This document shows, in pieces, positions 1-64,000 of a stretch of DNA of 64,000 nt. Positions within the stretch are counted from its first letter, which is position 1. The number at the start of each line of letters is the position of its first letter. The stretch comes from Armatimonadota bacterium. GTDB taxonomy: Bacteria > Armatimonadota > Fimbriimonadia > Fimbriimonadales > Fimbriimonadaceae. The notes beneath the pieces were generated by a model. It searched no databases and was not told the origin of the DNA. It saw nothing but the letters and a program-made list of their open reading frames with translations. The stretch covers positions 1 through 64,000 of the forward strand of contig JAFDWR010000001.1 of the NCBI GenBank assembly GCA_018268355.1. The letters run 5' to 3'. Position numbers and translations under genes: made by a program.

Positions 1-559
1 TGGCAAGGCCGCGAATTGACCACCGCTCCACCTCGCGGTCCCAGGGCACCTGGACCCTCGATCCGGCCGGCACCTTCAGCGACTTAGCCTCTTCAAGGGT
101 CATGCTCCGCGTGAAGGCAGCAATGCGCTCGATCTCCGGGTGAGCCTGGCGCGCCCTGCGCATCGCGGTGATGAAGGCCTCCACCGAAGAGATTGGCCTC
201 AGCTTCGCGTCAAAGAAGCGCTCCTTCGGGTCGTCGAGGTTGGTCCATCCGCCGCCTTGGAAGGTGAGGATTCGCGCTTTGGACTCGATCCACTGATCGA
301 CGGTGCGTCGGTCCACGGCGAGAAAGGTCCCGATCTCAGCGTATTCGGAGTCGAGCGGCGATGGCTCAAATCCCTGCCAGTCGGTGAAGACGACATTGAG
401 CCTGATCATCTCACCGCCTGGCGCGGGTGGAACGATGCGAGTTGCCCGGCCCACGACTTCTGGTCCCGAAAGGGCCATGACCTCGGCACATCGATACACC
501 GGCACCAAGGGCTGACGGACCGTGCTGAGAAGGGCGACGAGGCCGGCGACGCTGGTCAT
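1..559 (-). CDS. Hypothetical protein, 3' end beyond window
   Basis: An open minus-strand frame begins at an ATG at 559 and runs off the left edge without a stop, giving at least 186 codons. The N-terminus (MTSVAGLVALLSTVRQP) is hydrophobic and may be a signal peptide. The rest is a soluble, mixed alpha/beta sequence rich in Glu, Arg and Trp, with no family I recognise. G+C and codon use match the neighbours, which supports real coding. It lies downstream of kdpC in the same direction with about 100 bases between, so it could be read through from the kdp operon or have its own promoter. No Shine-Dalgarno is seen before the ATG. Confidence 0.6.
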   Translation of the reverse strand, partial: MTSVAGLVALLSTVRQPLVPVYRCAEVMALSGPEVVGRATRIVPPAPGGEMIRLNVVFTDWQGFEPSPLDSEYAEIGTFLAVDRRTVDQWIESKARILTFQGGGWTNLDDPKERFFDAKLRPISSVEAFITAMRRARQAHPEIERIAAFTRSMTLEEAKSLKVPAGSRVQVPWDREVERWSIRGLA

Positions 560-658
560 GCCCGTTCTGACGTGGCCGGAGGGGTGGTGGTTACCAGGAG
601 GGGGTCGGAGGGGGCTTCAGAAAACCCGCTCCACCCCAGAAAAGACGGCCCCGCCCGC

Positions 659-1242
659 TTATCGAAGCCCAGCCACCCGCTCGTTCAGCCGCAGTACGTT
701 CACATACGGCTTCTCGCCGAGGCCAAAAAGCGGCGTCTCGGTCAGCTCACGAATGAGCCGATCGATCTCCGCACGGCTGACGCCGTTCTCCTTGGCCACG
801 CGCGCGGCCTGAAGGCGGGCGTTGTCCACCGTGATGTGGGGGTCGAGGCCGCTCGACGACCGCGTCACCGCATCGACGGGCAAAACCACGTCCGCACCGA
901 CGCCATTCAGCTCCCGATACTTCGCGGCAAGCTGCTTGATGCCATCGAAGTCCTTCTCGCCCTCAAGGAGCTTCGGATTCGTGGGTCCGAGATTCGTTCC
1001 GCTCGAGTTGTTGGCGTCGTATCCCGAGCCCGCTGCCGAGGGCCGAGGGTGGAAGAACTTCGACGACTCAAAGGACTGACCGATGAGCTCACTGCCGACC
1101 ACCTTGCCGCCGACCGTCACCATCGACCCATTTGCCTGGTGGCGAAAGGCCGTTTGGGCAATACCGGTGATCAGGTACGGGAAGGCAAAGCCGGTGACGA
1201 GAACGAAGAACAAGGTGAGAACGATGGCGGGGCGAATGATTT

Positions 1243-1246
<4 letters not shown>
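659..1246 (-). CDS. kdpC: Potassium-transporting ATPase subunit C
   Basis: KdpC is the single-span membrane subunit of the high-affinity KdpFABC potassium pump and helps couple KdpA and KdpB. The 195-residue product is the normal family length. It has one N-terminal membrane helix (about residues 7-28) followed by the conserved periplasmic domain, including [19 protein letters not shown] and the C-terminal block with [10 protein letters not shown]. Its ATG overlaps the end of kdpB by four bases (ATGA), so translation is probably coupled. It is the last gene of the kdp operon. Nothing appears broken. Confidence 0.96.
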
Positions 1247-3285
<2,039 letters not shown>

Positions 3286-3286
3286 T

Positions 3287-5020
3287 TCAGCGGCCTCCTG
3301 TCATCTGGAGGTGTTCGACAATCGGGCCCAAGGCAAGGGCCGGGAAGAACGTGAGGGCACCGACGATCACCACCACGCCCACAAGGAGCAAGGTGAACGT
3401 CGCTGAGTCGGTGGGGAAGGTTCCTGCCGAGGCCGGGGCGACCTTCTTGCGGGCCATGTGACCGGCAATGGCCAGCACGGGAATGATCACGAGGAATCGC
3501 CCAATGATCATCGCGAGGCCCAAAAGGGTGTTGTAGATCGGGGTGTTTGCAGTGATGCCAGCGAACGCCGAGCCGTTGTTGCCGGTCGCGGACGTGAATG
3601 CGTAGAGCATTTCCGTGAAGCCGTGCGGACCCGGGTTGTTCAGGTTTCCGGTCATCGGGCCGTACACCGTCTCACCCAGGGTATTGAGCGCGGCCATCGA
3701 ACCTTGCTTCGGAAGCTCCAGGACGCTGCCGAGTGCGGTCATGCCGAGAATGGAGATCGCCATCGCGAGAACCGCGATCATCGCCATTTGGACTTCAAAT
3801 TTGCCGATCTTCTTTCCGAGGTATTCGGGGGTACGCCCAACCATCAATCCCGCGATGAACACCGCGAGGATGACGAAGAGGAGCATCCCGTAAAGCCCCG
3901 CCCCCACACCACCGAAGATCACTTCGCCGGTGAGGATATTGAACAGCGGCACGAGGCCGCCGATCGGGGTGTACGAATCGTGCATCGAGTTGACCGCTCC
4001 GCAACTTGCACCGGTGGTGATGCTCGCGAAAAGAGTGGAACCGGCGATGCCGAACCTGACCTCCTTGCCCTCCATGTTCGCCCTTTCCACGCCGTATTGG
4101 GCAAACGCTGGGTTTCCACTTTGCTCCGCCACGGTGCTGATGCCAGCTCCCGCTAAGAAGAGCACGGACATCGCCGCGAAGACTGCCCAGCCTTGGCGGA
4201 CATTGCCGACCATCCGACCAAACATGTAGGTGAGGCCAGCGGGAATGAGGAACATCAGGACCTTTGAGAAGAGGTCTGCCCACGGCGTCGGGTTCTCAAA
4301 CGGGTGGGCCGAATTGGCATTGAAGAAGCCGCCGCCGTTCGTTCCGAGCTGCTTGATGATCTCTTGTGAGGCAACCGGCCCAAGGGCAATGGTTTGCTTC
4401 GCGCCTTCAATCGTGGTGATCGCCTTCGGACCTTCAAAGGTCTGGGGAACGCCGCTCGCCACAAAGATGATCGCGCCGACCGCGCAGATCGGCAAGAGAA
4501 CGTACAGTGTGCCGCGCACAACGTCGCTCCAGAAGTTGCCAATGCCACCCGCCGACTTGCGCGCAAGACCTCGGACCAAGGCAACCGCAACCGCCAATCC
4601 AACCGCGGCCGAGGCCCAGTTGTGGATCGCGAGCGACACCATGTTGCTGAAGTAGCTGAGGGTCGATTCAGGGGAGTACGACTGCCAGTTCGTGTTCGTC
4701 ATGAAGCTCGCGGCAGTGTTGAAAGCCAGGTGCGGCGTCATTTGCTCACCGCTAAAGCCTTGTGGGTTTAAGGGCAGAAGACCCTGCATGCGCAGCAGCC
4801 CATAGGTAAGCAGCATCGAAAACGCGCTGAAGGCGAGGGTGCAGAGGGCGTATTTGCGCCAGTCTTGGTCCTCGTCGGGCTGGATACCAAGAAGGCGATA
4901 GAGCGGTCGCTCCAGCCAGCCCATCCATCGGGCCTTGCCCTCGAAGACGTGGGCAAGATAGAGCCCCATGGGCTTGGTCAGCGCCAGGATGATGAGGAAA
5001 TAAAGGATGATCTGGAGCAT
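3287..5020 (-). CDS. kdpA: Potassium-transporting ATPase, potassium-binding subunit A
   Basis: KdpA is the potassium-selective channel-like subunit of KdpFABC. The 577-residue product is strongly hydrophobic, with about ten membrane helices and the Kdp selectivity-filter segments (for example [49 protein letters not shown] and [13 protein letters not shown]). I place the start at the ATG at 5020, which overlaps the kdpF stop codon (TGATG). An in-frame TTG one codon upstream is less likely. Length and motifs match the family. Confidence 0.97.
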
Positions 5021-5106
5021 CAAAACTTCTCCGGTTTAAGGAGGGAATAGCCAAGGTATGCGGCGAGCGCCAAACAGGCGAGGCCGAGAATGAGAAGCTC
5101 ACTCAT
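5020..5106 (-). CDS. kdpF: KdpF small membrane subunit
   Basis: A 28-residue single-helix peptide (MSELLILGLACLALAAYLGY, ending LLKPEKF) lies directly before kdpA. The ending x-L-x-x-P-E-x-F and the lone membrane helix are typical of KdpF, the lipid-like stabiliser of the KdpFABC complex. Its stop overlaps the kdpA start, and its ATG overlaps the end of the preceding small gene. Peptides this small are often missed by gene callers. Position and the PEKF ending make the assignment strong. Confidence 0.9.
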   Translation of the reverse strand: MSELLILGLACLALAAYLGYSLLKPEKF

Positions 5107-5203
5107 CGTTGGCCCCCTGGCGAAGTCGCTCGGTGCCTTTCACAAGGGCGACAAGAAGGCCGAAGGCGAGCAAAGTGAGGGCGAGATAGACGACGTCTTG
5201 CAT
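5099..5203 (-). CDS. Small single-helix membrane protein in the kdp operon
   Basis: A 34-residue frame starts at an ATG at 5203 and encodes one hydrophobic helix (residues about 4-21, VVYLALTLLAFGLLVALV) followed by a charged tail KGTERLRQGANDE. It overlaps the kdpF start by eight bases, so the two are probably translated together. Short proteins of this pattern (one helix, then a basic/acidic tail) are found before kdpF in many kdp operons, but their role is not established. It could be an additional accessory peptide of the pump. Coding is supported by its in-phase overlap and membrane-helix composition. Confidence 0.7.
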   Translation of the reverse strand: MQDVVYLALTLLAFGLLVALVKGTERLRQGANDE

Positions 5204-5212
5204 GGATTTGCC

Positions 5213-5941
5213 TTAGAAGCGAATGGAGAACCCGCCCTGGATGAACCAACCGTCGCGGCTCTGGTTGAACCCCGAGCCGATGCGCAGGTCGAATTGGCGA
5301 TTGTTATCTAAGAGGTAGGTGACGGCAAGGCTGCCGAAGCCGGCCGAAGGGCCGCCCCGCGAGATTCGATCCACCGCCCAGACTTCGCCAGTGAGGGTGG
5401 TCTTGCCATTGAGCGGATGGCCGTAGAACACGCTCATCGCCGCCTGGTTGAAGCGATCGGCGCCGCTGGCGTTCTGCGAGTAGACGAGGTTGGTGCCGAG
5501 GCTGTCGTTTCCAAGCGCGGTGGTCGCGGCAATCTTCGCCGTAGGGTTCCAAGCGTTGGCGCGCAGCGGACCTTGGCCGATGGGCACCGTGGTTTGGCCG
5601 ATGAAGGTGACCTCGGACTTCGCCGTTTGGAGCAGTCGGGCCTTGAAGCCGACCGACGGATCCAGCCACTGCTTGACTCCGGGAGCAAAGCCATAGGAGA
5701 CGCCGATGAGACGAAGTTCGCACTTCTTGTTCAGCCCATAACGGAGCAACCCGTCGCCAAAGGAGGTGGTGGTGCTTGAGCCAACTTGAGTGCGAAAGAA
5801 TCCCGACTCGATCTGGAAATGGCCAGGGGCGACCAGGTTGGAGCCGTCCGAGAATCCTGGCCGATCGGTTGCGATGGGAGAAACGTCTTCGGCAAAGGCC
5901 GATGCGGTCAGTGCGAACAGAGATATCCAGGCGATCCTCAT
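5213..5941 (-). CDS. Predicted outer-membrane beta-barrel/transporter-like protein
   Basis: The 242-residue product starts at the ATG at 5941 with a signal peptide (RIAWISLFALTASAFA). It continues with the phrase ATDRPGFSDGSNLVAPGHFQIESG, typical of the phenol-degradation-pathway-like (MetA/transporter) outer-membrane family. The remainder alternates polar and hydrophobic residues as beta-strands do, and it ends in aromatic Phe (GGFSIRF), as beta-barrels often do. It sits between kdpE and the small kdp genes, so it is probably co-expressed with the pump. It may be an outer-membrane channel that supplies potassium, but that role is inferred. A longer start five codons upstream is possible. Confidence 0.75.
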   Translation of the reverse strand: MRIAWISLFALTASAFAEDVSPIATDRPGFSDGSNLVAPGHFQIESGFFRTQVGSSTTTSFGDGLLRYGLNKKCELRLIGVSYGFAPGVKQWLDPSVGFKARLLQTAKSEVTFIGQTTVPIGQGPLRANAWNPTAKIAATTALGNDSLGTNLVYSQNASGADRFNQAAMSVFYGHPLNGKTTLTGEVWAVDRISRGGPSAGFGSLAVTYLLDNNRQFDLRIGSGFNQSRDGWFIQGGFSIRF

Positions 5942-6009
5942 AGCCTCATCGTGCAAGAGGACCGGATCAGAGCCGCTTCAAGAAACCCGTGCGCGGCATC
6001 AAGAAGTTA

Positions 6010-6696
6010 TCAGGATGGTTCTTTCAGCCGGTAACCGACGCCGGTCTCGGTGATCAAGAGCTTCGGCTGGGCCGGGTCGTCTTCGATTTTCAGTCGAATC
6101 TGCTGGGTGTAGACGCGCAAGTAGTGGAGCTCGTCGGCATATTCCGGGCCCCAAACCTCGGTAAGGAGTCGCCGATGGGTCATCACCTTGCCCAGATTCC
6201 GGGCGAGCAACGCCAAAAGCCGGAACTCGGTTTTTGTCAGGTGGATCTCCGCCCCCGCCTTCGTGACCAGGTGGGCCGCGAGGTCAATCTTCAACGGACC
6301 AAGGCTGACCACCGAATCGCCCACGGTTGCTTGGCTGAGGCGAAGCGCGGCGCGTACGCGGGCAAACAATTCGGCGACCCCAAAGGGCTTGGTGAGGTAG
6401 TCATTGGCCCCTGCGTCCAGGGCTTCGACCTTGTTCATCTCGTCGCCACGGGCGGAAAGGATGATGATCGGCACCTGGGACCATTCTCGAACTCGACGCG
6501 CGACGTCGACACCGTCCATATCCGGCAGCCCAAGGTCGAGCAAAACAAGGTCCGGCGACTCGGTCGCCACCATGCGGATGCCGCTCTGACCGTCTTCGGC
6601 TTCGACGAGGTCATAGTCGCTGGGATTGACGCTGGCACGAAGAAACCGGCGAATGGCGAGCTCGTCGTCAATCACCAGGAGCTTCGCCTTACTCAT
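6010..6696 (-). CDS. kdpE: Response regulator KdpE (OmpR family)
   Basis: KdpE activates transcription of the kdp operon when phosphorylated by KdpD. The 228-residue protein has an N-terminal receiver domain (acidic pocket Asp10-Asp11, phospho-acceptor Asp54 in VLLDLGLP, Lys in the YLTKPF loop). A C-terminal winged-helix DNA-binding domain follows, with HLTKTEFRLLALLARN and HYLRVYTQQIRLKIE, as in KdpE proteins. Its start overlaps the end of kdpD by eight bases, so the two-component pair is translationally coupled. It is encoded upstream of the pump genes, allowing autoregulation. Confidence 0.95.
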   Translation of the reverse strand: MSKAKLLVIDDELAIRRFLRASVNPSDYDLVEAEDGQSGIRMVATESPDLVLLDLGLPDMDGVDVARRVREWSQVPIIILSARGDEMNKVEALDAGANDYLTKPFGVAELFARVRAALRLSQATVGDSVVSLGPLKIDLAAHLVTKAGAEIHLTKTEFRLLALLARNLGKVMTHRRLLTEVWGPEYADELHYLRVYTQQIRLKIEDDPAQPKLLITETGVGYRLKEPS

Positions 6697-9337
6697 GGGG
6701 CGCCTCTGGCTGATCCGGCGGCAGCGGAATCGCGAGGGTGAACTCGGCCCCGCCGCGGTCGCGGTTCCTCACCCGCACCTTGCCACCATGTAGATCACAA
6801 ACCGCTTTCACCACTGCAAGCCCCAACCCGTACCCACCAGAGGACGTCCGGTAGCCAGGCATGAACAGCTTCGCCAGATTCGTCTCCGGAATGCCCGGAC
6901 CATTGTCGCGCACATGGAAGAGTACATCGCCGGACTGGACTTCGGTTGCAATGCTGATCTCCGCGTTCGGCGGCGTGTATCGTCCGGCATTCTCGATCAG
7001 ATTGACGAGGGCCTTTTCGATGAGGAGGCCATCAACGCGGAGGAGAGGCAAGAAGTCGGGGTTCTGAACGTGGACCTCGCGTTCGCCCAGGCTCGGGCGA
7101 GCGACATCGAGGGCGGTCGCGACGAGGTCTTGGGGCAGGTGCCATTCGAGGTCAAGCTCCACGCCTCCGCTCTGAAGCCGCGTCATGTCGAGGAGGTTTT
7201 GAATCTGGTGGTTCAGCCTCATCGACTCATCCTGAATCGTCTGGATGAGCGTTTCTTGGTTCGGGTTGCCTTCCCGCAGGCTTGTCGCCGCGCCAGTGAT
7301 GCTCGTCAGCGGGGTGCGGAGATCATGGGAGATCGAGCTTAGAAGCGTGCTCCGGATGCGCTCAGTCTCGGCCTGCACGCGGGCATCGTTCGACTCCTTG
7401 GCCAGGAGGGCACGCTCAAGCGCCAAACCGAGCGAATTGGCGAAGGTCTCAAGCAGGCGCGTGGCCGAAAGGTCGAGCGGTCGATCACCCGGTTGGAATC
7501 CGAGAACGCCAACCTGCGATTCTGCACCGAGCAGCGGAAGGTACAGCGCGGAGGAGCCGGGAAGCGTGTCGGTTCCGAAGCCTGCGGGCTGCTTGTGTTC
7601 GCCGACCCAGGAAGCCACCGCGAGTTCGGGCGGGTTGAGTTCGAACTGACGATTGGATGCGGCCAAGGTGACGAGGCGGCCTTCATCAAGGAGGAAAACC
7701 GCGACGTCGCCGTCAAACACGCTCCGGATCTCGTTTGCGGCGACCGCGGCCAGCTTTCGCTTACCTCGATTCTGGGCCAGCAATTGGCTGAGCCGATAGA
7801 GGCTCGAGTTTCGCCGCTCCCGCTCGCTGGACGAGGCCAGTTGGGTCTTTAACTTTTGCGTCAGCGAGCTGATCACGAGGCCGACGCTGAGCATGCCGAT
7901 GAGCAGCACGATATCCCGGATATCACTCACGGCAAAGGAAAATCTTGGCTCGACGAAGCAGAAGTTGTAACTCAGCACCGCGACGAGCGCGGTCGCAACT
8001 GATTCCCACCGGGTGGTTCGACAGGCGGCAATCGAAACGCTCAGCACGAAGAGCATCGCAACATTGTCAAGGCCGGCAGGTTTAAGAAGCAGGAATCCGA
8101 GCACGGTGGCCAGCCCAATGAGGGCGAGACCAAAGGCGAGTCCGGGGAAGGTCAGTCCATCGCTGCCCTTCAGCGGCAGGCGCGGCGCGGGAGGCTTTTC
8201 GACGTCGTCGGTGGTGATGACGTAAACATCAACGTCACCGCTCGCCCGCACCATCTCGTCCACCACCGATCCGAAGAGCAGCTCCTTCCAACGTGGCCGA
8301 ATAGGCTTGCCAACGACGACAAGGTTCGCGTTTCGCTTACTCGCAAACCGAAAGACCTCCTGGACGATGTCGTGCCCGCTGAGCGTGACCACCTCCATGC
8401 CGAGTGACTTGGCCAAGTCCAGAGCTTCGGTGGCATGGGCGCGGTCGTCCTCGCTGCGACTGGCTTGGCGGTCGCTGTCCACGGTGACCGCAATGATCTC
8501 CGCGTGGGATGCCGCGCCCAGTCGCGCCGCCGCCCGGACCACCCGGCTGCCCATTCGGTTCGGGGCGACGCACACGACCACGCGCTCGCGCGTTGCCCAA
8601 GGACCTTGCTCGCCTTCCTGCGTCCGCAGCTTGCGCATCTCGGCGTCGACGGTGTCGGCCGCACGGCGCAGAGCCAGTTCGCGTAAGGCGGTGAGGTTGG
8701 CGGTCTTGAAGAACCCCTCCAAGGCCTGGTCGACCTTCTCGGCGACATAGACCTTGCCCTCTTTGAGCCTTTGTTGGAGCTCGCCCGGGGGGATGTCGAT
8801 GACTTCGATCTCGTCCGCGCCATCGAGGAAGGCATCGGGCACGGTCTCTTGCACCCGGACCCCGGTGACCTGCGCGACAACATCGTTGAGGCTCTCGAGG
8901 TGCTGGATGTTCATCGCCGTATACACGTTGATGCCAGCGTCGAGAATCTCCTCGATGTCCTGCCAGCGCTTCTTGTGGCGTGAGCCTTGGGCGTTGGTGT
9001 GGGGAAGCTCGTCGATGAGGACCAGCTGGGGCCGGAGCGCGATGATTGCGTCGGTGTCGGGCTCGCGGAGGGTGGCGCCGCGGTAGTCGAACTCGCGCAG
9101 GGGGATGGCGGGGAGTCCATCGACGAGGGCCGCAGTTTCGGCTCGGCTGTGGGTTTCGATGAAGCCGATGACCACGTGGACGCCGCGCTCGAGCTGTTGG
9201 TGGGCCTCGCTGAGCATCGCGAACGTCTTGCCGACGCCCGCCGACGCTCCGATGAAGACCTTGAGACGCCCCCGGCCGTTGCCGTCCGACTGGACGGCGC
9301 GCAGAAGCTCGTCGGGATCAGGTCTTGCGCGGTCTAT
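6689..9337 (-). CDS. kdpD: Sensor histidine kinase KdpD, start uncertain
   Basis: KdpD senses potassium limitation and phosphorylates KdpE. Visible domains: an N-terminal KdpD domain with Walker A GASAGVGKT, a universal-stress-protein-like domain (about 250-370), four membrane helices (about 400-500), a GAF-like domain, the dimerisation helix with phospho-acceptor His in SSISHDLRTPLTSI, and the ATPase domain (VNLIENAGRYTP, DNGPGIP, GYGLGLAVVK). The first ATG (9217) lies after the Walker A motif and would destroy it. The open frame continues to a TGA near 9402 with no ATG, GTG or TTG before the motif. The family-typical N-terminus DRARPDPDELL follows an ATA codon at 9337, six bases after a -10-like TATTCT. 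I use that as the start. Confidence 0.88.
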   Translation of the reverse strand: MDRARPDPDELLRAVQSDGNGRGRLKVFIGASAGVGKTFAMLSEAHQQLERGVHVVIGFIETHSRAETAALVDGLPAIPLREFDYRGATLREPDTDAIIALRPQLVLIDELPHTNAQGSRHKKRWQDIEEILDAGINVYTAMNIQHLESLNDVVAQVTGVRVQETVPDAFLDGADEIEVIDIPPGELQQRLKEGKVYVAEKVDQALEGFFKTANLTALRELALRRAADTVDAEMRKLRTQEGEQGPWATRERVVVCVAPNRMGSRVVRAAARLGAASHAEIIAVTVDSDRQASRSEDDRAHATEALDLAKSLGMEVVTLSGHDIVQEVFRFASKRNANLVVVGKPIRPRWKELLFGSVVDEMVRASGDVDVYVITTDDVEKPPAPRLPLKGSDGLTFPGLAFGLALIGLATVLGFLLLKPAGLDNVAMLFVLSVSIAACRTTRWESVATALVAVLSYNFCFVEPRFSFAVSDIRDIVLLIGMLSVGLVISSLTQKLKTQLASSSERERRNSSLYRLSQLLAQNRGKRKLAAVAANEIRSVFDGDVAVFLLDEGRLVTLAASNRQFELNPPELAVASWVGEHKQPAGFGTDTLPGSSALYLPLLGAESQVGVLGFQPGDRPLDLSATRLLETFANSLGLALERALLAKESNDARVQAETERIRSTLLSSISHDLRTPLTSITGAATSLREGNPNQETLIQTIQDESMRLNHQIQNLLDMTRLQSGGVELDLEWHLPQDLVATALDVARPSLGEREVHVQNPDFLPLLRVDGLLIEKALVNLIENAGRYTPPNAEISIATEVQSGDVLFHVRDNGPGIPETNLAKLFMPGYRTSSGGYGLGLAVVKAVCDLHGGKVRVRNRDRGGAEFTLAIPLPPDQPEAPHE

Positions 9338-9472
9338 GGAGTCAGAATACCGATCCTGTTTCGGGTCGTCGAGCGGGTTCGGGCGATCTTGATGGAATCC
9401 TGAGACTCAGGCAGGTCGATGCACCTAGCCGTACCGCAGGTCGTCTATCCGTCGGATAAAGATCGTGAAAAG

Positions 9473-9547
9473 TGGTGGGCGGTACAGGATTTGAACCTGT
9501 GACCCCTTCGGTGTGAACGAAGTGCTCTACCGCTGAGCTAACCGCCC
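9473..9547 (-). tRNA. tRNA-Val (anticodon CAC)
   Basis: The minus strand folds as a full cloverleaf. The acceptor stem is GGGCGGT paired with the 3' end ACCGCCC, the D arm contains AGCTCAGCGGTAGAGC, the anticodon stem CTTCG/CGAAG encloses the loop TTCACAC, and the T arm contains GGTTCAAATCC. The loop places CAC at positions 34-36, which reads GUG valine codons. A CCA end is encoded. A -10-like CATAAT lies about 10 bases upstream (minus strand). It stands between kdpD and the GH3 gene. Confidence 0.96.
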
Positions 9548-9604
9548 GGAAGAGCACCATTATGACACGTTAAGGGAGAAAATGGCATCGCCCCCGGCGA
9601 CCGT

Positions 9605-11770
9605 TCACCCCACGGCCACACGCATCCGCTCCGAACCGACCTCGATCTCGAACTCGGTCCGGCCCGCCACGAGCCGTCCATCGGGGCCATAAACCCGCCA
9701 TTCCGACTCCGGAATCACCACCTCAACCGACCGTGACTCGCCGACCCCGAGCTCGACCCGCGCGAACCCTTTGAGCGAGCGCAGCGGCCGGAGCGCGGGC
9801 CCAAGCACGGGCAGAAGCCAAACCGGGACCACGTGGGAACCCGCCGGGCCGCCCTCGTGCCGGACGGTGAATCGCACGCGAACCGCGTTCCCAACCACCT
9901 CGCTGGAAAGCCCCTCCACGCGAAAACTTGAGTAGCTGAGGCCGTGGCCGAATTCAAATGCGGGCTGCGCGGGACACTCGACATAGCGCGAGCCGCGCAG
10001 CGAATGGCTCCCCGCGAACATCGGAAGCTGCCCCTCCGACGCGGGCCAGGTCATCGTGAGCCGACCGCTTGGGTTGTTCTGGCCAAAGAGGGTTTCGGCG
10101 ATCGCGAGTCCGCCGGTGGGCCCGGGATGGCCAGCCCATAGAATCGCCGCCGCCGACTCGGCGAGTCCGCCGAGGACAAACGGGCGACCGCCGGTGAGGA
10201 CGATGACGGTTGGCTTGCCGAGGGAAAGGATGCGCTCCGCGAGCTCGGTTTGGCGGCCCAGAAGCGCGAGGGTGCAGCGGTCCGCGCCTTCGCCGCAGTC
10301 CATGTCGGGCCCCGCCGAATCCATGCTCAGTGCGCCGTGGTCGGGGTGCCGAGGGTCGAGGGCCTCGAAGTTCCTTGCCGCCGATCCGCCGAGGGCGAGG
10401 ACCACAAGGTCGGCCTTCCGGGCAACCGATAGGGCCCGCTCCATCTCCTCGTCGATGCCAGTTTTGACCCCGCAACCCTTCGCGACAAGAACCTCGGCAC
10501 CCGGTAGGCACTGCCGGACACCCTGGGAGATCGTCACCACCGAGGCCTCATCCACCGGCGGCGTGTAGTCGCCCAGCAGGTTATAGACCGAGTCGGCGTT
10601 CGGCCCGATCACCGCGATCGAGCGCACCTCGCGCGAGAGGGGCAGGAGCTGGCCGGGGTTGGTGAGCAGGACGAGGGATTGGCGCGTCAGCTCGTGGGCG
10701 ACTTCCTTCAGGTTGACCGCGGGCGAGGTGGGTTGGGGTCCGCGGTCGGCGAGAAGGCCGAGCTGTTCCTTGAGGGCGAGGACCCGGCTCGCGGCCTCGC
10801 GGAGGGCGGGGAAGTCTTCGGTGGAGTGGAGCAAGGTCGGGTTGTTCGACATGTCGACGTCGACGCCGCTCTCGACCGCGAGATTGCCCGCCGCCGCCGC
10901 GTCGGGGACGAGGAAGTACGGGTCGGTGAGCATGTGCACCGCATAGACGTCGCTAAAGGTGACTCCCTTGAAGCCGAGGCTCTCTCGCAGTAGGGTTCGG
11001 AGCAGGTAGAGGCTTGCGTGACAGGGTTCGCCGTCCACTGCGTTGTAGCCGGGCATGACTCCGTGGACGCCAGCTTCGATCGCGGCGCGGAACGGGCGAA
11101 GATAGACCTCGTGGAACTCCCTCGGGCCGAGGCTGGCGGTGTGGCTGTTGAGGCCTGCGCGAGGTGTGCCGTGGATAAAGTGCTTGGCGACGGCGGCGAT
11201 GCCGGACGCCTGGAGACCCCTGACCCCCGCTTTGACGAAAGCGCTGACGAGAAACGGATCCTCGCCGGCGGTCTCGTCGCACCGACCCCAACGCGGGTCA
11301 CGGGCGAGGTCGGCGGTGGGGGCGAAAACGACGTTCGCTCCCGCGCTCTTCGCTTCCCAGCTGACTCCGGTCTGGAATCGCTCCCAGAGGTCGGGGTTCC
11401 ACGACTGGCTCGCGGTGAGCTGAGTCGGGCCGAGGGTGGCGAAGGGTGCCATGTGGCCGTGGGCCGCCTCCGAGATGACAAAGGGGGCGATGCCGTGAGG
11501 TGCGTGCTCGCGGGCGTAGTCGTGAATCTGGTTGACGAGCTGCTGGCCTTCGTCGGGGCGCAGACCGGTGGTGAGACTGACGCCGGTCCAGGGGTCGGCG
11601 CGGAGCACGCCGTAGAATGCGCCGATTCCGAGCTTGATCCACCGCTTGCCCTCTTCGTTGAGGATAGGACCGTCGGGGGTCCTGTCGTAGATCATCCAGC
11701 CGTTGACCCCGCAGAGCTGGGCGCGGACTTGCTCGACGGTGAGGGTTTCGGCTAAGGGGTGCGGGGGCAC
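9605..11770 (-). CDS. Glycoside hydrolase family 3 beta-glycosidase
   Basis: The 721-residue enzyme shows the GH3 N-terminal TIM barrel (EAAHGHM, DPRWGRCDETAGEDP, the KHF motif around 196-198) and the nucleophile Asp274 in GVTFSDVYAV. A GH3 C-terminal alpha/beta domain (LTGGRPFVLGG, WAGHPGPTGG, FEFGHGLSYSSF) and a fibronectin-III-like end follow. This layout is that of beta-glucosidases and beta-xylosidases, which release terminal sugars. No signal peptide is evident, so it may be cytoplasmic. The start is a GTG at 11770, five bases after TAAAAT, with GAGGA too close for normal ribosome binding. It is divergent from the GH89 gene, suggesting shared use in glycan breakdown. Confidence 0.93.
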   Translation of the reverse strand: MPPHPLAETLTVEQVRAQLCGVNGWMIYDRTPDGPILNEEGKRWIKLGIGAFYGVLRADPWTGVSLTTGLRPDEGQQLVNQIHDYAREHAPHGIAPFVISEAAHGHMAPFATLGPTQLTASQSWNPDLWERFQTGVSWEAKSAGANVVFAPTADLARDPRWGRCDETAGEDPFLVSAFVKAGVRGLQASGIAAVAKHFIHGTPRAGLNSHTASLGPREFHEVYLRPFRAAIEAGVHGVMPGYNAVDGEPCHASLYLLRTLLRESLGFKGVTFSDVYAVHMLTDPYFLVPDAAAAGNLAVESGVDVDMSNNPTLLHSTEDFPALREAASRVLALKEQLGLLADRGPQPTSPAVNLKEVAHELTRQSLVLLTNPGQLLPLSREVRSIAVIGPNADSVYNLLGDYTPPVDEASVVTISQGVRQCLPGAEVLVAKGCGVKTGIDEEMERALSVARKADLVVLALGGSAARNFEALDPRHPDHGALSMDSAGPDMDCGEGADRCTLALLGRQTELAERILSLGKPTVIVLTGGRPFVLGGLAESAAAILWAGHPGPTGGLAIAETLFGQNNPSGRLTMTWPASEGQLPMFAGSHSLRGSRYVECPAQPAFEFGHGLSYSSFRVEGLSSEVVGNAVRVRFTVRHEGGPAGSHVVPVWLLPVLGPALRPLRSLKGFARVELGVGESRSVEVVIPESEWRVYGPDGRLVAGRTEFEIEVGSERMRVAVG

Positions 11771-11956
11771 TCCTCATTTTAGTTGGATTGAGCGAGCTTT
11801 GGGGCGCGCGGGCCCGAGGCCCGACCCTCGCCCCGGCCTTGCCGGGGCTCCGCCCCCGCGCGCCCCCCCCCGCCGACAAGGTCGGCGCTCATCAAGAGCC
11901 CTGCCAATTTGCTTTTCGGCAAGGACTAGTCGCCGCGCACCCCCTATACTGGTGCC
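11771..11956. promoter_or_regulatory. Divergent intergenic region between GH3 and GH89 genes
   Basis: The 186-base gap carries outward-facing -10-like boxes next to both start codons: TAAAAT five bases before the GTG at 11770 (minus), and TATACT six bases before the GTG at 11957 (plus). Both spacings imply leaderless or nearly leaderless mRNAs. Between them lies a very GC-rich block (about 11815-11890) with nested inverted repeats, including CCCCGGC/GCCGGGG and a C9 run. I see no clear operator. Confidence 0.5.
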
Positions 11957-14488
11957 GTGCTTTTCTCTGTCCTTCTCTCCTTCGGGACACCGATGCCCGC
12001 CGCGGGCGTGATCGAGCGGACCCTCGGCCGCCCCGCCGCCGCCCACTTCCGATTCACCGACCTCCCCAAGCGGTCCGACGGACTCGACCAGTTCACCGTA
12101 GAGGCCAAAGGTGGCACCGTCTTCATCGCGGGCACGAGTCCGGTGGCCCAGTGCCGCGCAGCCTACGAGTACCTGAAGGAGGCCTGCCGACTCCAGATGA
12201 CGTGGTCCACGATGGACGTGAAGGCACCCAGCCGATTCCCAGACTACGCGCGAAGGGAAGTGGTCACGCCGTTCAAGTACCGCCACTACTTCAACATCTG
12301 CACCTTCGGCTACACCACGGCCTGGTGGGACAAGGCGCGGTGGGAAAAGGAGATCGACTGGATGGCGCTCCACGGCATCAACATGCCGCTCGCGCTAAAC
12401 GGTCAGGACATGATTTGGCGGCGCGTCTTCGAGGGGATGGGGCTGAGCCGAGCCTCGGTCAACAAGTTCTTCTCAGGACCTGCGTTCAACCCGTGGCACT
12501 GGATGGGCAACCTGAACGCCCACATGGGGCCGCCCCCCGAGAGCTGGATGAAGGGCCAGGTCGACCTGCAAAAGAGCATCCTCAAGCGCGAGCGCGAGCT
12601 CGGCATGACCCCGGTGGTCTCGGGATTCAGCGGGTTCGTCCCCACCGACTTCAACAAGGTCTTCCCGAACGTCAAGCTCCAGAGCCCGACCGCCTGGGCA
12701 GGGTTTGAACCCACCACATTCGTTGATGCGCGCGACCCGATCTTTGTCGAGATTGGCAAGCGCTACGTCACCGAGTATCAGAAGGAGTTCGGCCCCGTCA
12801 CCCACTTCCTGTGCGACACCTTCAACGAGCAAGACCCCCAGTTCCCGAAAGAGACGGAGATCGCCGACCTCGCCGAGTGTGGCCGTGCGGTCTTTGAATC
12901 GCTCCACGCTGCCAACCCCGACGCGGTTTGGGTCATGCAAGGCTGGCTGTTCTACAACGCGCGGAACTATTGGTCGAACGCCCGCGCCGATGCCCTTGTC
13001 TCGAAGGTGCCCCAGGACCGGATGATTATCCTCGACCTCGCCACCACCGAGTTCGAAGTCTGGAAGACCCAGCCCGCGCTGCCGAAGACGGGTTGGATCT
13101 TCAATCTGCTCCACAACTACGGCCAAAACACCGCGCTCCAGGGCGACCTCGCCCGGATCGAGCAGACGGTGAACCGCACCCTTCGCGACCCCAAGCGCGG
13201 CAAGCTGCTCGGGGCGGGCCTCACGATGGAGGGGATCGACCAGAACCCTGTCGTCTACGAGCTGATGACCGACCTCATGTGGCCGAGTGGCAGCTTCGAC
13301 CTGGACCGATGGCTTGCGGGCTACGTGAACGCCCGCTATGGCGACTTCAGCCCCAACGCCCAAGAGGCTTGGCGCAGCCTCGCGAAAACGATCTATTCGG
13401 GTGACAACGCCTGGGGCAAGGCCTCGTGGCGTGGCCGACCGAACCCCAACCGCATTGGACAGCCGTCGGGCGACTTCAAGCTCCTGGCTGCCAACCTGCG
13501 GAAGCTGCTCGCCGATGCGCCGCGCTTCGGGAACAATCCGCGCTACCAGCGCGACCTTGTGGACTTCACGAAGACGTGGCTCGGTGGCCTCGCCGACGTT
13601 CAGCTTTCCGGTGCACTGGGACTCGCCAAGGAGAAACCCGCCGCGAGTCGCGAGCACCGAAAGGCGTTCTTTGAGATCCTCGCCATGATCGATCAGGTGA
13701 TGGCCTGCCGACCCGAGCACCGACTTTCGACCTGGATCAACTCGGCGCGGACCTGGGGCAACTCGCGCGACGAGAAGGACCAGATGGAGCGCAACGCCCG
13801 CATGCAGGTCACCGTTTGGGGCGGGCCTTACCTCGCAGACTATGCCAACAAGGAGTGGGCGGGTCTGACGAACGACTTCCTTGCTGCCCGCTGGAAGGCC
13901 TTCTTCGACGCCCAGGACGCAAGGAAGGTCCACGACGGCGCGGCGTGGGAGCTGAAGTGGGCGATGACTCCCGGGCCGATCCGCGAGTCGAGGCCGGGCG
14001 ATGCGGTGACGGTGTGTACCCAGGCACTCGACCGGTTCAGCAACCTGGAAACGAACGTGGCGAAGATCCTCGGCGTGGATGACCGCCCTGGCATCGCGGT
14101 TGGCAAGCCGGTTCGCGATTCTGGCGGAACCGAGAGTGGCGGGCTGCCGAAGTGGATTGTCGACGGCATCACGACGGGGCGGTTTTGGGCCGCAAGTCCG
14201 GCTCCGCAATGGGGCGAGATCGACCTTGAGCAGCCGACCAAGGTGAGCGAGGTCCACCTCTATCCCTACTGCGCCGACGAGCGCGTGTATCGCTACAAGG
14301 TCGAAGGCTCAACGGACGGTAAGTCATGGACGATGCTCGTTGACGGTAGCAAGAACGAAGAGCTGTCGAGCATCCGGGGCTATCGCCACCGATTCCCGAC
14401 GCAGGAGGTTCGATTTGTTCGCGTGACGATGCTCTCGAATTCCGCCAATGTGGGTGTTCACTTGCACGAAGTGAGACTTTTCCCTTAG
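11957..14488 (+). CDS. Alpha-N-acetylglucosaminidase (GH89, NAGLU-like)
   Basis: The 843-residue protein matches the NAGLU family, which removes terminal alpha-N-acetylglucosamine from glycans. The central barrel contains FNICTFGYTTAWWDKARWEKEIDW in two blocks with INMPLALNGQ, a catalytic-acid-type Glu291 in DTFNEQDPQ, and a second Glu425 in MEGIDQNPVVYELM. These align with the two catalytic glutamates of the human enzyme. The C-terminal 130 residues resemble an F5/8-type (discoidin) carbohydrate-binding domain (WIVDGITTGRFWAA, HLYPYCADERVYRYKVEGS, VHLHEVRLFP). A short hydrophobic N-terminus may be a signal peptide. The GTG start sits six bases after TATACT, so the mRNA is probably leaderless. 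Confidence 0.93.
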   Translation: MLFSVLLSFGTPMPAAGVIERTLGRPAAAHFRFTDLPKRSDGLDQFTVEAKGGTVFIAGTSPVAQCRAAYEYLKEACRLQMTWSTMDVKAPSRFPDYARREVVTPFKYRHYFNICTFGYTTAWWDKARWEKEIDWMALHGINMPLALNGQDMIWRRVFEGMGLSRASVNKFFSGPAFNPWHWMGNLNAHMGPPPESWMKGQVDLQKSILKRERELGMTPVVSGFSGFVPTDFNKVFPNVKLQSPTAWAGFEPTTFVDARDPIFVEIGKRYVTEYQKEFGPVTHFLCDTFNEQDPQFPKETEIADLAECGRAVFESLHAANPDAVWVMQGWLFYNARNYWSNARADALVSKVPQDRMIILDLATTEFEVWKTQPALPKTGWIFNLLHNYGQNTALQGDLARIEQTVNRTLRDPKRGKLLGAGLTMEGIDQNPVVYELMTDLMWPSGSFDLDRWLAGYVNARYGDFSPNAQEAWRSLAKTIYSGDNAWGKASWRGRPNPNRIGQPSGDFKLLAANLRKLLADAPRFGNNPRYQRDLVDFTKTWLGGLADVQLSGALGLAKEKPAASREHRKAFFEILAMIDQVMACRPEHRLSTWINSARTWGNSRDEKDQMERNARMQVTVWGGPYLADYANKEWAGLTNDFLAARWKAFFDAQDARKVHDGAAWELKWAMTPGPIRESRPGDAVTVCTQALDRFSNLETNVAKILGVDDRPGIAVGKPVRDSGGTESGGLPKWIVDGITTGRFWAASPAPQWGEIDLEQPTKVSEVHLYPYCADERVYRYKVEGSTDGKSWTMLVDGSKNEELSSIRGYRHRFPTQEVRFVRVTMLSNSANVGVHLHEVRLFP

Positions 14489-14534
14489 CCTAGGACCAAG
14501 TGAACGATTCGCCAAGGGTTTCGTTCTCCAGATT

Positions 14535-14590
14535 TATGCTGGCCCGAGCAGTACGGCACTGGTGCTGTTCGGGCCGGAAGGGGATCTCAA
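14535..14590 (+). promoter_or_regulatory. Promoter and 5' leader hairpin of the 14.6 kb gene
   Basis: A -10-like TATGCT (14535-14540) is followed at once by a 14-base-pair hairpin: arm GGCCCGAGCAGTAC, 7-base loop, arm GTGCTGTTCGGGCC, with two G-T pairs (14541-14575). Next comes a good Shine-Dalgarno AAGGGG seven bases before a TTG start. The hairpin would form at the very 5' end of the mRNA and may stabilise it or act as an attenuator. No clear -35 was found. Confidence 0.5.
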
Positions 14591-16231
14591 TTGAAATTTA
14601 TTGATCACAAACGAACCATCGGGTTCGCTCTCTCGCTCGTTCTCGGCTCCGCCGGGGTCGTCATCGCCCAAGACAAGACCATCTCTGCTCCCAAGGCACT
14701 GGGACTGGTCCCCGTTTCGGGGGCAAAGTTGGTTGGACAGCTGGAGGTCTCTTCATCGAAGTTTCGCGTCGTCACTCGGCGCGCTCTTCCGTTCACCGCG
14801 AAGCCGCTGACCGCAAACGGTCGCCCGGTGGATCCAGAGACCATGGTCGACACCCCCAACGGGCGAAAGAAGGCCGGCAAGCTGCATGAGGGCACCAACG
14901 AGCTCGAGCGGCAGCTGAACTCACTCGGCTATTCGCTCTACGACCGTCAGGACGATTCCGAGACGCCAATTGTGCCAAAAGAGGCGGTGGTGGGTGACCT
15001 CTATAGCCAGATGACGACGTTCAAGCGCGAGGGCGGCATGGTCGTTGGGCCGATGCCGAACCAACAGATAAACAGTACTGAAGAGCTGATGAACGCTCGC
15101 AAGAAAGGGAAGAAGGCCAGCGGCGGCGGTGCGGTCAAGTTCAAGGTTGTCGATTCCGAACAAACCCTTTTTGAGAAGTCCTTTGGCGATCGGGACTGGT
15201 TTGCGGTGGAGATGGACTCGGGCATTTCGCGCTACGGCGACATGAAGCTGCGCAAGATGACCGCCCACGCCGACATCAAGTCGTTCATCCTTGGCAAGTC
15301 GATGTCGATCTTCCACGCAAAGGCGGAAGTGAGCGGCAACAAGGACCTGACGAAGGATGTTCCGGTGGTTAGGCCGCCTTCGGGAGTCCGTGGTAGTGGA
15401 ACCCCACTCGGAGCGCCAACCACCACTGGAAAGAAGGGTGGCAAGAAAGGCGGCAAGAAGGGCGGCGGCGGTGGACTCATGGCCGAGATGGCTGGTGAGG
15501 ACGAGCAGGTCGCCCAGATCTTCCGGAACCCGCGGACTCAGCGCCAACGAGGCGGGACCACAACCCAGTCGACGTCCACGAGCAGCTACACCGGCCGCAT
15601 GAAGCTGGAAGCGACCCTGCTTGGCGATGACCTGTTTAGCCCAGTTGACAAACAGCAATCGGGCTCGGTGCGCAAGTCGTTTTCCTCAAAGCCTCTGAGC
15701 TGGGAGTACTCGGTCCGAATTCCGATCATCCCCGCGGTCAACGTGGTTGGGACGATCGGCGCAAAGGGCAAGTTGACGCTGAACATGGAGCTCAACGCCG
15801 ATTCGACGGGCGGCGACATCAGCATCGTGCCCGGATTCGAGATCGCGGTCTATGCCCAGGCGGGGGTGGAAGTCAACCTCGTCGTCGCGAGCGCGGAGGG
15901 TGGCCTGGGTGCAAACCTCACGCTCATCGACTACGACCTCCACATTACTGGCGGCATTAGCTCGACGATTGTCGAAAAGAATGGCAAGAACTACTACGGC
16001 ATCGTTCAGCCTTCCGAGGTTCGGCACACACTGAACACCCTGAAGGGGAACGTCTATGGTTACGCCAAGGCGTCCTATTGGGTGCCGTTCAAGACCCACG
16101 AAAAGACGCTCTGGAAGGGTGACCTCTTCAAGTGGGCGGGATTCACGGACAGCCGCACGCTGTATTCGAAGAATCCCGATCCCGTGTTGATTGGCGATTG
16201 CCACCTCCTAACGATGTCCATGGGAAACTAG
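14591..16231 (+). CDS. Secreted protein of unknown function
   Basis: The 546-residue product begins at a TTG with a strong AAGGGG ribosome-binding site. It has a signal peptide (IGFALSLVLGSAGVVIAQ, cut near residue 26). The middle has a basic, low-complexity Lys-Gly stretch (about residues 278-296) and a Thr/Ser-rich linker. The C-terminal half is predicted beta-rich (SVRIPIIPAVNVVGTIGAKG, EIAVYAQAGVEVNLVV). I do not recognise a family. The next gene, a lipoprotein, starts one base after its stop, so the two form an operon and probably act together in the cell envelope. Confidence 0.8.
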   Translation: MKFIDHKRTIGFALSLVLGSAGVVIAQDKTISAPKALGLVPVSGAKLVGQLEVSSSKFRVVTRRALPFTAKPLTANGRPVDPETMVDTPNGRKKAGKLHEGTNELERQLNSLGYSLYDRQDDSETPIVPKEAVVGDLYSQMTTFKREGGMVVGPMPNQQINSTEELMNARKKGKKASGGGAVKFKVVDSEQTLFEKSFGDRDWFAVEMDSGISRYGDMKLRKMTAHADIKSFILGKSMSIFHAKAEVSGNKDLTKDVPVVRPPSGVRGSGTPLGAPTTTGKKGGKKGGKKGGGGGLMAEMAGEDEQVAQIFRNPRTQRQRGGTTTQSTSTSSYTGRMKLEATLLGDDLFSPVDKQQSGSVRKSFSSKPLSWEYSVRIPIIPAVNVVGTIGAKGKLTLNMELNADSTGGDISIVPGFEIAVYAQAGVEVNLVVASAEGGLGANLTLIDYDLHITGGISSTIVEKNGKNYYGIVQPSEVRHTLNTLKGNVYGYAKASYWVPFKTHEKTLWKGDLFKWAGFTDSRTLYSKNPDPVLIGDCHLLTMSMGN

Positions 16232-16232
16232 A

Positions 16233-17807
16233 GTGAGCTCGACTCGATATGTGACGTGGGCCGTTGGCTACGGGCTCATTCTGTGTGGCGGCGTCGGGGC
16301 TGGGTGTAAACCCAGCCCCGCACCAGCGAAAACGACGAATTACTACAGTGGCCGGTTCGAGGTCGCGGTAGAAGGCCAAGTCGTCTCCATCGAACAACTC
16401 GCCCAGAAAGGGCAGAAGGTCAACCAGGAGTTCCCTGGCCTCTCCAAGAGGCTGAGGTTTGTTGCCGACTACACAGTTCACCTCAAGGGCGGATCGATGG
16501 TGGTCGAGTTTAAGAACGGCACCTGTTCGACCGACAACAGCAGTGACATGGACCTGACGATTCAGTTCGCCGTGACGGAAGGCAAACTGCGCGACGTCAA
16601 GTCCTTCGCCCAGAACGTGTCGTCCGGTCGCGACTATGATTGGGTCATTCGTGCTTTCCTCAGCTACTGGCGACCAGACATCACCCTTGGCAAGACCACC
16701 CAATTCGAGCTTGAGGGAAAGAACGTGGTCGAATTCAGCCAATCCAAGCCGGGCATAGTGACCCAGAAATGGCTGGACGTCCAACCGATGACCGCGAACC
16801 TCTTGAAGATGCCAAATCGGGAGCCGATTCCCATTCGATCTGAGGTCACGGGCGGGATCGACTTTGAGGTGACCCCCGACCTCAAGGTGAAGTCGGCGGA
16901 AGGATTGAAGATCACCAACTCGTTCCTCGGATCCCAATCCGTCGGCCAGAGCCGTCTCGATTTCGCCTTTTCCGTGGGTCCTGGCCAGCCGTTTGAAGAG
17001 AAACAACTTGGCAAGACGGTCCCGTTCTATGAAAACGCAGATGAGCGCTTGAATGAACGCCGGTTGCAGATGGCGACGCTCAAGGGCGCGACCTTGGATC
17101 AGCTCCTGACTCGCGGAGCCAAGGTCGAGCACGACGTCAAGGCGCGAAATCAGGTCTTTCTCCAGCTTCGCGCGCTCTTCTTCTTGGATGAGGAAGTGTG
17201 TGACCAGGTTGTTGACGTGCTCAAAACCCGCCGGGTGAGCAAGGACGTCCGGAGCTTGGTCGGGGAGGCGCTTTCGGGTGCGGGGACCGAATGGTCGCAG
17301 AACACGCTCGCCGCGCTCGTCGAGGCAACCGAATCGCGGGCGGAGCAGATGAACTTGTTGCCCCTTTTCATCCCTTTGACCAAGCTCGAGAAGAAGTCAA
17401 AGGAGCTTCTCTTTGGTTGGGCGAGTGAGCAGCCGCCCAACGAGCGATCCCGGCTCGCCCAGCTTGTGATCGGCAGCAATTGCCGCCGGTGCCTGGATGG
17501 CAACCCTCAGCAAGCAACCGAGATTAGCAAGCTCCTCTCGGTTCTGCTCCGCGGGGCGACCACCACGGATGAAAAGGTGAACCTGCTTTACGCCATGGGC
17601 AATGCGGCCTCCGCCGATTGCGTGGGAGCCCAGATTGAACAGAGCAAGGACCCCTCGCCCCAAGTTCGCGCGGCCGCGGTCCACTCGTTTAGGCTTATCC
17701 CCGGCTACTACCTGGTGACCAAACGGCTCAAGGAGATGGAGAAATCCGAGAAGGACCCTGAGGTCCTGAAGAAGGTGCGGGAAGTGCTCGCGCTGAAGGA
17801 GCCATAA
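16233..17807 (+). CDS. Putative lipoprotein with C-terminal HEAT-like repeats
   Basis: The 524-residue product starts at GTG and carries a lipobox (VGAGC, Cys25), predicting a lipid-anchored exported protein. The N-terminal half is predicted beta-rich (EVAVEGQVVSIEQL, MDLTIQFAVTEGKL). From about residue 295 it is helical, with repeated units such as SPQVRAAAVHSFRLIPGYY that resemble HEAT repeats and could form a binding scaffold. Function is unknown. It is coupled to the upstream secreted protein gene and ends just before a strong hairpin. Confidence 0.78.
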   Translation: MSSTRYVTWAVGYGLILCGGVGAGCKPSPAPAKTTNYYSGRFEVAVEGQVVSIEQLAQKGQKVNQEFPGLSKRLRFVADYTVHLKGGSMVVEFKNGTCSTDNSSDMDLTIQFAVTEGKLRDVKSFAQNVSSGRDYDWVIRAFLSYWRPDITLGKTTQFELEGKNVVEFSQSKPGIVTQKWLDVQPMTANLLKMPNREPIPIRSEVTGGIDFEVTPDLKVKSAEGLKITNSFLGSQSVGQSRLDFAFSVGPGQPFEEKQLGKTVPFYENADERLNERRLQMATLKGATLDQLLTRGAKVEHDVKARNQVFLQLRALFFLDEEVCDQVVDVLKTRRVSKDVRSLVGEALSGAGTEWSQNTLAALVEATESRAEQMNLLPLFIPLTKLEKKSKELLFGWASEQPPNERSRLAQLVIGSNCRRCLDGNPQQATEISKLLSVLLRGATTTDEKVNLLYAMGNAASADCVGAQIEQSKDPSPQVRAAAVHSFRLIPGYYLVTKRLKEMEKSEKDPEVLKKVREVLALKEP

Positions 17808-17809
17808 AA

Positions 17810-17847
17810 AAGTTCAGGCTCCTCGGTAAACCGAGGAGCCTGAACTT
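17810..17847. terminator. Bidirectional hairpin terminator
   Basis: A perfect 18-base-pair inverted repeat (arm AAGTTCAGGCTCCTCGGT, loop AA) separates the convergent lipoprotein and PEP-CTERM genes. An A-run precedes it on the plus strand, so the minus-strand transcript ends in a U-run. It probably stops transcription from the right and perhaps from both sides. Confidence 0.85.
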
Positions 17848-17870
17848 GGAGGCAAGAACGGAGATCGCTC

Positions 17871-18623
17871 TTACTTGCTGCTTCGGCGTCGTCGAAGCAT
17901 AGCGACCACGCCAAGAGCCATGGCCGAGATGGTCATGGGTTCCGGAACGGCGGTGTAGCGGACTTCGTCGATGCCGATGAAGTCGCTGTTCGCGCCCGAA
18001 GGACCGCCGCTCGTGACGTTGTAGTTGAACGCGAATCGACCGCTGGTTGCGCCCGAAAGGCCGCTGACCGTTGCGGTGAACTGCGTGTAGACCGACGGAT
18101 AACCGGTGGTCGTCAGCGAGGGGTTGACCGAGAGCAGCGTCGTGGTGAAGTTCGACGTCGCGGTCGAAGCGCCAGCCGTGCTGAGCTTAACGAAGAGTCG
18201 ATCCGGGAACACGGTAACGCCAGGAGTGGTCGTTCGCGTCCAGAACGAGATCGTGTCGCCGTTGTTGAACGTTCGCTGCGGCGAGATCAGGTAGAGGTCG
18301 ATCGCGTTGGCGCCGGTTGCCGCGTTGAAGTTCGCGCTCAACTGACCTGCACCCGCCTGGGGAGCCCAAACCGGAGTCGCCTGTGCGCTCGTGTTGAACC
18401 AACCGGTGGTGCCGGGACCGCCGACGCTCTGGTTGACCGCAGCCCACGTAACATCGCCGTTGACGGTGTCGCCGGCGAAGTTGCCAGTCGTGAGATTGGT
18501 AGCGTTGGTCGTTGCGGGCGAACCCGTCGTGAAAGTGACTGCATCAAACGATTCCGAGAACGATTGTGCATTTGCCAAAACTGCCGTGCTCATGAGAGCC
18601 GTCAGCAAAAGAATCTTCTTCAT
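17871..18623 (-). CDS. PEP-CTERM sorting-domain protein
   Basis: The 250-residue exported protein starts at the ATG at 18623 with an excellent ribosome-binding site (GAGGAGAAAT before ATG). It has a signal peptide (KKILLLTALMSTAVLANAQ). The body is Thr/Ser/Asn-rich and low in charge, as in surface or exopolysaccharide-associated proteins. The C-terminus has the sorting signal VPEP, then a hydrophobic helix (ISAMALGVVAML), then RRRRSSK, recognised by exosortase. No exosortase lies in this window. A longer start 15 codons upstream is unlikely. Confidence 0.88.
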   Translation of the reverse strand: MKKILLLTALMSTAVLANAQSFSESFDAVTFTTGSPATTNATNLTTGNFAGDTVNGDVTWAAVNQSVGGPGTTGWFNTSAQATPVWAPQAGAGQLSANFNAATGANAIDLYLISPQRTFNNGDTISFWTRTTTPGVTVFPDRLFVKLSTAGASTATSNFTTTLLSVNPSLTTTGYPSVYTQFTATVSGLSGATSGRFAFNYNVTSGGPSGANSDFIGIDEVRYTAVPEPMTISAMALGVVAMLRRRRSSK

Positions 18624-18777
18624 ATTTCTCCTCACCCAAACATTGAAAAGGCAGAACTGCCTGGACACATCATATCACTGTCCGACAATTTCGGCCCTTT
18701 ATTGCCGCAAAGGGTTTGCAAACCCAGTAACTTTGCTTGTCACGAGGCAGCCCTCCCTTTGAAGATGAGGGTTTTGA

Positions 18778-18793
18778 CGCTAGAAACCTAGCG
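18778..18793 (-). terminator. Weak hairpin after the beta-propeller gene
   Basis: A 6-base-pair hairpin (CGCTAG, loop AAAC, CTAGCG) lies 18 bases beyond the stop of the YVTN gene. On the minus strand it is followed by TCAAAAC, a poor U-run. It could be a weak terminator. The 187 bases between the two genes otherwise hold only the promoter region of the PEP-CTERM gene. Confidence 0.3.
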
Positions 18794-18810
18794 CTGGTTC
18801 ACAGGTTTTT

Positions 18811-19803
18811 TTACATCGGCTCGCTCACTGCCATGCCGTCCGGGAGGGGCCCAGTGTCAAACGTCTTCACCACCTTCCAAGACTCGGGATCGACTTCGGC
18901 GACCGCGTGGGAGGTCACGAGCACGACCATGATGTGGCCGTTTTTGCGACGGAAGAGGTTCATCGGCACCGGCCATTGATCGCCATACTTCGGGTCTGCG
19001 AGCGGCTTTTGTCGCAGTGCGACACTCGCAATCGGTTTGCCATCAGCGACCCGAAAGGCCTCCAGCGAGCCGGTTCCGACATTCGACACCACAAGCGACT
19101 TGCCATCTGCGGCGAAGAGCGTGCGGATGGGCATCTTCAGCCCGGCGAGCGTCTTCGTGACCTCGAGCGACGTGCCTGAAATGAGCGAGACGTTGTCTGC
19201 CCCAACGTTGCCGCAAGCGACGGTCTTGCCATCCGGTGAGATTGAAATCCCCTCGGCGCGGTCGCCGGTCGAGATTTGCTTGAGAACCTTGCCGCTTAGC
19301 CAGTCAAACGCGGTCACCGTGCCTGAAAAGGCGTTGACGGCGAAGGCGCGCTTTTGGTCGGGCGGGAAGACGACGAGGTGGGTCCCTTTTTGCTCAGACT
19401 TCACCGACCGGACGAGCTTGCCCGAGGCCACGTCAAAGGTGTTGACGGTGTCGGTGACATGCGAGGTGAAGGCGAGCGTCTTGTCGTCGAGCCAGTAGAT
19501 GCCGTGCGGTGCGCCATTCGGATTGATGTCCAAGGTGGCCTTGACCTTCGCGGAGGCGACGTCGACAAGGGTGATCGTCGTCCCTGGCGGGCGTCCGCCG
19601 GTGCCCATGTTGCTGATCGCGGCAGTCTTCTGGTCGGGCGAAACCGCCACTTCGTTCGGGTTGGGGCCGGTGGGAAGCTCAGCTCGCCTCTTGCCGGTGT
19701 CGAGGTCGACAAGCCAGACGGTGTCGTTGCCCTTGTTCAGGACGAGGAGCGTCGGCGGGAAGGCCTCCTGACGGAGGACGGCAGCGGCGATCAGGGTAAG
19801 CAC
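18811..19803 (-). CDS. YVTN-type beta-propeller protein, probably exported
   Basis: The 330-residue product contains repeated propeller blades with the pattern SPDGKTVA...V-I-D-V-A-S-G-K (for example VAVSPDQKTAAISNMG, ISISPDGKTVACGNVG, LFAADGKSLVVSNVG), giving a seven-bladed YVTN/40-residue-repeat fold. The start is short (MLTLIAAAVLRQ), a possible minimal signal peptide. The GTG at 19803 lies four bases after TAATAG. Such proteins bind ligands or partners at the cell surface or periplasm; the exact role is unknown. A 13-base palindrome lies just upstream. Confidence 0.82.
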   Translation of the reverse strand: MLTLIAAAVLRQEAFPPTLLVLNKGNDTVWLVDLDTGKRRAELPTGPNPNEVAVSPDQKTAAISNMGTGGRPPGTTITLVDVASAKVKATLDINPNGAPHGIYWLDDKTLAFTSHVTDTVNTFDVASGKLVRSVKSEQKGTHLVVFPPDQKRAFAVNAFSGTVTAFDWLSGKVLKQISTGDRAEGISISPDGKTVACGNVGADNVSLISGTSLEVTKTLAGLKMPIRTLFAADGKSLVVSNVGTGSLEAFRVADGKPIASVALRQKPLADPKYGDQWPVPMNLFRRKNGHIMVVLVTSHAVAEVDPESWKVVKTFDTGPLPDGMAVSEPM

Positions 19804-19810
19804 ACAGCTA

Positions 19811-19823
19811 TTACAATTTGTAA
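19811..19823. promoter_or_regulatory. Palindrome in the promoter of the propeller gene
   Basis: The sequence TTACAATTTGTAA is a perfect palindrome around a central T/A and overlaps the likely -10 region of the downstream minus-strand gene. It looks like a small operator. No regulator can be assigned from sequence alone. Confidence 0.35.
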
Positions 19824-19856
19824 CTCGTGCTTGGTTCCCGAGTTGTCAGATTTTTC

Positions 19857-21200
19857 TTAGGCCGCGCGGGCAAGTGAATCGCCATCGGTCCAGGACCGTA
19901 AGGCGTCGAGGCACTCGGGGTCAAACGCGCGCCCTCGGTCGCCTTCCAAGATCTCCCAGACCTTCTCCATCGGGAGGGCGTCGCGATAAGGACGGTCGGC
20001 GGAGAGCGCATCAAAGACGTCGCAAACCGTCACCACGCGAACATCAACCGAAAGCTGGTCAGCCTGGAGGCCGCGCCAATAGCCCTTGCCATCAAGCCGC
20101 TCATGGTGTCGGCCGGCGATCTCCGCCGCATACTCGAAACCCGGAATTCGGCCGAGAATCGCCTCGCCCAGCTCGGGATGGAGCTTGATCTTCGCGAATT
20201 CGGCATCGTCGAGCTTGCCCGGCTTCTCGAGCACGCCGGTCGGGACACCAAGCTTGCCGATGTCGTGGAGTAGGGCCGCCCGCCGGAGGTGCTGAAGGCG
20301 CATCGGACTAAAGCCGAGCTGCCGACCGAGGGCAACCGAATACGTCATGACGCGGGTGGAATGCTCGCTCGTGAAGCTCGACTTCGCGTCGATGATCATC
20401 GCAAAGGCTTCACAGATCGCGTCGATATCCGAGTCCATCGCTTCGGTCTGAAGGTGGGGAAGTTCGCGCGAGAGCCAGTCCGGCTCGTGGAGTCCGTTCC
20501 AGAACTCCGATTGATGACAAAGAATGCGGCAGGCGAGCACGGTGTCGGGGTCAAACCACTTGCCGCTCCGAGCCTCGGCCATCGCGAGCGCCTCGTCGAT
20601 GCCATAGCCGGTGACGAAGACCTCGAGCGATTGAGCAAGGCCCAGGATTCGCGAAAGGAGCGGTATCTCCTCCTGCTTCTTGCCATACGGCGCGCCCTTT
20701 CCGTTCCAGTGCTCATCGAGATAAAGGATCGCCTCCGCGACGTCGGGCGAGAAGCTGAGCATCTTCGCGATCTCCGCGCCGCGTGTGCAGCGCGCCTCGG
20801 TGACCTCGTTCATCACCTTGTTGGGCGGTCCGATGTTGGCCGCCATGCGCCGCAGCTTTTGACCCAGCGACTGGCCGACTTCGGTGTATTGCCAGGCGAA
20901 CTTGATCGACTCGATTGGCGAAGACCAGTCGATCTCCTTCACCGCTCGCTTGGCGAGATGTTCGTCGCCGCCAAAGATCTTTTGGATGCGGACCGCGTTG
21001 TTCGAGCAACCCGAATCCTTAAGAAGAGCCGCATAGGCCAGGTTTTCGCGGTCGGCCTGACTCAGACCCATCTGTCGCGCAATGCCGAGGGCGATCACCG
21101 CCGTGCGCTCGGCGTGACCCTCGGGCTGACCTTCGACGAGGTCGAGCGCGCGGCTCAGCGCGGCCAAAACCTGGGACTTCGACACCCGTAGCTCTTGCAC
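19857..21200 (-). CDS. Tandem HD / HD-GYP domain phosphodiesterase
   Basis: The 447-residue protein has two HD-type halves. The C-terminal half keeps the metal ligands and signature of c-di-GMP phosphodiesterases: His and Asp in LLHDIGKLGVP (312-313), HHERLDGKGYW (365-375, so GYW in place of GYP) and a CDVFDALSADRPYR helix. The N-terminal half resembles a decayed copy: GHAERTAV, LKDSG at the HD position (61-64) and DEHWNGKGAPYG at the HHE/GYP position. It probably degrades cyclic di-GMP, with the first half regulatory. It is cytosolic, with no membrane helices. The propeller gene is 53 bases downstream. Confidence 0.87.
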   Translation of the reverse strand: MQELRVSKSQVLAALSRALDLVEGQPEGHAERTAVIALGIARQMGLSQADRENLAYAALLKDSGCSNNAVRIQKIFGGDEHLAKRAVKEIDWSSPIESIKFAWQYTEVGQSLGQKLRRMAANIGPPNKVMNEVTEARCTRGAEIAKMLSFSPDVAEAILYLDEHWNGKGAPYGKKQEEIPLLSRILGLAQSLEVFVTGYGIDEALAMAEARSGKWFDPDTVLACRILCHQSEFWNGLHEPDWLSRELPHLQTEAMDSDIDAICEAFAMIIDAKSSFTSEHSTRVMTYSVALGRQLGFSPMRLQHLRRAALLHDIGKLGVPTGVLEKPGKLDDAEFAKIKLHPELGEAILGRIPGFEYAAEIAGRHHERLDGKGYWRGLQADQLSVDVRVVTVCDVFDALSADRPYRDALPMEKVWEILEGDRGRAFDPECLDALRSWTDGDSLARAA

Positions 21201-21232
21201 AGCAAAATTGTCGGGCGAACGATGCGGCGAGC

Positions 21233-21934
21233 CTAGAGTCCGGGCGGAAATCCGATCTTATCTGGCTTGCCCGAGAAGGCTTCAATCGTGCCGTCCCGGA
21301 GGATGATCCACTCCTTTTCGTCGAGGCCAATCGCCAGGGTGCCTTTGGTCTGGCGAAGAGCATCACGGAGGCGGTCTTGGCGGTTTCGGGCCTTGTAGTG
21401 GGTGTCGATCAGGATCTTGGTGAGCCCGATTCCGTCGCCGACTTCCGCCGTCCCCGGCTCCTTGCCGTTGCGGCAGATCATCGGATTGCTCATGATCATC
21501 GCACCCGCGCTGGTGCCGAAGAAGTTGACCCCGCGCTTGAGCAGGGCAGAGAAGGTTTCGCGGAGCCACTCCTTGCCAAACCGCTTCATGAAGAGGTTCT
21601 GGTCGCCGCCCGGAATCCAGATTCCGGCTGCTTCGTCGAGGTGCTCGCCGAGTTCGCCCAGCGACTCGGGGATGAACCCGTCGCCGTCTTCAAGCCGGAC
21701 CGACGTCGCGCCTTGCGCCTTCAGGAACTCGACCGATGCCTTGGCATCCTTGGGGTCCTTGTGGGTTTGCCCGAGGACGACAATCGTGCCCGACTTGCAG
21801 TCGGCGATGAAGCGCTTGGCGAGTTCGGTCGACGTCGCGCCGCCGCCCTGGAGGTAGAGCGCGCCGGGCCGAGCGATGGCAAAAAGAGTGCAGGCTAAAA
21901 GCATGAAGGGAACGGCCTCGACCGTCCCCTCCAT
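21233..21934 (-). CDS. Peptidase S51 / cyanophycinase-like protein
   Basis: The 233-residue product has the S51 nucleophile elbow GTSAGAM with its Ser, the cyanophycinase-like motif DTHYKARNRQDRL with a candidate His, and AIGLDE. These match the CphB/peptidase E group, which cut cyanophycin or Asp-containing dipeptides. A second ATG at 21904 (MLLACTLFAIARPG) would begin with a hydrophobic signal-like segment and may be the real start, making the enzyme exported. It lies 12 bases after the ABC ATPase gene, in the same direction. The substrate is not known; no cyanophycin synthetase is visible here. Confidence 0.82.
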   Translation of the reverse strand: MEGTVEAVPFMLLACTLFAIARPGALYLQGGGATSTELAKRFIADCKSGTIVVLGQTHKDPKDAKASVEFLKAQGATSVRLEDGDGFIPESLGELGEHLDEAAGIWIPGGDQNLFMKRFGKEWLRETFSALLKRGVNFFGTSAGAMIMSNPMICRNGKEPGTAEVGDGIGLTKILIDTHYKARNRQDRLRDALRQTKGTLAIGLDEKEWIILRDGTIEAFSGKPDKIGFPPGL

Positions 21935-21946
21935 TTTGACCGAGGT

Positions 21947-23092
21947 TTAGCGAATGGCTTGCTCGGTGTCCTTGTCAAAGAGGTGGAGCGCGTCGATGTC
22001 CACCACGAACTCGGCGTTCTTGCCCTCTTCGATCTTGGTTCCCGTGTCGATGGTGGCCTGGAAGTGGTGCCCATCGGCGAACAGATAGGCCACGTATTCG
22101 TGACCCAGCGGCTCCAGCACGTCGACCTTGGCGGTGAAGGTGTTGTCGGGATTCGACTTCACGCGGCTATCGAGGTTCTTGTCGAAGATCGACTCGGGTC
22201 GGATGCCGAGGGTGACTTCCTTGCCGACGTAGCCCGAAGCAGCCGGGTTCGAAATCGGGAACTTGAGGTCTCCGACCACGACCATCGTGCGGCCGCCCTC
22301 ATTCACGAGCTTGGCGTCGAAGAAGTTCATGGGCGGCGAACCGATGAACCCCGCCACGAACTTGTTGGCGGGCTGGCTATAGACCATCTCCGGGGTGTCG
22401 CATTGCTGGAGAAGGCCATCGCGCATGATCGCGATTCGCTGGCCCATCGTCATTGCCTCGACCTGGTCGTGGGTGACATAAACCGTGGTTGTGTTCAGCT
22501 GTCGGTGGAGCTTGATGAGTTCCGCTCGGGTCTGGACGCGCAGCTTGGCATCCAAGTTCGAAAGCGGCTCATCCATCAGATAAACCTTGGGCTTGCGGAT
22601 GATCGCACGGGCGAGGGCAACGCGCTGGCGCTGTCCACCCGAGAGCTCCTTCGGCATTCGAGCGAGATACTTTTCGATGTCGAGCATCTTCGCCACCTCG
22701 CGCACGCGCCGATCAATGTCCTCGCGAATCTTCTTCGCTTCCGACATGTGGGTCAGCTGCCAAAAGGTCGACTTCAGCTCGCGAATCTTCAGACCGAAGG
22801 AGATGTTCTCGTAAACGCTCATGTGGGGATAGAGCGCGTAGTTCTGGAACACCATCGCGATGTCGCGATCCTTCGGGGGGACGTCGTTGACGCGGCGTTC
22901 GCCGATCACGATGTCGCCGTCGGTGGCTTCTTCGAGGCCCGCGATCATGCGGAGAGCGGTGGTTTTGCCGCAGCCCGAAGGTCCGACGAGGACCATGAAT
23001 TCACCGTCTCGGACCTCAAGGTTGAGGTCATCGACCGCCTTCACGTCCTTACCAAAGACTTTAGAAACTTGCTTAAATGCGACTCCTGCCAA
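21947..23092 (-). CDS. ABC transporter ATP-binding protein, sugar-import (MalK/UgpC) type
   Basis: The 381-residue ATPase has Walker A GPSGCGKTTA, the Q-loop FQNYALYPHM, signature LSGGQRQRVALARA, Walker B VYLMDEPLSNLD, and a C-terminal OB/TOBE domain typical of MalK/UgpC/MsmX. These energise import of sugars or glycerol phosphate. About 15 extra residues lie before the signature (around STFWQLTHMSEAKK). No permease or binding protein is adjacent, so it may serve several importers as MsmX does. The start is a TTG at 23092 with GGAGG five bases before it. A perfect TATAAT at 23122-23127 (minus) is the likely -10. Confidence 0.92.
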   Translation of the reverse strand: MAGVAFKQVSKVFGKDVKAVDDLNLEVRDGEFMVLVGPSGCGKTTALRMIAGLEEATDGDIVIGERRVNDVPPKDRDIAMVFQNYALYPHMSVYENISFGLKIRELKSTFWQLTHMSEAKKIREDIDRRVREVAKMLDIEKYLARMPKELSGGQRQRVALARAIIRKPKVYLMDEPLSNLDAKLRVQTRAELIKLHRQLNTTTVYVTHDQVEAMTMGQRIAIMRDGLLQQCDTPEMVYSQPANKFVAGFIGSPPMNFFDAKLVNEGGRTMVVVGDLKFPISNPAASGYVGKEVTLGIRPESIFDKNLDSRVKSNPDNTFTAKVDVLEPLGHEYVAYLFADGHHFQATIDTGTKIEEGKNAEFVVDIDALHLFDKDTEQAIR

Positions 23093-23158
23093 TCTGTCCT
23101 CCGGGGGTTAGCTCGGTCCGCATTATATCGGGAACCGGGCCACTTCGGGGGCCACAAG

Positions 23159-23632
23159 CTAAAAGTCGTCGGACTTTGGAGCGGTTTTTGAGGCTTCCGC
23201 GCGAATTGCTTGACTCAGAGCAGCGGCGCGCTTCGGTTCCAGGGTCGCGAGGAGGTTCGTGACCGCCTCGTCGTCCATCTTCACGAGCACAGGCACCAGC
23301 TCGGGGTCTTTCATCCCTTCGATGATCGATTTCAGCTTCGCGGTGTCGAGCTCGTTCCACAGCGTGGCAAGTTTGGCGTTGCCCTTTTCGGGGTCCGTCG
23401 TCACCACCGGCTTGGCCGTGGAGGGCGTGTCGGCCGGCTTCGGCGGAGTTGGCGTCTTGGCGACGGGCTTGGCCGCCTTCTTGTCGTCCTTCTTCGCCTC
23501 GACCTTCTTCTTGGCCTTGGGCGAGAGTCCAGGGATGTTGATGATCCCGGCAAAAGCAAGCCCCACGACCACGCCGATCAGCACGACGGGGACGAGGATG
23601 AAGATCAGCTTTTTGCCCTTCTTCTTAGCCAC
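23159..23632 (-). CDS. MotE-like flagellar protein (MgtE N-terminal domain type)
   Basis: The 157-residue protein has one N-terminal membrane helix (about 9-30), a Lys/Ala/Pro-rich linker (35-85), and a helical C-terminus (KLKSIIEGMKDPELVPVLVK...LATLEPKRAAAL). The C-terminus resembles the MgtE-N/MotE fold found in flagellar clusters. MotE proteins act as chaperones or stabilisers for motor proteins in some bacteria. Its place as the last gene of a flagellar operon, overlapping the transglycosylase gene by eight bases, supports that role. The exact function is inferred. Confidence 0.7.
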   Translation of the reverse strand: MAKKKGKKLIFILVPVVLIGVVVGLAFAGIINIPGLSPKAKKKVEAKKDDKKAAKPVAKTPTPPKPADTPSTAKPVVTTDPEKGNAKLATLWNELDTAKLKSIIEGMKDPELVPVLVKMDDEAVTNLLATLEPKRAAALSQAIRAEASKTAPKSDDF

Positions 23633-24275
23633 TTACGCGCCCTGCCTTGCGATCTTCATAAAGCCGCATCACCTTCTTCACGTAGTTCTGAGTCTCCTTG
23701 TAGGGAGGGATGCCACCCGCTCGTGAAACCGCGCCGGGACCCGCGTTATAGGCTGCGAGGACCAAGTCGAGGGTGGGGAAGCGCTTCATCAGCTTGCTGA
23801 TGTAGGCCGCGCCGCCATTGACGTTCTGAACGGGGTCAAACGGGTCGGTCACGCCAACTTCGGCGGCGGTTTCCGGCATGAGCTGGATGAGGCCCTTCGC
23901 ACCCGCCCGGGAAACGTCGTTCGGGTTGTAATCGCTTTCCGCTTCGACGATCGCGTCGAGCAGCTTCGGGTCCATACCGTGGGCAAGAGCGGCGCGCTCG
24001 ATGATCGGCAGGAACGTCGCTCGTCGGTTCCCGGTCGGCGCGGCCATCCCAGGGCCAAAGGGGCTGAGCGGCTTGGTGCCTTCGGGCGTGATCGTGCCCG
24101 AAAGCGGTGAAGGCTTGTCCGATCGCCAGCTCGAAACATCCTCGGGCATCGTGAAGGCCTGCGGGTCGCCAGTTGCCGGGTTCGGTTTGGCGTTGTTCGT
24201 GCCGAGTCGGGCACGAATCGCTTGCATACGGGCCATCACGCCCTCGGGGCCAATAGGTTTCAGTTCAAAGCTCAT
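23625..24275 (-). CDS. Lytic transglycosylase (SLT domain), flagellar
   Basis: The 216-residue protein has a Pro/Ser-rich N-terminus and a C-terminal SLT lysozyme-like domain. The catalytic Glu is in AIVEAESDYNP, followed by AGAKGLIQLMPETA and VLAAYNAGPGAV, which are the canonical motifs. It cuts peptidoglycan, probably to let the flagellar rod through, replacing the muramidase domain of FlgJ. No signal peptide is obvious, so it may be exported by the flagellar type III apparatus. The start at 24275 follows the fliJ stop by two bases; an in-frame upstream start would overlap fliJ. Confidence 0.85.
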   Translation of the reverse strand: MSFELKPIGPEGVMARMQAIRARLGTNNAKPNPATGDPQAFTMPEDVSSWRSDKPSPLSGTITPEGTKPLSPFGPGMAAPTGNRRATFLPIIERAALAHGMDPKLLDAIVEAESDYNPNDVSRAGAKGLIQLMPETAAEVGVTDPFDPVQNVNGGAAYISKLMKRFPTLDLVLAAYNAGPGAVSRAGGIPPYKETQNYVKKVMRLYEDRKAGRVSG

Positions 24276-24277
24276 GG

Positions 24278-24700
24278 TTAGGCTGCCTTCCTTCGCAGAA
24301 CCGCCCACTCATCGAGTTCGGCTTGTTCTCGTCGCGTGTCTTCGAGGGTCCATTCTTCGAGGGCCTTGTCGCGGAGCTTCACCATCGCCTCAAGCTCCTG
24401 CTTCTTCTCGCGCCAAACCTCGGCCGCTCGCTCTTCCTCTTCCTCCAGCTCGGCGATGATCCGCAGCTGAATCGCTTCCTCTTCGTCGTAGCGCGAGAGG
24501 AGCATTTCCAGGTTCCGCCGCGCATCGAGGCTCTCCGCCCCGCGTCCAATCGCGTTCTTGCGTTCGCCTGCGATCTGGACTCGTTCTTGTTCGGCAAGCA
24601 GCCGGGCTGCTCGTCGCTCAAGGTAGTCGTTTTTCGCCCATTCTTCCGCCATCTCGCGGAAGTCGAGGACGCGCTGAAGTCGAAATTGGAACTTAGCCAT
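24278..24700 (-). CDS. fliJ: Flagellar export chaperone FliJ
   Basis: The 140-residue product is almost entirely charged coiled coil, beginning KFQFRLQRVLDFRE, the typical FliJ N-terminus. FliJ links the FliI ATPase ring to FlhA and resembles the gamma subunit of F-type ATPases. It directly follows fliI with an eight-base overlap and precedes the flagellar transglycosylase. Length and composition fit the family. Confidence 0.88.
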   Translation of the reverse strand: MAKFQFRLQRVLDFREMAEEWAKNDYLERRAARLLAEQERVQIAGERKNAIGRGAESLDARRNLEMLLSRYDEEEAIQLRIIAELEEEEERAAEVWREKKQELEAMVKLRDKALEEWTLEDTRREQAELDEWAVLRRKAA

Positions 24701-26000
24701 GAATGATCTCCATGAGTAGGGTCAGGGTTTGGTCATAGCTGGACGATTCGTCCTTGACCTGGCGCAGAAACTGGTTGATCGCGGGCCACTTGCGGATCGC
24801 CTCATCAGCGACCGGATTCGAGCCCTCCTTGTACGCACCGATGTTGATGAGGTCTTCGACGTCGGTGTAGGCGGCCATCAGCTCGCGGAGCTTACGGGTC
24901 GCGTTGATGTGCTCGGGCGAACAGGTGAACGGCGCGGTTCGGCTGAGGCTGGCAAGGATGTCGATCGGCGGATAGTGGCCTTTGCTCGTCAGCTTTCGGT
25001 TCAGCACAATGTGGCCGTCGAGGATCGACCGGGTGGCGTCGGCGATCGGCTCGTTGGTGTCATCGCCATCGACGAGGACGGTGTAAAGCGCGGTGATCGA
25101 ACCCCGCGAGCCGTTGCCCGCGCGCTCCATGAGCTTGGGCAGGAGCGCGAAGACGCTGGGGGTGTAACCCTTCGTGCTCGGCGGTTCGCCGACGGCGAGG
25201 CCGACTTCACGCTGGGCCATCGCAAATCGGGTCACCGAGTCCATCATGAGGACAACGTTCTTGCCTTGGTCGCGGAACGACTCGGCAATTGCGGTCGCGG
25301 CAAAGGCCGCTTTGATTCGCAAAAGGGCAGATTGGTCGCTCGTGGCACAAACGACGACACTGCGGGCGAGACCCTCGGGACCGAGGTCATTCTCCATGAA
25401 CTCGCGGACCTCACGGCCTCGCTCACCAATGAGCGCAATCACGTTCACGTCGGCCTGACAGTTCCGGGCGATCATGCCGAGCAAGGTGCTCTTTCCGACG
25501 CCCGAACCCGCGAAGATGCCCATGCGCTGGCCTTCGCCGAGCGTCAACATTGAATCAATCGCGCGGACGCCGGTGGGCGTTGGTCGCTCGATCATCGTCC
25601 GTTCCATTGCCGAAGGCGGCGGGGCGAGCACCGGATAGCGGCCACTTGCGGAAACCGGACCGAGTCCATCGAGCGGCCTGCCAAGAGCATCCACAACTCG
25701 CCCAAGAAGGGCATCGCCAATCGGAACCTGGACGCATCGACCGGTGCCTCGAACGAGGTCGCCCGGACGAACGCCATCGAGGTCGCCAAGCGGCATCAAA
25801 AGGGTCTTGTCGCCGCGGAAGCCAACGACTTCGGCAGGGATGCCGTCGTTGATCCAGCACAGGTCGCCGACGCGGGCATTGGGACCGTCGGACTCGATGA
25901 TGAGGCCGACGACTTGGGAAACGCGTCCACAAGCCTCAATCCAGCGGACTTCGCCGAGGGTGCGCTTGGTGCGCTCGAAGGATGGGGCTTCGACGATCAT
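24693..26000 (-). CDS. fliI: Flagellum-specific ATPase FliI
   Basis: FliI is the hexameric ATPase of the flagellar type III export system. The 435-residue product has Walker A GIFAGSGVGKSTLLG, the GERGREVREF loop, Walker B VVLMMDSVTRFAMAQREVGLA, and the SLSRTAP region seen in FliI/YscN proteins. It overlaps fliH by four bases and fliJ by eight, so the three export-apparatus genes are coupled. The protein is full length with no anomalies. Confidence 0.96.
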   Translation of the reverse strand: MIVEAPSFERTKRTLGEVRWIEACGRVSQVVGLIIESDGPNARVGDLCWINDGIPAEVVGFRGDKTLLMPLGDLDGVRPGDLVRGTGRCVQVPIGDALLGRVVDALGRPLDGLGPVSASGRYPVLAPPPSAMERTMIERPTPTGVRAIDSMLTLGEGQRMGIFAGSGVGKSTLLGMIARNCQADVNVIALIGERGREVREFMENDLGPEGLARSVVVCATSDQSALLRIKAAFAATAIAESFRDQGKNVVLMMDSVTRFAMAQREVGLAVGEPPSTKGYTPSVFALLPKLMERAGNGSRGSITALYTVLVDGDDTNEPIADATRSILDGHIVLNRKLTSKGHYPPIDILASLSRTAPFTCSPEHINATRKLRELMAAYTDVEDLINIGAYKEGSNPVADEAIRKWPAINQFLRQVKDESSSYDQTLTLLMEIIHG

Positions 26001-26686
26001 GCCGCCTCCTGAGCGTCGTTAAATCGCTGAGTCATGCCGCTGAGCGAGGCATCGATGAGGCCACCTTCGGAGTCGATGACGCACCCGCCCGTGATCGACG
26101 GATCTTCGACGAGCTCGACGTCCTTCACGTTGTGGGTGGCCTGGAGGAGGATCTCCTTGTACTTGTTGATTCGTCCGACGTCGAACGGGTTCATCCGAAC
26201 CCGAACCTTCGGCGAAAGGGTTGTCTCCGCCATCGCCTTGCGAACGAGACTGAGAAGAGCGTCGTCATCCGACTTGAGGGTGACATCGAGGGCATCGGCG
26301 ACGATCTTGCCGACGAGGGCTTCAAGCTCTTGCTCGGCGCGCTCGTAGTAGCTCTGGAGCGCGGCCACGATCAGCGCAGACGTCGAAGCGAGGTCGCTCG
26401 CGAACTGCTCGGCCTCCTGGGTGAAGGCGGCAGTGGCCATCGCCTCCGCCTTTTCCGATCCGGCGCGAAAGCCTTCTTCATAGCCAACGACCTTTCCCGC
26501 TTCAACGCCTTCGGCAAGTCCTTGGGCAAATCCATCGGCTCGAGCGGCCTCCTTGAGGTCGTTGAGGGTGACTCGGCGTCGCTGTTCGTGGCTGAGGCGG
26601 CCTTGGCCTTCGCCCGCTCGCTCGACCACCGTCGTAAAGGGAACTGCCTTGGCTTCGATTCCGCTATAGACGTTCGGCCTAGACAA
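25997..26686 (-). CDS. fliH: Flagellar assembly protein FliH
   Basis: FliH regulates FliI and tethers it to the C-ring. The 229-residue product is rich in Glu/Ala/Lys helices, with the C-terminal FliH/HrpE-like domain (LVGKIVADALDVTLKSDDD, RVRMNPFDV, DPSITGGCVIDSEGGLIDASL). It begins at a TTG that overlaps the end of fliG by eight bases and ends overlapping fliI. Sequence is weakly conserved in this family, but position and the C-terminal motif make the assignment firm. Confidence 0.9.
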   Translation of the reverse strand: MSRPNVYSGIEAKAVPFTTVVERAGEGQGRLSHEQRRRVTLNDLKEAARADGFAQGLAEGVEAGKVVGYEEGFRAGSEKAEAMATAAFTQEAEQFASDLASTSALIVAALQSYYERAEQELEALVGKIVADALDVTLKSDDDALLSLVRKAMAETTLSPKVRVRMNPFDVGRINKYKEILLQATHNVKDVELVEDPSITGGCVIDSEGGLIDASLSGMTQRFNDAQEAA

Positions 26687-27692
26687 GCACGTCCTCCTCG
26701 CCGCTTCGACCGATGACGACCTCGCCTGCTTCTTCCAGGCGTCGGATCACCGAGACGATCTTCTGCTGAGCCTCTTCGACCACGCGGAGTCGAACGGGGC
26801 CCATGAACTCCATGTCTTCCTTGAGCATGCCAACCGCGCGCTCGGACATGTTCTTGTAAACCTTGTTCTGGACTTCGCCGCCCACGCCCTTGAGCGCGGT
26901 CGCGAGGTCCTTCATGTCGACTTCTCGCAGGATCGACTGGATCGCGCGGTCGTCGAGCTGGACGATGTCCTCAAACACGAACATCATGTTCTTCACCGTC
27001 TCCGCGAGTTCGGGGTTCGACTCGCTGAGCTGCTCGATGATCATGCGCTCGGTCGAGCGATCCACGCGGTTGAGGAGGTCGACGAGCGCCTTCGGGCCAC
27101 CGGCCTGGGTCATCTCTTGCGAAACGAGCGAGCTGACCTTCTTCTCAAGGACCTGCTCGACGCGGCGGATGACCTCGGGAGGGGTCTGGTCCATCATCGC
27201 AATGCGGCTGGCAACGTCGGCGCGCAGCTCGGGGCTGAGTTTGCCGAGGATCGTCGCTGCGCTGTTCATCGGCATGTAAGCAAGGATGAGCGCGATGGTC
27301 TGCGGGTGCTCATCTTGGATAAAGCTGAGGACCTGCTGCGGGTCGGCCTTCTTCAGGAAGTCGAACGGCACAACCTGCATCGCGTTCACGATGCGGCGGA
27401 GGACGTCGTCGCCCTTTTCCTCACCAAATGCCGAAACCAGCATCTGGCGAGCGTGGTCCACACCGCCTTCGGCGATGAAGTCTTGGGCGATCGCGACCTC
27501 GTGGAATTCGGCGATGACCTGGTTGCGCTGCTCGGGGCTCACCTTGTCGAGTCGAGCGAGCTCAAGGGTCAGCTGTTCGGCATGATCCTCGTCAAGGTGG
27601 CGAAGGACCTTACCGGCGGTGTCGGGACCTAGGGCCATCAGGAGGATGGCGGCCTTCTTTCGAAAGCTCAGTTCTTCTTGCTTCTTTCTCAC
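26679..27692 (-). CDS. fliG: Flagellar motor switch protein FliG
   Basis: FliG forms the part of the C-ring that interacts with the stator and sets rotation direction. The 337-residue product shows the expected N-terminal (KAAILLMALGPDTAGKVLRHL), middle (EHPQTIALILAYM, EHPQ motif) and C-terminal domains (MFVFEDIVQLDDRAIQSILREV, MSERA). Charged motor residues are in the last domain. It overlaps fliF by four bases. Length is standard. Confidence 0.97.
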   Translation of the reverse strand: MRKKQEELSFRKKAAILLMALGPDTAGKVLRHLDEDHAEQLTLELARLDKVSPEQRNQVIAEFHEVAIAQDFIAEGGVDHARQMLVSAFGEEKGDDVLRRIVNAMQVVPFDFLKKADPQQVLSFIQDEHPQTIALILAYMPMNSAATILGKLSPELRADVASRIAMMDQTPPEVIRRVEQVLEKKVSSLVSQEMTQAGGPKALVDLLNRVDRSTERMIIEQLSESNPELAETVKNMMFVFEDIVQLDDRAIQSILREVDMKDLATALKGVGGEVQNKVYKNMSERAVGMLKEDMEFMGPVRLRVVEEAQQKIVSVIRRLEEAGEVVIGRSGEEDVLV

Positions 27693-29491
27693 TTTCGGTC
27701 CTCCAGGAGCCAGCTCTTGACGAGGGCGGCGACAACTTCGGGGCGATCTTCACCCATCTTTCGAATCTGTTCGAGCGGAAGGTTCACGCGCTTGGCAATC
27801 GACGGGATGTCGGTGAGCCTGAGTCCTTCGTTGCCCGCGGTGGCGAGGGCAGTTTCAAACTCCTCTTCCGAGATGCCGGCTTCGAGTGCCTTCTTGCGCA
27901 GGTCGTCAATCGACTCTTCGCCTTCCGGTCGGATGTCTCCGAGGTTCACCGGCAGCGACGACAGGTAGCCGCCAGCCGGGGGCAGGGCGCCCATTCCCGC
28001 CGCGACGAGGGCAGGGTTCGGCGACTGCGGTCGCACCGACTTGCCGAGTTGTCGCATGACGAAGAAAGCCAGGATCGAGAGGACGACGATGGGCAGCAGG
28101 CCAAGCACCTGGTTCATCTTCATCGAGCTCGCCGCGCCTTCGGTGGCCTTCGCCACTTCGGTCGCGACCGTCTTGTCGAATTCGTAGGTGATGATCTGGC
28201 TCGTGAAGCCGTCCTTCGGGGTGAAGGCCATCGGCGAATCGAGCGCAGGCTCGGGTCCCGCCGGCTTCTGGAGGCCCATGTAGTTGCTGATCGCGCGTCG
28301 GACCGCCTCTTCTCGCTCGGCGTTGGCCTTCGCGATTGCAGCCTCGTCCGGTGCCTGACCATTCACGGGTGCAGGATTCACCTTGTTGAGCATGACGGTG
28401 ACCGCCATCGTCTTCACTTCACCGACGCCCTTTTCGATGCTGCTGACGGTTCGGTTCGTGCCTCGCTCAATCTTCTTTTGGGTGTTCGAGTATTCGCCGT
28501 TGCCGTTTTGGTTGGCAGGAGTGCCGGGTGCGGCGTCGGGTCGGTTTGAGTCGGTGCCCGCAGGGCCACCAGCGACGGCACCGCCGCCATTGACGCCCGG
28601 TCCGCTCATCTTCTCGGTGACCTTCTCTTCCGAAAGCGGGGTGGCGGTGGGCTCCTGGAGGTCCTTGGTCTGGGTGACCTTGTCGACGTTGAGGCCGACG
28701 TTCACGCTGACAATCGCGTTGCCAGGACCGACGAGTCGGTTCAAGATGTTCTGCAGCTCTTCGCGGCGCGACAGCGATTCCTTTCGCTCAAGTTCAAGCT
28801 TGGTGAGGGCCATCGAGCTCGACGTGTCTTGGTTCATGCCGTCGAAGATCGAGCGGCCATCGCGGGTGAAGACGGAGACCTTCTTGGGGTCGAGTCCAGG
28901 CACCGACGAGGCGACGAGGGTGGCAATCGCCTTGCCCTGTCCGCTCGAGAGCGAGACGCCGGGGCGCTCACCAAGGGTGACGCTCGCCATCGCATCCTTC
29001 TTCTCGCTTGCAAACGGCGAATCGACGCCAAAGCTGAGGTGGACGCGGGCGGAGTCGACGCCTTCGTAAGTCTCAATCGAGGTGGAAAGCTCGCCTTCAA
29101 GCATCATCTTGAGGCGCTCCTCTTCGACCTTGGGCGTGTTCATCATGCCCATGCTCGTGAGGCCTTCATAGCCCGGGTGGGCGGCGCGGGGAAGCTTGTT
29201 GTTCTGGGCCAAGCGGGCGCGGATGATCGCAACCTTGTCGCTCGGGACCGAGATGTTTCCACCGTTGTCCATCTGGACGGGGAAACCCATTCCTTCAATT
29301 TCCATTTGGACCATGCCCGCATCGCCCGGGGTGAGGTTGGCGAAGACGAGCGACATCTTCGGGCGCGACGACATAAAGAACGCACCCGCGAGAAGGATCA
29401 CGAGGAAGAGAGAACCCGCGACCGTCACCGTCTTTTGGGTGCGGTCTGCGGTTTCCCACCAAACTTTCAGTTTCAGGATCAGTGCTTGCAT
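27689..29491 (-). CDS. fliF: Flagellar MS-ring protein FliF
   Basis: FliF builds the MS ring in the inner membrane. The 600-residue product has an N-terminal membrane helix (about 20-41), ring-building domains (NLTPGDAGMVQMEIEGMGF, HPGYEGLTSMGMMNTPKVEEERL), and a Gly/Asn/Pro-rich linker (about 300-340). The second membrane helix lies near 465-485, followed by the C-terminal segment that binds FliG. It is somewhat longer than many FliF proteins, mainly because of the linker. It starts at an ATG 35 bases after fliE. Confidence 0.96.
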   Translation of the reverse strand: MQALILKLKVWWETADRTQKTVTVAGSLFLVILLAGAFFMSSRPKMSLVFANLTPGDAGMVQMEIEGMGFPVQMDNGGNISVPSDKVAIIRARLAQNNKLPRAAHPGYEGLTSMGMMNTPKVEEERLKMMLEGELSTSIETYEGVDSARVHLSFGVDSPFASEKKDAMASVTLGERPGVSLSSGQGKAIATLVASSVPGLDPKKVSVFTRDGRSIFDGMNQDTSSSMALTKLELERKESLSRREELQNILNRLVGPGNAIVSVNVGLNVDKVTQTKDLQEPTATPLSEEKVTEKMSGPGVNGGGAVAGGPAGTDSNRPDAAPGTPANQNGNGEYSNTQKKIERGTNRTVSSIEKGVGEVKTMAVTVMLNKVNPAPVNGQAPDEAAIAKANAEREEAVRRAISNYMGLQKPAGPEPALDSPMAFTPKDGFTSQIITYEFDKTVATEVAKATEGAASSMKMNQVLGLLPIVVLSILAFFVMRQLGKSVRPQSPNPALVAAGMGALPPAGGYLSSLPVNLGDIRPEGEESIDDLRKKALEAGISEEEFETALATAGNEGLRLTDIPSIAKRVNLPLEQIRKMGEDRPEVVAALVKSWLLEDRK

Positions 29492-29526
29492 GGGCCTAAG
29501 CCTTTAGGCCAACGCGATAAGGGTTA

Positions 29527-29841
29527 CTAGACTTGCATTCGGCTGATCTCTTGGTACGCTTCCAGCAGCTTGTTTCGAACTGCCAGAGTGAGGTTCATGG
29601 TGGTACTCGCGCGTTCCATTGCGATCATCAAGTCGTGATAATCCACATCTCGTCGACCCGTCATGAAATCGTTCTGGACTTGCGTTGCTTTATTCTGCGA
29701 GTCGTTCACTTCTTTCATGACGTCCATCAACGTTTGCGCGAAGTCGTCATCGGTCTTGGCGGGCTTAGAGGAGGGCGCACTCGCGGGCATCACCCCTTGG
29801 GCGAGCTTTTCAAGTGCGGGATTCGTGACTCCTCGAAGCAT
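29527..29841 (-). CDS. fliE: Flagellar hook-basal body protein FliE
   Basis: FliE is the adaptor between the MS ring and the rod. The 104-residue product has the conserved C-terminal region DYHDLMIAMERASTTMNLTL plus AVRNKLLEAYQEISRMQV, matching FliE. It lies between flgC and fliF in the usual order. The ATG at 29841 is five bases after the flgC stop. Length is normal. Confidence 0.95.
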   Translation of the reverse strand: MLRGVTNPALEKLAQGVMPASAPSSKPAKTDDDFAQTLMDVMKEVNDSQNKATQVQNDFMTGRRDVDYHDLMIAMERASTTMNLTLAVRNKLLEAYQEISRMQV

Positions 29842-29846
29842 GGCGA

Positions 29847-30239
29847 TTAGACCTTTCCAATATTCAGGGCGCTGCGAATCATGCCCTTGGCGGAGTTGAA
29901 GGCGGCGATATTGGCCTCATAGGCCCGGCTCGCGCTCATCATGTTCACCATCTCTTCCACCGGCTCCACGTTGGAGTAGGTGACCATGTTGGTGACGGGG
30001 TTTCGGTAGGGGTTGCCCGGCTCATAGACCTGGCGGAACGGGCGCGAATCTTGGCTCACCCGGTTGATCGTGACGCCTTCCGGCGTTCCCATCAGCTCGA
30101 CGACTCGTCGGCGATAAGGCATTTGCCCGCCGATCTGCATCGAGTTCGAGTTCGCAATGTTCGCACTGATGACGTCCATGCGGAATCGCTCGGCAGCGAG
30201 TCCGGTGGAGCTTGTCTTAAGGGCGTTGTTGAGAGTCAT
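29847..30239 (-). CDS. flgC: Flagellar basal-body rod protein FlgC
   Basis: FlgC forms part of the proximal rod. The 130-residue product has the rod-protein N-terminus (ALKTSSTGLAAERFRMDVISANIANSNS) and the typical C-terminus EEMVNMMSASRAYEANIAAFN. It is seven bases after flgB. These terminal helices form the coiled coil of axial proteins. Full length. Confidence 0.96.
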   Translation of the reverse strand: MTLNNALKTSSTGLAAERFRMDVISANIANSNSMQIGGQMPYRRRVVELMGTPEGVTINRVSQDSRPFRQVYEPGNPYRNPVTNMVTYSNVEPVEEMVNMMSASRAYEANIAAFNSAKGMIRSALNIGKV

Positions 30240-30246
30240 CGGTCAA

Positions 30247-30600
30247 TTACCTTCCTTCCCGGATCACGTTTCGGAGTCCGGAGAAGTACCGAGAGGTCAT
30301 CTCGGTCAGGGTCTGGTAGCGGAGTTCGGTTTGCGAGATCTGCATGACCTCTTGTTCAAGGTCCACGCTGTTCCCGTCGATTCGAATGGAGCCGCGGTCC
30401 ACTTCGACGCCATTCATCATGCCGCGCTCTTGTTCAAGCACGATGTTAAAGTCGAGGTCGCGGCGCTTATAGCCGGGGGTGTTCACATTGGCGAGGTTGC
30501 CAACCAAAAGGGCATGCCGCTGGGTGGAGCGGTCGAGCGCTCGTTCCAGGTTCTTGCTTTGCGGTCCAAATAGGTTGTCTAGATAAGGCACGGGATCCAT
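30247..30600 (-). CDS. flgB: Flagellar basal-body rod protein FlgB
   Basis: FlgB is a proximal rod subunit. The 117-residue product has the motif HALLVGNLANVNTPGYKRRDLDF (in shorter blocks, LVGNLANVNTPGYKRRD) and the C-terminal segment TELRYQTLTEMTSRYFSGLRN. It is the first gene of the flagellar operon flgB-flgC-fliE-fliF-fliG-fliH-fliI-fliJ-SLT-motE-like. The operon promoter should lie in the following gap at 30601-30711. Confidence 0.95.
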   Translation of the reverse strand: MDPVPYLDNLFGPQSKNLERALDRSTQRHALLVGNLANVNTPGYKRRDLDFNIVLEQERGMMNGVEVDRGSIRIDGNSVDLEQEVMQISQTELRYQTLTEMTSRYFSGLRNVIREGR

Positions 30601-30711
30601 CTCCCGCGACTCCGTTCGCCGTTCCCCAGCCCCATCCTAGAACTGGTAAGCCTACGAGGGCTCATCAGTGGTATTGGCATTGGGGGCCGCTTCTTTAGGC
30701 TTACCGCGAAC
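30601..30711 (-). promoter_or_regulatory. Upstream region of the flagellar operon with long-spaced inverted repeat
   Basis: The 111 bases before flgB contain a perfect 10-base inverted repeat, GGTAAGCCTA at 30645-30654 and TAGGCTTACC at 30696-30705, with 41 bases between. This could be a pair of regulator sites flanking the promoter or a long hairpin in read-through mRNA from the PIG-L gene. No convincing sigma-28 or sigma-54 promoter was found. Confidence 0.35.
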
Positions 30712-31542
30712 TTATTTTGAGGCTGAGGGAATCAGGACCACGCGAAAGCCCTCGCCGTACTTCACGCCGATGAGCTTTCCGGCCGCTTCGGCGTCGTCGC
30801 GGATGATCCGAGCGACGAAGTCCTTCCGACCTTTCCCGAGGTCCTCGAACTGCGACTTGTGCATGCGGAGGAGCTCGAACTTGCGTTCGAGGAGGTCGCT
30901 GATGTCAACCACGAGGTCGCGCTCGCCAGTCTCCGCAAAGAGGATCGACTTGACCCCGGGGCAGGTCGGGCCAACCTTGGCCACGGTCTCGCCCACCCGC
31001 CGATGGTCGGAGTGGCTCGCGCGGCGGTGGTGCTCACTCTCGAGGGTGAGGATGGTGTCGGGCCGGAAGTCCTCGATCTGCTTTTTGATCGCGTTCTCAA
31101 GCTCGTCGCCATTGTGGAGGCGGCCATCGGGGAAGCCGAGGAAGATGACGTCCTTCGCGCCCCAGAGCTTCGCTATGGCCGTTTGCTCGGCTTGCCTTGT
31201 CCTCGCGAGCGGCGCGGGGTCCGAGAAGGGATAGAAGCCCTTGTCGCCATTCGTCGCGACGACGAGCCGGAGTTCTGCGCTCGCCTGGTTCAGCCGAAGG
31301 AGCGTCCCCGCCATATAGAACTCGGAGTCGTCGGGGTGGGCGGTGATGACGAGGATGCGCGGATTGCCTTGGCTGAGCTGGTCAAAGGTGAGGAGGTCGG
31401 GTCGGCGCAGTCCCGGCTTGGTGGGGCTGAGGGTGAGGTCCCACGGCAACCACCAAATGAATGCGCCGAGGATGAGGCCGAGCGTGCCAAACACGCCGAG
31501 AATCCACTTCCAGCGCCTGTCCCTTCGCACGGCCGCATCCAT
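30712..31542 (-). CDS. PIG-L family deacetylase, membrane-anchored
   Basis: The 276-residue product has an N-terminal membrane helix (about 13-32) and a PIG-L/LmbE domain. The zinc motif AHPDDSEFYMAGTL and the downstream histidines in SHSDHRRVG match the family, which removes N-acetyl groups from GlcNAc-containing small molecules or lipids. The helix suggests the enzyme is tethered to the membrane. It lies downstream of the oxidoreductase gene (13 bases) and may share its transcript. The substrate is unknown. Confidence 0.85.
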   Translation of the reverse strand: MDAAVRRDRRWKWILGVFGTLGLILGAFIWWLPWDLTLSPTKPGLRRPDLLTFDQLSQGNPRILVITAHPDDSEFYMAGTLLRLNQASAELRLVVATNGDKGFYPFSDPAPLARTRQAEQTAIAKLWGAKDVIFLGFPDGRLHNGDELENAIKKQIEDFRPDTILTLESEHHRRASHSDHRRVGETVAKVGPTCPGVKSILFAETGERDLVVDISDLLERKFELLRMHKSQFEDLGKGRKDFVARIIRDDAEAAGKLIGVKYGEGFRVVLIPSASK

Positions 31543-31555
31543 CTTGAGGCTGAGC

Positions 31556-32125
31556 TTACCGGGTCATGAACTTGAACCCAATGCCGCGGCCGTGCTTCAT
31601 CGACAGGCTGATCCAAAGCCACGCCGCGTTCTCCAGGTTCCGGAACGCCGACCAACCGCCCGCATCCACACCCTCAAACCCGATCTCCTCGCCGAGCGCG
31701 ATCACCGTCGCCTTCGCCTCTTCATCATCGCTCGCCACGAGCAGGGCAGCATTCCCATCCGGGAAGCGCGGGTTTGCCATGAGGTCCACGCCGATCGAGT
31801 TGAACGCCTTCACCACGCGGGCATCGGGAGCGAGCGCACCGACGTTCGGGCCGTCGGGATCAACGCCTGAGAAATCAGCCTTGATCGGGTTCGTCGCGTC
31901 GACCACGATCTTGCCACTGAGGGGCAGGCTGCCGATGAACTCGGCGGTGACCGCGCTGCTCGGCGTGGTCAAGACGACGACGTCGGCCCAAGAGGCGGCT
32001 TCGCTCATCGAGCGCTCGCCGTCGGAGTTCGGAGTCCGGCTACCAAAAACGACGTCGTGGCTGGCCGACCAAGCGGATCCGAGGGTTTGGCCGACTTGTC
32101 CGCGACCGAGAATGGCGATCTTCAT
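31556..32125 (-). CDS. NADP-binding oxidoreductase (F420-dependent reductase-like)
   Basis: The 189-residue product has a Rossmann fold starting MKIAILGRGQVGQTLGSAW, the dinucleotide-binding Gly-rich loop, followed by VVLTTPSSAV and VVDATNPI. These match the small NADPH-dependent F420 oxidoreductase / NAD-binding domain proteins. The substrate cannot be told from sequence. It is divergent from the ABC-F gene, with 66 bases between start codons. The short length is normal for single-domain members. Confidence 0.82.
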   Translation of the reverse strand: MKIAILGRGQVGQTLGSAWSASHDVVFGSRTPNSDGERSMSEAASWADVVVLTTPSSAVTAEFIGSLPLSGKIVVDATNPIKADFSGVDPDGPNVGALAPDARVVKAFNSIGVDLMANPRFPDGNAALLVASDDEEAKATVIALGEEIGFEGVDAGGWSAFRNLENAAWLWISLSMKHGRGIGFKFMTR

Positions 32126-32191
32126 GATGCCTGCTTACGCCGCAACGAGAAAGGCCGTTCCCCTTCGGACGGTATCCTTAATGGACTCCCC

Positions 32192-34105
32192 GTGTTGCTC
32201 TCCGTCCGTGGTCTCAAGAAGGAATTTAGCGACTCCGTCGTGCTCGACGGAGTCGATTTTCGGTTGGACGGCATGGAGAAGGTCGCCCTCGTCGGCCGAA
32301 ACGGGTGCGGAAAAACCACCCTTCTTCGCATCCTGACCGGCGAATACGAGGCCACCGCAGGATCGGTCCAATGGGCGCGCGGCGCAAAAGTTGGCTACCT
32401 GAGCCAGCACGCGGGCGAGACGATGATGCCCACGGTGTGGGAAGAGGCCCGGCGCGGAGTCCTCGAACAGATGGAGGCCCACGAGCGGCTCTCCGAGCTA
32501 GAAAAGAGGCTCGAACAAGACCCCACCGAGGACGAACTTGAGGAATACCAACGCCTCCACGACCACTTTTTGAACCTCGAAGGCTATGCCGCCGAGCGCG
32601 AGCTGCGCAACGTCCTCAGCCAGCTGGGATTCACTGAGGACGAATACGAAAAGCCGACGAGCGCCCTGAGCGGCGGAGAACGCACCCGCCTCGCGCTGTC
32701 CCGGCTACTGCTCGAAGAGCCCGACCTGCTCATCCTCGACGAGCCGACCAACCACCTCGACCTCAACGCGACCGAATGGCTGGAGTCGTGGATTTCGAAC
32801 TACCGCGGCGCGGTCCTGCTCGTCAGCCACGACCGGACGTTCCTCGCCAACTCCGCGCAGCGATTCCTCGAGATGCGCGACGGCACCGTGAAGGCCTACC
32901 CCGGTCCGATGGAGAAGTACCTGAAGGTGAAGGCTGAGGACGAGGCGCGCCTCGCTGAAGTCGCCCGCCGACAAGCCCTCCAAGCGGCCAAGCTCGACGA
33001 GTATGTCCGGCGGTTCATGAACAGCCAGCGCACCGCCCAGGCGCGGGGAAGGCTCAAGCAGCTGGAGCGGCTGCGCGAGGTCCAAGTGAGCGCGCCCAAA
33101 GCCGAGCGGGGCATGGCGGGCGGGTTCGGCAAGGTCGAGCGCAGCGGCGACATCGTTCTCGAAGCCAAGGGCCTGGGCATGGCGTTCGGTGACGAAAGAC
33201 TGTTCAAGGACCTCGATTGGACGGTCCGCAATGGCGAGCGATGGGGCGTGATTGGCGAGAATGGCTCGGGCAAGTCGACCCTGCTCAAGATTTTGCTCGG
33301 CGAACTGGAGCCGTCCGAGGGGCGAACGCGCATCGGCGCAAGAGTCGTCGCTGGCTACTTCCGCCAAGACGCGGAAGACCTTGACCCCGAGATGACCCCG
33401 CTCGAATTCTGCGTTTGGGAGCTCGACATGATGCCGCCCGAGGCCCGCAACCTCCTCGCCCGATTCCTCATCACCGGCGACGACGTTATGCGGCCAATCG
33501 CGACGCTTTCGGGTGGCGAGCGCAACAAGCTCAGCCTCGCCAAGCTCACGCACCAGTCGCCCAACCTGCTCGTCCTCGACGAGCCGACCAACCACCTCGA
33601 CATGGACTCGCGCGATGCGCTCGTCGAGGTGCTTCGGGACTACAAAGGCACCCTTGTCCTCATCTCCCACGACCGCCAGCTTCTCGGCCTCATCACCGAC
33701 CACACGCTCGACATGCGACGATCGGGGCCGATCCTTTTCCCGGGCAGCTATGCCGACTACCGCCAGCGACAGGCCAAAGAGGCCCAGGCAGCAGCGGCGA
33801 CGGCGGCCAAACCGGTGGCGACCCAGGCGGCGGTGGCCACGGTCACCCTCAGCCCTCGCGAGCTGAGCAAGGAGATCCAGCGGCTGGAACGCGAGCTCGA
33901 AACCGCGGAGGAAACGATCCACGCGAAGGAGGAAGAGCTGAAGTCGGTGGAGGCAAAGCTCGGCGACCCTGTGCAGGTCGACGACCTCATGGGCTTAACC
34001 AAGCGGCACGGCGAATTGCAGGTGGAGATCGAGTCGGCGATGGGCAAATGGGCGGAAATCGGGGAAAAACTCGAAGAAGCTCGCGCGATGCAGGGCAGAG
34101 CCTAG
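32192..34105 (+). CDS. ABC-F family ATPase
   Basis: The 637-residue protein has two ABC domains and no membrane domain, as in ribosome-associated ABC-F proteins. Walker A motifs are GRNGCGKTTLL and GENGSGKSTLL; signatures are LSGGERTRLALSR and LSGGERNKLSLAK; both Walker B regions read LDEPTNHLD. A charged interdomain linker and a C-terminal coiled coil (about 565-637) resemble Uup/YdiF types. It probably acts on stalled ribosomes or, for Uup-like members, in DNA-repair-linked translation control. The start is a GTG at 32192 before LLSVRGLKKEF; the frame is open further upstream but overlaps the divergent gene. Confidence 0.92.
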   Translation: MLLSVRGLKKEFSDSVVLDGVDFRLDGMEKVALVGRNGCGKTTLLRILTGEYEATAGSVQWARGAKVGYLSQHAGETMMPTVWEEARRGVLEQMEAHERLSELEKRLEQDPTEDELEEYQRLHDHFLNLEGYAAERELRNVLSQLGFTEDEYEKPTSALSGGERTRLALSRLLLEEPDLLILDEPTNHLDLNATEWLESWISNYRGAVLLVSHDRTFLANSAQRFLEMRDGTVKAYPGPMEKYLKVKAEDEARLAEVARRQALQAAKLDEYVRRFMNSQRTAQARGRLKQLERLREVQVSAPKAERGMAGGFGKVERSGDIVLEAKGLGMAFGDERLFKDLDWTVRNGERWGVIGENGSGKSTLLKILLGELEPSEGRTRIGARVVAGYFRQDAEDLDPEMTPLEFCVWELDMMPPEARNLLARFLITGDDVMRPIATLSGGERNKLSLAKLTHQSPNLLVLDEPTNHLDMDSRDALVEVLRDYKGTLVLISHDRQLLGLITDHTLDMRRSGPILFPGSYADYRQRQAKEAQAAAATAAKPVATQAAVATVTLSPRELSKEIQRLERELETAEETIHAKEEELKSVEAKLGDPVQVDDLMGLTKRHGELQVEIESAMGKWAEIGEKLEEARAMQGRA

Positions 34106-34139
34106 ACAAGGCCGCCTGATCTGTGTCACCATTCTTGTT

Positions 34140-34177
34140 CGGCCCAAGACCGTCTCTTGTCGGGCCTGGAGATTTTG
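34140..34177 (+). promoter_or_regulatory. 5' leader hairpin of rplU
   Basis: The leader folds as GGCCC...GGGCC with an inner AAGA/TCTT stem, loop CCGTC and a three-base bulge, followed by GGAG seven bases before the rplU ATG. A -10-like CATTCT lies just upstream. This may be an autoregulatory L21 leader or a 5'-stabilising hairpin. It resembles the leader at 14541-14575 in starting with GGCCC. Confidence 0.45.
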
Positions 34178-34495
34178 ATGTACGCAATCGTGAAAACCGG
34201 AGGCAAGCAATTCAAGGCTGCCGAGAATGAGATCATCGTCGTCGAGAAGCTCGACGGTGAGGTCGGCACCAAGGTCGAGATGACCGAGGTTGTGCTGATC
34301 GCCAATGGCGACAAGGTCAAGGTCGGTTCGCCGCTCGTGACCGGTGCCAAGGTGGTCGGAACGATTGTTCGACAAGCCAAGGGCCCGAAGATCGTGGCGT
34401 TCAACTATAAGGCCAAGAAGAACGAGCGCAAGCGATGGGGTCACCGACAGCAGTACACCCAAGTTCGAATTGAGAAGATCGAGGCAGGTAAGTAA
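34178..34495 (+). CDS. rplU: Ribosomal protein bL21
   Basis: The 105-residue product begins MYAIVKTGGKQFKAAENEII and ends with FNYKAKKNERKRWGHRQQYT in two blocks, characteristic of bL21, a 50S subunit protein. The ATG at 34178 has GGAG upstream. An in-frame TTG 21 bases earlier lies in the leader hairpin and is rejected. It is followed by rpmA after six bases, the usual rplU-rpmA order. Confidence 0.97.
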   Translation: MYAIVKTGGKQFKAAENEIIVVEKLDGEVGTKVEMTEVVLIANGDKVKVGSPLVTGAKVVGTIVRQAKGPKIVAFNYKAKKNERKRWGHRQQYTQVRIEKIEAGK

Positions 34496-34501
34496 GGATC
34501 C

Positions 34502-34759
34502 ATGGCACATAAGAAAGGACAAGGTTCGACTCGAAACGGTCGAGACAGCAACTCGAAGCGCCTTGGCGTGAAGAAGTACGGTGGCGAGCTCGTGAAGGCG
34601 GGCAACATCATCGTTCGACAGCGCGGCACCCAGTTCTATCCTGGCCCCGGAGTCGGCATGGGCAACGACCACACGCTCTATGCTCTCGTCGCCGGCCACG
34701 TGACCTTCGAAGGTCCGGACAAGAAGCGACGCGTCGCCGTCTACGCTGCGACCAACTAA
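34502..34759 (+). CDS. rpmA: Ribosomal protein bL27
   Basis: The 85-residue product begins [23 protein letters not shown] in the standard bL27 pattern and contains [15 protein letters not shown] (as [11 protein letters not shown]) and [12 protein letters not shown]. bL27 lies near the peptidyl-transferase centre. The N-terminus starts directly with MAHKKG, so no N-terminal cleavage peptide of the Firmicutes type is present. A strong terminator follows. Confidence 0.97.
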
Positions 34760-34773
34760 TCATCCGATTGCGA

Positions 34774-34811
34774 AAGGGCGGGTTGTGCAAAGGCACGACC
34801 CGCCCTTTTTT
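34774..34811 (+). terminator. Intrinsic terminator after rpmA
   Basis: A 15-base-pair hairpin (arm AAGGGCGGGTTGTGC, loop AAAG, arm GCACGACCCGCCCTT) is followed by a run of six T. It is a textbook rho-independent terminator for the rplU-rpmA operon. Confidence 0.93.
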
Positions 34812-34861
34812 CGTGGCTTCTGGGGAACGTTGGGTGGGCTCCAACCGTCCGACTCCTAAGC

Positions 34862-35707
34862 ATGGTTCTGTTTCTCACCACTTACGCCATTAGTCTCAGC
34901 CTGCAATGGGCCGAGGTCGTTGCTCCGCCCGCACCCAAACCCGATGCGGTGGTCGCCAAAGTGGACGGCCAACCGATCCTTGCGAGCGAAGTCGAAGCCT
35001 ATCTCTGGCAGTGGCGAGGCGCAGAAGTGGTGCAAGACCTCATCGAATACCGGATCATTTCCGCCGAAGCCAAGACCAAGGGCGTGAAGCTCGACATGGC
35101 CCGGGTGCGGTCCGAGGTGGAGGGCGCGATGAAGGACTATGCGGCTTCGCGAGGCGTCGCCGACCCCACGGAAGCCCTGCTTCAAGACGGTTTCACGCGG
35201 TCCCGAATCCAGATGCGCGTGATGCGACAGCTCATGCTCGAGGAGATCGCCCTGAAGGAATTTGACCCCAAGGAGTGGGTCAAGATCAGCGCGATCACCT
35301 TTAAGCCCGACGCCGCGATGACGCTTGAAAAGTGCCTCGCGAAGGCAAGCGAGGCCTACAAGCTGCTCTCCAAGGGAGAGAAGTGGGGCAGCGTGATTGC
35401 GACGTCGACGACCAACCCGCAAGTCGTTCAGAGTGAAGGATTTGTGGGCTGGCGACGGATGAAGCTCTTCCCCGAGGCAACCCAGGCCGAGTTCAAAACC
35501 TTGAAGCGCGCTGGATTCAGCAAGCCGGTGCAGACGACATCGGGCGTGCAGATCTTCCGCGTGGATGGCAAGGGCTGGGAAGCCCCGGAGGCCGAGATCA
35601 CCGAGCTGCGCAACCTGTATATCCAGGGCCGCTCGGGCGACCTCGCGAACGAGCTGCGGAAGAAGGCGAAGGTGGAGAACTACAAGCCGCCGGTCGAGAA
35701 GCCGTAG
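34862..35707 (+). CDS. PpiC/SurA-like peptidyl-prolyl isomerase-type protein
   Basis: The 281-residue product has a short hydrophobic N-terminus (VLFLTTYAISLSLQWA) likely to be a signal peptide. A SurA-N-like helical chaperone region follows (VDGQPILASEVEAYLW, LIEYRIISAEAKTKGV). A PpiC-like domain then runs from about residue 140 (GEKWGSVIA...EGFVGWRRMKLFPEA...GFSKPVQTTSGVQIFRVDG). It probably assists folding of exported proteins. The next gene starts three bases after its stop, so the two may be co-transcribed. The isomerase active site is not fully conserved as far as I can judge. Confidence 0.78.
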   Translation: MVLFLTTYAISLSLQWAEVVAPPAPKPDAVVAKVDGQPILASEVEAYLWQWRGAEVVQDLIEYRIISAEAKTKGVKLDMARVRSEVEGAMKDYAASRGVADPTEALLQDGFTRSRIQMRVMRQLMLEEIALKEFDPKEWVKISAITFKPDAAMTLEKCLAKASEAYKLLSKGEKWGSVIATSTTNPQVVQSEGFVGWRRMKLFPEATQAEFKTLKRAGFSKPVQTTSGVQIFRVDGKGWEAPEAEITELRNLYIQGRSGDLANELRKKAKVENYKPPVEKP

Positions 35708-35709
35708 GA

Positions 35710-36858
35710 ATGAGCCTGGTTCTTCTTGCTACCTTGCTATATGGGGCCGGACCACCACCGCAGTACGACCTATGGATCGCCGATCCCGCTTGGGTGAAGG
35801 AGCCGGCGTTCAGAGAGTGGATGGACTCCTCATTTGTTGAGCCACTCAACACGATCAAGGGCGGGATTCGCGGCTTAACGGAAAAGGGCGAGATCTTCCA
35901 TGTCGACCCGTCCGGCTATTGGTCCAAGGGCTCATTCCGTCCCTTGCGGCTGAACGGTCTCGATCCGGGAACACCCACCAATATCGGTACGTTCTTGCTT
36001 CGTGACGGAAGGATTACGACGGGCGGTGAGGGCATGCTCAACGACTTTCATGCGGGGTCGAACTTTGCCAAGGGCGTTGACCAAGGCGGCATTTTGACCC
36101 ACGGTCAGGGTGCCAGCTTCACCGACCGGTGCATCGTCACTGCAGCCTCGCCTTCGGGCAAGTTTGCTGGATTGCTGCATACGGGGGACACTGATCCTAG
36201 GGTGCTTGGACAGATCGGCTTTCCCTGTCGAATTGTCGATGGCAAAGCCCAGCGGCTGCCGATGCCGAAGAACTTCAAGTCATTGGTGCTTAGGCCCAAT
36301 GTCGTTAGTGAGGCGGGCATTGTGCTGGCCGAGACGACTGATGACGTTGCCTGGAGCATGCCGATGAGCGTGGTTTGGATGCCCGACAATCGCCTGTGGA
36401 CCACGCGGGAGCGGTTCAAATTAGCGGGTAAGTCGATCGTGTTTAACTGCGTGGATGGCAGGGGCTGGTTTGCGGGGGCAAAGTGCTCCATCGCTTCCCT
36501 GAGCGGGGATACCGAGCAGATCGAGCTTCCCATCGTCTGGGATGGCAAGAGGTTGGTTGATCTTCCGATGCCTGCAAATGGCAAGCGAGCCACCGTCTTG
36601 GACTTCTTCCAGGGTGGCTACCTCGGCTGGGTTGCCGACAAAGGAACGTTCTATGGCCCGATGAATGGCTGCCTTTGGAAGGGTGGAAAGGCCTACCGTC
36701 TTCGTTCGTTGGTCAAGGGTTTCCCAGATTGGGAGATCGGGACGGTTGGCGCGTTCAACTCAAAGGGGCAGCTTGCGGTGAATCTCCGCAGCAAGTCGCT
36801 CAAGAACAAGGCTGGAGAACCGGTCTGGCGGATCGGCGTCCTCACCCCCCGACCGTAG
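35710..36858 (+). CDS. Secreted protein of unknown function
   Basis: The 382-residue product has a very short signal-like start (SLVLLATLLYGAG). The rest is Gly/Trp-rich and beta-predicted, with repeated short units such as GRITTGGEGMLND and GWFAGAKC that could be propeller blades. I recognise no family. Its G+C is lower and its codon use less biased than the upstream gene, which may mean more recent arrival or low expression. It follows the PpiC-like gene by three bases. Confidence 0.72.
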   Translation: MSLVLLATLLYGAGPPPQYDLWIADPAWVKEPAFREWMDSSFVEPLNTIKGGIRGLTEKGEIFHVDPSGYWSKGSFRPLRLNGLDPGTPTNIGTFLLRDGRITTGGEGMLNDFHAGSNFAKGVDQGGILTHGQGASFTDRCIVTAASPSGKFAGLLHTGDTDPRVLGQIGFPCRIVDGKAQRLPMPKNFKSLVLRPNVVSEAGIVLAETTDDVAWSMPMSVVWMPDNRLWTTRERFKLAGKSIVFNCVDGRGWFAGAKCSIASLSGDTEQIELPIVWDGKRLVDLPMPANGKRATVLDFFQGGYLGWVADKGTFYGPMNGCLWKGGKAYRLRSLVKGFPDWEIGTVGAFNSKGQLAVNLRSKSLKNKAGEPVWRIGVLTPRP

Positions 36859-36862
36859 TCGC

Positions 36863-36916
36863 TGGCGCGCCTGGATGGCGCGCCAAAGGGGGTGGCGAGG
36901 CCACGATGGCCTCGCC
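36863..36916. repeat. Paired intergenic hairpins with five-base loops
   Basis: Two perfect hairpins stand side by side: TGGCGCGCC-tggat-GGCGCGCCA and GGCGAGGCC-acgat-GGCCTCGCC. No T-run follows. The same arm-and-pentaloop style recurs at 37506 and 38122-38197, so this looks like a dispersed repeat family. Confidence 0.6.
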
Positions 36917-36955
36917 GGGTGGGCGGGAAAGGCGATTCGTCCCAGCATTATGGAA

Positions 36956-37007
36956 ATACGTCAATGCGCATTGACATGTCAACGCACATTGACGTATGAT
37001 TCTTTGT
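36956..37007 (+). promoter_or_regulatory. Promoter with tandem palindromic ArsR operator
   Basis: A near-perfect promoter (TTGACA at 36971-36976, 18-base spacer, TATGAT at 36995-37000) ends seven bases before the arsR-type ATG. Over it lie two 16-base palindromic sites: GTCAATGCGCATTGAC (36960-36975, perfect) and GTCAACGCACATTGAC (36978-36993), two bases apart. Together they form a 42-base near-palindrome from 36956 to 36997. A repressor bound here would block both promoter boxes. Confidence 0.85.
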
Positions 37008-37373
37008 ATGGACGTGAGAAAGATGCTCATCGCGCTCGGCGATCCGACCCGGCTCGCGGTTTTTGAGTGTGTCCTTGGCTGCGGTGGTTCTTCGGCCTAT
37101 GACACCGAAACCGGCCAGTGTGACGCGGGTTCGGTCGGGGCGGTCGCGAGTTGCGACGTCAAGTGTCAGCTCCCATGCGCGCCGAACACTGTCTCGCACC
37201 ACCTCAGCATCCTGCGCGAAGTGGGATTGATCACAAGCGAGAAGCGGGGTCGTGAGGTCTATGTCAGCGTCGTTCCCGAGGCTCTCGAAGCACTCGCGGA
37301 CTTCTTCTCTCTGCGTCAGGCGACCGATCCATGTTGCTCGGGCGGCTCCAACTTGATCCATCTGCAAAAGTAG
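37008..37373 (+). CDS. ArsR/SmtB-family metal-responsive repressor
   Basis: The 121-residue product has a winged-helix ArsR fold (LIALGDPTRLAVFECVL, recognition helix region APNTVSHHLSILREVGLI, wing SEKRGREVYVSV). It has many Cys: CVLGCGG near residue 19, CDVKCQLPC just before the recognition helix, and CC near the C-terminus. These could bind As(III), Cd, Zn or similar soft metals. It also has an unusual insert (about 22-45, SSAYDTETGQCDAGS). I choose the ATG at 37008 because the upstream ATG overlaps the -10 box. It is followed by a metallothionein-like gene and probably represses both. Confidence 0.9.
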   Translation: MDVRKMLIALGDPTRLAVFECVLGCGGSSAYDTETGQCDAGSVGAVASCDVKCQLPCAPNTVSHHLSILREVGLITSEKRGREVYVSVVPEALEALADFFSLRQATDPCCSGGSNLIHLQK

Positions 37374-37412
37374 CCCGAAAGGGTGACGACCCGAACCAAC
37401 AAGGAGTCAAAC

Positions 37413-37499
37413 ATGAACGAAAGCAATGCTTGCCCGTGCTGTAACTGCGGCGATGGCTGTACGTGTTCTTCGAACTGCCCGAACTGCAACTGCAAGTGA
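37413..37499 (+). CDS. Metallothionein-like Cys-rich peptide
   Basis: A 28-residue frame with a good ribosome-binding site (AAGGAG seven bases before ATG) has nine Cys (positions 7, 9, 10, 12, 16, 18, 22, 25, 27), in the pattern CPCCNC...CTC...CPNCNCK. Such density and C-x-C spacing is typical of small metallothioneins that chelate Zn, Cd or Cu. It is 39 bases after the ArsR-type repressor gene and precedes a terminator, so the two form an operon with feedback by metal. It is below usual gene-calling length. Confidence 0.82.
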   Translation: MNESNACPCCNCGDGCTCSSNCPNCNCK

Positions 37500-37505
37500 A
37501 ACGGC

Positions 37506-37544
37506 AGGGGTCGGCGCGCCTTAATGGCGCGCCGACCCCTTTTT
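37506..37544. terminator. Terminator after the metallothionein-like gene
   Basis: A 15-base-pair hairpin (arm AGGGGTCGGCGCGCC, loop TTAAT, arm GGCGCGCCGACCCCT) is followed by a T-run on the plus strand. It ends the arsR-metallothionein operon and lies three bases from the end of the convergent thioredoxin-like gene. Its loop and GGCGCGCC core link it to the hairpin family at 36863. Confidence 0.9.
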
Positions 37545-37546
37545 GT

Positions 37547-38074
37547 TTACTTCGGGGCGTTCGCCTTTAGCCAGGCTTCGATCTTTGAGCGCTCGGCGGC
37601 ATTGATCGACTTCGCGCCCTGCTCCAGCATTTTGATGAAGTGGCCGATCTCCTCCGCCGACGCAGGGTAGCCGGTGTTGGTCCTCACGTCGCCCGGCTTG
37701 ATGAGCGAGTTCACGACCATCTTTCCGTTCTTGGCGTCGAGAATCGCCATGAAGGGGAGTCCGGCCTGCTTGCCCCCCAGCTTTTCCATCAGCGACTCGC
37801 CACCTGCGTTTTCAAGCTCCTTCTTGTCGGGCGATTCGAGCACCGTGATGTGGACGATCTCGAGTCCCTTCGTGACGAGTTTGCCTTCGGGGGTGGTTTC
37901 GACGAACTTGTCGAACCGCTTGCACCAGCCGCACCACGAGGCGTGGAAGACGACGAGGACGTTCTTGTTGGCGGCCTTGGCTTTGGCCTGGGCACCTTGG
38001 ATGAGGGCGTCGGAGGTCGGCGCGGGTCCGCGACCGATGAGGGCAACCGCGAGGAGAGTGGAGAGGATTGGCAT
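37547..38074 (-). CDS. Thioredoxin-like exported protein
   Basis: The 175-residue product has a signal-like N-terminus (MPILSTLLAVALIGRGPAP) and a thioredoxin fold with the active-site pair in HASWCGWCKRFDKF and a cis-Pro region GLPFMAIL. It probably catalyses disulfide reduction or exchange in the periplasm. The ATG at 38074 lies six bases after TAAAGT (minus strand), so its mRNA is probably leaderless. It converges on the metallothionein unit; a functional link through thiol chemistry is possible but not shown. Confidence 0.85.
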   Translation of the reverse strand: MPILSTLLAVALIGRGPAPTSDALIQGAQAKAKAANKNVLVVFHASWCGWCKRFDKFVETTPEGKLVTKGLEIVHITVLESPDKKELENAGGESLMEKLGGKQAGLPFMAILDAKNGKMVVNSLIKPGDVRTNTGYPASAEEIGHFIKMLEQGAKSINAAERSKIEAWLKANAPK

Positions 38075-38121
38075 GACTCTACTTTAACGGACTTTTGGCG
38101 AAAACGCGTTCCCGCCCGCCC

Positions 38122-38197
38122 GCGCGGCCATCGTGGCCGCGCCTCCCCCAAGGGTCCTCCCCCAAGGGTTGTGGGCCGCCGTCCAGGCGGCCCACAA
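38122..38197. repeat. Intergenic hairpins and tandem 14-base repeat
   Basis: GCGCGGCC-atcgt-GGCCGCGC (38122-38142) and GTGGGCCGCC-gtcca-GGCGGCCCAC (38171-38195) flank two adjacent copies of CCTCCCCCAAGGGT. The first loop is the reverse complement of the acgat loop at 36894-36916. The set belongs to the same hairpin family. No gene is present. Confidence 0.6.
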
Positions 38198-38203
38198 CAA
38201 CAC

Positions 38204-38596
38204 CTAGCCTCCGGGGCTGTAATCCTTGAGCGGAGCGACAAACTTGACGCTCCGAGGCGTCTCTCCATCCTTAAACCGGAATTCGACGTATGCGTTCGGA
38301 GCTTCGAACCCGATGACGACATCATCTCCGGTCACGTCCTTGCCGTTCACCTTGATCTGTTCACGGCCGCCCGCTCCAAGACCTTGAATACGCATCCGGC
38401 TCGAAAGCGTTGTCGTCGCACCATCGAGCTCATAAGCGTAGTCCACAGGAAACTCGAGTCCAGAAAGCACGACCACCGTTCGGAACGAGGCCCGCGTGCA
38501 CTTGCCCTTTTCCTCGCCGTCAATGAACACGCGATGCGCATCTGGGGGGATGTGGCCGGAGAGGAAGGTAACGATTTGTCTGAGAGATAGTCCCAT
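38204..38596 (-). CDS. Hypothetical protein
   Basis: The 130-residue product (start ATG at 38596) has no signal peptide or membrane helix. It contains a beta-rich pattern (RVFIDGEEKGKCTRASFRTVVVL, YVEFRFKDGETPRSVKFV in shorter blocks) with a central GAGGREQIKVNGKDV. I recognise no family. Codon use is like its neighbours, supporting real coding. It stands alone on the minus strand between the hairpin repeats and the HD-domain gene. Confidence 0.6.
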   Translation of the reverse strand: MGLSLRQIVTFLSGHIPPDAHRVFIDGEEKGKCTRASFRTVVVLSGLEFPVDYAYELDGATTTLSSRMRIQGLGAGGREQIKVNGKDVTGDDVVIGFEAPNAYVEFRFKDGETPRSVKFVAPLKDYSPGG

Positions 38597-38652
38597 GCTT
38601 CAGCATAAGCCAGAAGGGGTACTTCTAGCATCAAGAATTTTGATTAGTGGGT

Positions 38653-39183
38653 CTAAAGCTCCGCTTTGATCGCGTCCCACAGCCCCGGGTTCACCTCGCG
38701 CGGCACAATCCGCAAGATCTCCTTCGTCTGCCCAAGGTAGCGATCGAGCTTCTTCTTGCCCTTGGTCCGTTTGCTCTCGCGCAAGTTCGAGAGTCGGTCG
38801 GCAAGTTTCACCGCCTGGGCGCGAGGGCTCATCTGGGCAATCTCGTCAAGGAGCAACCGCGACCGCAGGGCCCAAATCTCGTCGGCAGAAAGGCCCGCCC
38901 GCTCCTCGTCCGACGGTTCATAGCGCGTGAGCTCCATCACCATCGCCGCGACCTCGTCGCCAAACTGCTCTCGAATGGAATCCGCCTGGACCGCGGTCTC
39001 CTCAAGGACATCATGGAGCGCAGCAGCGCACAGTTGAACGGGGTCGGTCACCCCGCCCACATAGCGAAGGTTCACGAGCACCTCAACCGGGTGGGTGAGG
39101 TAGGGAAGCGGGTGATCGCCGTCCCGCTCCTGACCCAGGTGCCATTCGGCCGAGCGCAGGAGCGCAAGTTGCAGGTCGGGCAT
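38653..39183 (-). CDS. HD-domain protein related to the RelA/SpoT hydrolase domain
   Basis: The 176-residue product has the HD hydrolase pattern YLTHPVEVLVNL...AAALHDVLEET (His-Asp pair) and QAVKLADRLSNLRESKR, which match the stand-alone (p)ppGpp hydrolase-like domain of RelA/SpoT homologues. It lacks a synthetase domain. It could be a small alarmone hydrolase, but another phosphohydrolase is possible. The ATG at 39183 overlaps the stop of the preceding gene (TGATG), so the two are translationally coupled. An upstream in-frame start is unlikely. Confidence 0.78.
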   Translation of the reverse strand: MPDLQLALLRSAEWHLGQERDGDHPLPYLTHPVEVLVNLRYVGGVTDPVQLCAAALHDVLEETAVQADSIREQFGDEVAAMVMELTRYEPSDEERAGLSADEIWALRSRLLLDEIAQMSPRAQAVKLADRLSNLRESKRTKGKKKLDRYLGQTKEILRIVPREVNPGLWDAIKAEL

Positions 39184-39698
39184 CAAGGCCGTGCCGTGTA
39201 AGCCCAAAGGTCTTCCATCACGTCATCGACGTGGGCCGGTTTCGCGGGATGGACAACGACAAGGATGCACTTGTTGTCGTCGCCCACGAGAAAAGTCAGT
39301 CCGGCGTCGGTTTGACGATACGACGTCATTCGTTTGCCGCTTTTCAGCTTGATCACGCCGCGCTTGGTCGCCTTCGGAAACTCGGTCTTGAAGGTCGCCA
39401 TCGACGCGCCGGGGCCGCACCCCTTTGCGGTCCGAAAGGAGGGCGAGGTCGCCACGATGCAGTCGGCCACGTAGCCAGAGCCGTTGTCCCAGTACATCAC
39501 CGCGAAGTTGCCGCGCTTGCCCTGCCAGGAGTCGATGAAGCCGTTAGACGTGGGCGCAGGCTTGTCGCCGCCGCCCATCTTCGCCCGGACCCCGGCCACC
39601 GGCATCCCGACGTTGACGGCTCCGATGCCCGATCCGGGCACGATGGGTGTGGTTTTGGGTTGCCCGAGAAGGCAGATGGCGAGGCAAGAAGCAAGCAT
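39183..39698 (-). CDS. Secreted protein of unknown function
   Basis: The 171-residue product has a short signal peptide (LASCLAICLLGQPKT). A small domain of repeated beta-like segments follows (GSGIGAVNVGMPVAGVRAKM, GYVADCIVATSP, MTSYRQTDAGLTFLVG). No family is recognised. Its ATG is six bases after TAGACT on the minus strand, so the transcript is probably leaderless. It is translated with the HD-domain gene and is divergent from the caspase-like gene. Confidence 0.7.
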   Translation of the reverse strand: MLASCLAICLLGQPKTTPIVPGSGIGAVNVGMPVAGVRAKMGGGDKPAPTSNGFIDSWQGKRGNFAVMYWDNGSGYVADCIVATSPSFRTAKGCGPGASMATFKTEFPKATKRGVIKLKSGKRMTSYRQTDAGLTFLVGDDNKCILVVVHPAKPAHVDDVMEDLWAYTARP

Positions 39699-39746
39699 GC
39701 CGCGAGTCTAACACTGGAAGTGGGGATTTGATAAGATGGTGGCGGC
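39699..39746. promoter_or_regulatory. Compact divergent promoter region
   Basis: Only 48 bases separate two divergent start codons. The minus gene has TAGACT six bases before its ATG; the plus gene has TAAGAT nine bases before its ATG. There is no room for ordinary leaders, so both mRNAs should be leaderless and the promoters must overlap. Confidence 0.6.
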
Positions 39747-41657
39747 ATGCCACTCCTCTCGCTTGTTGCCCTTGCCCTTTGTCGCCCAGCGGCCCAGGCT
39801 GCGAATCCCGGTCGACGGGTCGCCCTCGTTGTGGGAGTCAACACGTACAGCAACGACCCGGGGATCAATGCGCTGAGCTACGCGGTTGCCGACGCCAATT
39901 CGGTCGCCGAGGCGTTCAACAAGCTCAAGTTTGACGTCGTGGTGAAGCTGACCACCGATGAGACCGAACCCCAACTCCAGCCCACGAGCGACAACGTCAT
40001 CCAGCGGCTCGAACTGCTCGCAAAGTCGCTGAAGAAGGAGGACACGTTCGTCTTCTACTTCTCCGGTCATGGCTTCCAATTCCCGAACGAGGACGGCCAG
40101 AAGGAGACCTTCCTCGCCACGAGCAACGCGCTCCGAACCGGCTACCTGACCATCAGCCGCACCATGGTTTCTCTTGAGGTGATGAAGAAGGCGATGTCGC
40201 AGGTGAAGGCAGAACGACGGGTCTTCATCATTGACGCCTGCCGGTCGAATCCCGTGAAGCCAACGGCCACACCGGGCACCAAGGACCCCATCCAGGGGAT
40301 GGACGACAAGTTCAAGAAGGACCTGATCACCGTCCAAGAAGCGGGTCTCCAGAACCCGGGCCAAGCGGTCTTGCTCGCCTGCAAACCCGGCGCCTCCAGC
40401 TTCGAGATTCCGACCTTGAAGCACGGATACTACACCTACTTCCTCCTGAAGGCCCTCGACCAGCCGGGTTCGGCGAACGGCAACGGCGACATCTTGCCGT
40501 CGACGCTTCACGCGGCGACGGAACAGCTGATGGCGGACTATGCCGCGGTGAGCGGTAAGGAGCAGGTCCCGGATTCCGCACTCACGGGCTCGCTGAACTG
40601 GTCGCTTGGTCGGCGGCCACAGAAGAAGGTCGTCGAGCCGGACATTCAGCCTGATCCGAATCCCCAACCGATTCCGATCCCTAAACCCAAGAAGTCTGCG
40701 ATGGAACTCGCTTGGGCCACGCCAACTATCCTGAAAGTCGTCCAAACGCCTTATCCCAATACTGACGATGAGATTTTCAATCACGAGTACTACAAGCTTC
40801 GGCCGGTCGGTCAAACGCGAGCCTTCGGCTGGCATAGTGAAAAGGGAAAGGTCGTTTATGTTCAGATTGATTTGCAGTCCATCTACCCAAGTGAGAACCT
40901 CGGAAGCGGCCCGGCATGGAAATATGCCTTGTCTCCGTCCGGCAGGTTCTACGCGGTCGTCAATGGAGCAACGATCACGGTCTACAAGTTTCCGTCTTGT
41001 GAGCGATATGCGGAGTGCCAAGTTCCCCGTGATTGGAATTGGTGGAACAGCATCTCGGTCTCGGATTCAGGTGACTATGCAACTATCTCGGGTGGTCGAT
41101 ACGGTAATGCGACCGCACTGATCATTGCGACTAAGTCCGGTAATGTCGTCAAGTCGTTTGACGACAAGAGCGCAGCTCTAAACGCGCTCTCGATGCCGGG
41201 AAGGGATGCCTTTTCAATATGGGGCGAAACGACGTTATCGCTTTATTCGGTTCCGAAAGCCGATTCTCCAGAAGAGGCGACGAGGACTGTTGTGCAGTCC
41301 TTCCAGAGAAGCTGCCAAGTTGACAACTACATCTATGTTCGGATTGGAGCGAGAAGGATCAATCGGATCGACGCACGCTCGGGCCAAGTGGCGACAATCT
41401 TGAAAGATTCAACCTCAATCGTCGGCTATGATGTCCGACGTAACGGGTTTGACGTCTCCCCAGATCACACCATGGCGGCCCTTGTCGATCCGGGTCGGGT
41501 GTCGCTGGTGTCACTCGTCACTGGGGAAGAGCTAGGCCAAATTCCCTTTCCGAACTCAAAAATCGACAGTCTGTGCTTCAATAGAGCCGATCCCACTGTC
41601 CTTGGGGTTGCCCTCGCCAATGGTGAAATCCATATCTGCCGAGGAGTAGGAAAGTAG
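39747..41657 (+). CDS. Caspase-like (C14) protease with C-terminal beta-propeller
   Basis: The 636-residue product has a signal peptide (1-19) and a caspase-type domain: RVALVVGVNTY start, catalytic His108 in YFSGHGFQ and Cys165 in IIDACRSNP, as in bacterial metacaspase-like peptidases. A Pro-rich linker (about 290-320, PDIQPDPNPQPIPIP) leads to a beta-rich half with propeller-like repeats (RFYAVVNGATITVYKFPS, TIWGETTLSLYSV-type blades). The catalytic pair is intact, so it is likely active outside the cytoplasm. From about 40.7 kb the gene is visibly lower in G+C than its first half, which suggests a composite origin. Confidence 0.85.
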   Translation: MPLLSLVALALCRPAAQAANPGRRVALVVGVNTYSNDPGINALSYAVADANSVAEAFNKLKFDVVVKLTTDETEPQLQPTSDNVIQRLELLAKSLKKEDTFVFYFSGHGFQFPNEDGQKETFLATSNALRTGYLTISRTMVSLEVMKKAMSQVKAERRVFIIDACRSNPVKPTATPGTKDPIQGMDDKFKKDLITVQEAGLQNPGQAVLLACKPGASSFEIPTLKHGYYTYFLLKALDQPGSANGNGDILPSTLHAATEQLMADYAAVSGKEQVPDSALTGSLNWSLGRRPQKKVVEPDIQPDPNPQPIPIPKPKKSAMELAWATPTILKVVQTPYPNTDDEIFNHEYYKLRPVGQTRAFGWHSEKGKVVYVQIDLQSIYPSENLGSGPAWKYALSPSGRFYAVVNGATITVYKFPSCERYAECQVPRDWNWWNSISVSDSGDYATISGGRYGNATALIIATKSGNVVKSFDDKSAALNALSMPGRDAFSIWGETTLSLYSVPKADSPEEATRTVVQSFQRSCQVDNYIYVRIGARRINRIDARSGQVATILKDSTSIVGYDVRRNGFDVSPDHTMAALVDPGRVSLVSLVTGEELGQIPFPNSKIDSLCFNRADPTVLGVALANGEIHICRGVGK

Positions 41658-41664
41658 AAGGCCG

Positions 41665-42339
41665 ATGGCAGGTAACCGATTTTACGACGAGAACGAAGCG
41701 GAGGAGATCCTCAAGCGGGCCTCCAGCGACCCTGGCTCCTTTGGGGCGGTGGATCATGGTCGCCTGCTCTCGATGGCGGCCGAGCTGGGCATCTCCCCCG
41801 AGGCGGTCGAACGCGCCGAGCGCGAGATGGTGCGAGGCCAAACGAGCGACCTCTACCAGCAGCAAGAGGCCGAATGGCGGCAGCAGTTTGAGGCCAAAGA
41901 GAAGGCGAGCATCAAGCAGGGCTGGTCGAGCTGGCTTGTGGTCAATTTCTTCCTCCTCACCATCTGGTTCTTCACCTGGAAGAGCGGCCATTCATCGGAA
42001 CCGATCACCAACGCACTTGGTGCCCTCTTCAGCAACGGCATCGTCTGGCCCATCTGGGTCGCCGCGATGTGGGGCGGGGGCAACCTGATCGGCAACGTGA
42101 GTCAGGCGAACAACCGCGAGCAACGATGGGAGCGGTACAAGCGAACGAAGATGCGCAAGTCGCTCGACGCGATGAACGCGCCCGACCTCCAGGGCAAGCT
42201 GGAGCAGATCTATCGCCGAAAGCCAACCCGCGACGAGGCGATCATGCTCCTGCGAAGCCAGACTCGGCTCAGCCTGCCCGATGCCCTCGCCGTGGTGATT
42301 GAATACGAGCGGGAACGCGGGCTCAGCGGCTCGAAGTGA
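41665..42339 (+). CDS. Two-helix membrane protein
   Basis: The 224-residue product starts eight bases after the caspase-like gene. It has an N-terminal acidic helical region (ENEAEEILKRASS...ELGISPEAVERAERE), a type common in bacterial two-TM proteins. Two membrane helices lie at about 94-112 and 118-145, followed by a basic/helical C-terminus. Function is unknown. Its close linkage to the protease suggests a membrane partner, but that is inference. It converges with the DoxX-like gene and overlaps it by 17 bases. Confidence 0.7.
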   Translation: MAGNRFYDENEAEEILKRASSDPGSFGAVDHGRLLSMAAELGISPEAVERAEREMVRGQTSDLYQQQEAEWRQQFEAKEKASIKQGWSSWLVVNFFLLTIWFFTWKSGHSSEPITNALGALFSNGIVWPIWVAAMWGGGNLIGNVSQANNREQRWERYKRTKMRKSLDAMNAPDLQGKLEQIYRRKPTRDEAIMLLRSQTRLSLPDALAVVIEYERERGLSGSK

Positions 42340-42724
42340 CCGCGAGGCCGATGATCACCACGCCGAAATAGACGGCGAGGTTCGCCGCGCCGACGTAGTC
42401 CTTCGCCATCCGTTGGCCAAAGAAGAGCATGATCAGCGCCATGCCGCAGAGGGCAAGGCCGAGCTGGGCAATCCACATCGCGCCCGACACCGCGATCATC
42501 GGTACCGCCACCAGGCAAATCAGCCCCGCGATGAGCTCCACCACCGTGATCGTCCCTAAGAGCATCGGCACCATCGACTTCAGCGGCGTCTGGCTGAAGT
42601 GGCCTTTCAGGAACTCCAGGTTGCCCGCCCAATCGCCCAATTTGTCCAGCGCGGACTGCAAAAAGCACACGGCGAAGAAGGTGCAAACCAGGCAGACCGT
42701 GACGGTTTGGATAGGGAAGTTCAT
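42323..42724 (-). CDS. DoxX-like membrane protein
   Basis: The 133-residue product has four predicted membrane helices (for example VCLVCTFFAVCFLQSALDKL, VVELIAGLICLVAVPMIAV in two blocks, LGLALCGMALIMLFFG, VYFGVVIIGLAVTS) in the DoxX/DoxD pattern. Members act in redox or stress-related membrane complexes; the role here is unknown. I prefer the ATG at 42724 (MNFPIQTV), though an in-frame TTG at 42751 also exists. The gene ends inside the opposite-strand gene. Confidence 0.7.
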   Translation of the reverse strand: MNFPIQTVTVCLVCTFFAVCFLQSALDKLGDWAGNLEFLKGHFSQTPLKSMVPMLLGTITVVELIAGLICLVAVPMIAVSGAMWIAQLGLALCGMALIMLFFGQRMAKDYVGAANLAVYFGVVIIGLAVTSSR

Positions 42725-42844
42725 CGTGGCCAAAAGGCTACCCGTCTTCAATCTTTACATTGCCGTATAGATTGAGCCATCCTACGTAGATAGGGGTGAG
42801 ACGCGTAGCCGGTGCTGCCGGGAGGGTGTTCTCGCCAAACGAAC

Positions 42845-44365
42845 ATGAGTGAAGAAGTGCTTGACGCCAGTACGGCGCTACTCGAACAATTTGCCAACCG
42901 CACCTATGAGCACGGTTGGAGCGTCGACCTTGAGACCGACGAATTTGAACCCGGATTGAGCGAAGACACCGTTCGCCGGATCAGCGCCAAGAAAGGCGAG
43001 CCCCAGTGGCTCCTCGACTGGCGACTCAAGGCCTTCGAAAAGCTCAAGACGATGTCGCCGCCGAAGTGGCCGAACGTGGACTATGCCGCTCCGGACCTCC
43101 AGGACATCATCTACTACTCCGCCCCGCGCATGAAGCCGGAGCTGAACAGCCTTGAGGATGCGGACCCCGAAATCCTGCGCACCTTCGAGAAGCTGGGCAT
43201 CCCGGTGGACGAGCAGAAGGTCCTTCTCAACGTGAAGGGTGCCGCGGCGACCGCGGCCGACGCAAGGGCGATCCCGCTCAGCGGCGTCGCCGTCGACGCT
43301 GTCTTCGACAGCGTTTCGGTGGTCACCACCTTCCGCGACAAGCTCGGCGAACTGGGCATCATCTTCTGCTCGATGTCGGAGGCGGTGAAGGACCACCCCG
43401 AGCTCGTGCAAAAGCACCTCGGCTCGGTCGTGCCTTATAGCGACAACTACTTCGCCACCCTCAACTCGGCGGTTTTCTCGGACGGCAGCTTTGTCTACAT
43501 CCCGAAGGGCGTTCGATGTCCGATGGAGCTCTCGACCTACTTCCGCATCAACGCGGCAAAGACGGGTCAGTTCGAGCGGACGCTGATTGTCTGTGAGGAA
43601 GGCGGCTACGTTAGCTACCTTGAGGGCTGCACCGCTCCGATGCGCGACGAGAACCAGCTTCACGCCGCCGTTGTCGAGCTCGTTTGCGCCGGTGACGACG
43701 CGACGATCAAGTACAGCACGGTTCAGAACTGGTACCCCGGCGACCCCAAGACCGGCAAGGGCGGCATCTTCAACTTCGTCACGAAGCGCGGACGCTGCAT
43801 GGGCAAGCGATCGAAGATCACCTGGACCCAGGTGGAGACCGGATCGGCGATCACCTGGAAGTACCCGAGCGTCATCCTCCAAGGCGACGATTCGATCGGC
43901 GAGTTCTATTCGGTCGCGCTCACGGCGGGCAAGCAGCAAGCGGACACCGGCACGAAGATGATCCACATCGGCAAGCTGACGAAGTCGACGATTGTCAGCA
44001 AGGGCATCTCGGCGGGTAACGGCCAGAACACCTACCGCGGCCTCGTGAAGATCAACGCGGGCGCGGAAGGCGCGCGCAACTATTCGCAGTGCGACTCGAT
44101 GCTCATGGGCGACCGATGCGGCGCGCACACCTTCCCTTACATTGAGGTGAAGAACCCGACCGCGACGGTTGAGCACGAGGCTTCGACCTCGAAGATCGGC
44201 GAAGACCAGATCTTCTATTGCAACCAGCGGGGCATCCCGACCGAGGATGCGGTGAACATGATCGTTTCGGGCTTCTGTAAGGACGTGTTCCGCGAGCTTC
44301 CGATGGAGTTTGCAGTCGAGGCCCAGAAGCTGCTTGGCGTGAGCCTCGAAGGCTCAGTCGGCTAA
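42845..44365 (+). CDS. sufB: Fe-S cluster assembly protein SufB
   Basis: SufB is the scaffold of the SUF iron-sulfur assembly machine and normally works with SufC and SufD. The 506-residue product has the SufB-typical core [19 protein letters not shown] and [10 protein letters not shown]...[10 protein letters not shown] near residue 420. The ATG at 42845 (MSEEVLD) is chosen over a longer frame because the extension lacks conservation-like features. No sufC, sufD or sufS lies in this window; they must be elsewhere or downstream genes were separated. Cluster assembly occurs in the cytosol. Confidence 0.95.
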
Positions 44366-44386
44366 CCTTTTTTGGGGTGGACTTGG

Positions 44387-44426
44387 CCCCCGCGCGGCTT
44401 TGCCGCGCGGGGCCTTTGTGTTTTTT
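44387..44426 (+). terminator. Terminator after sufB
   Basis: The hairpin CCCCGCGCGGC-ttt-GCCGCGCGGGG is followed by CCTTTGTGTTTTTT on the plus strand. It is a strong GC stem with a broken T-run and ends the sufB transcript. Confidence 0.8.
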
Positions 44427-44530
44427 GGCGCGGGCCGCGACCGCCCACGGCCAATCCCCCGCGCTCGCTGCGCTCGCGCTCCCGCCCGGTCGCGGCCCCA
44501 GGAGAACGGGGGCTTTCAACCGGATTGAAC
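44427..44530. repeat. GC-rich palindromic intergenic block
   Basis: After the sufB terminator the sequence has a long GC-rich inverted structure (GGGCCGCGACCG...CGGTCGCGGCCC) enclosing CGCTCGCTGCGCTCGCG. Similar blocks appear at about 11815-11890 and 52204-52262. No gene is present. Confidence 0.5.
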
Positions 44531-45547
44531 CTAACTCAGATAGGGTCCGTTCCTGAGAACAGCCCTCTCTGCAGCCCATTGCCGGTCAAGCTCCATTTCA
44601 TGCAACTTATCCAGATATTGCCTTAATAGCAGAATCGGATTTTGCCGCTCTCCACGACTCAAAGTTGTCCTCGCGCGGTGCCAAGCAGCCTGAGTCACGA
44701 ACGTCACTCGTTCCGGGGGCAGATGTTCGTAGACCTGAGCGAAGCTAGTTCGTGAACTCGGTCCGAAGAGCACGAAATGCACGGGCAGGGATGATTCCTT
44801 GCAGATTTTGGCGGCATCCCGGACAACTGCCCGAAGCGCTTTTGGTCCCATCTGACAGTTCATTGCCAGGTGGGTCACCTTCGGCGTGGAAGCATGCATC
44901 CATTCCACAAGTCGCCCAACATCGGTGTCGTTAGCAACCCCAATCCCAGGAATAACGGTGTAGCCTGCAGCACTCATTAACTCCGCGAAGTACAGGGATC
45001 GTTTCAAATTCAGGAGCTGAAGCTCGCGAAGTTGGGTGCCGTCCGTGTAGACGCTGAAGATGGGTGGAACCAGGATGGCCTGGGGATCGACAATCAGTCG
45101 CCCAGACTTGGCAGTTGTAAGCAGAGAGAGCTGAGTCTTGTCTTTCCACTCACCATGCACAAGGTAGGCACCAGACGATCGTTCATGGAAATTGATGACC
45201 GGCCCCGATGAAGGGATGGTTCTGCGGCCGCCGGACCGAATAGTTTGAAAGCGTGCCGCGAACAGCTCGTCCGGTCCGACACTCTGTAACAGTCGGGCTG
45301 CGCTTGGGCTAGGTAGGGTCGGAATCAACTCTGGGAGCACGCCAATTCGTGGGCGCTCGCCGAGAGGCTTGAACTCCAGTCCCCCTACTTCCTCTACAGC
45401 TCGGCAGAACTCAGGGTGACGAAAGTTGAAGTCCTCACTTGAGTAGAACAGATCGGGCGTGAAGCCCAGACGTTGCTGTGACTCGGGCCGCTCGAGCTCG
45501 ACCAAGCCGTGACGCTCGGGTTCGCCGCTATAGAAGTAGCTGATCAC
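44531..45547 (-). CDS. DUF4417-like protein, second gene of a mobile-looking unit
   Basis: The 338-residue product (GTG start at 45547) resembles DUF4417 proteins in its central region: LVPPIFSVYTDGTQLRELQL, NLKRSLYFAELMSAAGYTVIPGIG, then THLAMNCQMG. DUF4417 is found in phages and mobile elements, and its function is unknown. No catalytic motif is visible to me. Its stop-to-start junction with the upstream small gene is immediate (TAG then GTG), so the two are co-translated. G+C is lower than that of the flanking chromosome, which suggests transfer. Confidence 0.6.
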   Translation of the reverse strand: MISYFYSGEPERHGLVELERPESQQRLGFTPDLFYSSEDFNFRHPEFCRAVEEVGGLEFKPLGERPRIGVLPELIPTLPSPSAARLLQSVGPDELFAARFQTIRSGGRRTIPSSGPVINFHERSSGAYLVHGEWKDKTQLSLLTTAKSGRLIVDPQAILVPPIFSVYTDGTQLRELQLLNLKRSLYFAELMSAAGYTVIPGIGVANDTDVGRLVEWMHASTPKVTHLAMNCQMGPKALRAVVRDAAKICKESSLPVHFVLFGPSSRTSFAQVYEHLPPERVTFVTQAAWHRARTTLSRGERQNPILLLRQYLDKLHEMELDRQWAAERAVLRNGPYLS

Positions 45548-45907
45548 CTAACATGTCACCTCTATCTGGACCTGTGATCCAGCCACCAAGGTCGTGACCA
45601 CGCAGTGGTCTACCGAGCGATTGCGAACTTCTGTCACCAGCCCGGCCGGGACGAGCCCAACACATCCCAGAGTGCGTGAATGCACTTCAATCCGCGACGA
45701 AGAGAAGTGAAAAAGGAGCCGGTGGCCGACCTCGACCGTGGCAGCTACTTCTTGTCGGATTTCATCAAGGAAGAAGCAGAGGCGACCGGGAGAGCCAGCG
45801 GCCGAGCCACCACTTTGTCCTTTGCCGGATGCCGAGTGCGATTGATTGAGTTTGCGGGAAGTACTTGGTGTCTCAACGAAACGTCTATGATTGCTTTTAG
45901 AGCCCAT
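45548..45907 (-). CDS. Small Gly/Ser-rich protein, first gene of the unit
   Basis: The 119-residue product starts at the ATG at 45907, five bases after an excellent AGGAGG. Its N-terminus is basic and Ser/Gly-rich (SKSNHRRF, GKGQSGGSAAGSPGR). A compact domain follows (LCFFLDEIRQEVAATVEVG, HRLLFHFSSSRIEVHSRTLG, GLVPAGLVTEVRNR) with a beta-rich pattern like an OB or SH3-type fold. It may bind nucleic acid, but that is a guess. It lies between the folded leader and the DUF4417-like gene, in one transcript. Confidence 0.65.
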   Translation of the reverse strand: MGSKSNHRRFVETPSTSRKLNQSHSASGKGQSGGSAAGSPGRLCFFLDEIRQEVAATVEVGHRLLFHFSSSRIEVHSRTLGCVGLVPAGLVTEVRNRSVDHCVVTTLVAGSQVQIEVTC

Positions 45908-46080
45908 GAGGCCCTCCTGTAGAGGCCAGCCGGGCGACAAAAACGGTAGCGGAAATGCTACACTTTTCGGGCCCGCTGGCATCAATTGTTGGTCGGGCCA
46001 GTCCCTGGTACGGACTGGATATCTGATGAGAGGGGCCCAGTGCTGTTTGGCACTCGGGCCCTTTGATTGCTAGAGTATAC
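45908..46080 (-). promoter_or_regulatory. Long structured leader RNA with promoter
   Basis: On the minus strand a TATACT box (46075-46080) starts a leader of about 160 bases. It carries a hairpin GGGCCC-g-AGTGC/GCACT-GGGCCC, a hairpin CCAGTCC/GGACTGG, then CCCG...CGGGCCCG, then GTAGC/GCTAC followed by a T-run. Last is a small hairpin GGCCTC/GAGGGCC that covers the AGGAGG ribosome-binding site of the next gene. A terminator-like stem plus a hidden ribosome-binding site suggest a riboswitch- or attenuator-type element. No known class is recognised by eye. Confidence 0.55.
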
Positions 46081-46383
46081 AGTCTCTGACGTGAACAAAT
46101 ACTGTGGTTCTTAAACTCATGACCTGCCGCCTTGTCGAGAAGGGTAGACAGGGGTGCACGAGATCGAAAGGACCTCGCAAAGTTACTGGTAAACCGAACA
46201 AATAGTTGCGCAACGGCAAAGATGGAGAGCAGGACGTGAAATTTGGTGAATACGATTCGCCGCATGGAGCGAAGACAAAAATCTTAATGTTTCCTTAACA
46301 ATTGGTGCTTTCGAAGACCTAGAAGGCGGCTCCTGACCGTGACGGAACTTCCCAGAAGCGAGGAGCCATTTAGGAGTCGAACG
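46081..46383. other. Gene-poor lower-GC stretch
   Basis: These 303 bases hold no frame I trust. They include an inverted pair GAGATC/GATC-like in GAGATCGAAAGGACCTC, an AT-rich patch near 46277-46300, and the pair GGCTCCT (46328) / AGGAGCC (46361), which may terminate the osmC transcript on the minus strand. Composition matches the inserted unit to the left. Confidence 0.5.
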
Positions 46384-46797
46384 CTACTCAATCGACCATT
46401 CGGCGACGACTTCCGGCGCAGCCCGGAGCGTCGTCACCACCGTGCAGTACTTCTCATCGCTGAGCTGCACCGCACGCGCGACCGCCACCGGGTCGAGGTT
46501 CTCCCCCGAAAGAATGTGGCGGATCGTGATCTTCTGGAACGGACGAGGATAAACCCCCGGCTCGCCACGAACTCCATCGACCTCCACGCGGTAGGAGGTA
46601 ACCACCTGCTGCTTCTTTGCGAGGATCGAGACCACGTCCATCGCGCTGCAGGCGGCGGCCGAGCTCAGCAGAGCCTCAACCGGGGTCGGGCCCTTGCCCT
46701 CGCCGCCCGAATCCGGATAGGCGTCCATCAGGAACTTGTTGCCGCTCTCCGGATTCGCCTCAAAAGCCATCTTGCCGAGCCAATTTACCGTGACCAT
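46384..46797 (-). CDS. OsmC/YhfA-like peroxide-handling protein
   Basis: The 137-residue product has the OsmC fold with the two conserved Cys: LLSSAAACSAMD (about residue 50) and DEKYCTVVTTL (about 119). Such proteins reduce organic hydroperoxides or modify thiols in the cytosol. The ATG at 46797 is eight bases after TAAACT, so the mRNA is probably leaderless. It follows the M14 peptidase gene by 11 bases and may be co-transcribed with it. Confidence 0.85.
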   Translation of the reverse strand: MVTVNWLGKMAFEANPESGNKFLMDAYPDSGGEGKGPTPVEALLSSAAACSAMDVVSILAKKQQVVTSYRVEVDGVRGEPGVYPRPFQKITIRHILSGENLDPVAVARAVQLSDEKYCTVVTTLRAAPEVVAEWSIE

Positions 46798-46808
46798 AGG
46801 CTTCCAGT

Positions 46809-48389
46809 TTATTCGACCGGGGTCGACTGAATCTTCGGCGGCGACATCAGCTTGCGCACCGGGGCAAACGATCCCGGCGGGCGCGTCTCGCTAAAGAGGC
46901 CCCACGCAATCACGCCGTCGATGCTCTCGGGTTCAAGCAGGTGGAACGCGAGGACGCCGAGCGGCTGGTTGGTCCTGACGACGAATTCACCCTGTTCCAC
47001 CCGGGCAGAAGCGGTCTCCCAAGTGCCTTCAAGCCGCACCAGTCGCCGGTTTTGGAACGGACGCGCGGCGGTGACCCATTCGGTGAGCCGATAGAACGTC
47101 GTATCCAAGTTCGCGAGGGCGGAAACGCGCTCAACGCGGATGCCGTGTCGGCGCAGCAACTCGACCACCGGCGTCGCGCTTGCCGGCAGGACATAGCCAG
47201 CGGGGAACTTGGCGGTGCGGGTCGCCTTAAACCGATCGCAGCTAGGAACGTCGAGGAACTTGATCTTCTTCGGGCGACCGGTGAGCGGTCGGGGTTCGCC
47301 AGGGCCAAGGTCTTCAACCGGGAGCTTCGTGTTCCGCACCGCTTCGAGTTCGGTGCGAATCGCGAGGGCAGGCGCACGGTCAGGGTGGTTGCCCCAAGCC
47401 GCAACGCGCGCATCGGCCTGGTCGAAGAGCTGGATCAGGCGCTTGCGGTTCTCGTCAACAAAGCTGAGCGTGGACCAGACGAACTTCTTGGTCACCTCGA
47501 TGCGGTCCTTGAACGGGATGTACGTCGCCGCCTCGCTGAGCAGCGCAAGCCGGTTGCGCAGGCCGACGTAGTTGGTGCAGTAGCGGCCCTCGGGGCCGGT
47601 CGTGAGCCAGGCGGGCTTCCCCTTTATCGTTTCCAGGTTGCCGTAAGGGAAAATCGGCGTCCCGAGCTTGGCCATCTTTCGCTCCAGGGTGGGCGAGAGG
47701 ACGTTCAGGCCATAACCGTACACGCTTGGCTCGCCGCCGGGGTGGGTGGGCGCGAGGTAGGTGAGGTCATAGCCGTGGCGGGTTCCGTCGGTGGTGTGGA
47801 GGTCCATCATGACGTCCGGCTCCCAGGGCACATAGACCGACTTCAGAACGGCCCGCATCTCGTGGGAAACGGCCTTCATCGCGTCGCGATTGAGGTCGAG
47901 GCCCTGGCCATTCGCGCGAACGCCGACCATGAGCGGACCGTCCTGCTCGGGGCGGTTCTTTTCCACGGGGCCAAACTGCTCGTTCCCATCAATGTTGTAG
48001 ATCGGGGTGACCACGACGACCATCCGACCCGCGAGGCCCTTCGGTCCGTCTTGGACGAGCTTGCGGAGCACTTCAAGGATCGCTTCCTTGCCCTCGACCT
48101 CGCCTGCGTGGATGTTGGCCTGGATATAGACCACCGGCCGGCCCAGCTTGCGCGCTTCGGCGCGGCTGGCCACGGGAGGGAAGCTCAGGGTGACAAGCGG
48201 GATCCGAACCTGCTTCTCGGTCTCACCGATGAAGTCCAGGCGAAGCTCGGGGCACTTGGCCTTCAGCGACTCGCAGAACCGGACCACGTCGGCATAGGTG
48301 CTCGTCGCCTGATAGTTCGAGCTTTCGGCGGTGGTGACGGGCCAATCCGTTTGCGTGAGGAGAGAGAGCCAGGCAAGCGAGGCAAGCAT
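46809..48389 (-). CDS. M14-family zinc carboxypeptidase, exported
   Basis: The 526-residue product has a short signal peptide (LASLAWLSLLTQT) and an M14 domain. The zinc ligands His and Glu are in ANIHAGEVEGKEA, substrate contact is in GLDLNRDAMK, and the third ligand His is in MMDLHTTDG. It probably trims peptides outside the cytosol. The C-terminal 200 residues, often seen in this subfamily, are beta-rich. The ATG is six bases after TAAACT on the minus strand, suggesting a leaderless mRNA. Confidence 0.9.
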   Translation of the reverse strand: MLASLAWLSLLTQTDWPVTTAESSNYQATSTYADVVRFCESLKAKCPELRLDFIGETEKQVRIPLVTLSFPPVASRAEARKLGRPVVYIQANIHAGEVEGKEAILEVLRKLVQDGPKGLAGRMVVVVTPIYNIDGNEQFGPVEKNRPEQDGPLMVGVRANGQGLDLNRDAMKAVSHEMRAVLKSVYVPWEPDVMMDLHTTDGTRHGYDLTYLAPTHPGGEPSVYGYGLNVLSPTLERKMAKLGTPIFPYGNLETIKGKPAWLTTGPEGRYCTNYVGLRNRLALLSEAATYIPFKDRIEVTKKFVWSTLSFVDENRKRLIQLFDQADARVAAWGNHPDRAPALAIRTELEAVRNTKLPVEDLGPGEPRPLTGRPKKIKFLDVPSCDRFKATRTAKFPAGYVLPASATPVVELLRRHGIRVERVSALANLDTTFYRLTEWVTAARPFQNRRLVRLEGTWETASARVEQGEFVVRTNQPLGVLAFHLLEPESIDGVIAWGLFSETRPPGSFAPVRKLMSPPKIQSTPVE

Positions 48390-48469
48390 GCAGCCAGTTT
48401 AGCCAAAAAAAGAGTGCGCCTCCCGCCGGGGATCGGACAAGAAGCGCACGTTTGGAGGAGTGATCAGGG

Positions 48470-49873
48470 TTAGCTGATCGGAGGCAGGATCTTCGCTTCC
48501 CGCGCCGTAAAGACGCCGTCCGCAAAACTGCCTTCGACCTTAACCCGGGTTCCTGCGGGGGCAGAGTTGACCGCGGCATACCAAGTGGCGGCGTTCACCG
48601 TCTGGTTGCTGCCGTTCTTGTACTGCGCGTTCGACGTGTTCACCGTGATGCTCTGGCCGAGGGTGGCGTTGAAGCCTTCCCACTCGCTCAGTCCCAGGGT
48701 AAACGTCTTGGCTTCCGCATTGAGGTTGGTCGCCGAGCCCTTGGCTTCGGCCTCTCCGCCGTTGCCGCCGCCTTGACCATTGCCATCCTCAATCTTCACC
48801 TTGGTTGCGGTGAGCGTGTTCGTTCCCGCATTGTAGGTTCCTTCCGCTTCAACCACGGTTGCGGTTGCGGCCTGGGCATACCAGTCCGTGCTCGTGGTGG
48901 TCACGCCGCCACGGAGTCGGAAGATGGTCGAGCCATTGGTCACGATGTTCACCGTCGAGTTCGAGGGCAAGAAGCCGCCGCACTGACCGGTCGTGATCGT
49001 GAAGGTGCCCGCACCGGCGTTGAGGGCCGAGGGTGCGCCACGAACTTCAGGGTTGTCCTGGCCCGCACCGTCTTCGATCTTCACCGAGGTGGCGTTGAGC
49101 ACGTTCGTCGTCGTGCTGAACGTGCCGCGAACCTCGACGGTTTGGCCATTGGCCAGGGTCGGGCTCGGTTGTCCGTTCGATCGGAAGATCACCGTCGAAG
49201 TCGACGTTGCGACGCTGAACGTGCCGTGTCGGCCGGTCAGGGTGAACGTCTGCTCGGGAGCGGTGCCGTTCAGAGAACTGATCGTGCCCTTGTAGTCTTC
49301 GTTCTCATGGCGACCCGGATTACCGACGGTGGGGTCGGTGACCTTGCGGATCACGGGATTGATCGTGCCCGCCGGGCTCTCGGTCCACTGGGAAAGATCG
49401 AAGTCCAGGATGAGATTGTCTCGTCCCGAACCAAGGTCATCGTCGAGCGTGGCCTGAACCTTCGATCGGCCACCGGTGGTGATCGACGCCGGGAAGGTCT
49501 TGTTGGCACCCGTCGTCGCGCCGCCGGTAAAGACGACGAGGCTGGGGTCCATGAACACATCGGCACCCACGTATCGACCAGGCGAAACGGAACGCGATGC
49601 AAGAAGGGTAAAGCGGGCGCCGGAAGCGTCCCGAAGGGTTCGCAGATTGATGGTCACGCCATTCGCGTCCTGGAACACCGTTGTCGTGCCGGTTGCCGTT
49701 CGAAGGTCGACCTGATAGATCTTCACCCAGACGGCGTCATAGCTTGACAAGTTGTCGGTCAGGAACAGAGATAGCGCACCACCGCCACCTCCGGAAGCAC
49801 CGCCGCCGCCGCAACCGGCGACCAAGGCGATGCAAAGCGCAGCGAGCCAAAGGAACAGAGATTTGATCTTCAT
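48470..49873 (-). CDS. DUF4382/DUF5666-type lipoprotein
   Basis: The 467-residue product has a lipobox (IALVAGC) followed by Gly-rich GGGGASGGGGGA. It has a DUF4382-like N-terminal domain (LSLFLTDNLSSYDAVWVKIYQV) and three C-terminal DUF5666-like beta repeats, each ending VKIEDG or AREAKI (about 190-270, 275-365, 370-467). It is likely an outer-membrane or periplasmic lipoprotein of unknown role. The ATG at 49873 has GAGGTGG upstream; a start five codons earlier is possible. It is very Thr/Asn-rich, as in surface proteins. Confidence 0.88.
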   Translation of the reverse strand: MKIKSLFLWLAALCIALVAGCGGGGASGGGGGALSLFLTDNLSSYDAVWVKIYQVDLRTATGTTTVFQDANGVTINLRTLRDASGARFTLLASRSVSPGRYVGADVFMDPSLVVFTGGATTGANKTFPASITTGGRSKVQATLDDDLGSGRDNLILDFDLSQWTESPAGTINPVIRKVTDPTVGNPGRHENEDYKGTISSLNGTAPEQTFTLTGRHGTFSVATSTSTVIFRSNGQPSPTLANGQTVEVRGTFSTTTNVLNATSVKIEDGAGQDNPEVRGAPSALNAGAGTFTITTGQCGGFLPSNSTVNIVTNGSTIFRLRGGVTTTSTDWYAQAATATVVEAEGTYNAGTNTLTATKVKIEDGNGQGGGNGGEAEAKGSATNLNAEAKTFTLGLSEWEGFNATLGQSITVNTSNAQYKNGSNQTVNAATWYAAVNSAPAGTRVKVEGSFADGVFTAREAKILPPIS

Positions 49874-49897
49874 ATCCACCTCACTCAAACGAAAGAG

Positions 49898-49933
49898 GTG
49901 CCAAGTGAACCGAATAATTCACCTGGCACCTTT
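49898..49933. terminator. Hairpin terminator between PrpD-like and lipoprotein genes
   Basis: The stem AGGTGCCAAGTGAA pairs with TTCACCTGGCACCT across an 8-base loop. On the minus strand it is followed by CTTTCGTTTG, and on the plus strand by TTACC. It probably ends the PrpD-like transcript. Confidence 0.6.
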
Positions 49934-49955
49934 ACCTGCAGAATTTTCGCAAGAA

Positions 49956-51554
49956 CTAGTCGATGGCTTCGTACCCTGGGCGGCTCGCGAGTTCAACGTT
50001 GTAGAGGTCGAGCACTTGGGCCGGGTTGAGATGCGGCAGTGATTCCAGCCGATCGACGAGCGGTCCCGCCGATGCGCCGTCGGGCAGGGCGATGCCGCCG
50101 AGGAGTGCGAACTTGTGGTCGAGGATGTCCTTCAGGTTCGCGTTCGTGTTGCGTGCATGGCCCGCGGGGTACATGACGAGGCCGGAATCGACTGAGTCGC
50201 CGTCGATGCTGGTCACAACGACCGAGGTCGGGATGCCGTCCGGATAGCGCTTGTCGTACTCGGGACCGCCGTGCGAGAAGTGGATCTTGTCCATCAGTGA
50301 GCGGGTCACCGGGTGGAAGATCGCGCCCTCGCTGACCTGGTAATCATACGGGGACAGCATGAGCGACTTCCAGACATCGTCGTGCGCGCCTTCGCTCTTT
50401 TCGAAGGGTCCGTGCTCGAGCGCCTTTCGGATGAGGGTCGCGACGATGTAGGCCATCGAGTGGTCCGCGCTTTGGCGGGTGCGCGGGTCCTTCTTCATCG
50501 GGTTGCCGATGATGCCAAAAGCGGGCTCATAGGCAACGATTTCGATCGATTCGATCTTGCCGCCGCTGGCATCGGTGAGGAGGTCGGGCCGAGCGTCGAT
50601 GAAGTCGATGATCGCCTGGAGCGCGCCCGCCGACTGGTGCTCATAAAGCCCGAGCTTAAAGTGCATGCCCATGACGGCGAAGTCGTCGCCCGAGTGGGAG
50701 AGGTGGAGGTCGAACGGGCTGTCGCCCTGTTCCTTCCATCGCTGCGCGCCTTCGGTGGTGGGTTCAAAGAAGCGGAAGATCGCTTCGGGGTTGCGGTAGA
50801 TGTCCTTCGGGCCGATGAAGCCCTTCATCGCGCGCTTCATGCTGAGCACGGCGACTTCCGAACTGATCGCCGCGCTTGCGCCCTTGCTATCGCTGAGCTG
50901 TTTGCCTGCGCGGATCGCTCGCCACGGGATGTAGTGGGCGACGACCATGCCGATCGCGCTTTCGATCTGCTCGGCGGTGGCACCCATCAGCGCGCCATAG
51001 GTTGCCGCGCTCGCGATTGCGCCGTGGACGACGTGGTCGATCTTGTAGGTCTTGAGGCTGAAAACTTCGGCGAGTCGTCCCCGAATCTCGTCGAGGAGGA
51101 CCATCGCCTTGAGCGCGGTGGCACCGTCGAGGCCGCGCTGTTGGCAAGCGGCGACAGCGACGCCATAGAAGTCGTTGTGGCCGAACTCACCGGCGGTGTG
51201 GCCGAGCTCAGGTCGGAATCCGAAGTTGGTGCCGTTGCTGTCCCATTCGCGGACCGCTGAGTTGTTCGCGACAACCGCCTTTTCGGCCTTGACGCGAGTG
51301 GTGGAGCCGAAAACGGTCGCGCCACCTTCGTCGGGGTAGTCGAGGGCCTCGGCGCGCAGGATGGTCGGTGCGTTGGTTTCGAGGGCAAGGGCAGAGAGCC
51401 CGCAGAGCACGGCGTCGGTGTGGAACCAGCGGGTTCGCTCAAGGACGGCGGGGCTGGGTCCAGGTCCAAGCGCGCCCGACATGAAGTCGATGGCAAATTG
51501 GCCGATGCCGAGGGCTTGGTTTTCGTTGCGAGGGAGGGTCACCGAAGTGCTCAT
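49956..51554 (-). CDS. MmgE/PrpD-family dehydratase
   Basis: The 532-residue product matches the MmgE/PrpD family (2-methylcitrate dehydratase-like): AVREWDSNGTNFGFRPELGHTAGEF in separate blocks, VVHGAIASAATYGALMGA, and SHGGPEYDKRYPDGIPT near the C-terminus. PrpD converts 2-methylcitrate to 2-methyl-cis-aconitate in propionate breakdown. No other prp genes are nearby, so the substrate may differ. The ATG is seven bases after CAAAAT, suggesting a leaderless mRNA. Confidence 0.9.
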   Translation of the reverse strand: MSTSVTLPRNENQALGIGQFAIDFMSGALGPGPSPAVLERTRWFHTDAVLCGLSALALETNAPTILRAEALDYPDEGGATVFGSTTRVKAEKAVVANNSAVREWDSNGTNFGFRPELGHTAGEFGHNDFYGVAVAACQQRGLDGATALKAMVLLDEIRGRLAEVFSLKTYKIDHVVHGAIASAATYGALMGATAEQIESAIGMVVAHYIPWRAIRAGKQLSDSKGASAAISSEVAVLSMKRAMKGFIGPKDIYRNPEAIFRFFEPTTEGAQRWKEQGDSPFDLHLSHSGDDFAVMGMHFKLGLYEHQSAGALQAIIDFIDARPDLLTDASGGKIESIEIVAYEPAFGIIGNPMKKDPRTRQSADHSMAYIVATLIRKALEHGPFEKSEGAHDDVWKSLMLSPYDYQVSEGAIFHPVTRSLMDKIHFSHGGPEYDKRYPDGIPTSVVVTSIDGDSVDSGLVMYPAGHARNTNANLKDILDHKFALLGGIALPDGASAGPLVDRLESLPHLNPAQVLDLYNVELASRPGYEAID

Positions 51555-51695
51555 GGGGTCTATTTTGGCACCTCGCAGGGTTGGCGAGTTTTGTCCTTTG
51601 CCGGGGTAGATTCTTGGTGATAGGGGCTATTCCAATTCTCGCGACGCCCCCAACCCCGATCTTGTACGTCGGCTGACTTCACTAAAGAGCCTTCC

Positions 51696-52199
51696 ATGAA
51701 CCTAAACTGCCGACCCCTCCAGAAGATCCAGATCTCGCGTTATGGCCACAGCCACTTCAAGGACGGGCACTACCTCTTTCATAACGAGGAGATCCCCGTT
51801 TCACTCCATCCACCGTCCATGAAGGGTGACCACCGAGTGCAGTTCCTCAAGATGGAGGACATTGAGTCGGTCGTCGCCTATCCCGAGACTCTGGAGGACG
51901 TTGATCTCGACGAGCTGATTGGCGGCTACAACCTCAAAAAGAAGACCGAGTGGCCCGACGTCGTCGAGCGGGTGTGCGAGCTCGGGGTCCCAACCACGAT
52001 CATTACGACCGAGCGCACCAACTATAACGGCGTTTTCGTATCGGCAGACAGTGAAGAGTGCGTTTTTGCGATCTACAAGTGCAGCGCAATGGCCTACGAG
52101 GGCGACCTCTTTATCCGCACCGATGACGTGGTCCAGATGACAGTTGGACTCGCTTACGCGAGCCACATCCTCTGGGCCATGAGTACGCGAAGGTCGTAG
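51696..52199 (+). CDS. Hypothetical protein
   Basis: The 167-residue product has no signal peptide or membrane helix. It contains a mixed alpha/beta sequence (RYGHSHFKDGHYLFHNEEIP, VGLAYASHILWAMSTRRS) with several His and acidic residues, but no family I recognise. Coding is supported by G+C, codon use and lack of a better frame. It starts at an ATG about 140 bases from the divergent PrpD-like gene. Confidence 0.62.
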   Translation: MNLNCRPLQKIQISRYGHSHFKDGHYLFHNEEIPVSLHPPSMKGDHRVQFLKMEDIESVVAYPETLEDVDLDELIGGYNLKKKTEWPDVVERVCELGVPTTIITTERTNYNGVFVSADSEECVFAIYKCSAMAYEGDLFIRTDDVVQMTVGLAYASHILWAMSTRRS

Positions 52200-52424
52200 C
52201 GGACTCGCGCCCGCCCGAGGCCCCACCCTCACCTCGCTTCGCTCGGCTCCGCCCGGGCGCGGGGACAACTCGGCGACCCCACGACAAATACAGATCTAGC
52301 TATCTACATTCAGCAGGAAACCGTGACTGTGCTCCAGGGCTGCTGAAGGGATATGTGAAGCTCGGAATCCGTCGGTTTCCTATGTCTTCTTCCCAAGATC
52401 CTTCCATCGTGAGAGAATGCAGGG
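52200..52424. repeat. GC-rich palindromic block and spacer
   Basis: The first part (52204-52262) is a GC-rich inverted structure (CGCGCCCGCCCG...CGGGCGCG) enclosing CTCGCTTCGCTCGGCTCC, like those at 44427 and 11815. The rest (52263-52424) is ordinary spacer ending in GAGAAT six bases before the next GTG. No gene is seen. Confidence 0.5.
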
Positions 52425-53567
52425 GTGGAACTGGTACTTCACGGCGTCGCGGGACCCTATGCTGGCCGCTCGGCTCAGTTAACGCAACCTGAGATTGTGA
52501 TCGGGCGCGATCCTTCCAGTAACATCCCGCTCAACGACCCACAACTCAGTCGGATGCACGCCAAGCTGTTCATCCCGGGCGGTCGCTGGCACCTCGCCGA
52601 CCTCGGGTCCACGAATGGCACTTTTCTCAATGGCTCAAAGATCGGAGCGGCTCCAGTCCCGATCTCGGACGGCGCCGTCCTGAATATCGGCGGCAGCTCC
52701 TTCCGTATCGAGTTGCGGGGCGCCGTCGCTGCGACGATCCTTCCGCCTTCGCCGCCGAGCATGGCGCCGATTCCGCCGCCCGTCTACACACCTCCCGCGA
52801 AACGGCCGTGGGGCAGGGCACTCCAAGAGGCGCTATCGGTCTATGAGAAGGGCATACGAGACGTCATGCGGGACGGTGTCATCACCCAAGCGGAAGCGGC
52901 CGACCTCAAACGCGTCCAGGACAGGCTCGGTCTGACCGACGCCGACACGCTGGAAATGCGCGCCTCGGCCTTTATCAGCCTGAGCGACATGGCGATCCAG
53001 CAGGACAGGCCCGACCTGCAGGACGCCAACAACCACCTCCTCGATTCGCTAGGCCTGGCGGGATTGGGGCATCCTGGCGTTGTCGCCGCCTGCACCCGCG
53101 CACTCGCGCATGAATATCTATCGCTCATCCGCCAGGGCCAGATGCCGATCTGCGGCGACTCCGCCCTGAACCTTGCGGACGGTGAGGTCTCCCATGTCGA
53201 GCTCGGCGCGGCACTGCTCGAGGAGCGCGTCGTGAATTCGGGATGGGTTGGAGGCAACACGGGTGTTAGCTTCAGGGTCGCCAAGGGAGTGAGGTTCCAC
53301 GTCGGCGGCACGCGCGGCCGCAGGGTAAGCGAGCGAGCGGTCGTTCCTGTGAGCCACGGACTGCTTGCAATCACCAACCATCGGATCGCATTCCTCGGCA
53401 ACCCGAAGTCCTTCGAGGCGAAGTGGAGCAGGGTGATGGGCGTCGAGCCCTTCGGCGACGGCCTTACGGTGTTCATCGCCAACCGCGCCAAAGCGCCGAC
53501 GGTGCAGTACGTGCAGCCTGAGCTGGCGGAGGTCGTCGCCGCGATCTGTTCAGCGTACATTTCCTGA
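52425..53567 (+). CDS. FHA-domain protein with C-terminal PH-like domain
   Basis: The 380-residue product has an N-terminal FHA domain (IGRDPSSNIPLND, SRMHAKLF, DLGSTNGTFLNG) that binds phosphothreonine. A Pro-rich linker (about 108-128) and a helical region follow (YEKGIRDVMRDGVITQAEAADL). The C-terminal domain resembles bacterial PH/GRAM-like domains (VSHGLLAITNHRIAFLGNPKSFEAKW). It probably links Ser/Thr phosphorylation to membrane or protein binding. The GTG start is six bases after GAGAAT, so the mRNA is probably leaderless. Confidence 0.85.
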   Translation: MELVLHGVAGPYAGRSAQLTQPEIVIGRDPSSNIPLNDPQLSRMHAKLFIPGGRWHLADLGSTNGTFLNGSKIGAAPVPISDGAVLNIGGSSFRIELRGAVAATILPPSPPSMAPIPPPVYTPPAKRPWGRALQEALSVYEKGIRDVMRDGVITQAEAADLKRVQDRLGLTDADTLEMRASAFISLSDMAIQQDRPDLQDANNHLLDSLGLAGLGHPGVVAACTRALAHEYLSLIRQGQMPICGDSALNLADGEVSHVELGAALLEERVVNSGWVGGNTGVSFRVAKGVRFHVGGTRGRRVSERAVVPVSHGLLAITNHRIAFLGNPKSFEAKWSRVMGVEPFGDGLTVFIANRAKAPTVQYVQPELAEVVAAICSAYIS

Positions 53568-54297
53568 AAGATCGCATCGCCTCCAAGGTCGGCCTGCTCT
53601 CTGGCACGCAACCCGTCGACGACGGCCTTCGACGCCATGTCGGAAGCGTCGCGGACGTGTAACCAACAGAAGACCGAAGCCGATTGCTGTACTCGTCTCG
53701 GCGGCGCGTCCCGCCAAGCGAGGCGAGGGTTTGGCTCGGGCGGGCGCGAGTCGCCTGCCCCAGAGCACGCCTCGTCGCCACCCTTTTCGCCTGGGCATAA
53801 GACGGCCGTGGTCCGGTGTCTGCTGGAAGCCGCTCGGAACTTCTGTTCCCTGGTTTCGGAGAGATGCCTGCCCCCATCCCCCTGTCTCTGGGCGAAGGAG
53901 CGAAGCGACGAGGGCGAGGACGGGCGGAGACAGGGGGACATTGGCAGAATCAGGAGCCGCCTGCCCCATAGCACGCCTTTGCACATTGACTAGCCCGGGG
54001 ACAGCCTGCCCCATAGCTCGCTTTAGCCCACTGACCATCTCGGGGACAGCGGGCAGAGACAGGGGGCCGCCTGCCCCATAGCACGCCTTAGCCCACGGAC
54101 CAACTCGGGGACAGCGGGCGGAGACAGGGGGATCAGCAAAACCAGAGAGACCTCAACCACCTACCCACTCCCCAAAAAGGGAAAAAGAAAACCCTCACAA
54201 CCGTCTTCAGCTTTCACTTTCCCCCGTTATGATCAGCAAATCCCTTTCCGACGATTCATAGAGATGCCTACCCAAAAAGTGGCATCAGGGGAAAGGA
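53568..54297. repeat. Gene-free region with imperfect repeats
   Basis: No convincing gene lies in these 730 bases. CCTGCCCCATAGCACGCC-type units begin at 53960, 54005 and 54070, with a looser copy at 53755. Each is followed by CTCGGGGACAGCGGGC-like and GAGACAGGGGG-like blocks (also at about 53928). Spacings of 45 and 65 bases are irregular. The last 130 bases become A-rich and probably hold the pilC promoter. This may be a decayed gene or a repeat array. Confidence 0.6.
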
Positions 54298-55503
54298 ATG
54301 CCTCATTTTCAGTACACGGCTATCGATAGTTCAGGGCGAGTGGTCCGCGCCACGATGGAAGCGGACAACGAACAGCTTGTCTTTGCACGGTTGAGAGACC
54401 AGTCGCTTCACTGCACCGACATCAAGCGGGCAGGGAAGACGTCGTCGGGCACAAAGTTCGGCCAGAAGAAGATGAAGCCAAAGAGCCTCGTCGTCTTCTC
54501 GCGACAGTTCGCGACGATGATTGATGCGGGTATCCCGATTCTCCGTTGTCTTGATATTCTCGCTGGTCAGTGCAAAGAGCCCGCCCTCAAGGCCGCGCTC
54601 GAAGTGGTGACCCAAGATGTGAAGTCGGGTATGTCCCTCAACGAGGCCCTGACCAAGCATCCAGCCATCTTTAACAAGCTCTACGTCAACATGATCCGGG
54701 CGGCCGAACTGGGAGGCATCCTCGACCAGATTCTCGACCGGCTTGCCGGCTTCCTTGAATACGAAGCCGAGATCAAGGGCAAGATCAAGTCCGCGATGAT
54801 GTATCCCATCCTCGTCCTTGCCTTCTCCCAGATCATGCTCTTCGCCCTGTTCTCGTTCGTTCTTCCGAAGTTCAAAGAGATCTTCGTGGGCATGAACGTC
54901 CAGATGCCGCCGGTCACCGCCGCGCTCTTTGCTGCGGGTGACTTCATGAACAAGTTCTGGTGGGTCATCCTCCTGTTCCTGTTCGGCGCTTACATGGGCT
55001 TCAAGGCGTGGGCAAAGACCCCCAAGGGCAAGTTCCAAGTCGACTTTGTCAAGCTGCGCATCCCGATCGTGGGTGAGCTCACGCTCAAGATGAGCATTGC
55101 TCGCTTCTCGCGAACCTTCGGAACGCTGATCAACTCGGGCGTCCCGATGATGCGTTCGCTCGAAATCGTCGGCGAAACCCTTGGCAACAAGGTGCTTTCC
55201 CAGGCGATCGATACGACCCGGGCCAGCATCCGAGAGGGTAACAAGCTCAGCTCGCCGCTCATCCAGTCGGGACTGTTCCCGAACATGGTGACGACGATGA
55301 TCGACATCGGCGAAGAGTCGGGACGACTCTCCGAGATGCTGGTCAAGGTCGGCGACTTTTATGACCAAGAGGTCGAGACCACGGTGAAGGGCCTCACCTC
55401 GATGATCGAGCCGATGCTGATCATCTTCCTCGGTGTCGTGGTGGGCTTCATCGCCATCTCGATCATGACGCCGATCTTCAAGCTGGTGAACAGCGTGCAA
55501 TAA
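54298..55503 (+). CDS. Type IV pilus/type II secretion inner-membrane protein PilC (GspF family)
   Basis: The 401-residue product has the two repeated GspF domains (SLVVFSRQFATMIDAGIPILR and ISRFSRTFGTLINSGVPMMRS-type blocks) and membrane helices near 170-195, 220-240 and 370-395. It is the platform protein on which pilin or pseudopilin is assembled. The ATG follows GGGGAAAGGA. No pilB, pilT or pilin gene is adjacent, so it is separated from the rest of the machine. The sigma factor gene follows by about 150 bases. Confidence 0.92.
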   Translation: MPHFQYTAIDSSGRVVRATMEADNEQLVFARLRDQSLHCTDIKRAGKTSSGTKFGQKKMKPKSLVVFSRQFATMIDAGIPILRCLDILAGQCKEPALKAALEVVTQDVKSGMSLNEALTKHPAIFNKLYVNMIRAAELGGILDQILDRLAGFLEYEAEIKGKIKSAMMYPILVLAFSQIMLFALFSFVLPKFKEIFVGMNVQMPPVTAALFAAGDFMNKFWWVILLFLFGAYMGFKAWAKTPKGKFQVDFVKLRIPIVGELTLKMSIARFSRTFGTLINSGVPMMRSLEIVGETLGNKVLSQAIDTTRASIREGNKLSSPLIQSGLFPNMVTTMIDIGEESGRLSEMLVKVGDFYDQEVETTVKGLTSMIEPMLIIFLGVVVGFIAISIMTPIFKLVNSVQ

Positions 55504-55516
55504 GCCGCGGTTCTTC

Positions 55517-55552
55517 GCCGGGAAGGGACCCAGGGATCAGGTCCTTCCCGGC
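55517..55552 (+). promoter_or_regulatory. Hairpin between pilC and the sigma factor gene
   Basis: GCCGGGAAGGGACC pairs with GGTCCTTCCCGGC around a 9-base loop, with one bulge. No T-run follows, so it is a poor intrinsic terminator. It may be a leader element of the sigma gene or slow transcription after pilC. Confidence 0.4.
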
Positions 55553-55653
55553 AAAAGAGCCCCCAGTGATTGTTTTTTCGGCCGGAAGCAGGAAGCAGAA
55601 GGCCCCGATTGAACGGAACCGCAAGGATCGTGGTTCCGAATGGAGTCAAAGGA

Positions 55654-56919
55654 TTGAACCAGAACGAGATTTCGCAAGTTCAGCAGGATGCTGAAAACCT
55701 TGTCGCCAGGTACTTGGAGAACCCGCGTCCCGATCTGAAGGACGTCATCATGGTCCAATACTCGGGCCTGGTCGAGAGGATCGCGCGCCGATTCAGCGGT
55801 ATCGAACCGTTTGAAGACCTGGTCCAGGTCGGCTACATCGGACTCCTTAACGCCCTGACCAAGTTTGATCCCAAGGCCGGCGTCCGCTTTAACACCTATG
55901 CGACCTATTTGATCGCGGGTGAAATGAAGCACTACCTCCGCGACCGATCCCAGACGATTCGCCATCCAGCTTGGCTCCAGGAGCTTCGCCACAAGGTCAC
56001 CAAGGCCGCGAACATGCTCCAACAGGACCTGCAGCGCACCCCGACCGAGCGCGAAATCGCCGAAGCCGTCGGCGTGAGCGAAGCGGCGGTCCGGGAGGTC
56101 TTCCAGACCCAAGAGATGCTGAAGGTCATGTCTCTCGATGGCGCTCCCGCCAACTCGGACGACGCCGACACCGACGCTGAAAAGCTGGATTCGGCCCAGT
56201 TCTGCCCCGAGCAGCTTTCGGTGGAAGATCGAATGGTCCTCACGACGGCGATGAAGCAGCTTCGCGACCTCGAGCGACAGGTCCTCGTGCTGTTCCACTT
56301 CCAGTCGATGAACCAGACCGAGATCGCCCAGCGACTCAACATCAGCTGCAACTACGTGAGCCACATCCTGCGCCAATCGCTCGCCAAGCTGCGCAAGATC
56401 CTCACCGTCGAAGAGGCCCGCGACCGCGCCCTTCGCCAGCAGCTCGTGAACGACACCGACGTGATGGACGCCCAGACCGGCGCCTATTCGGAAACTTACT
56501 TCAAGTCGCGACTCGAAGAAGAGATCCACCGCGCTCATGCCGAAGAGGGTTCGGTTGCCGTCGTCCTTGTCCAGTTCAAGGGCCTCGACCAGCTTCGCCG
56601 TTTCTATGGTGAGCAGAGTGTGATCGACTTCTTCGCCGATGCGAGCGAGTACCTGCGCACCAACGTGCGCCGACTCGATATCGTCGCCCGCTATGGCAAG
56701 GATGGCTTCGGCGTGATTCTGCCGTCGATTGGTCAGAGCGTTGAACTCGTCCGCGACCGACTGCTCAAGAAGCTCGACGATTGGATTCACCAGCGCTATG
56801 GCAAGCAGGGCTCGGCCTTCGCCGAAGTGGGAACCGCGATGGCCCCGATTCATGGTCGGAATGCCAGCGAACTCCTCGCGGCGGTGAAGCTCGAGCGACG
56901 CGACGGCAAGGCTGCCTAA
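55654..56919 (+). CDS. Sigma-70 family factor fused to a degenerate GGDEF domain
   Basis: The product combines a sigma factor and a cyclic-di-GMP-type domain. Sigma part (421-residue numbering): region 2 FEDLVQVGYIGLLNALTKFDP (53-73) with FNTYATYLIAGEMKHYLRD; region 3 TPTEREIAEAVGVSEAAV; region 4 QLRDLERQVLVLFHF and QTEIAQRLNISCNYVSHILRQ. This layout is that of SigB/SigF/FliA-like factors. Residues about 272-415 have the GGDEF fold (TGAYSETYFKSRLEEEI, GEQSVIDFFADASEYLRTNV), but the catalytic motif is GKDGF (348-352). An RxxD motif, RRLD (339-342), stands five residues before it, as in the c-di-GMP-binding inhibitory site. The start is uncertain; a TTG after GGAG is used, and the frame is open to 55570. 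Confidence 0.88.
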   Translation: MNQNEISQVQQDAENLVARYLENPRPDLKDVIMVQYSGLVERIARRFSGIEPFEDLVQVGYIGLLNALTKFDPKAGVRFNTYATYLIAGEMKHYLRDRSQTIRHPAWLQELRHKVTKAANMLQQDLQRTPTEREIAEAVGVSEAAVREVFQTQEMLKVMSLDGAPANSDDADTDAEKLDSAQFCPEQLSVEDRMVLTTAMKQLRDLERQVLVLFHFQSMNQTEIAQRLNISCNYVSHILRQSLAKLRKILTVEEARDRALRQQLVNDTDVMDAQTGAYSETYFKSRLEEEIHRAHAEEGSVAVVLVQFKGLDQLRRFYGEQSVIDFFADASEYLRTNVRRLDIVARYGKDGFGVILPSIGQSVELVRDRLLKKLDDWIHQRYGKQGSAFAEVGTAMAPIHGRNASELLAAVKLERRDGKAA

Positions 56920-56955
56920 GGTTCTCCTTCCTCGACGGGCCATAATAGAGCCCTC

Positions 56956-58470
56956 GTGAGTAAGAACCTAGGCATCACCCCGCAAGCTGAAGACTACAGC
57001 GCTTGGTACAACGACATCGTTGTCCGCGCTGACCTGGCCGAAGACTCCGCCGTCCGCGGATGCATGGTCATCAAGCCCCACGGCTATGCCATCTGGGAGC
57101 TGATGCAGCGCGCCCTGGACAACATGTTCAAGGAGACCGGCCACCAGAACGCCTATTTCCCGCTCTTTGTCCCGAAGAGCTTCCTTGAGAAGGAAGCCGA
57201 CCACGTGGAGGGGTTCGCCAAGGAGTGCGCGGTCGTCACGCACCACCGACTCAAGGCCAACCCGAACGGCAAGGGCCTCATCGTCGACCCGGACGCCAAG
57301 CTTGAGGAAGAGCTGATCATCCGCCCGACGAGCGAGACGATCATCTGGAACACCTACACGAAGTGGATTCAGAGCTACCGCGACCTGCCGATCCTCATCA
57401 ACCAGTGGGCCAACGTGGTCCGGTGGGAGATGCGAACGCGCAAGTTCCTGCGCACCGCCGAATTCCTCTGGCAAGAGGGCCACACCGCCCATGCCACTTA
57501 TGAAGAGGCGGAAGAAGAGGCGATGCAGATGCTGAACGTCTATCGCCGCTTTGCCGAGCACTTCATGGCGGTCCCGGTCATCGCAGGCGTAAAGAGCGAA
57601 GGCGAGAAGTTTGCCGGAGCAGACCACACCTACACGATTGAAGCGCTGACCCAAGACCTGCGCGCGATCCAGGCGGGCACCAGCCACCACCTCGGCCAGA
57701 ACTTCGCCAAGGCGTTCGGAACCCAGTTCCAGAGCAAGGAAGGCAAGCTCGAATACGTTTACGCGACGAGCTGGGGCGTTTCCACGCGCCTGATCGGAAC
57801 GCTGATCATGGCCCACAGCGACGACAAGGGCTTTGTTGCCCCGCCGCGCCTTGCCCCGGTCCAGATTGCAATCATCCCGATGGGCCGTGACGAGGAAACC
57901 CGCGCGAAGACGATTGGCGCGGCTGATGCGCTCGCCGCCGAGCTCAAGGCGATGGGTTGGGACGGCGTCCCTGTCCGCGTGAAGGTCGATACTCGCGAGA
58001 AGGAATCGCCCGGATTCAAGCACAACGACTGGGAGCTCCACGGTGCTTGTTTCCGCGTCGAACTTGGACCGCGCGACCTTGAATCGGGCAGCGTGGTCAT
58101 CGCCCCGCGACTCGCGGGTGAGAAGGAGACCGTTCCGATGGCCGACGCCGCACGTGTACTTGTCGAAAAGCTCGGCGCGATGCAGGACGAGCTTTACCAA
58201 CGCGCACTCGCCCACCGCGAGGCCAACACGTGCCGGATTGACACCTGGGAAGAGTTCACTGCGAAGTTCGCCGGTGAAGGCGGGGGCGGTTTTGTCCTTG
58301 CACACTGGGACGGCACCCAAGAGACCGAGGACGCGATTTCGGCGGCAACCAAGGCGACGATCCGCGCGATCCCGCTCGTGCCGCTCGCCCCGGGGGACGA
58401 TGAACCCGGCACCTGCGTGTTCTCGGGCAAGCCGAGCAAGGGCCGCGTCGTCTTCGCGAAGGCCTATTAA
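56956..58470 (+). CDS. proS: Proline-tRNA ligase, short archaeal/eukaryote-like type
   Basis: The 504-residue enzyme attaches proline to tRNA-Pro. It has the class II motifs: motif 1 region [15 protein letters not shown], motif 2 [21 protein letters not shown], and motif 3 [14 protein letters not shown]. It lacks the large insertion domain of the bacterial long form, so it belongs to the ProS type found in archaea and some bacteria. The GTG start lies nine bases after CATAAT, suggesting a short or absent leader. It converges with the DNA glycosylase gene, overlapping by four bases. Confidence 0.94.
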
Positions 58471-59045
58471 GCGAGGTCTTTGATCGGGCGACTCGCCCAC
58501 CGGATGGCCTTGGCGTCGACAAAACGCCAGGGCCATTCTTTTCCACTCGTGATGCCGATGCGCGACCCCGTGAGCACGTCGGTGACCGCAGCCCCCTCGA
58601 CAAGGTGAAGGCCTTGGCCGTCGAAGAGGTCCACCCCATCCAGCTCACCGGTGATTCCGAACGCTTGGCAGAGCTTGCCGGGACCGCTGAGCAGGTCCTC
58701 ATCGCGCGTGGCCTTCAGGCGTCTCCCGCGCATCTCGTCGAGACCTTCCAGCGGCTCCAATGCCCGGATTAAGACCGCCGCTGCATTCCCCGGCTCGTGC
58801 GCGACGACGTTCAGCATCCAGTGGTTGCCATAGGTGAAATAGACGTAGGCCTTGCCGGCGGGGCCGAACATCGTTGCATTGCGGGGAGTCTGGCCGCGGT
58901 GGGCGTGGCAAGCGGGATCATCGGGCGTGCGATAGGCCTCGGCCTCAACGATCCGGGCGCGCAAAGGGCCAAATCGAAGCTCCCAGCCGAGCAGATGCCG
59001 CGCGGCGGCCACAACATCGCTTTCCAAAAGCTCGCCAAGGTTCAT
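58467..59045 (-). CDS. DNA-3-methyladenine glycosylase (AAG/MPG family)
   Basis: The 192-residue product excises alkylated bases such as 3-methyladenine to start base-excision repair. Family motifs: [30 protein letters not shown] (with the catalytic Glu), [21 protein letters not shown], and [12 protein letters not shown] use the ATG at 59045, five bases after TAGTGT; a GTG three codons earlier also exists. Only 14 bases separate this start from the purC start on the other strand. Confidence 0.9.
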
Positions 59046-59059
59046 ACTGAACACTAAGC

Positions 59060-59953
59060 ATGAGCGAGTTGCTTCACACCGCGCTTTTTGGATTGCCGCC
59101 TGCCCGAATCGGGAAGGTCCGAGAGGTTTATGACCTCGGTGACGAACTCCTCATCGTCGCCACCGACCGGATTTCGGCCTTCGATGTTGTCATGAGCAAC
59201 GGGATTCCCGAGAAAGGGAAGATCCTCAGCCAAATGAGCGCCTTCTGGTTCGAAAAGCTCGTCCACCTTGGTCCGCACCACGTGCTTTCGACCGACTACG
59301 ACGTCATCAAGGCGCGTCTCAAGGCTCCCGCGCCCGAGATCGCGGGCCGATCCACCCTCGCGAAGAAGGCGAAGCCGCTGACCATCGAATGCGTCGCGCG
59401 GGGCTACATTTCTGGATCGCTCTACAAGGAGTATCGCCCCGGAGGCGGCAAGGTCCACGGCCTAGACCTCCCCGACGGCCTCAAGAACTCCTCGAAGCTC
59501 CCCGAACCCATCTTCACCCCTGCCACCAAGGCTGAAACCGGCCACGACGAGAACATCTCGTTTGCGGAAGCCGCGAACCGAGTGGGCAAGGAAACCGCCG
59601 AGAAGGTGCGTGATTGGACGCTCGCGCTCTATGCCGCCGGGGCCGCCCACTGCGCCGAGCACGGCATCATCCTCGCCGACACGAAGTTTGAGTTTGGTGA
59701 AACCGCCGACGGGATCATCCTCATCGACGAGTGCCTCACGCCGGATTCCAGCCGGTTCTGGAACGCGGACCTCTACGAGCCGGGACACCAGCAGCCCAGC
59801 TACGACAAGCAGTACGTCCGCGACTATCTGGAGACCCTTGATTGGGACAAGACGCCGCCCGGGCCCGTCCTCCCGCCCGAAGTCGTCGCCGAGACGCGCC
59901 GCACCTATGTCGAGGCCTTTGAGCGGATCACGGGCCGCTCCTTCACCGGCTAA
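59060..59953 (+). CDS. purC: SAICAR synthase
   Basis: PurC joins CAIR and aspartate in purine synthesis. The 297-residue product begins GKVREVYDLGDELLIVATDRISAFD in short blocks and has TIECVARGYISGSLYKEY, LPEPIFTPATKAETGHDENIS and DTKFEFG. It is the longer, yeast-like type. The waaA gene starts within its stop codon (TAATG), so the two are coupled even though their pathways differ. Confidence 0.96.
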   Translation: MSELLHTALFGLPPARIGKVREVYDLGDELLIVATDRISAFDVVMSNGIPEKGKILSQMSAFWFEKLVHLGPHHVLSTDYDVIKARLKAPAPEIAGRSTLAKKAKPLTIECVARGYISGSLYKEYRPGGGKVHGLDLPDGLKNSSKLPEPIFTPATKAETGHDENISFAEAANRVGKETAEKVRDWTLALYAAGAAHCAEHGIILADTKFEFGETADGIILIDECLTPDSSRFWNADLYEPGHQQPSYDKQYVRDYLETLDWDKTPPGPVLPPEVVAETRRTYVEAFERITGRSFTG

Positions 59954-61245
59954 TGTTCGTCCTTTACAACCTCCTGATCGCCATCTTCAGCCCGATCTGG
60001 GTGCCGTGGATGCTGCTGCGCACGCGCAAGCGAAAGGAGAAGCCGAACTGGGCCGAGCGGCAAGGCGACCTGACCCTTTCGCCGCGCAAGGACGGCGACC
60101 GGATCTGGGTTCACGCGGTGAGCGTGGGAGAAGTCGTTGCGGTGACCCCCATCCTTCGGGAGCTAAGGGCGAAGGCGCCAAAGCTGGAGATCGTGCTGAG
60201 CGTGACGACCTCGACCGGTCACCAGACTGCCCGCGAGCGACTGGACGGCCTCTTTGACCACCTCGTTTATGCGCCGATCGATGTCCCCCGGTTCACGCTG
60301 AGGGCGATGCAACGTGCCCAGCCGAACGTGGTCGCGATCATGGAAACCGAGCTCTGGATGAACTTCCTCTGGGCGGCAAAGACGTTTGACGTGACCACAG
60401 CGCTCATCAATGGCCGGATCAGCGACCGCTCGTTCCGGCGGTCCACCAAGATCAAGTTCTTCTACCACGCGCTGCTGCGCGACATGGACGAGTGCCTCAT
60501 GCAATCCGAGCTTGACGCGGAGCGAATCCGCGCGCTGGGGGCAGGGAAGGTCGAGGTGCTCGGGAACTGCAAGTTCGACCAAGCGATTGATGGACTGGAG
60601 GCCGATCCCGCGCATTGGCGCAAGGAACTGGGCCTCTCGTCGTCGCTACCGGTGGTGGTGGTCGGCTCCACGCGCGGGGACATGGAACCCAAGTTCGTCG
60701 TGGACGCGCTTCGGCGCGTCGGGTTCGACAAGGTGCAGGTCGTTCACGCCCCGCGCCACCTCGAAACGGCCGACGAGCTAGAGCGGGTCGTCCGCGAGGC
60801 GGGCGGACAAGTCGCGCGCCGCTCGCGCGGCGAAACCGGCTCGTATCTCATCCTCGACACTCTCGGCGAGCTGAGCCAGGTTTATTCGGTGGCTGATGTG
60901 GCGATCATCGGGGGCGGATTCGACAAGCTGGGTGGCCAAAACCTGATTCAGCCGCTCGCCCATGGCGTGCCCGTGCTCCACGGGCCGAACATGCAGAACT
61001 TTCGCGACGTGACCGCGATGGCGCTCGAAGCGGGGGCCTCGGAGACCTGCGCAACGGAAGAAGAGCTTGCCGCCGCTCTGACCAGGCTCCTTGGTGACGC
61101 CGGTGAGCGGGCCAAACGGTCGGCGGCGGCGAAGAGCCTCGTCGCGAGCAATGTCGGCGCAAGTGCGCGGTATGCGGCTCGGCTCGTCGAGCTGGTGCGG
61201 GCGAACCCGCGTCGTCCGATGAAGAAATCGAGTTCAAAGACCTAG
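59953..61245 (+). CDS. waaA: 3-deoxy-D-manno-octulosonic-acid transferase
   Basis: WaaA (KdtA) adds Kdo to lipid A, so the organism makes LPS. The 430-residue GT-B enzyme has an N-terminal membrane anchor (FVLYNLLIAIFSPIWV), IWVHAVSVGEVVAVTPILREL, the ESELW-like METELWMNFL, QSELDAERIRALGA, and the donor-site region IGGGFDKLGGQNLIQPLAHG. Length and order are typical. It directly overlaps purC. Confidence 0.94.
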   Translation: MFVLYNLLIAIFSPIWVPWMLLRTRKRKEKPNWAERQGDLTLSPRKDGDRIWVHAVSVGEVVAVTPILRELRAKAPKLEIVLSVTTSTGHQTARERLDGLFDHLVYAPIDVPRFTLRAMQRAQPNVVAIMETELWMNFLWAAKTFDVTTALINGRISDRSFRRSTKIKFFYHALLRDMDECLMQSELDAERIRALGAGKVEVLGNCKFDQAIDGLEADPAHWRKELGLSSSLPVVVVGSTRGDMEPKFVVDALRRVGFDKVQVVHAPRHLETADELERVVREAGGQVARRSRGETGSYLILDTLGELSQVYSVADVAIIGGGFDKLGGQNLIQPLAHGVPVLHGPNMQNFRDVTAMALEAGASETCATEEELAAALTRLLGDAGERAKRSAAAKSLVASNVGASARYAARLVELVRANPRRPMKKSSSKT

Positions 61246-61263
61246 AATTGAGCGTGGGACGCC

Positions 61264-61644
61264 ATGAACATCGACCGCATTGATCATCTCGTGCTCACCG
61301 TTGCCGACGTCGAGGCGACGATTGAGTTCTATCGCCGCGTGCTCGGGATGACGCCGGTGACCTTTGGCGACGGTCGTCGCGCCCTTGCTTTTGGCCAGCA
61401 GAAGATCAACTTGCACCCCGCGGACGCGCCCTTCGCGCCCCATGCAAAGAAGCCGCTGCCAGGTTCAGCCGACCTCTGTCTGATCGTCGGCATCCCGATG
61501 GACGAGGTCCTCGCTCGGCTCGGTGCCGAGTCGGTTGAGGTGATCGAGGGTCCCGTCGCGCGGACGGGAGCCTTGGGGCCGATTCAGTCGGTTTACTTCT
61601 TCGACCCCGATGGCAACTTGCTCGAGCTCAGCAGCTACGCCTAG
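61264..61644 (+). CDS. VOC-family (glyoxalase-like) protein
   Basis: The 126-residue product has two beta-alpha-beta-beta-beta units with metal-ligand-type residues: His near DHLVLTVADVEATIEFY and Glu near FFDPDGNLLELSSY. VOC proteins include glyoxalases, dioxygenases and resistance proteins; the substrate is not known. The ATG is downstream of TAGAAT. It converges with the PDZ-hydrolase gene, sharing CTAG as both stop codons. Confidence 0.85.
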   Translation: MNIDRIDHLVLTVADVEATIEFYRRVLGMTPVTFGDGRRALAFGQQKINLHPADAPFAPHAKKPLPGSADLCLIVGIPMDEVLARLGAESVEVIEGPVARTGALGPIQSVYFFDPDGNLLELSSYA

Positions 61645-62993
61645 GCCTTCTTGATCGTTCGCTCGAAGAACGCCCGCAGCGTCTCGATGATCGCCGGGTT
61701 CAGCGCGGCGCCGGGTCGGCCCCACTTCGCCATGCTGTCGGCGGGCGACGTGGTTTGGAAGAAGCCGTGGTCCGAGGCGGGCAGGAGCTTGAACTCCGCG
61801 CTGCCGGGGCGGACCTTGTTCACCAACTCGGCGATTAGCTCATGGTCCACTCGACCCGAGATGAAGTCGTTCTCACCGTAGATCGAGAGCACCTGGGCGG
61901 GGCACTTTTCCCACGCGGCGGCGAGGTTCTTCTTGGCGAGGGCCTGGAAGAACGGGAGTCCGACCCCGGAGTAGGTCTTTCCGTCCGGCACCATCGCGTT
62001 CACGTACTCCTTGAGGTCGGGCTTGCGCTTGATGACCTCGGCGGGCGACAGGCCCTCTTCGAAGAGGTAGTTCACGACGCGGTACAGCTGCTTGATCGAC
62101 TGATCGGTTTGCCCGCCGGTGGCACCTGCCAGCATGTCTTGGCGACGGGTGTTTTCGAGGACGTATTCCGACCAGCTTCGGGCCAGGGTGCCATAGACCG
62201 CGAGCGCAGCGACGGGCTCCTTTTCCGCGACGAGAGGGCCAAAGCTGCCGCCCATGCTGTGGCCGAAGATCGCGATGGCGTTCTTGTTGACCACCGGATT
62301 CTGCTTGGTGAGTCGCAGGGCTTGGAGGTAGGCGTCCATCTCTTGGTCGAAGCCGAGGTCGGTGTAGGCGGGACCTTCGCTGTCGCCTTGGCCCGGCTTG
62401 TCGACGCGGACAACGACGTAGCCCGTCTTGGCGAAGCTCTCGAGGACGTTGCCATAGGCGGTGGCGGCGAACTCGCCGTCGATGCTGTACGCTCCGATTC
62501 CGCCGATGAGCATGACGGTGGGGAAGGGTCCGGTGCCCTTGGGCACCGTGGTGATGACGCGGATCCGCTTGCCGAGGCTCTCCACCTGGCCGTATTGAAC
62601 GGTGTAGGCGTCGGTGTCCTTCATCTTGGGCCGCTCAACGGCGGGACCCGTGACGACGACGGGCTTGCCCGCGCGCAGGACCTTGAGGGTCACGTTGGCG
62701 CCCGAAACCCAAGTTCGGACGAGGGGAGCGACCTCGCCGCGGGCAGCAACCTTCTTTCCGTTGATGGTTTGGAGGATGTCGCCGGGCTGTATGTTGAGTC
62801 CTGCGGCGGTGAGGCCGGGACTGACAGCAAGGATCTTCACGCCTGGGCCGCTCGCGGCTTCGGCGGGAGTGAGGTCGGCGAGGGATGCCCCTAGGACGGC
62901 CTTTCGGGGGAGCGGCGCGCCCAACTTGACCTCTTGGGCGAAGAGAAATGAGGTGGTGGCGAGGGAGAGAGTCAACGCGAGCGCAGTTCGCAT
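61641..62993 (-). CDS. Exported alpha/beta-hydrolase with PDZ domain
   Basis: The 450-residue product starts at the ATG at 62993 with a signal peptide (RTALALTLSLATTSFLFAQ). It has a PDZ domain at about 40-120 (GPGVKILAVSPGLTAAGLN, GDILQTINGKKVA) and an alpha/beta hydrolase with the nucleophile elbow FGHSMGGSFG. The acid and base are probably in YGENDFISG and SDHGFFQ. It may be an esterase or peptidase recruited through the PDZ domain. An upstream extension of 75 codons is rejected because the signal peptide begins here. Confidence 0.87.
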   Translation of the reverse strand: MRTALALTLSLATTSFLFAQEVKLGAPLPRKAVLGASLADLTPAEAASGPGVKILAVSPGLTAAGLNIQPGDILQTINGKKVAARGEVAPLVRTWVSGANVTLKVLRAGKPVVVTGPAVERPKMKDTDAYTVQYGQVESLGKRIRVITTVPKGTGPFPTVMLIGGIGAYSIDGEFAATAYGNVLESFAKTGYVVVRVDKPGQGDSEGPAYTDLGFDQEMDAYLQALRLTKQNPVVNKNAIAIFGHSMGGSFGPLVAEKEPVAALAVYGTLARSWSEYVLENTRRQDMLAGATGGQTDQSIKQLYRVVNYLFEEGLSPAEVIKRKPDLKEYVNAMVPDGKTYSGVGLPFFQALAKKNLAAAWEKCPAQVLSIYGENDFISGRVDHELIAELVNKVRPGSAEFKLLPASDHGFFQTTSPADSMAKWGRPGAALNPAIIETLRAFFERTIKKA

Positions 62994-63075
62994 GTTAGAA
63001 GTACGAATGAGCCCGCGGGCAGGGTTCCAAATTGGAATAGTCGCTGTGCTTGTCTTGCCTTGAAGATGGCTCCCG

Positions 63076-63420
63076 TCACGGAGTCCGTTTCCGCGTTCGG
63101 TTGGAAAGGACAACCACCTGGCCTGGCTCAAAGGAGTCAAGAGCGGCAAGAACGTCGCCCACCAAGGCGCGGACTGCGCTCGGCCCTTGGCCTTCAGGTT
63201 GGAGAACGTAGACGGCAAGCTGCCGTGACCCCATGTCGTTCTGTTTTGGAATGCCCGTGTCCAAAGTGATCAGAACATGAAACCCGGCCTCCTCAGCCTT
63301 CGCAAGCAAGGCCCCGTTCTTCGTTCCCTGCCAGCCCATTGAGACCACGTGGGCGCACTCATGGCCAACGAACTCCTGAGCCAGGTCCACCGGGAAATTC
63401 TCATCAAGAAGGAGGCGCAT
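63076..63420 (-). CDS. DUF5615 PIN-like putative toxin
   Basis: The 114-residue product begins RLLLDENFPVDLAQEF, with acidic residues in PIN-like positions (LLLDEN, ITLDTGI), matching DUF5615 (PIN-like) proteins. These pair with DUF433 proteins and are thought to be toxin-antitoxin or nuclease-regulator sets. Its ATG overlaps the stop of the DUF433 gene by one base, so the two are co-translated. Nuclease activity is inferred. Confidence 0.82.
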   Translation of the reverse strand: MRLLLDENFPVDLAQEFVGHECAHVVSMGWQGTKNGALLAKAEEAGFHVLITLDTGIPKQNDMGSRQLAVYVLQPEGQGPSAVRALVGDVLAALDSFEPGQVVVLSNRTRKRTP

Positions 63421-63662
63421 TATCCGGCGAGTTGCAACCCTGCGGCTTGGCGAATGGCGTTGTTCTCCCAGGAGAGAACGGCTTCGGCCTGCTCCTTCGT
63501 CACGCTGGGATAGCTCGCCAAGAACTCCTTGAGGCCGATGCCTTCGGCGAGGCTGTCAAGAAGCACCGTGAGTGGCACCCGTGTTCCTGTGAAGCACAAG
63601 GTGCCGTGCATGATTTCCGGATCGATGTTGAGGACGTGTTCTAAACCCCTGGGAATGGTCAT
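63420..63662 (-). CDS. DUF433 putative antitoxin
   Basis: The 80-residue product contains the DUF433 pattern: VLNIDPEIMHGTLCFTGTRVPL, TVLLDSLAEG, and FLASYPSVTKEQAEAVL, a small helix-turn-helix-like fold. It is the usual upstream partner of DUF5615 and probably the antitoxin/DNA-binding part. The ATG at 63662 has AAGGAG six bases before it; a longer start 18 codons upstream is rejected. Confidence 0.83.
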   Translation of the reverse strand: MTIPRGLEHVLNIDPEIMHGTLCFTGTRVPLTVLLDSLAEGIGLKEFLASYPSVTKEQAEAVLSWENNAIRQAAGLQLAG

Positions 63663-63800
63663 CTTGTGCTCCTTCCATGAATTATACGTTTGGAAGTGAC
63701 GACCCTCGACCATCATCGGTTCCTGGTGCGTGACGAGGGGTTTCTTCCCCCGCCCGCCAGAGGCGCGGGCAAAGGACAGCTTGGACCCAGACCCCTAGCC

Positions 63801-64000
63801 CTAGTTCGTCAGCTGGAGCTGACGAACCGGACGAACCTCGATCGACCCAAACTTGGCGGGTGGGATGTTTGCCGCCATCCGAATCGCCTCATTAAGATCC
63901 ACCGCGTCCACCAGATAGAACCCGGCGAGCATCTCCTTGGTCTCCGCGAACGGGCCGTCGGTGACCGTCATCGCGCCGTTGCGCACACGAACGGTGGTGG
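63801..64000 (-). CDS. YCII-domain protein, 5' end beyond window
   Basis: The visible C-terminal part includes the DGPF motif (VTDGPFAETKEMLAGFYLVD) and IRMAANIPPAKFGSIEVRPV, typical of small YCII/DGPF proteins often coded beside ECF sigma factors. The frame stays open to the right edge (RVRNGAMTVTDGPF preceded by TTV), so the start lies outside. Function is unknown. A GTG at 63986 is internal, not the start. Confidence 0.8.
   Translation of the reverse strand, partial: TTVRVRNGAMTVTDGPFAETKEMLAGFYLVDAVDLNEAIRMAANIPPAKFGSIEVRPVRQLQLTN

Follow-up and report, generated by a model that had tools for sequence, protein, structure and literature searches.

A sigma factor fused to a degenerate GGDEF domain in Armatimonadota: a candidate c-di-GMP receptor with links to type IV pili

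Structure of the locus

The window analysed here (the whole stretch of DNA under study, 64,000 nucleotides long) belongs to a 2.7-Mb, Fimbriimonadaceae-type genome of the phylum Armatimonadota. It carries an open reading frame of 421 codons, without internal stop, in which a group 3 sigma factor is followed by a GGDEF domain (Table 1). Same-length orthologues mostly start with ATG or GTG. Four Pfam domains are detected above cut-off: sigma-70 region 2 at aa 35-99 (6e-15), region 3 at aa 110-154 (1e-11), region 4 at aa 199-248 (6e-13) and GGDEF at aa 271-410 (9e-19; 68.2 bits for a gathering cut-off of 23.8). The single unbroken frame joining sigma regions 2-4 to a GGDEF fold, on which the original prediction was built, is therefore confirmed.

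Table 1. Features of the sigma-GGDEF locus (positions in the window)
Feature	Position	Strand	Remarks
Weak match TTCCGACGATTC to the sigma28-like -10 CCGACAAT of relatives' pilC	54246..54257	+
pilC promoter form, CCTGGGGA-N16-CCGACAAT
pilC (T2SSF family), upstream neighbour	54298..55503	+	PF00482 E 4e-64
Stem-loop cggaaccgc-AAGGATC-gtggttccg in mRNA leader	55614..55638	+	GGA in loop, CsrA-type
Sigma-GGDEF fusion gene	55654..56919	+	421 aa, TTG start, TAA stop
Sigma-70 group 3 (SigB/SigF-type) regions 2-4, aa 29-250	55738..56403	+	TIGR02980; strongly conserved
Predicted continuous helix, aa 232-264, sigma region 4 to GGDEF	56347..56445	+	AlphaFold2 model
Degenerate GGDEF domain, aa 269-410	56458..56883	+	PF00990 E 9e-19; PleD Z 18.6
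R293, secondary I-site arginine	56530..56532	+	PleD R313; 134/135 orthologues
RRLD, I-site RxxD, aa 339-342 (R339, D342)	56668..56679	+	PleD R359/D362, PelD R367/D370
GKDGF replacing GG(D/E)EF, aa 348-352	56695..56709	+	98 different 5-mers in 135 orthologues
R369, third I-site residue	56758..56760	+	PleD R390, PelD R402; 130/135 orthologues
C-terminal Ala-Ala, probable ClpXP degron	56911..56916	+	123/135 orthologues

The protein is a member of the sigma-70 family (TIGR02937, 101.7 bits for a cut-off of 42.9). Its top subfamily is TIGR02980 (SigBFG; 182.9 bits, E 7e-54), with a score that lies below the cut-off of 234.35, as do the 174-183 bits of three distant orthologues, and the second NCBIfam match of the sigma part, cyanobacterial SigF (PRK07408), reaches 170 bits for a cut-off of 261. 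The sigma part is thus near SigB/F/G, but is no curated member of these subfamilies. No standalone RsbW-type anti-sigma factor was found in the fusion-bearing genome G000, in which HATPase_c_2 matches occur only in frames of 423-905 aa, of histidine-kinase-like length, and in no small standalone protein; by this test, the fusion does not belong to an RsbW-partnered SigB/SigF system.

The AlphaFold2 model (mean pLDDT 86.6) is confident within domains, while its pTM of 0.43 makes the relative orientation of the sigma and GGDEF parts unreliable. When the whole model is submitted to Foldseek, the top PDB rows are sigma chains with a large rmsd, because of domain orientation. Residues 265-419 superimpose on PleD-c-di-GMP structures with an rmsd of 2.7-2.9 A over 149-150 aligned residues, which confirms the GGDEF fold in the model.

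Distribution of the fusion

Full-length orthologues are present in 73 of the 85 genomes of the family, a few being cut at contig ends, and as a single copy in each of 97 of the 113 genomes of the class. At the level of the phylum, about 190 of 291 genomes yield strong full-length scores (E < 1e-62), with many families outside the class represented among them. A low-sensitivity peptide scan of genome contigs returned Armatimonadota records only, and no report of such a fusion was found in open-access full texts, a search that leaves subscription papers aside. We fetched and aligned 137 orthologues, and analysed the 135 covering the GGDEF region, 40 of which come from outside the class.

The fusion is vertically conserved across Armatimonadota. 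As the same fusion is found in genomes of many families, the frame is real; an artefact joining two genes, a danger that the original prediction had itself pointed out, is ruled out by the identical fusion in the 135 aligned orthologues, and the domain order that it proposed to look for in related genomes is the rule in the class. In one genome (G077, locus L078), a stop just ahead of the I-site interrupts the fusion gene, through either mutation or sequencing error.

A decayed active site and a conserved I-site

Orthologues were mapped onto PleD, the sequence of which was checked against PDB 1w25 and 2wb4. An intact GG(D/E)EF motif is found in none of the 135 orthologues, the PleD catalytic positions D327, N335, D344, E370 and E371 drift among them, and the end of the GGDEF domain is shortened. 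R339 and D342 are each conserved in 135 of 135 orthologues, so that RxxD is invariant, and in the window exactly five residues (IVARY) separate D342 from GKDGF. With the motif lost everywhere, such constancy is well outside what chance would give, and a lack of RxxD conservation, which the original prediction had named as a refutation, is clearly ruled out. R369 and R293 are conserved almost as strictly (Table 1); the latter is equivalent to PleD R313, which is part of the secondary I-site in PleD structures.

Ordinary GGDEF domains show the reverse pattern. Among 23 such domains of the family, catalytic residues are near-invariant (E371 in 23, D327 in 22), whereas the I-site is less well kept (R359 in 17, R390 in 15 and R313 in 10). 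With a binding site kept and an active site drifting in the fusion, and the reverse in other GGDEF domains, it appears that selection retained the I-site and released the active site. However, active GGDEF domains of these genomes often keep RxxD too, so the pattern of the fusion is partly inherited.

Retained cyclase activity is ruled out, as the catalytic ligands are variable, and with GKDGF in the window and no intact motif among its orthologues the fusion does not qualify as an active diguanylate cyclase. The original prediction, which held that GKDGF would abolish cyclase activity and that RRLD stands five residues ahead of it as an I-site, is strongly supported by this conservation. By its sequence, the domain falls within the PelD/PopA class of degenerate GGDEF receptors, which have lost the motif and kept both RxxD and the third arginine. 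In PelD, c-di-GMP binding is no longer detectable once any one of the three corresponding residues is mutated (PMC7112168). On these sequence grounds, the GGDEF domain of the fusion very probably binds c-di-GMP.

An Ala-Ala terminus

Two features, the C-terminal Ala-Ala and the link with pilC and type IV pili, had escaped the original prediction. Ala-Ala ends 123 of the 135 fusion orthologues, versus 9 (1.5%) of 609 other long ORFs from the same loci, while the dozen residues preceding it are unconserved. The genome's own tmRNA tag, ANNNYAYAA, ends in YAA, and the fusion therefore carries the Ala-Ala of an ssrA-type degron as it occurs in the host tag. In the AlphaFold2 model, the terminal residues form a disordered tail straight after the GGDEF domain. 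The orphan sigma-AntA of Streptomyces is degraded by ClpXP via an Ala-Ala conserved in 67 of 71 orthologues (PMC7142297). ClpXP degradation of the sigma-GGDEF protein thus seems probable, and the conserved terminus suggests that control operates, at least in part, on sigma abundance through proteolysis by ClpXP.

These observations bear on an alternative in which control would be proteolytic: the GGDEF domain would mainly govern Ala-Ala exposure, and c-di-GMP would set the amount of sigma factor via ClpXP instead of its contact with RNA polymerase. Such a protein would resemble PopA and its substrate in one chain, PopA being an RxxD receptor that acts in CtrA degradation (PMC10333796). Although the conservation of Ala-Ala, the position of the disordered tail, the tmRNA tag and the sigma-AntA precedent are all in its favor, the tail might promote turnover constitutively, independently of any ligand, and Ala-Ala is lost from a few orthologues that keep RxxD (L081, L085, L225, L226, L228 and L230). 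We regard this alternative as possible, if somewhat doubtful.

Co-occurrence with other GGDEF proteins

Fifteen of the 291 genomes have no GGDEF match, and a full fusion is found in none of them, versus about two thirds of all 291. A genome devoid of GGDEF domains can hardly carry the fusion, so that the informative observation is the reverse one: every fusion genome seen possesses additional, better-scoring GGDEF domains. The 15 genomes are distributed among about nine family-level lineages, including one large clade, and their losses are thus only partly independent. In one genus (g6, nine genomes), the fusion has been lost together with its pilC, and in four of these genomes no GGDEF domain is detectable, an apparent complete loss of diguanylate cyclases.

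Control of the sigma factor by c-di-GMP is probable. The idea of a one-protein switch, put forward in the original prediction, is strongly supported: there is a single gene, without a standalone RsbW-type anti-sigma factor, and it is absent from genomes that lack other GGDEF proteins. Taken as a whole, the reading given in the original prediction is supported in part.

An RLEEEhHRA-type helix (window 56509-56532; R286, E289, E290, R293) matches the I-site in its invariance. Three of its residues, R286, E289 and E290, are not known to have an I-site role, and may form a sigma or dimer interface. An alternative to c-di-GMP sensing via R339, D342 and R369 would rest on these three residues, as they vary hardly more than the I-site while located outside it, and as the GGDEF domain of RmdB binds sigma-WhiG (PMC13232838). 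This is unlikely, however, because the exact PelD/PleD three-residue set and R313 are kept while other functional GGDEF residues drift, and because the fusion is absent from genomes without other GGDEF proteins. Finally, GTP binding can persist in degenerate GGDEF domains, but sensing of GTP or another nucleotide at the old active site is highly improbable here, since the metal and GTP contacts (D327, N335, D344, E370 and K442) all vary and the domain is cut short at its end.

Link with pilC and candidate regulon

A pilC-like gene lies directly upstream of the fusion, on the same strand, at 93 of 123 loci, this adjacency being absent in several families (f12, f13, f14 and f19). Deep relatives have PilT/PilB-type ATPases beyond pilC, and pseudopilin genes are sometimes found downstream. 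Within the family, an orthologue of the cognate pilC (64-81% identity) is present in 67 of the 73 fusion genomes (counting four in which the match is a contig fragment) versus none of the 12 fusion-less genomes, three of which are incomplete assemblies and the rest mostly members of one genus. Four genomes (G059, G060, G066 and G068) keep the fusion without a pilC orthologue. Fusion-less genomes keep other T2SSF/PilC paralogues; a loss of all pili as the cause of fusion loss is ruled out, as only the cognate pilC is missing. In the window, imperfect direct repeats of about 65 and 25 nt (CCGCCTGCCCCATAGCACGCCT) occupy positions 53748-54132, upstream of pilC, and an FHA-domain protein is encoded two genes upstream of the fusion (52425-53567), with no homologue found close to the fusion among the relatives retrieved.

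The motif CCGA[CGT]AAT precedes pilC at 45% of 69 loci, versus 1.2% of shuffles and 3.7% of the regions before other ORFs, and resembles the sigma28 -10 element GCCGATAA. At many pilC loci, a CCTgrGGA element is found 16 nt upstream of it. With one mismatch, the bipartite motif CCTgrGGA-N16-CCGACAAT has 31 matches in the 85 genomes versus 4 for the reversed pattern. The genes following these matches (loci L258-L287) encode PilC, a type IV pilin, an HD-GYP protein and CheC, as well as sugar transferases (in three genomes), a flagellar rod protein and sensor kinases; in the genome of the window, one of them is the RpoN gene. At E 1e-20, sigma matches in genome G000 are limited to the fusion and a single weaker one, which is probably RpoD. 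As there are only two, the fusion would be the natural owner of the CCTgrGGA-N16-CCGACAAT promoters, and it is fairly likely that it serves a pilus/surface regulon.

The mRNA leader of the fusion suggests a further level of control. Perfect-stem hairpins with GGA in the loop occur in 38% of 92 pilC-fusion leaders versus 0.9% of 432 control leaders, an enrichment of CsrA-type hairpins of about 40-fold, and their number per leader is 0.41, versus 0.0065 after shuffling. CsrA is encoded by 82 of the 85 family genomes and, given these hairpins, may bind the fusion leader.

A model for the sigma-GGDEF protein

Our preferred model, which we hold to be rather likely, is that of a sigma factor for pilus and surface genes that is gated by c-di-GMP and tuned by proteolysis. 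The C-terminal GGDEF domain of a group 3 sigma factor would have lost cyclase activity and become a c-di-GMP receptor, the ligand docking at R339, D342 and R369. The conservation of R293 suggests that an intercalated c-di-GMP dimer, as in PleD, might form a bridge with another GGDEF domain. As the GGDEF domain and sigma region 4 are connected by one predicted helix, ligand binding would alter the availability of the sigma factor or the exposure of its tail; it would thus change the joining of sigma and RNA polymerase, the access of ClpXP to the disordered Ala-Ala tail, or both. The regulon would comprise type IV pilus and surface-behaviour genes with CCTgrGGA-N16-CCGACAAT promoters, including the fusion's own pilC operon, and CsrA would also control the fusion mRNA. 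Whether the model extends to a class of sigma factors acting as second-messenger receptors throughout the phylum, with activity and ClpXP lifetime set by c-di-GMP and CsrA acting on the mRNA, seems to us evenly balanced.

The closest parallels are partial. Like the fusion, PelD and PopA combine a dead GG(D/E)EF motif with a conserved RxxD and third arginine, but these domains are attached to membrane and GAF domains in PelD and to REC-REC domains in PopA, instead of a sigma factor. In the sigma-WhiG/RsiG system of Streptomyces, c-di-GMP directly controls a group 3 sigma factor, as proposed here, but is bound by the separate anti-sigma RsiG, whereas the GGDEF domain of the fusion is inside the sigma chain. 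By analogy with this system, high c-di-GMP might restrain the sigma factor, a direction of effect that we hold only weakly. Sigma-AntA shares with the fusion the lack of a partner anti-sigma and a conserved Ala-Ala, but is an ECF sigma factor with neither a GGDEF domain nor a second messenger.

To our knowledge, c-di-GMP has been connected to sigma factors only by way of separate proteins. A c-di-GMP pocket within the sigma factor itself would, if true, be the shortest route from signal to promoter choice, a single protein directly tying a lifestyle signal to gene choice, probably that of surface pili. Thanks to the compactness of the fusion, a single purified protein suffices to address the ligand, the activity of the sigma factor and its degradation, and the fusion provides a first testable regulator of pilus and surface behaviour in the poorly studied Armatimonadota. 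As for cyanobacterial SigF, the second-best match, its PRK07408 model has no GGDEF domain and a cut-off that the fusion does not reach; the major pilin gene, pilA1, is among the regulon genes transcribed by the RNAP-SigF holoenzyme (PMC8546353).
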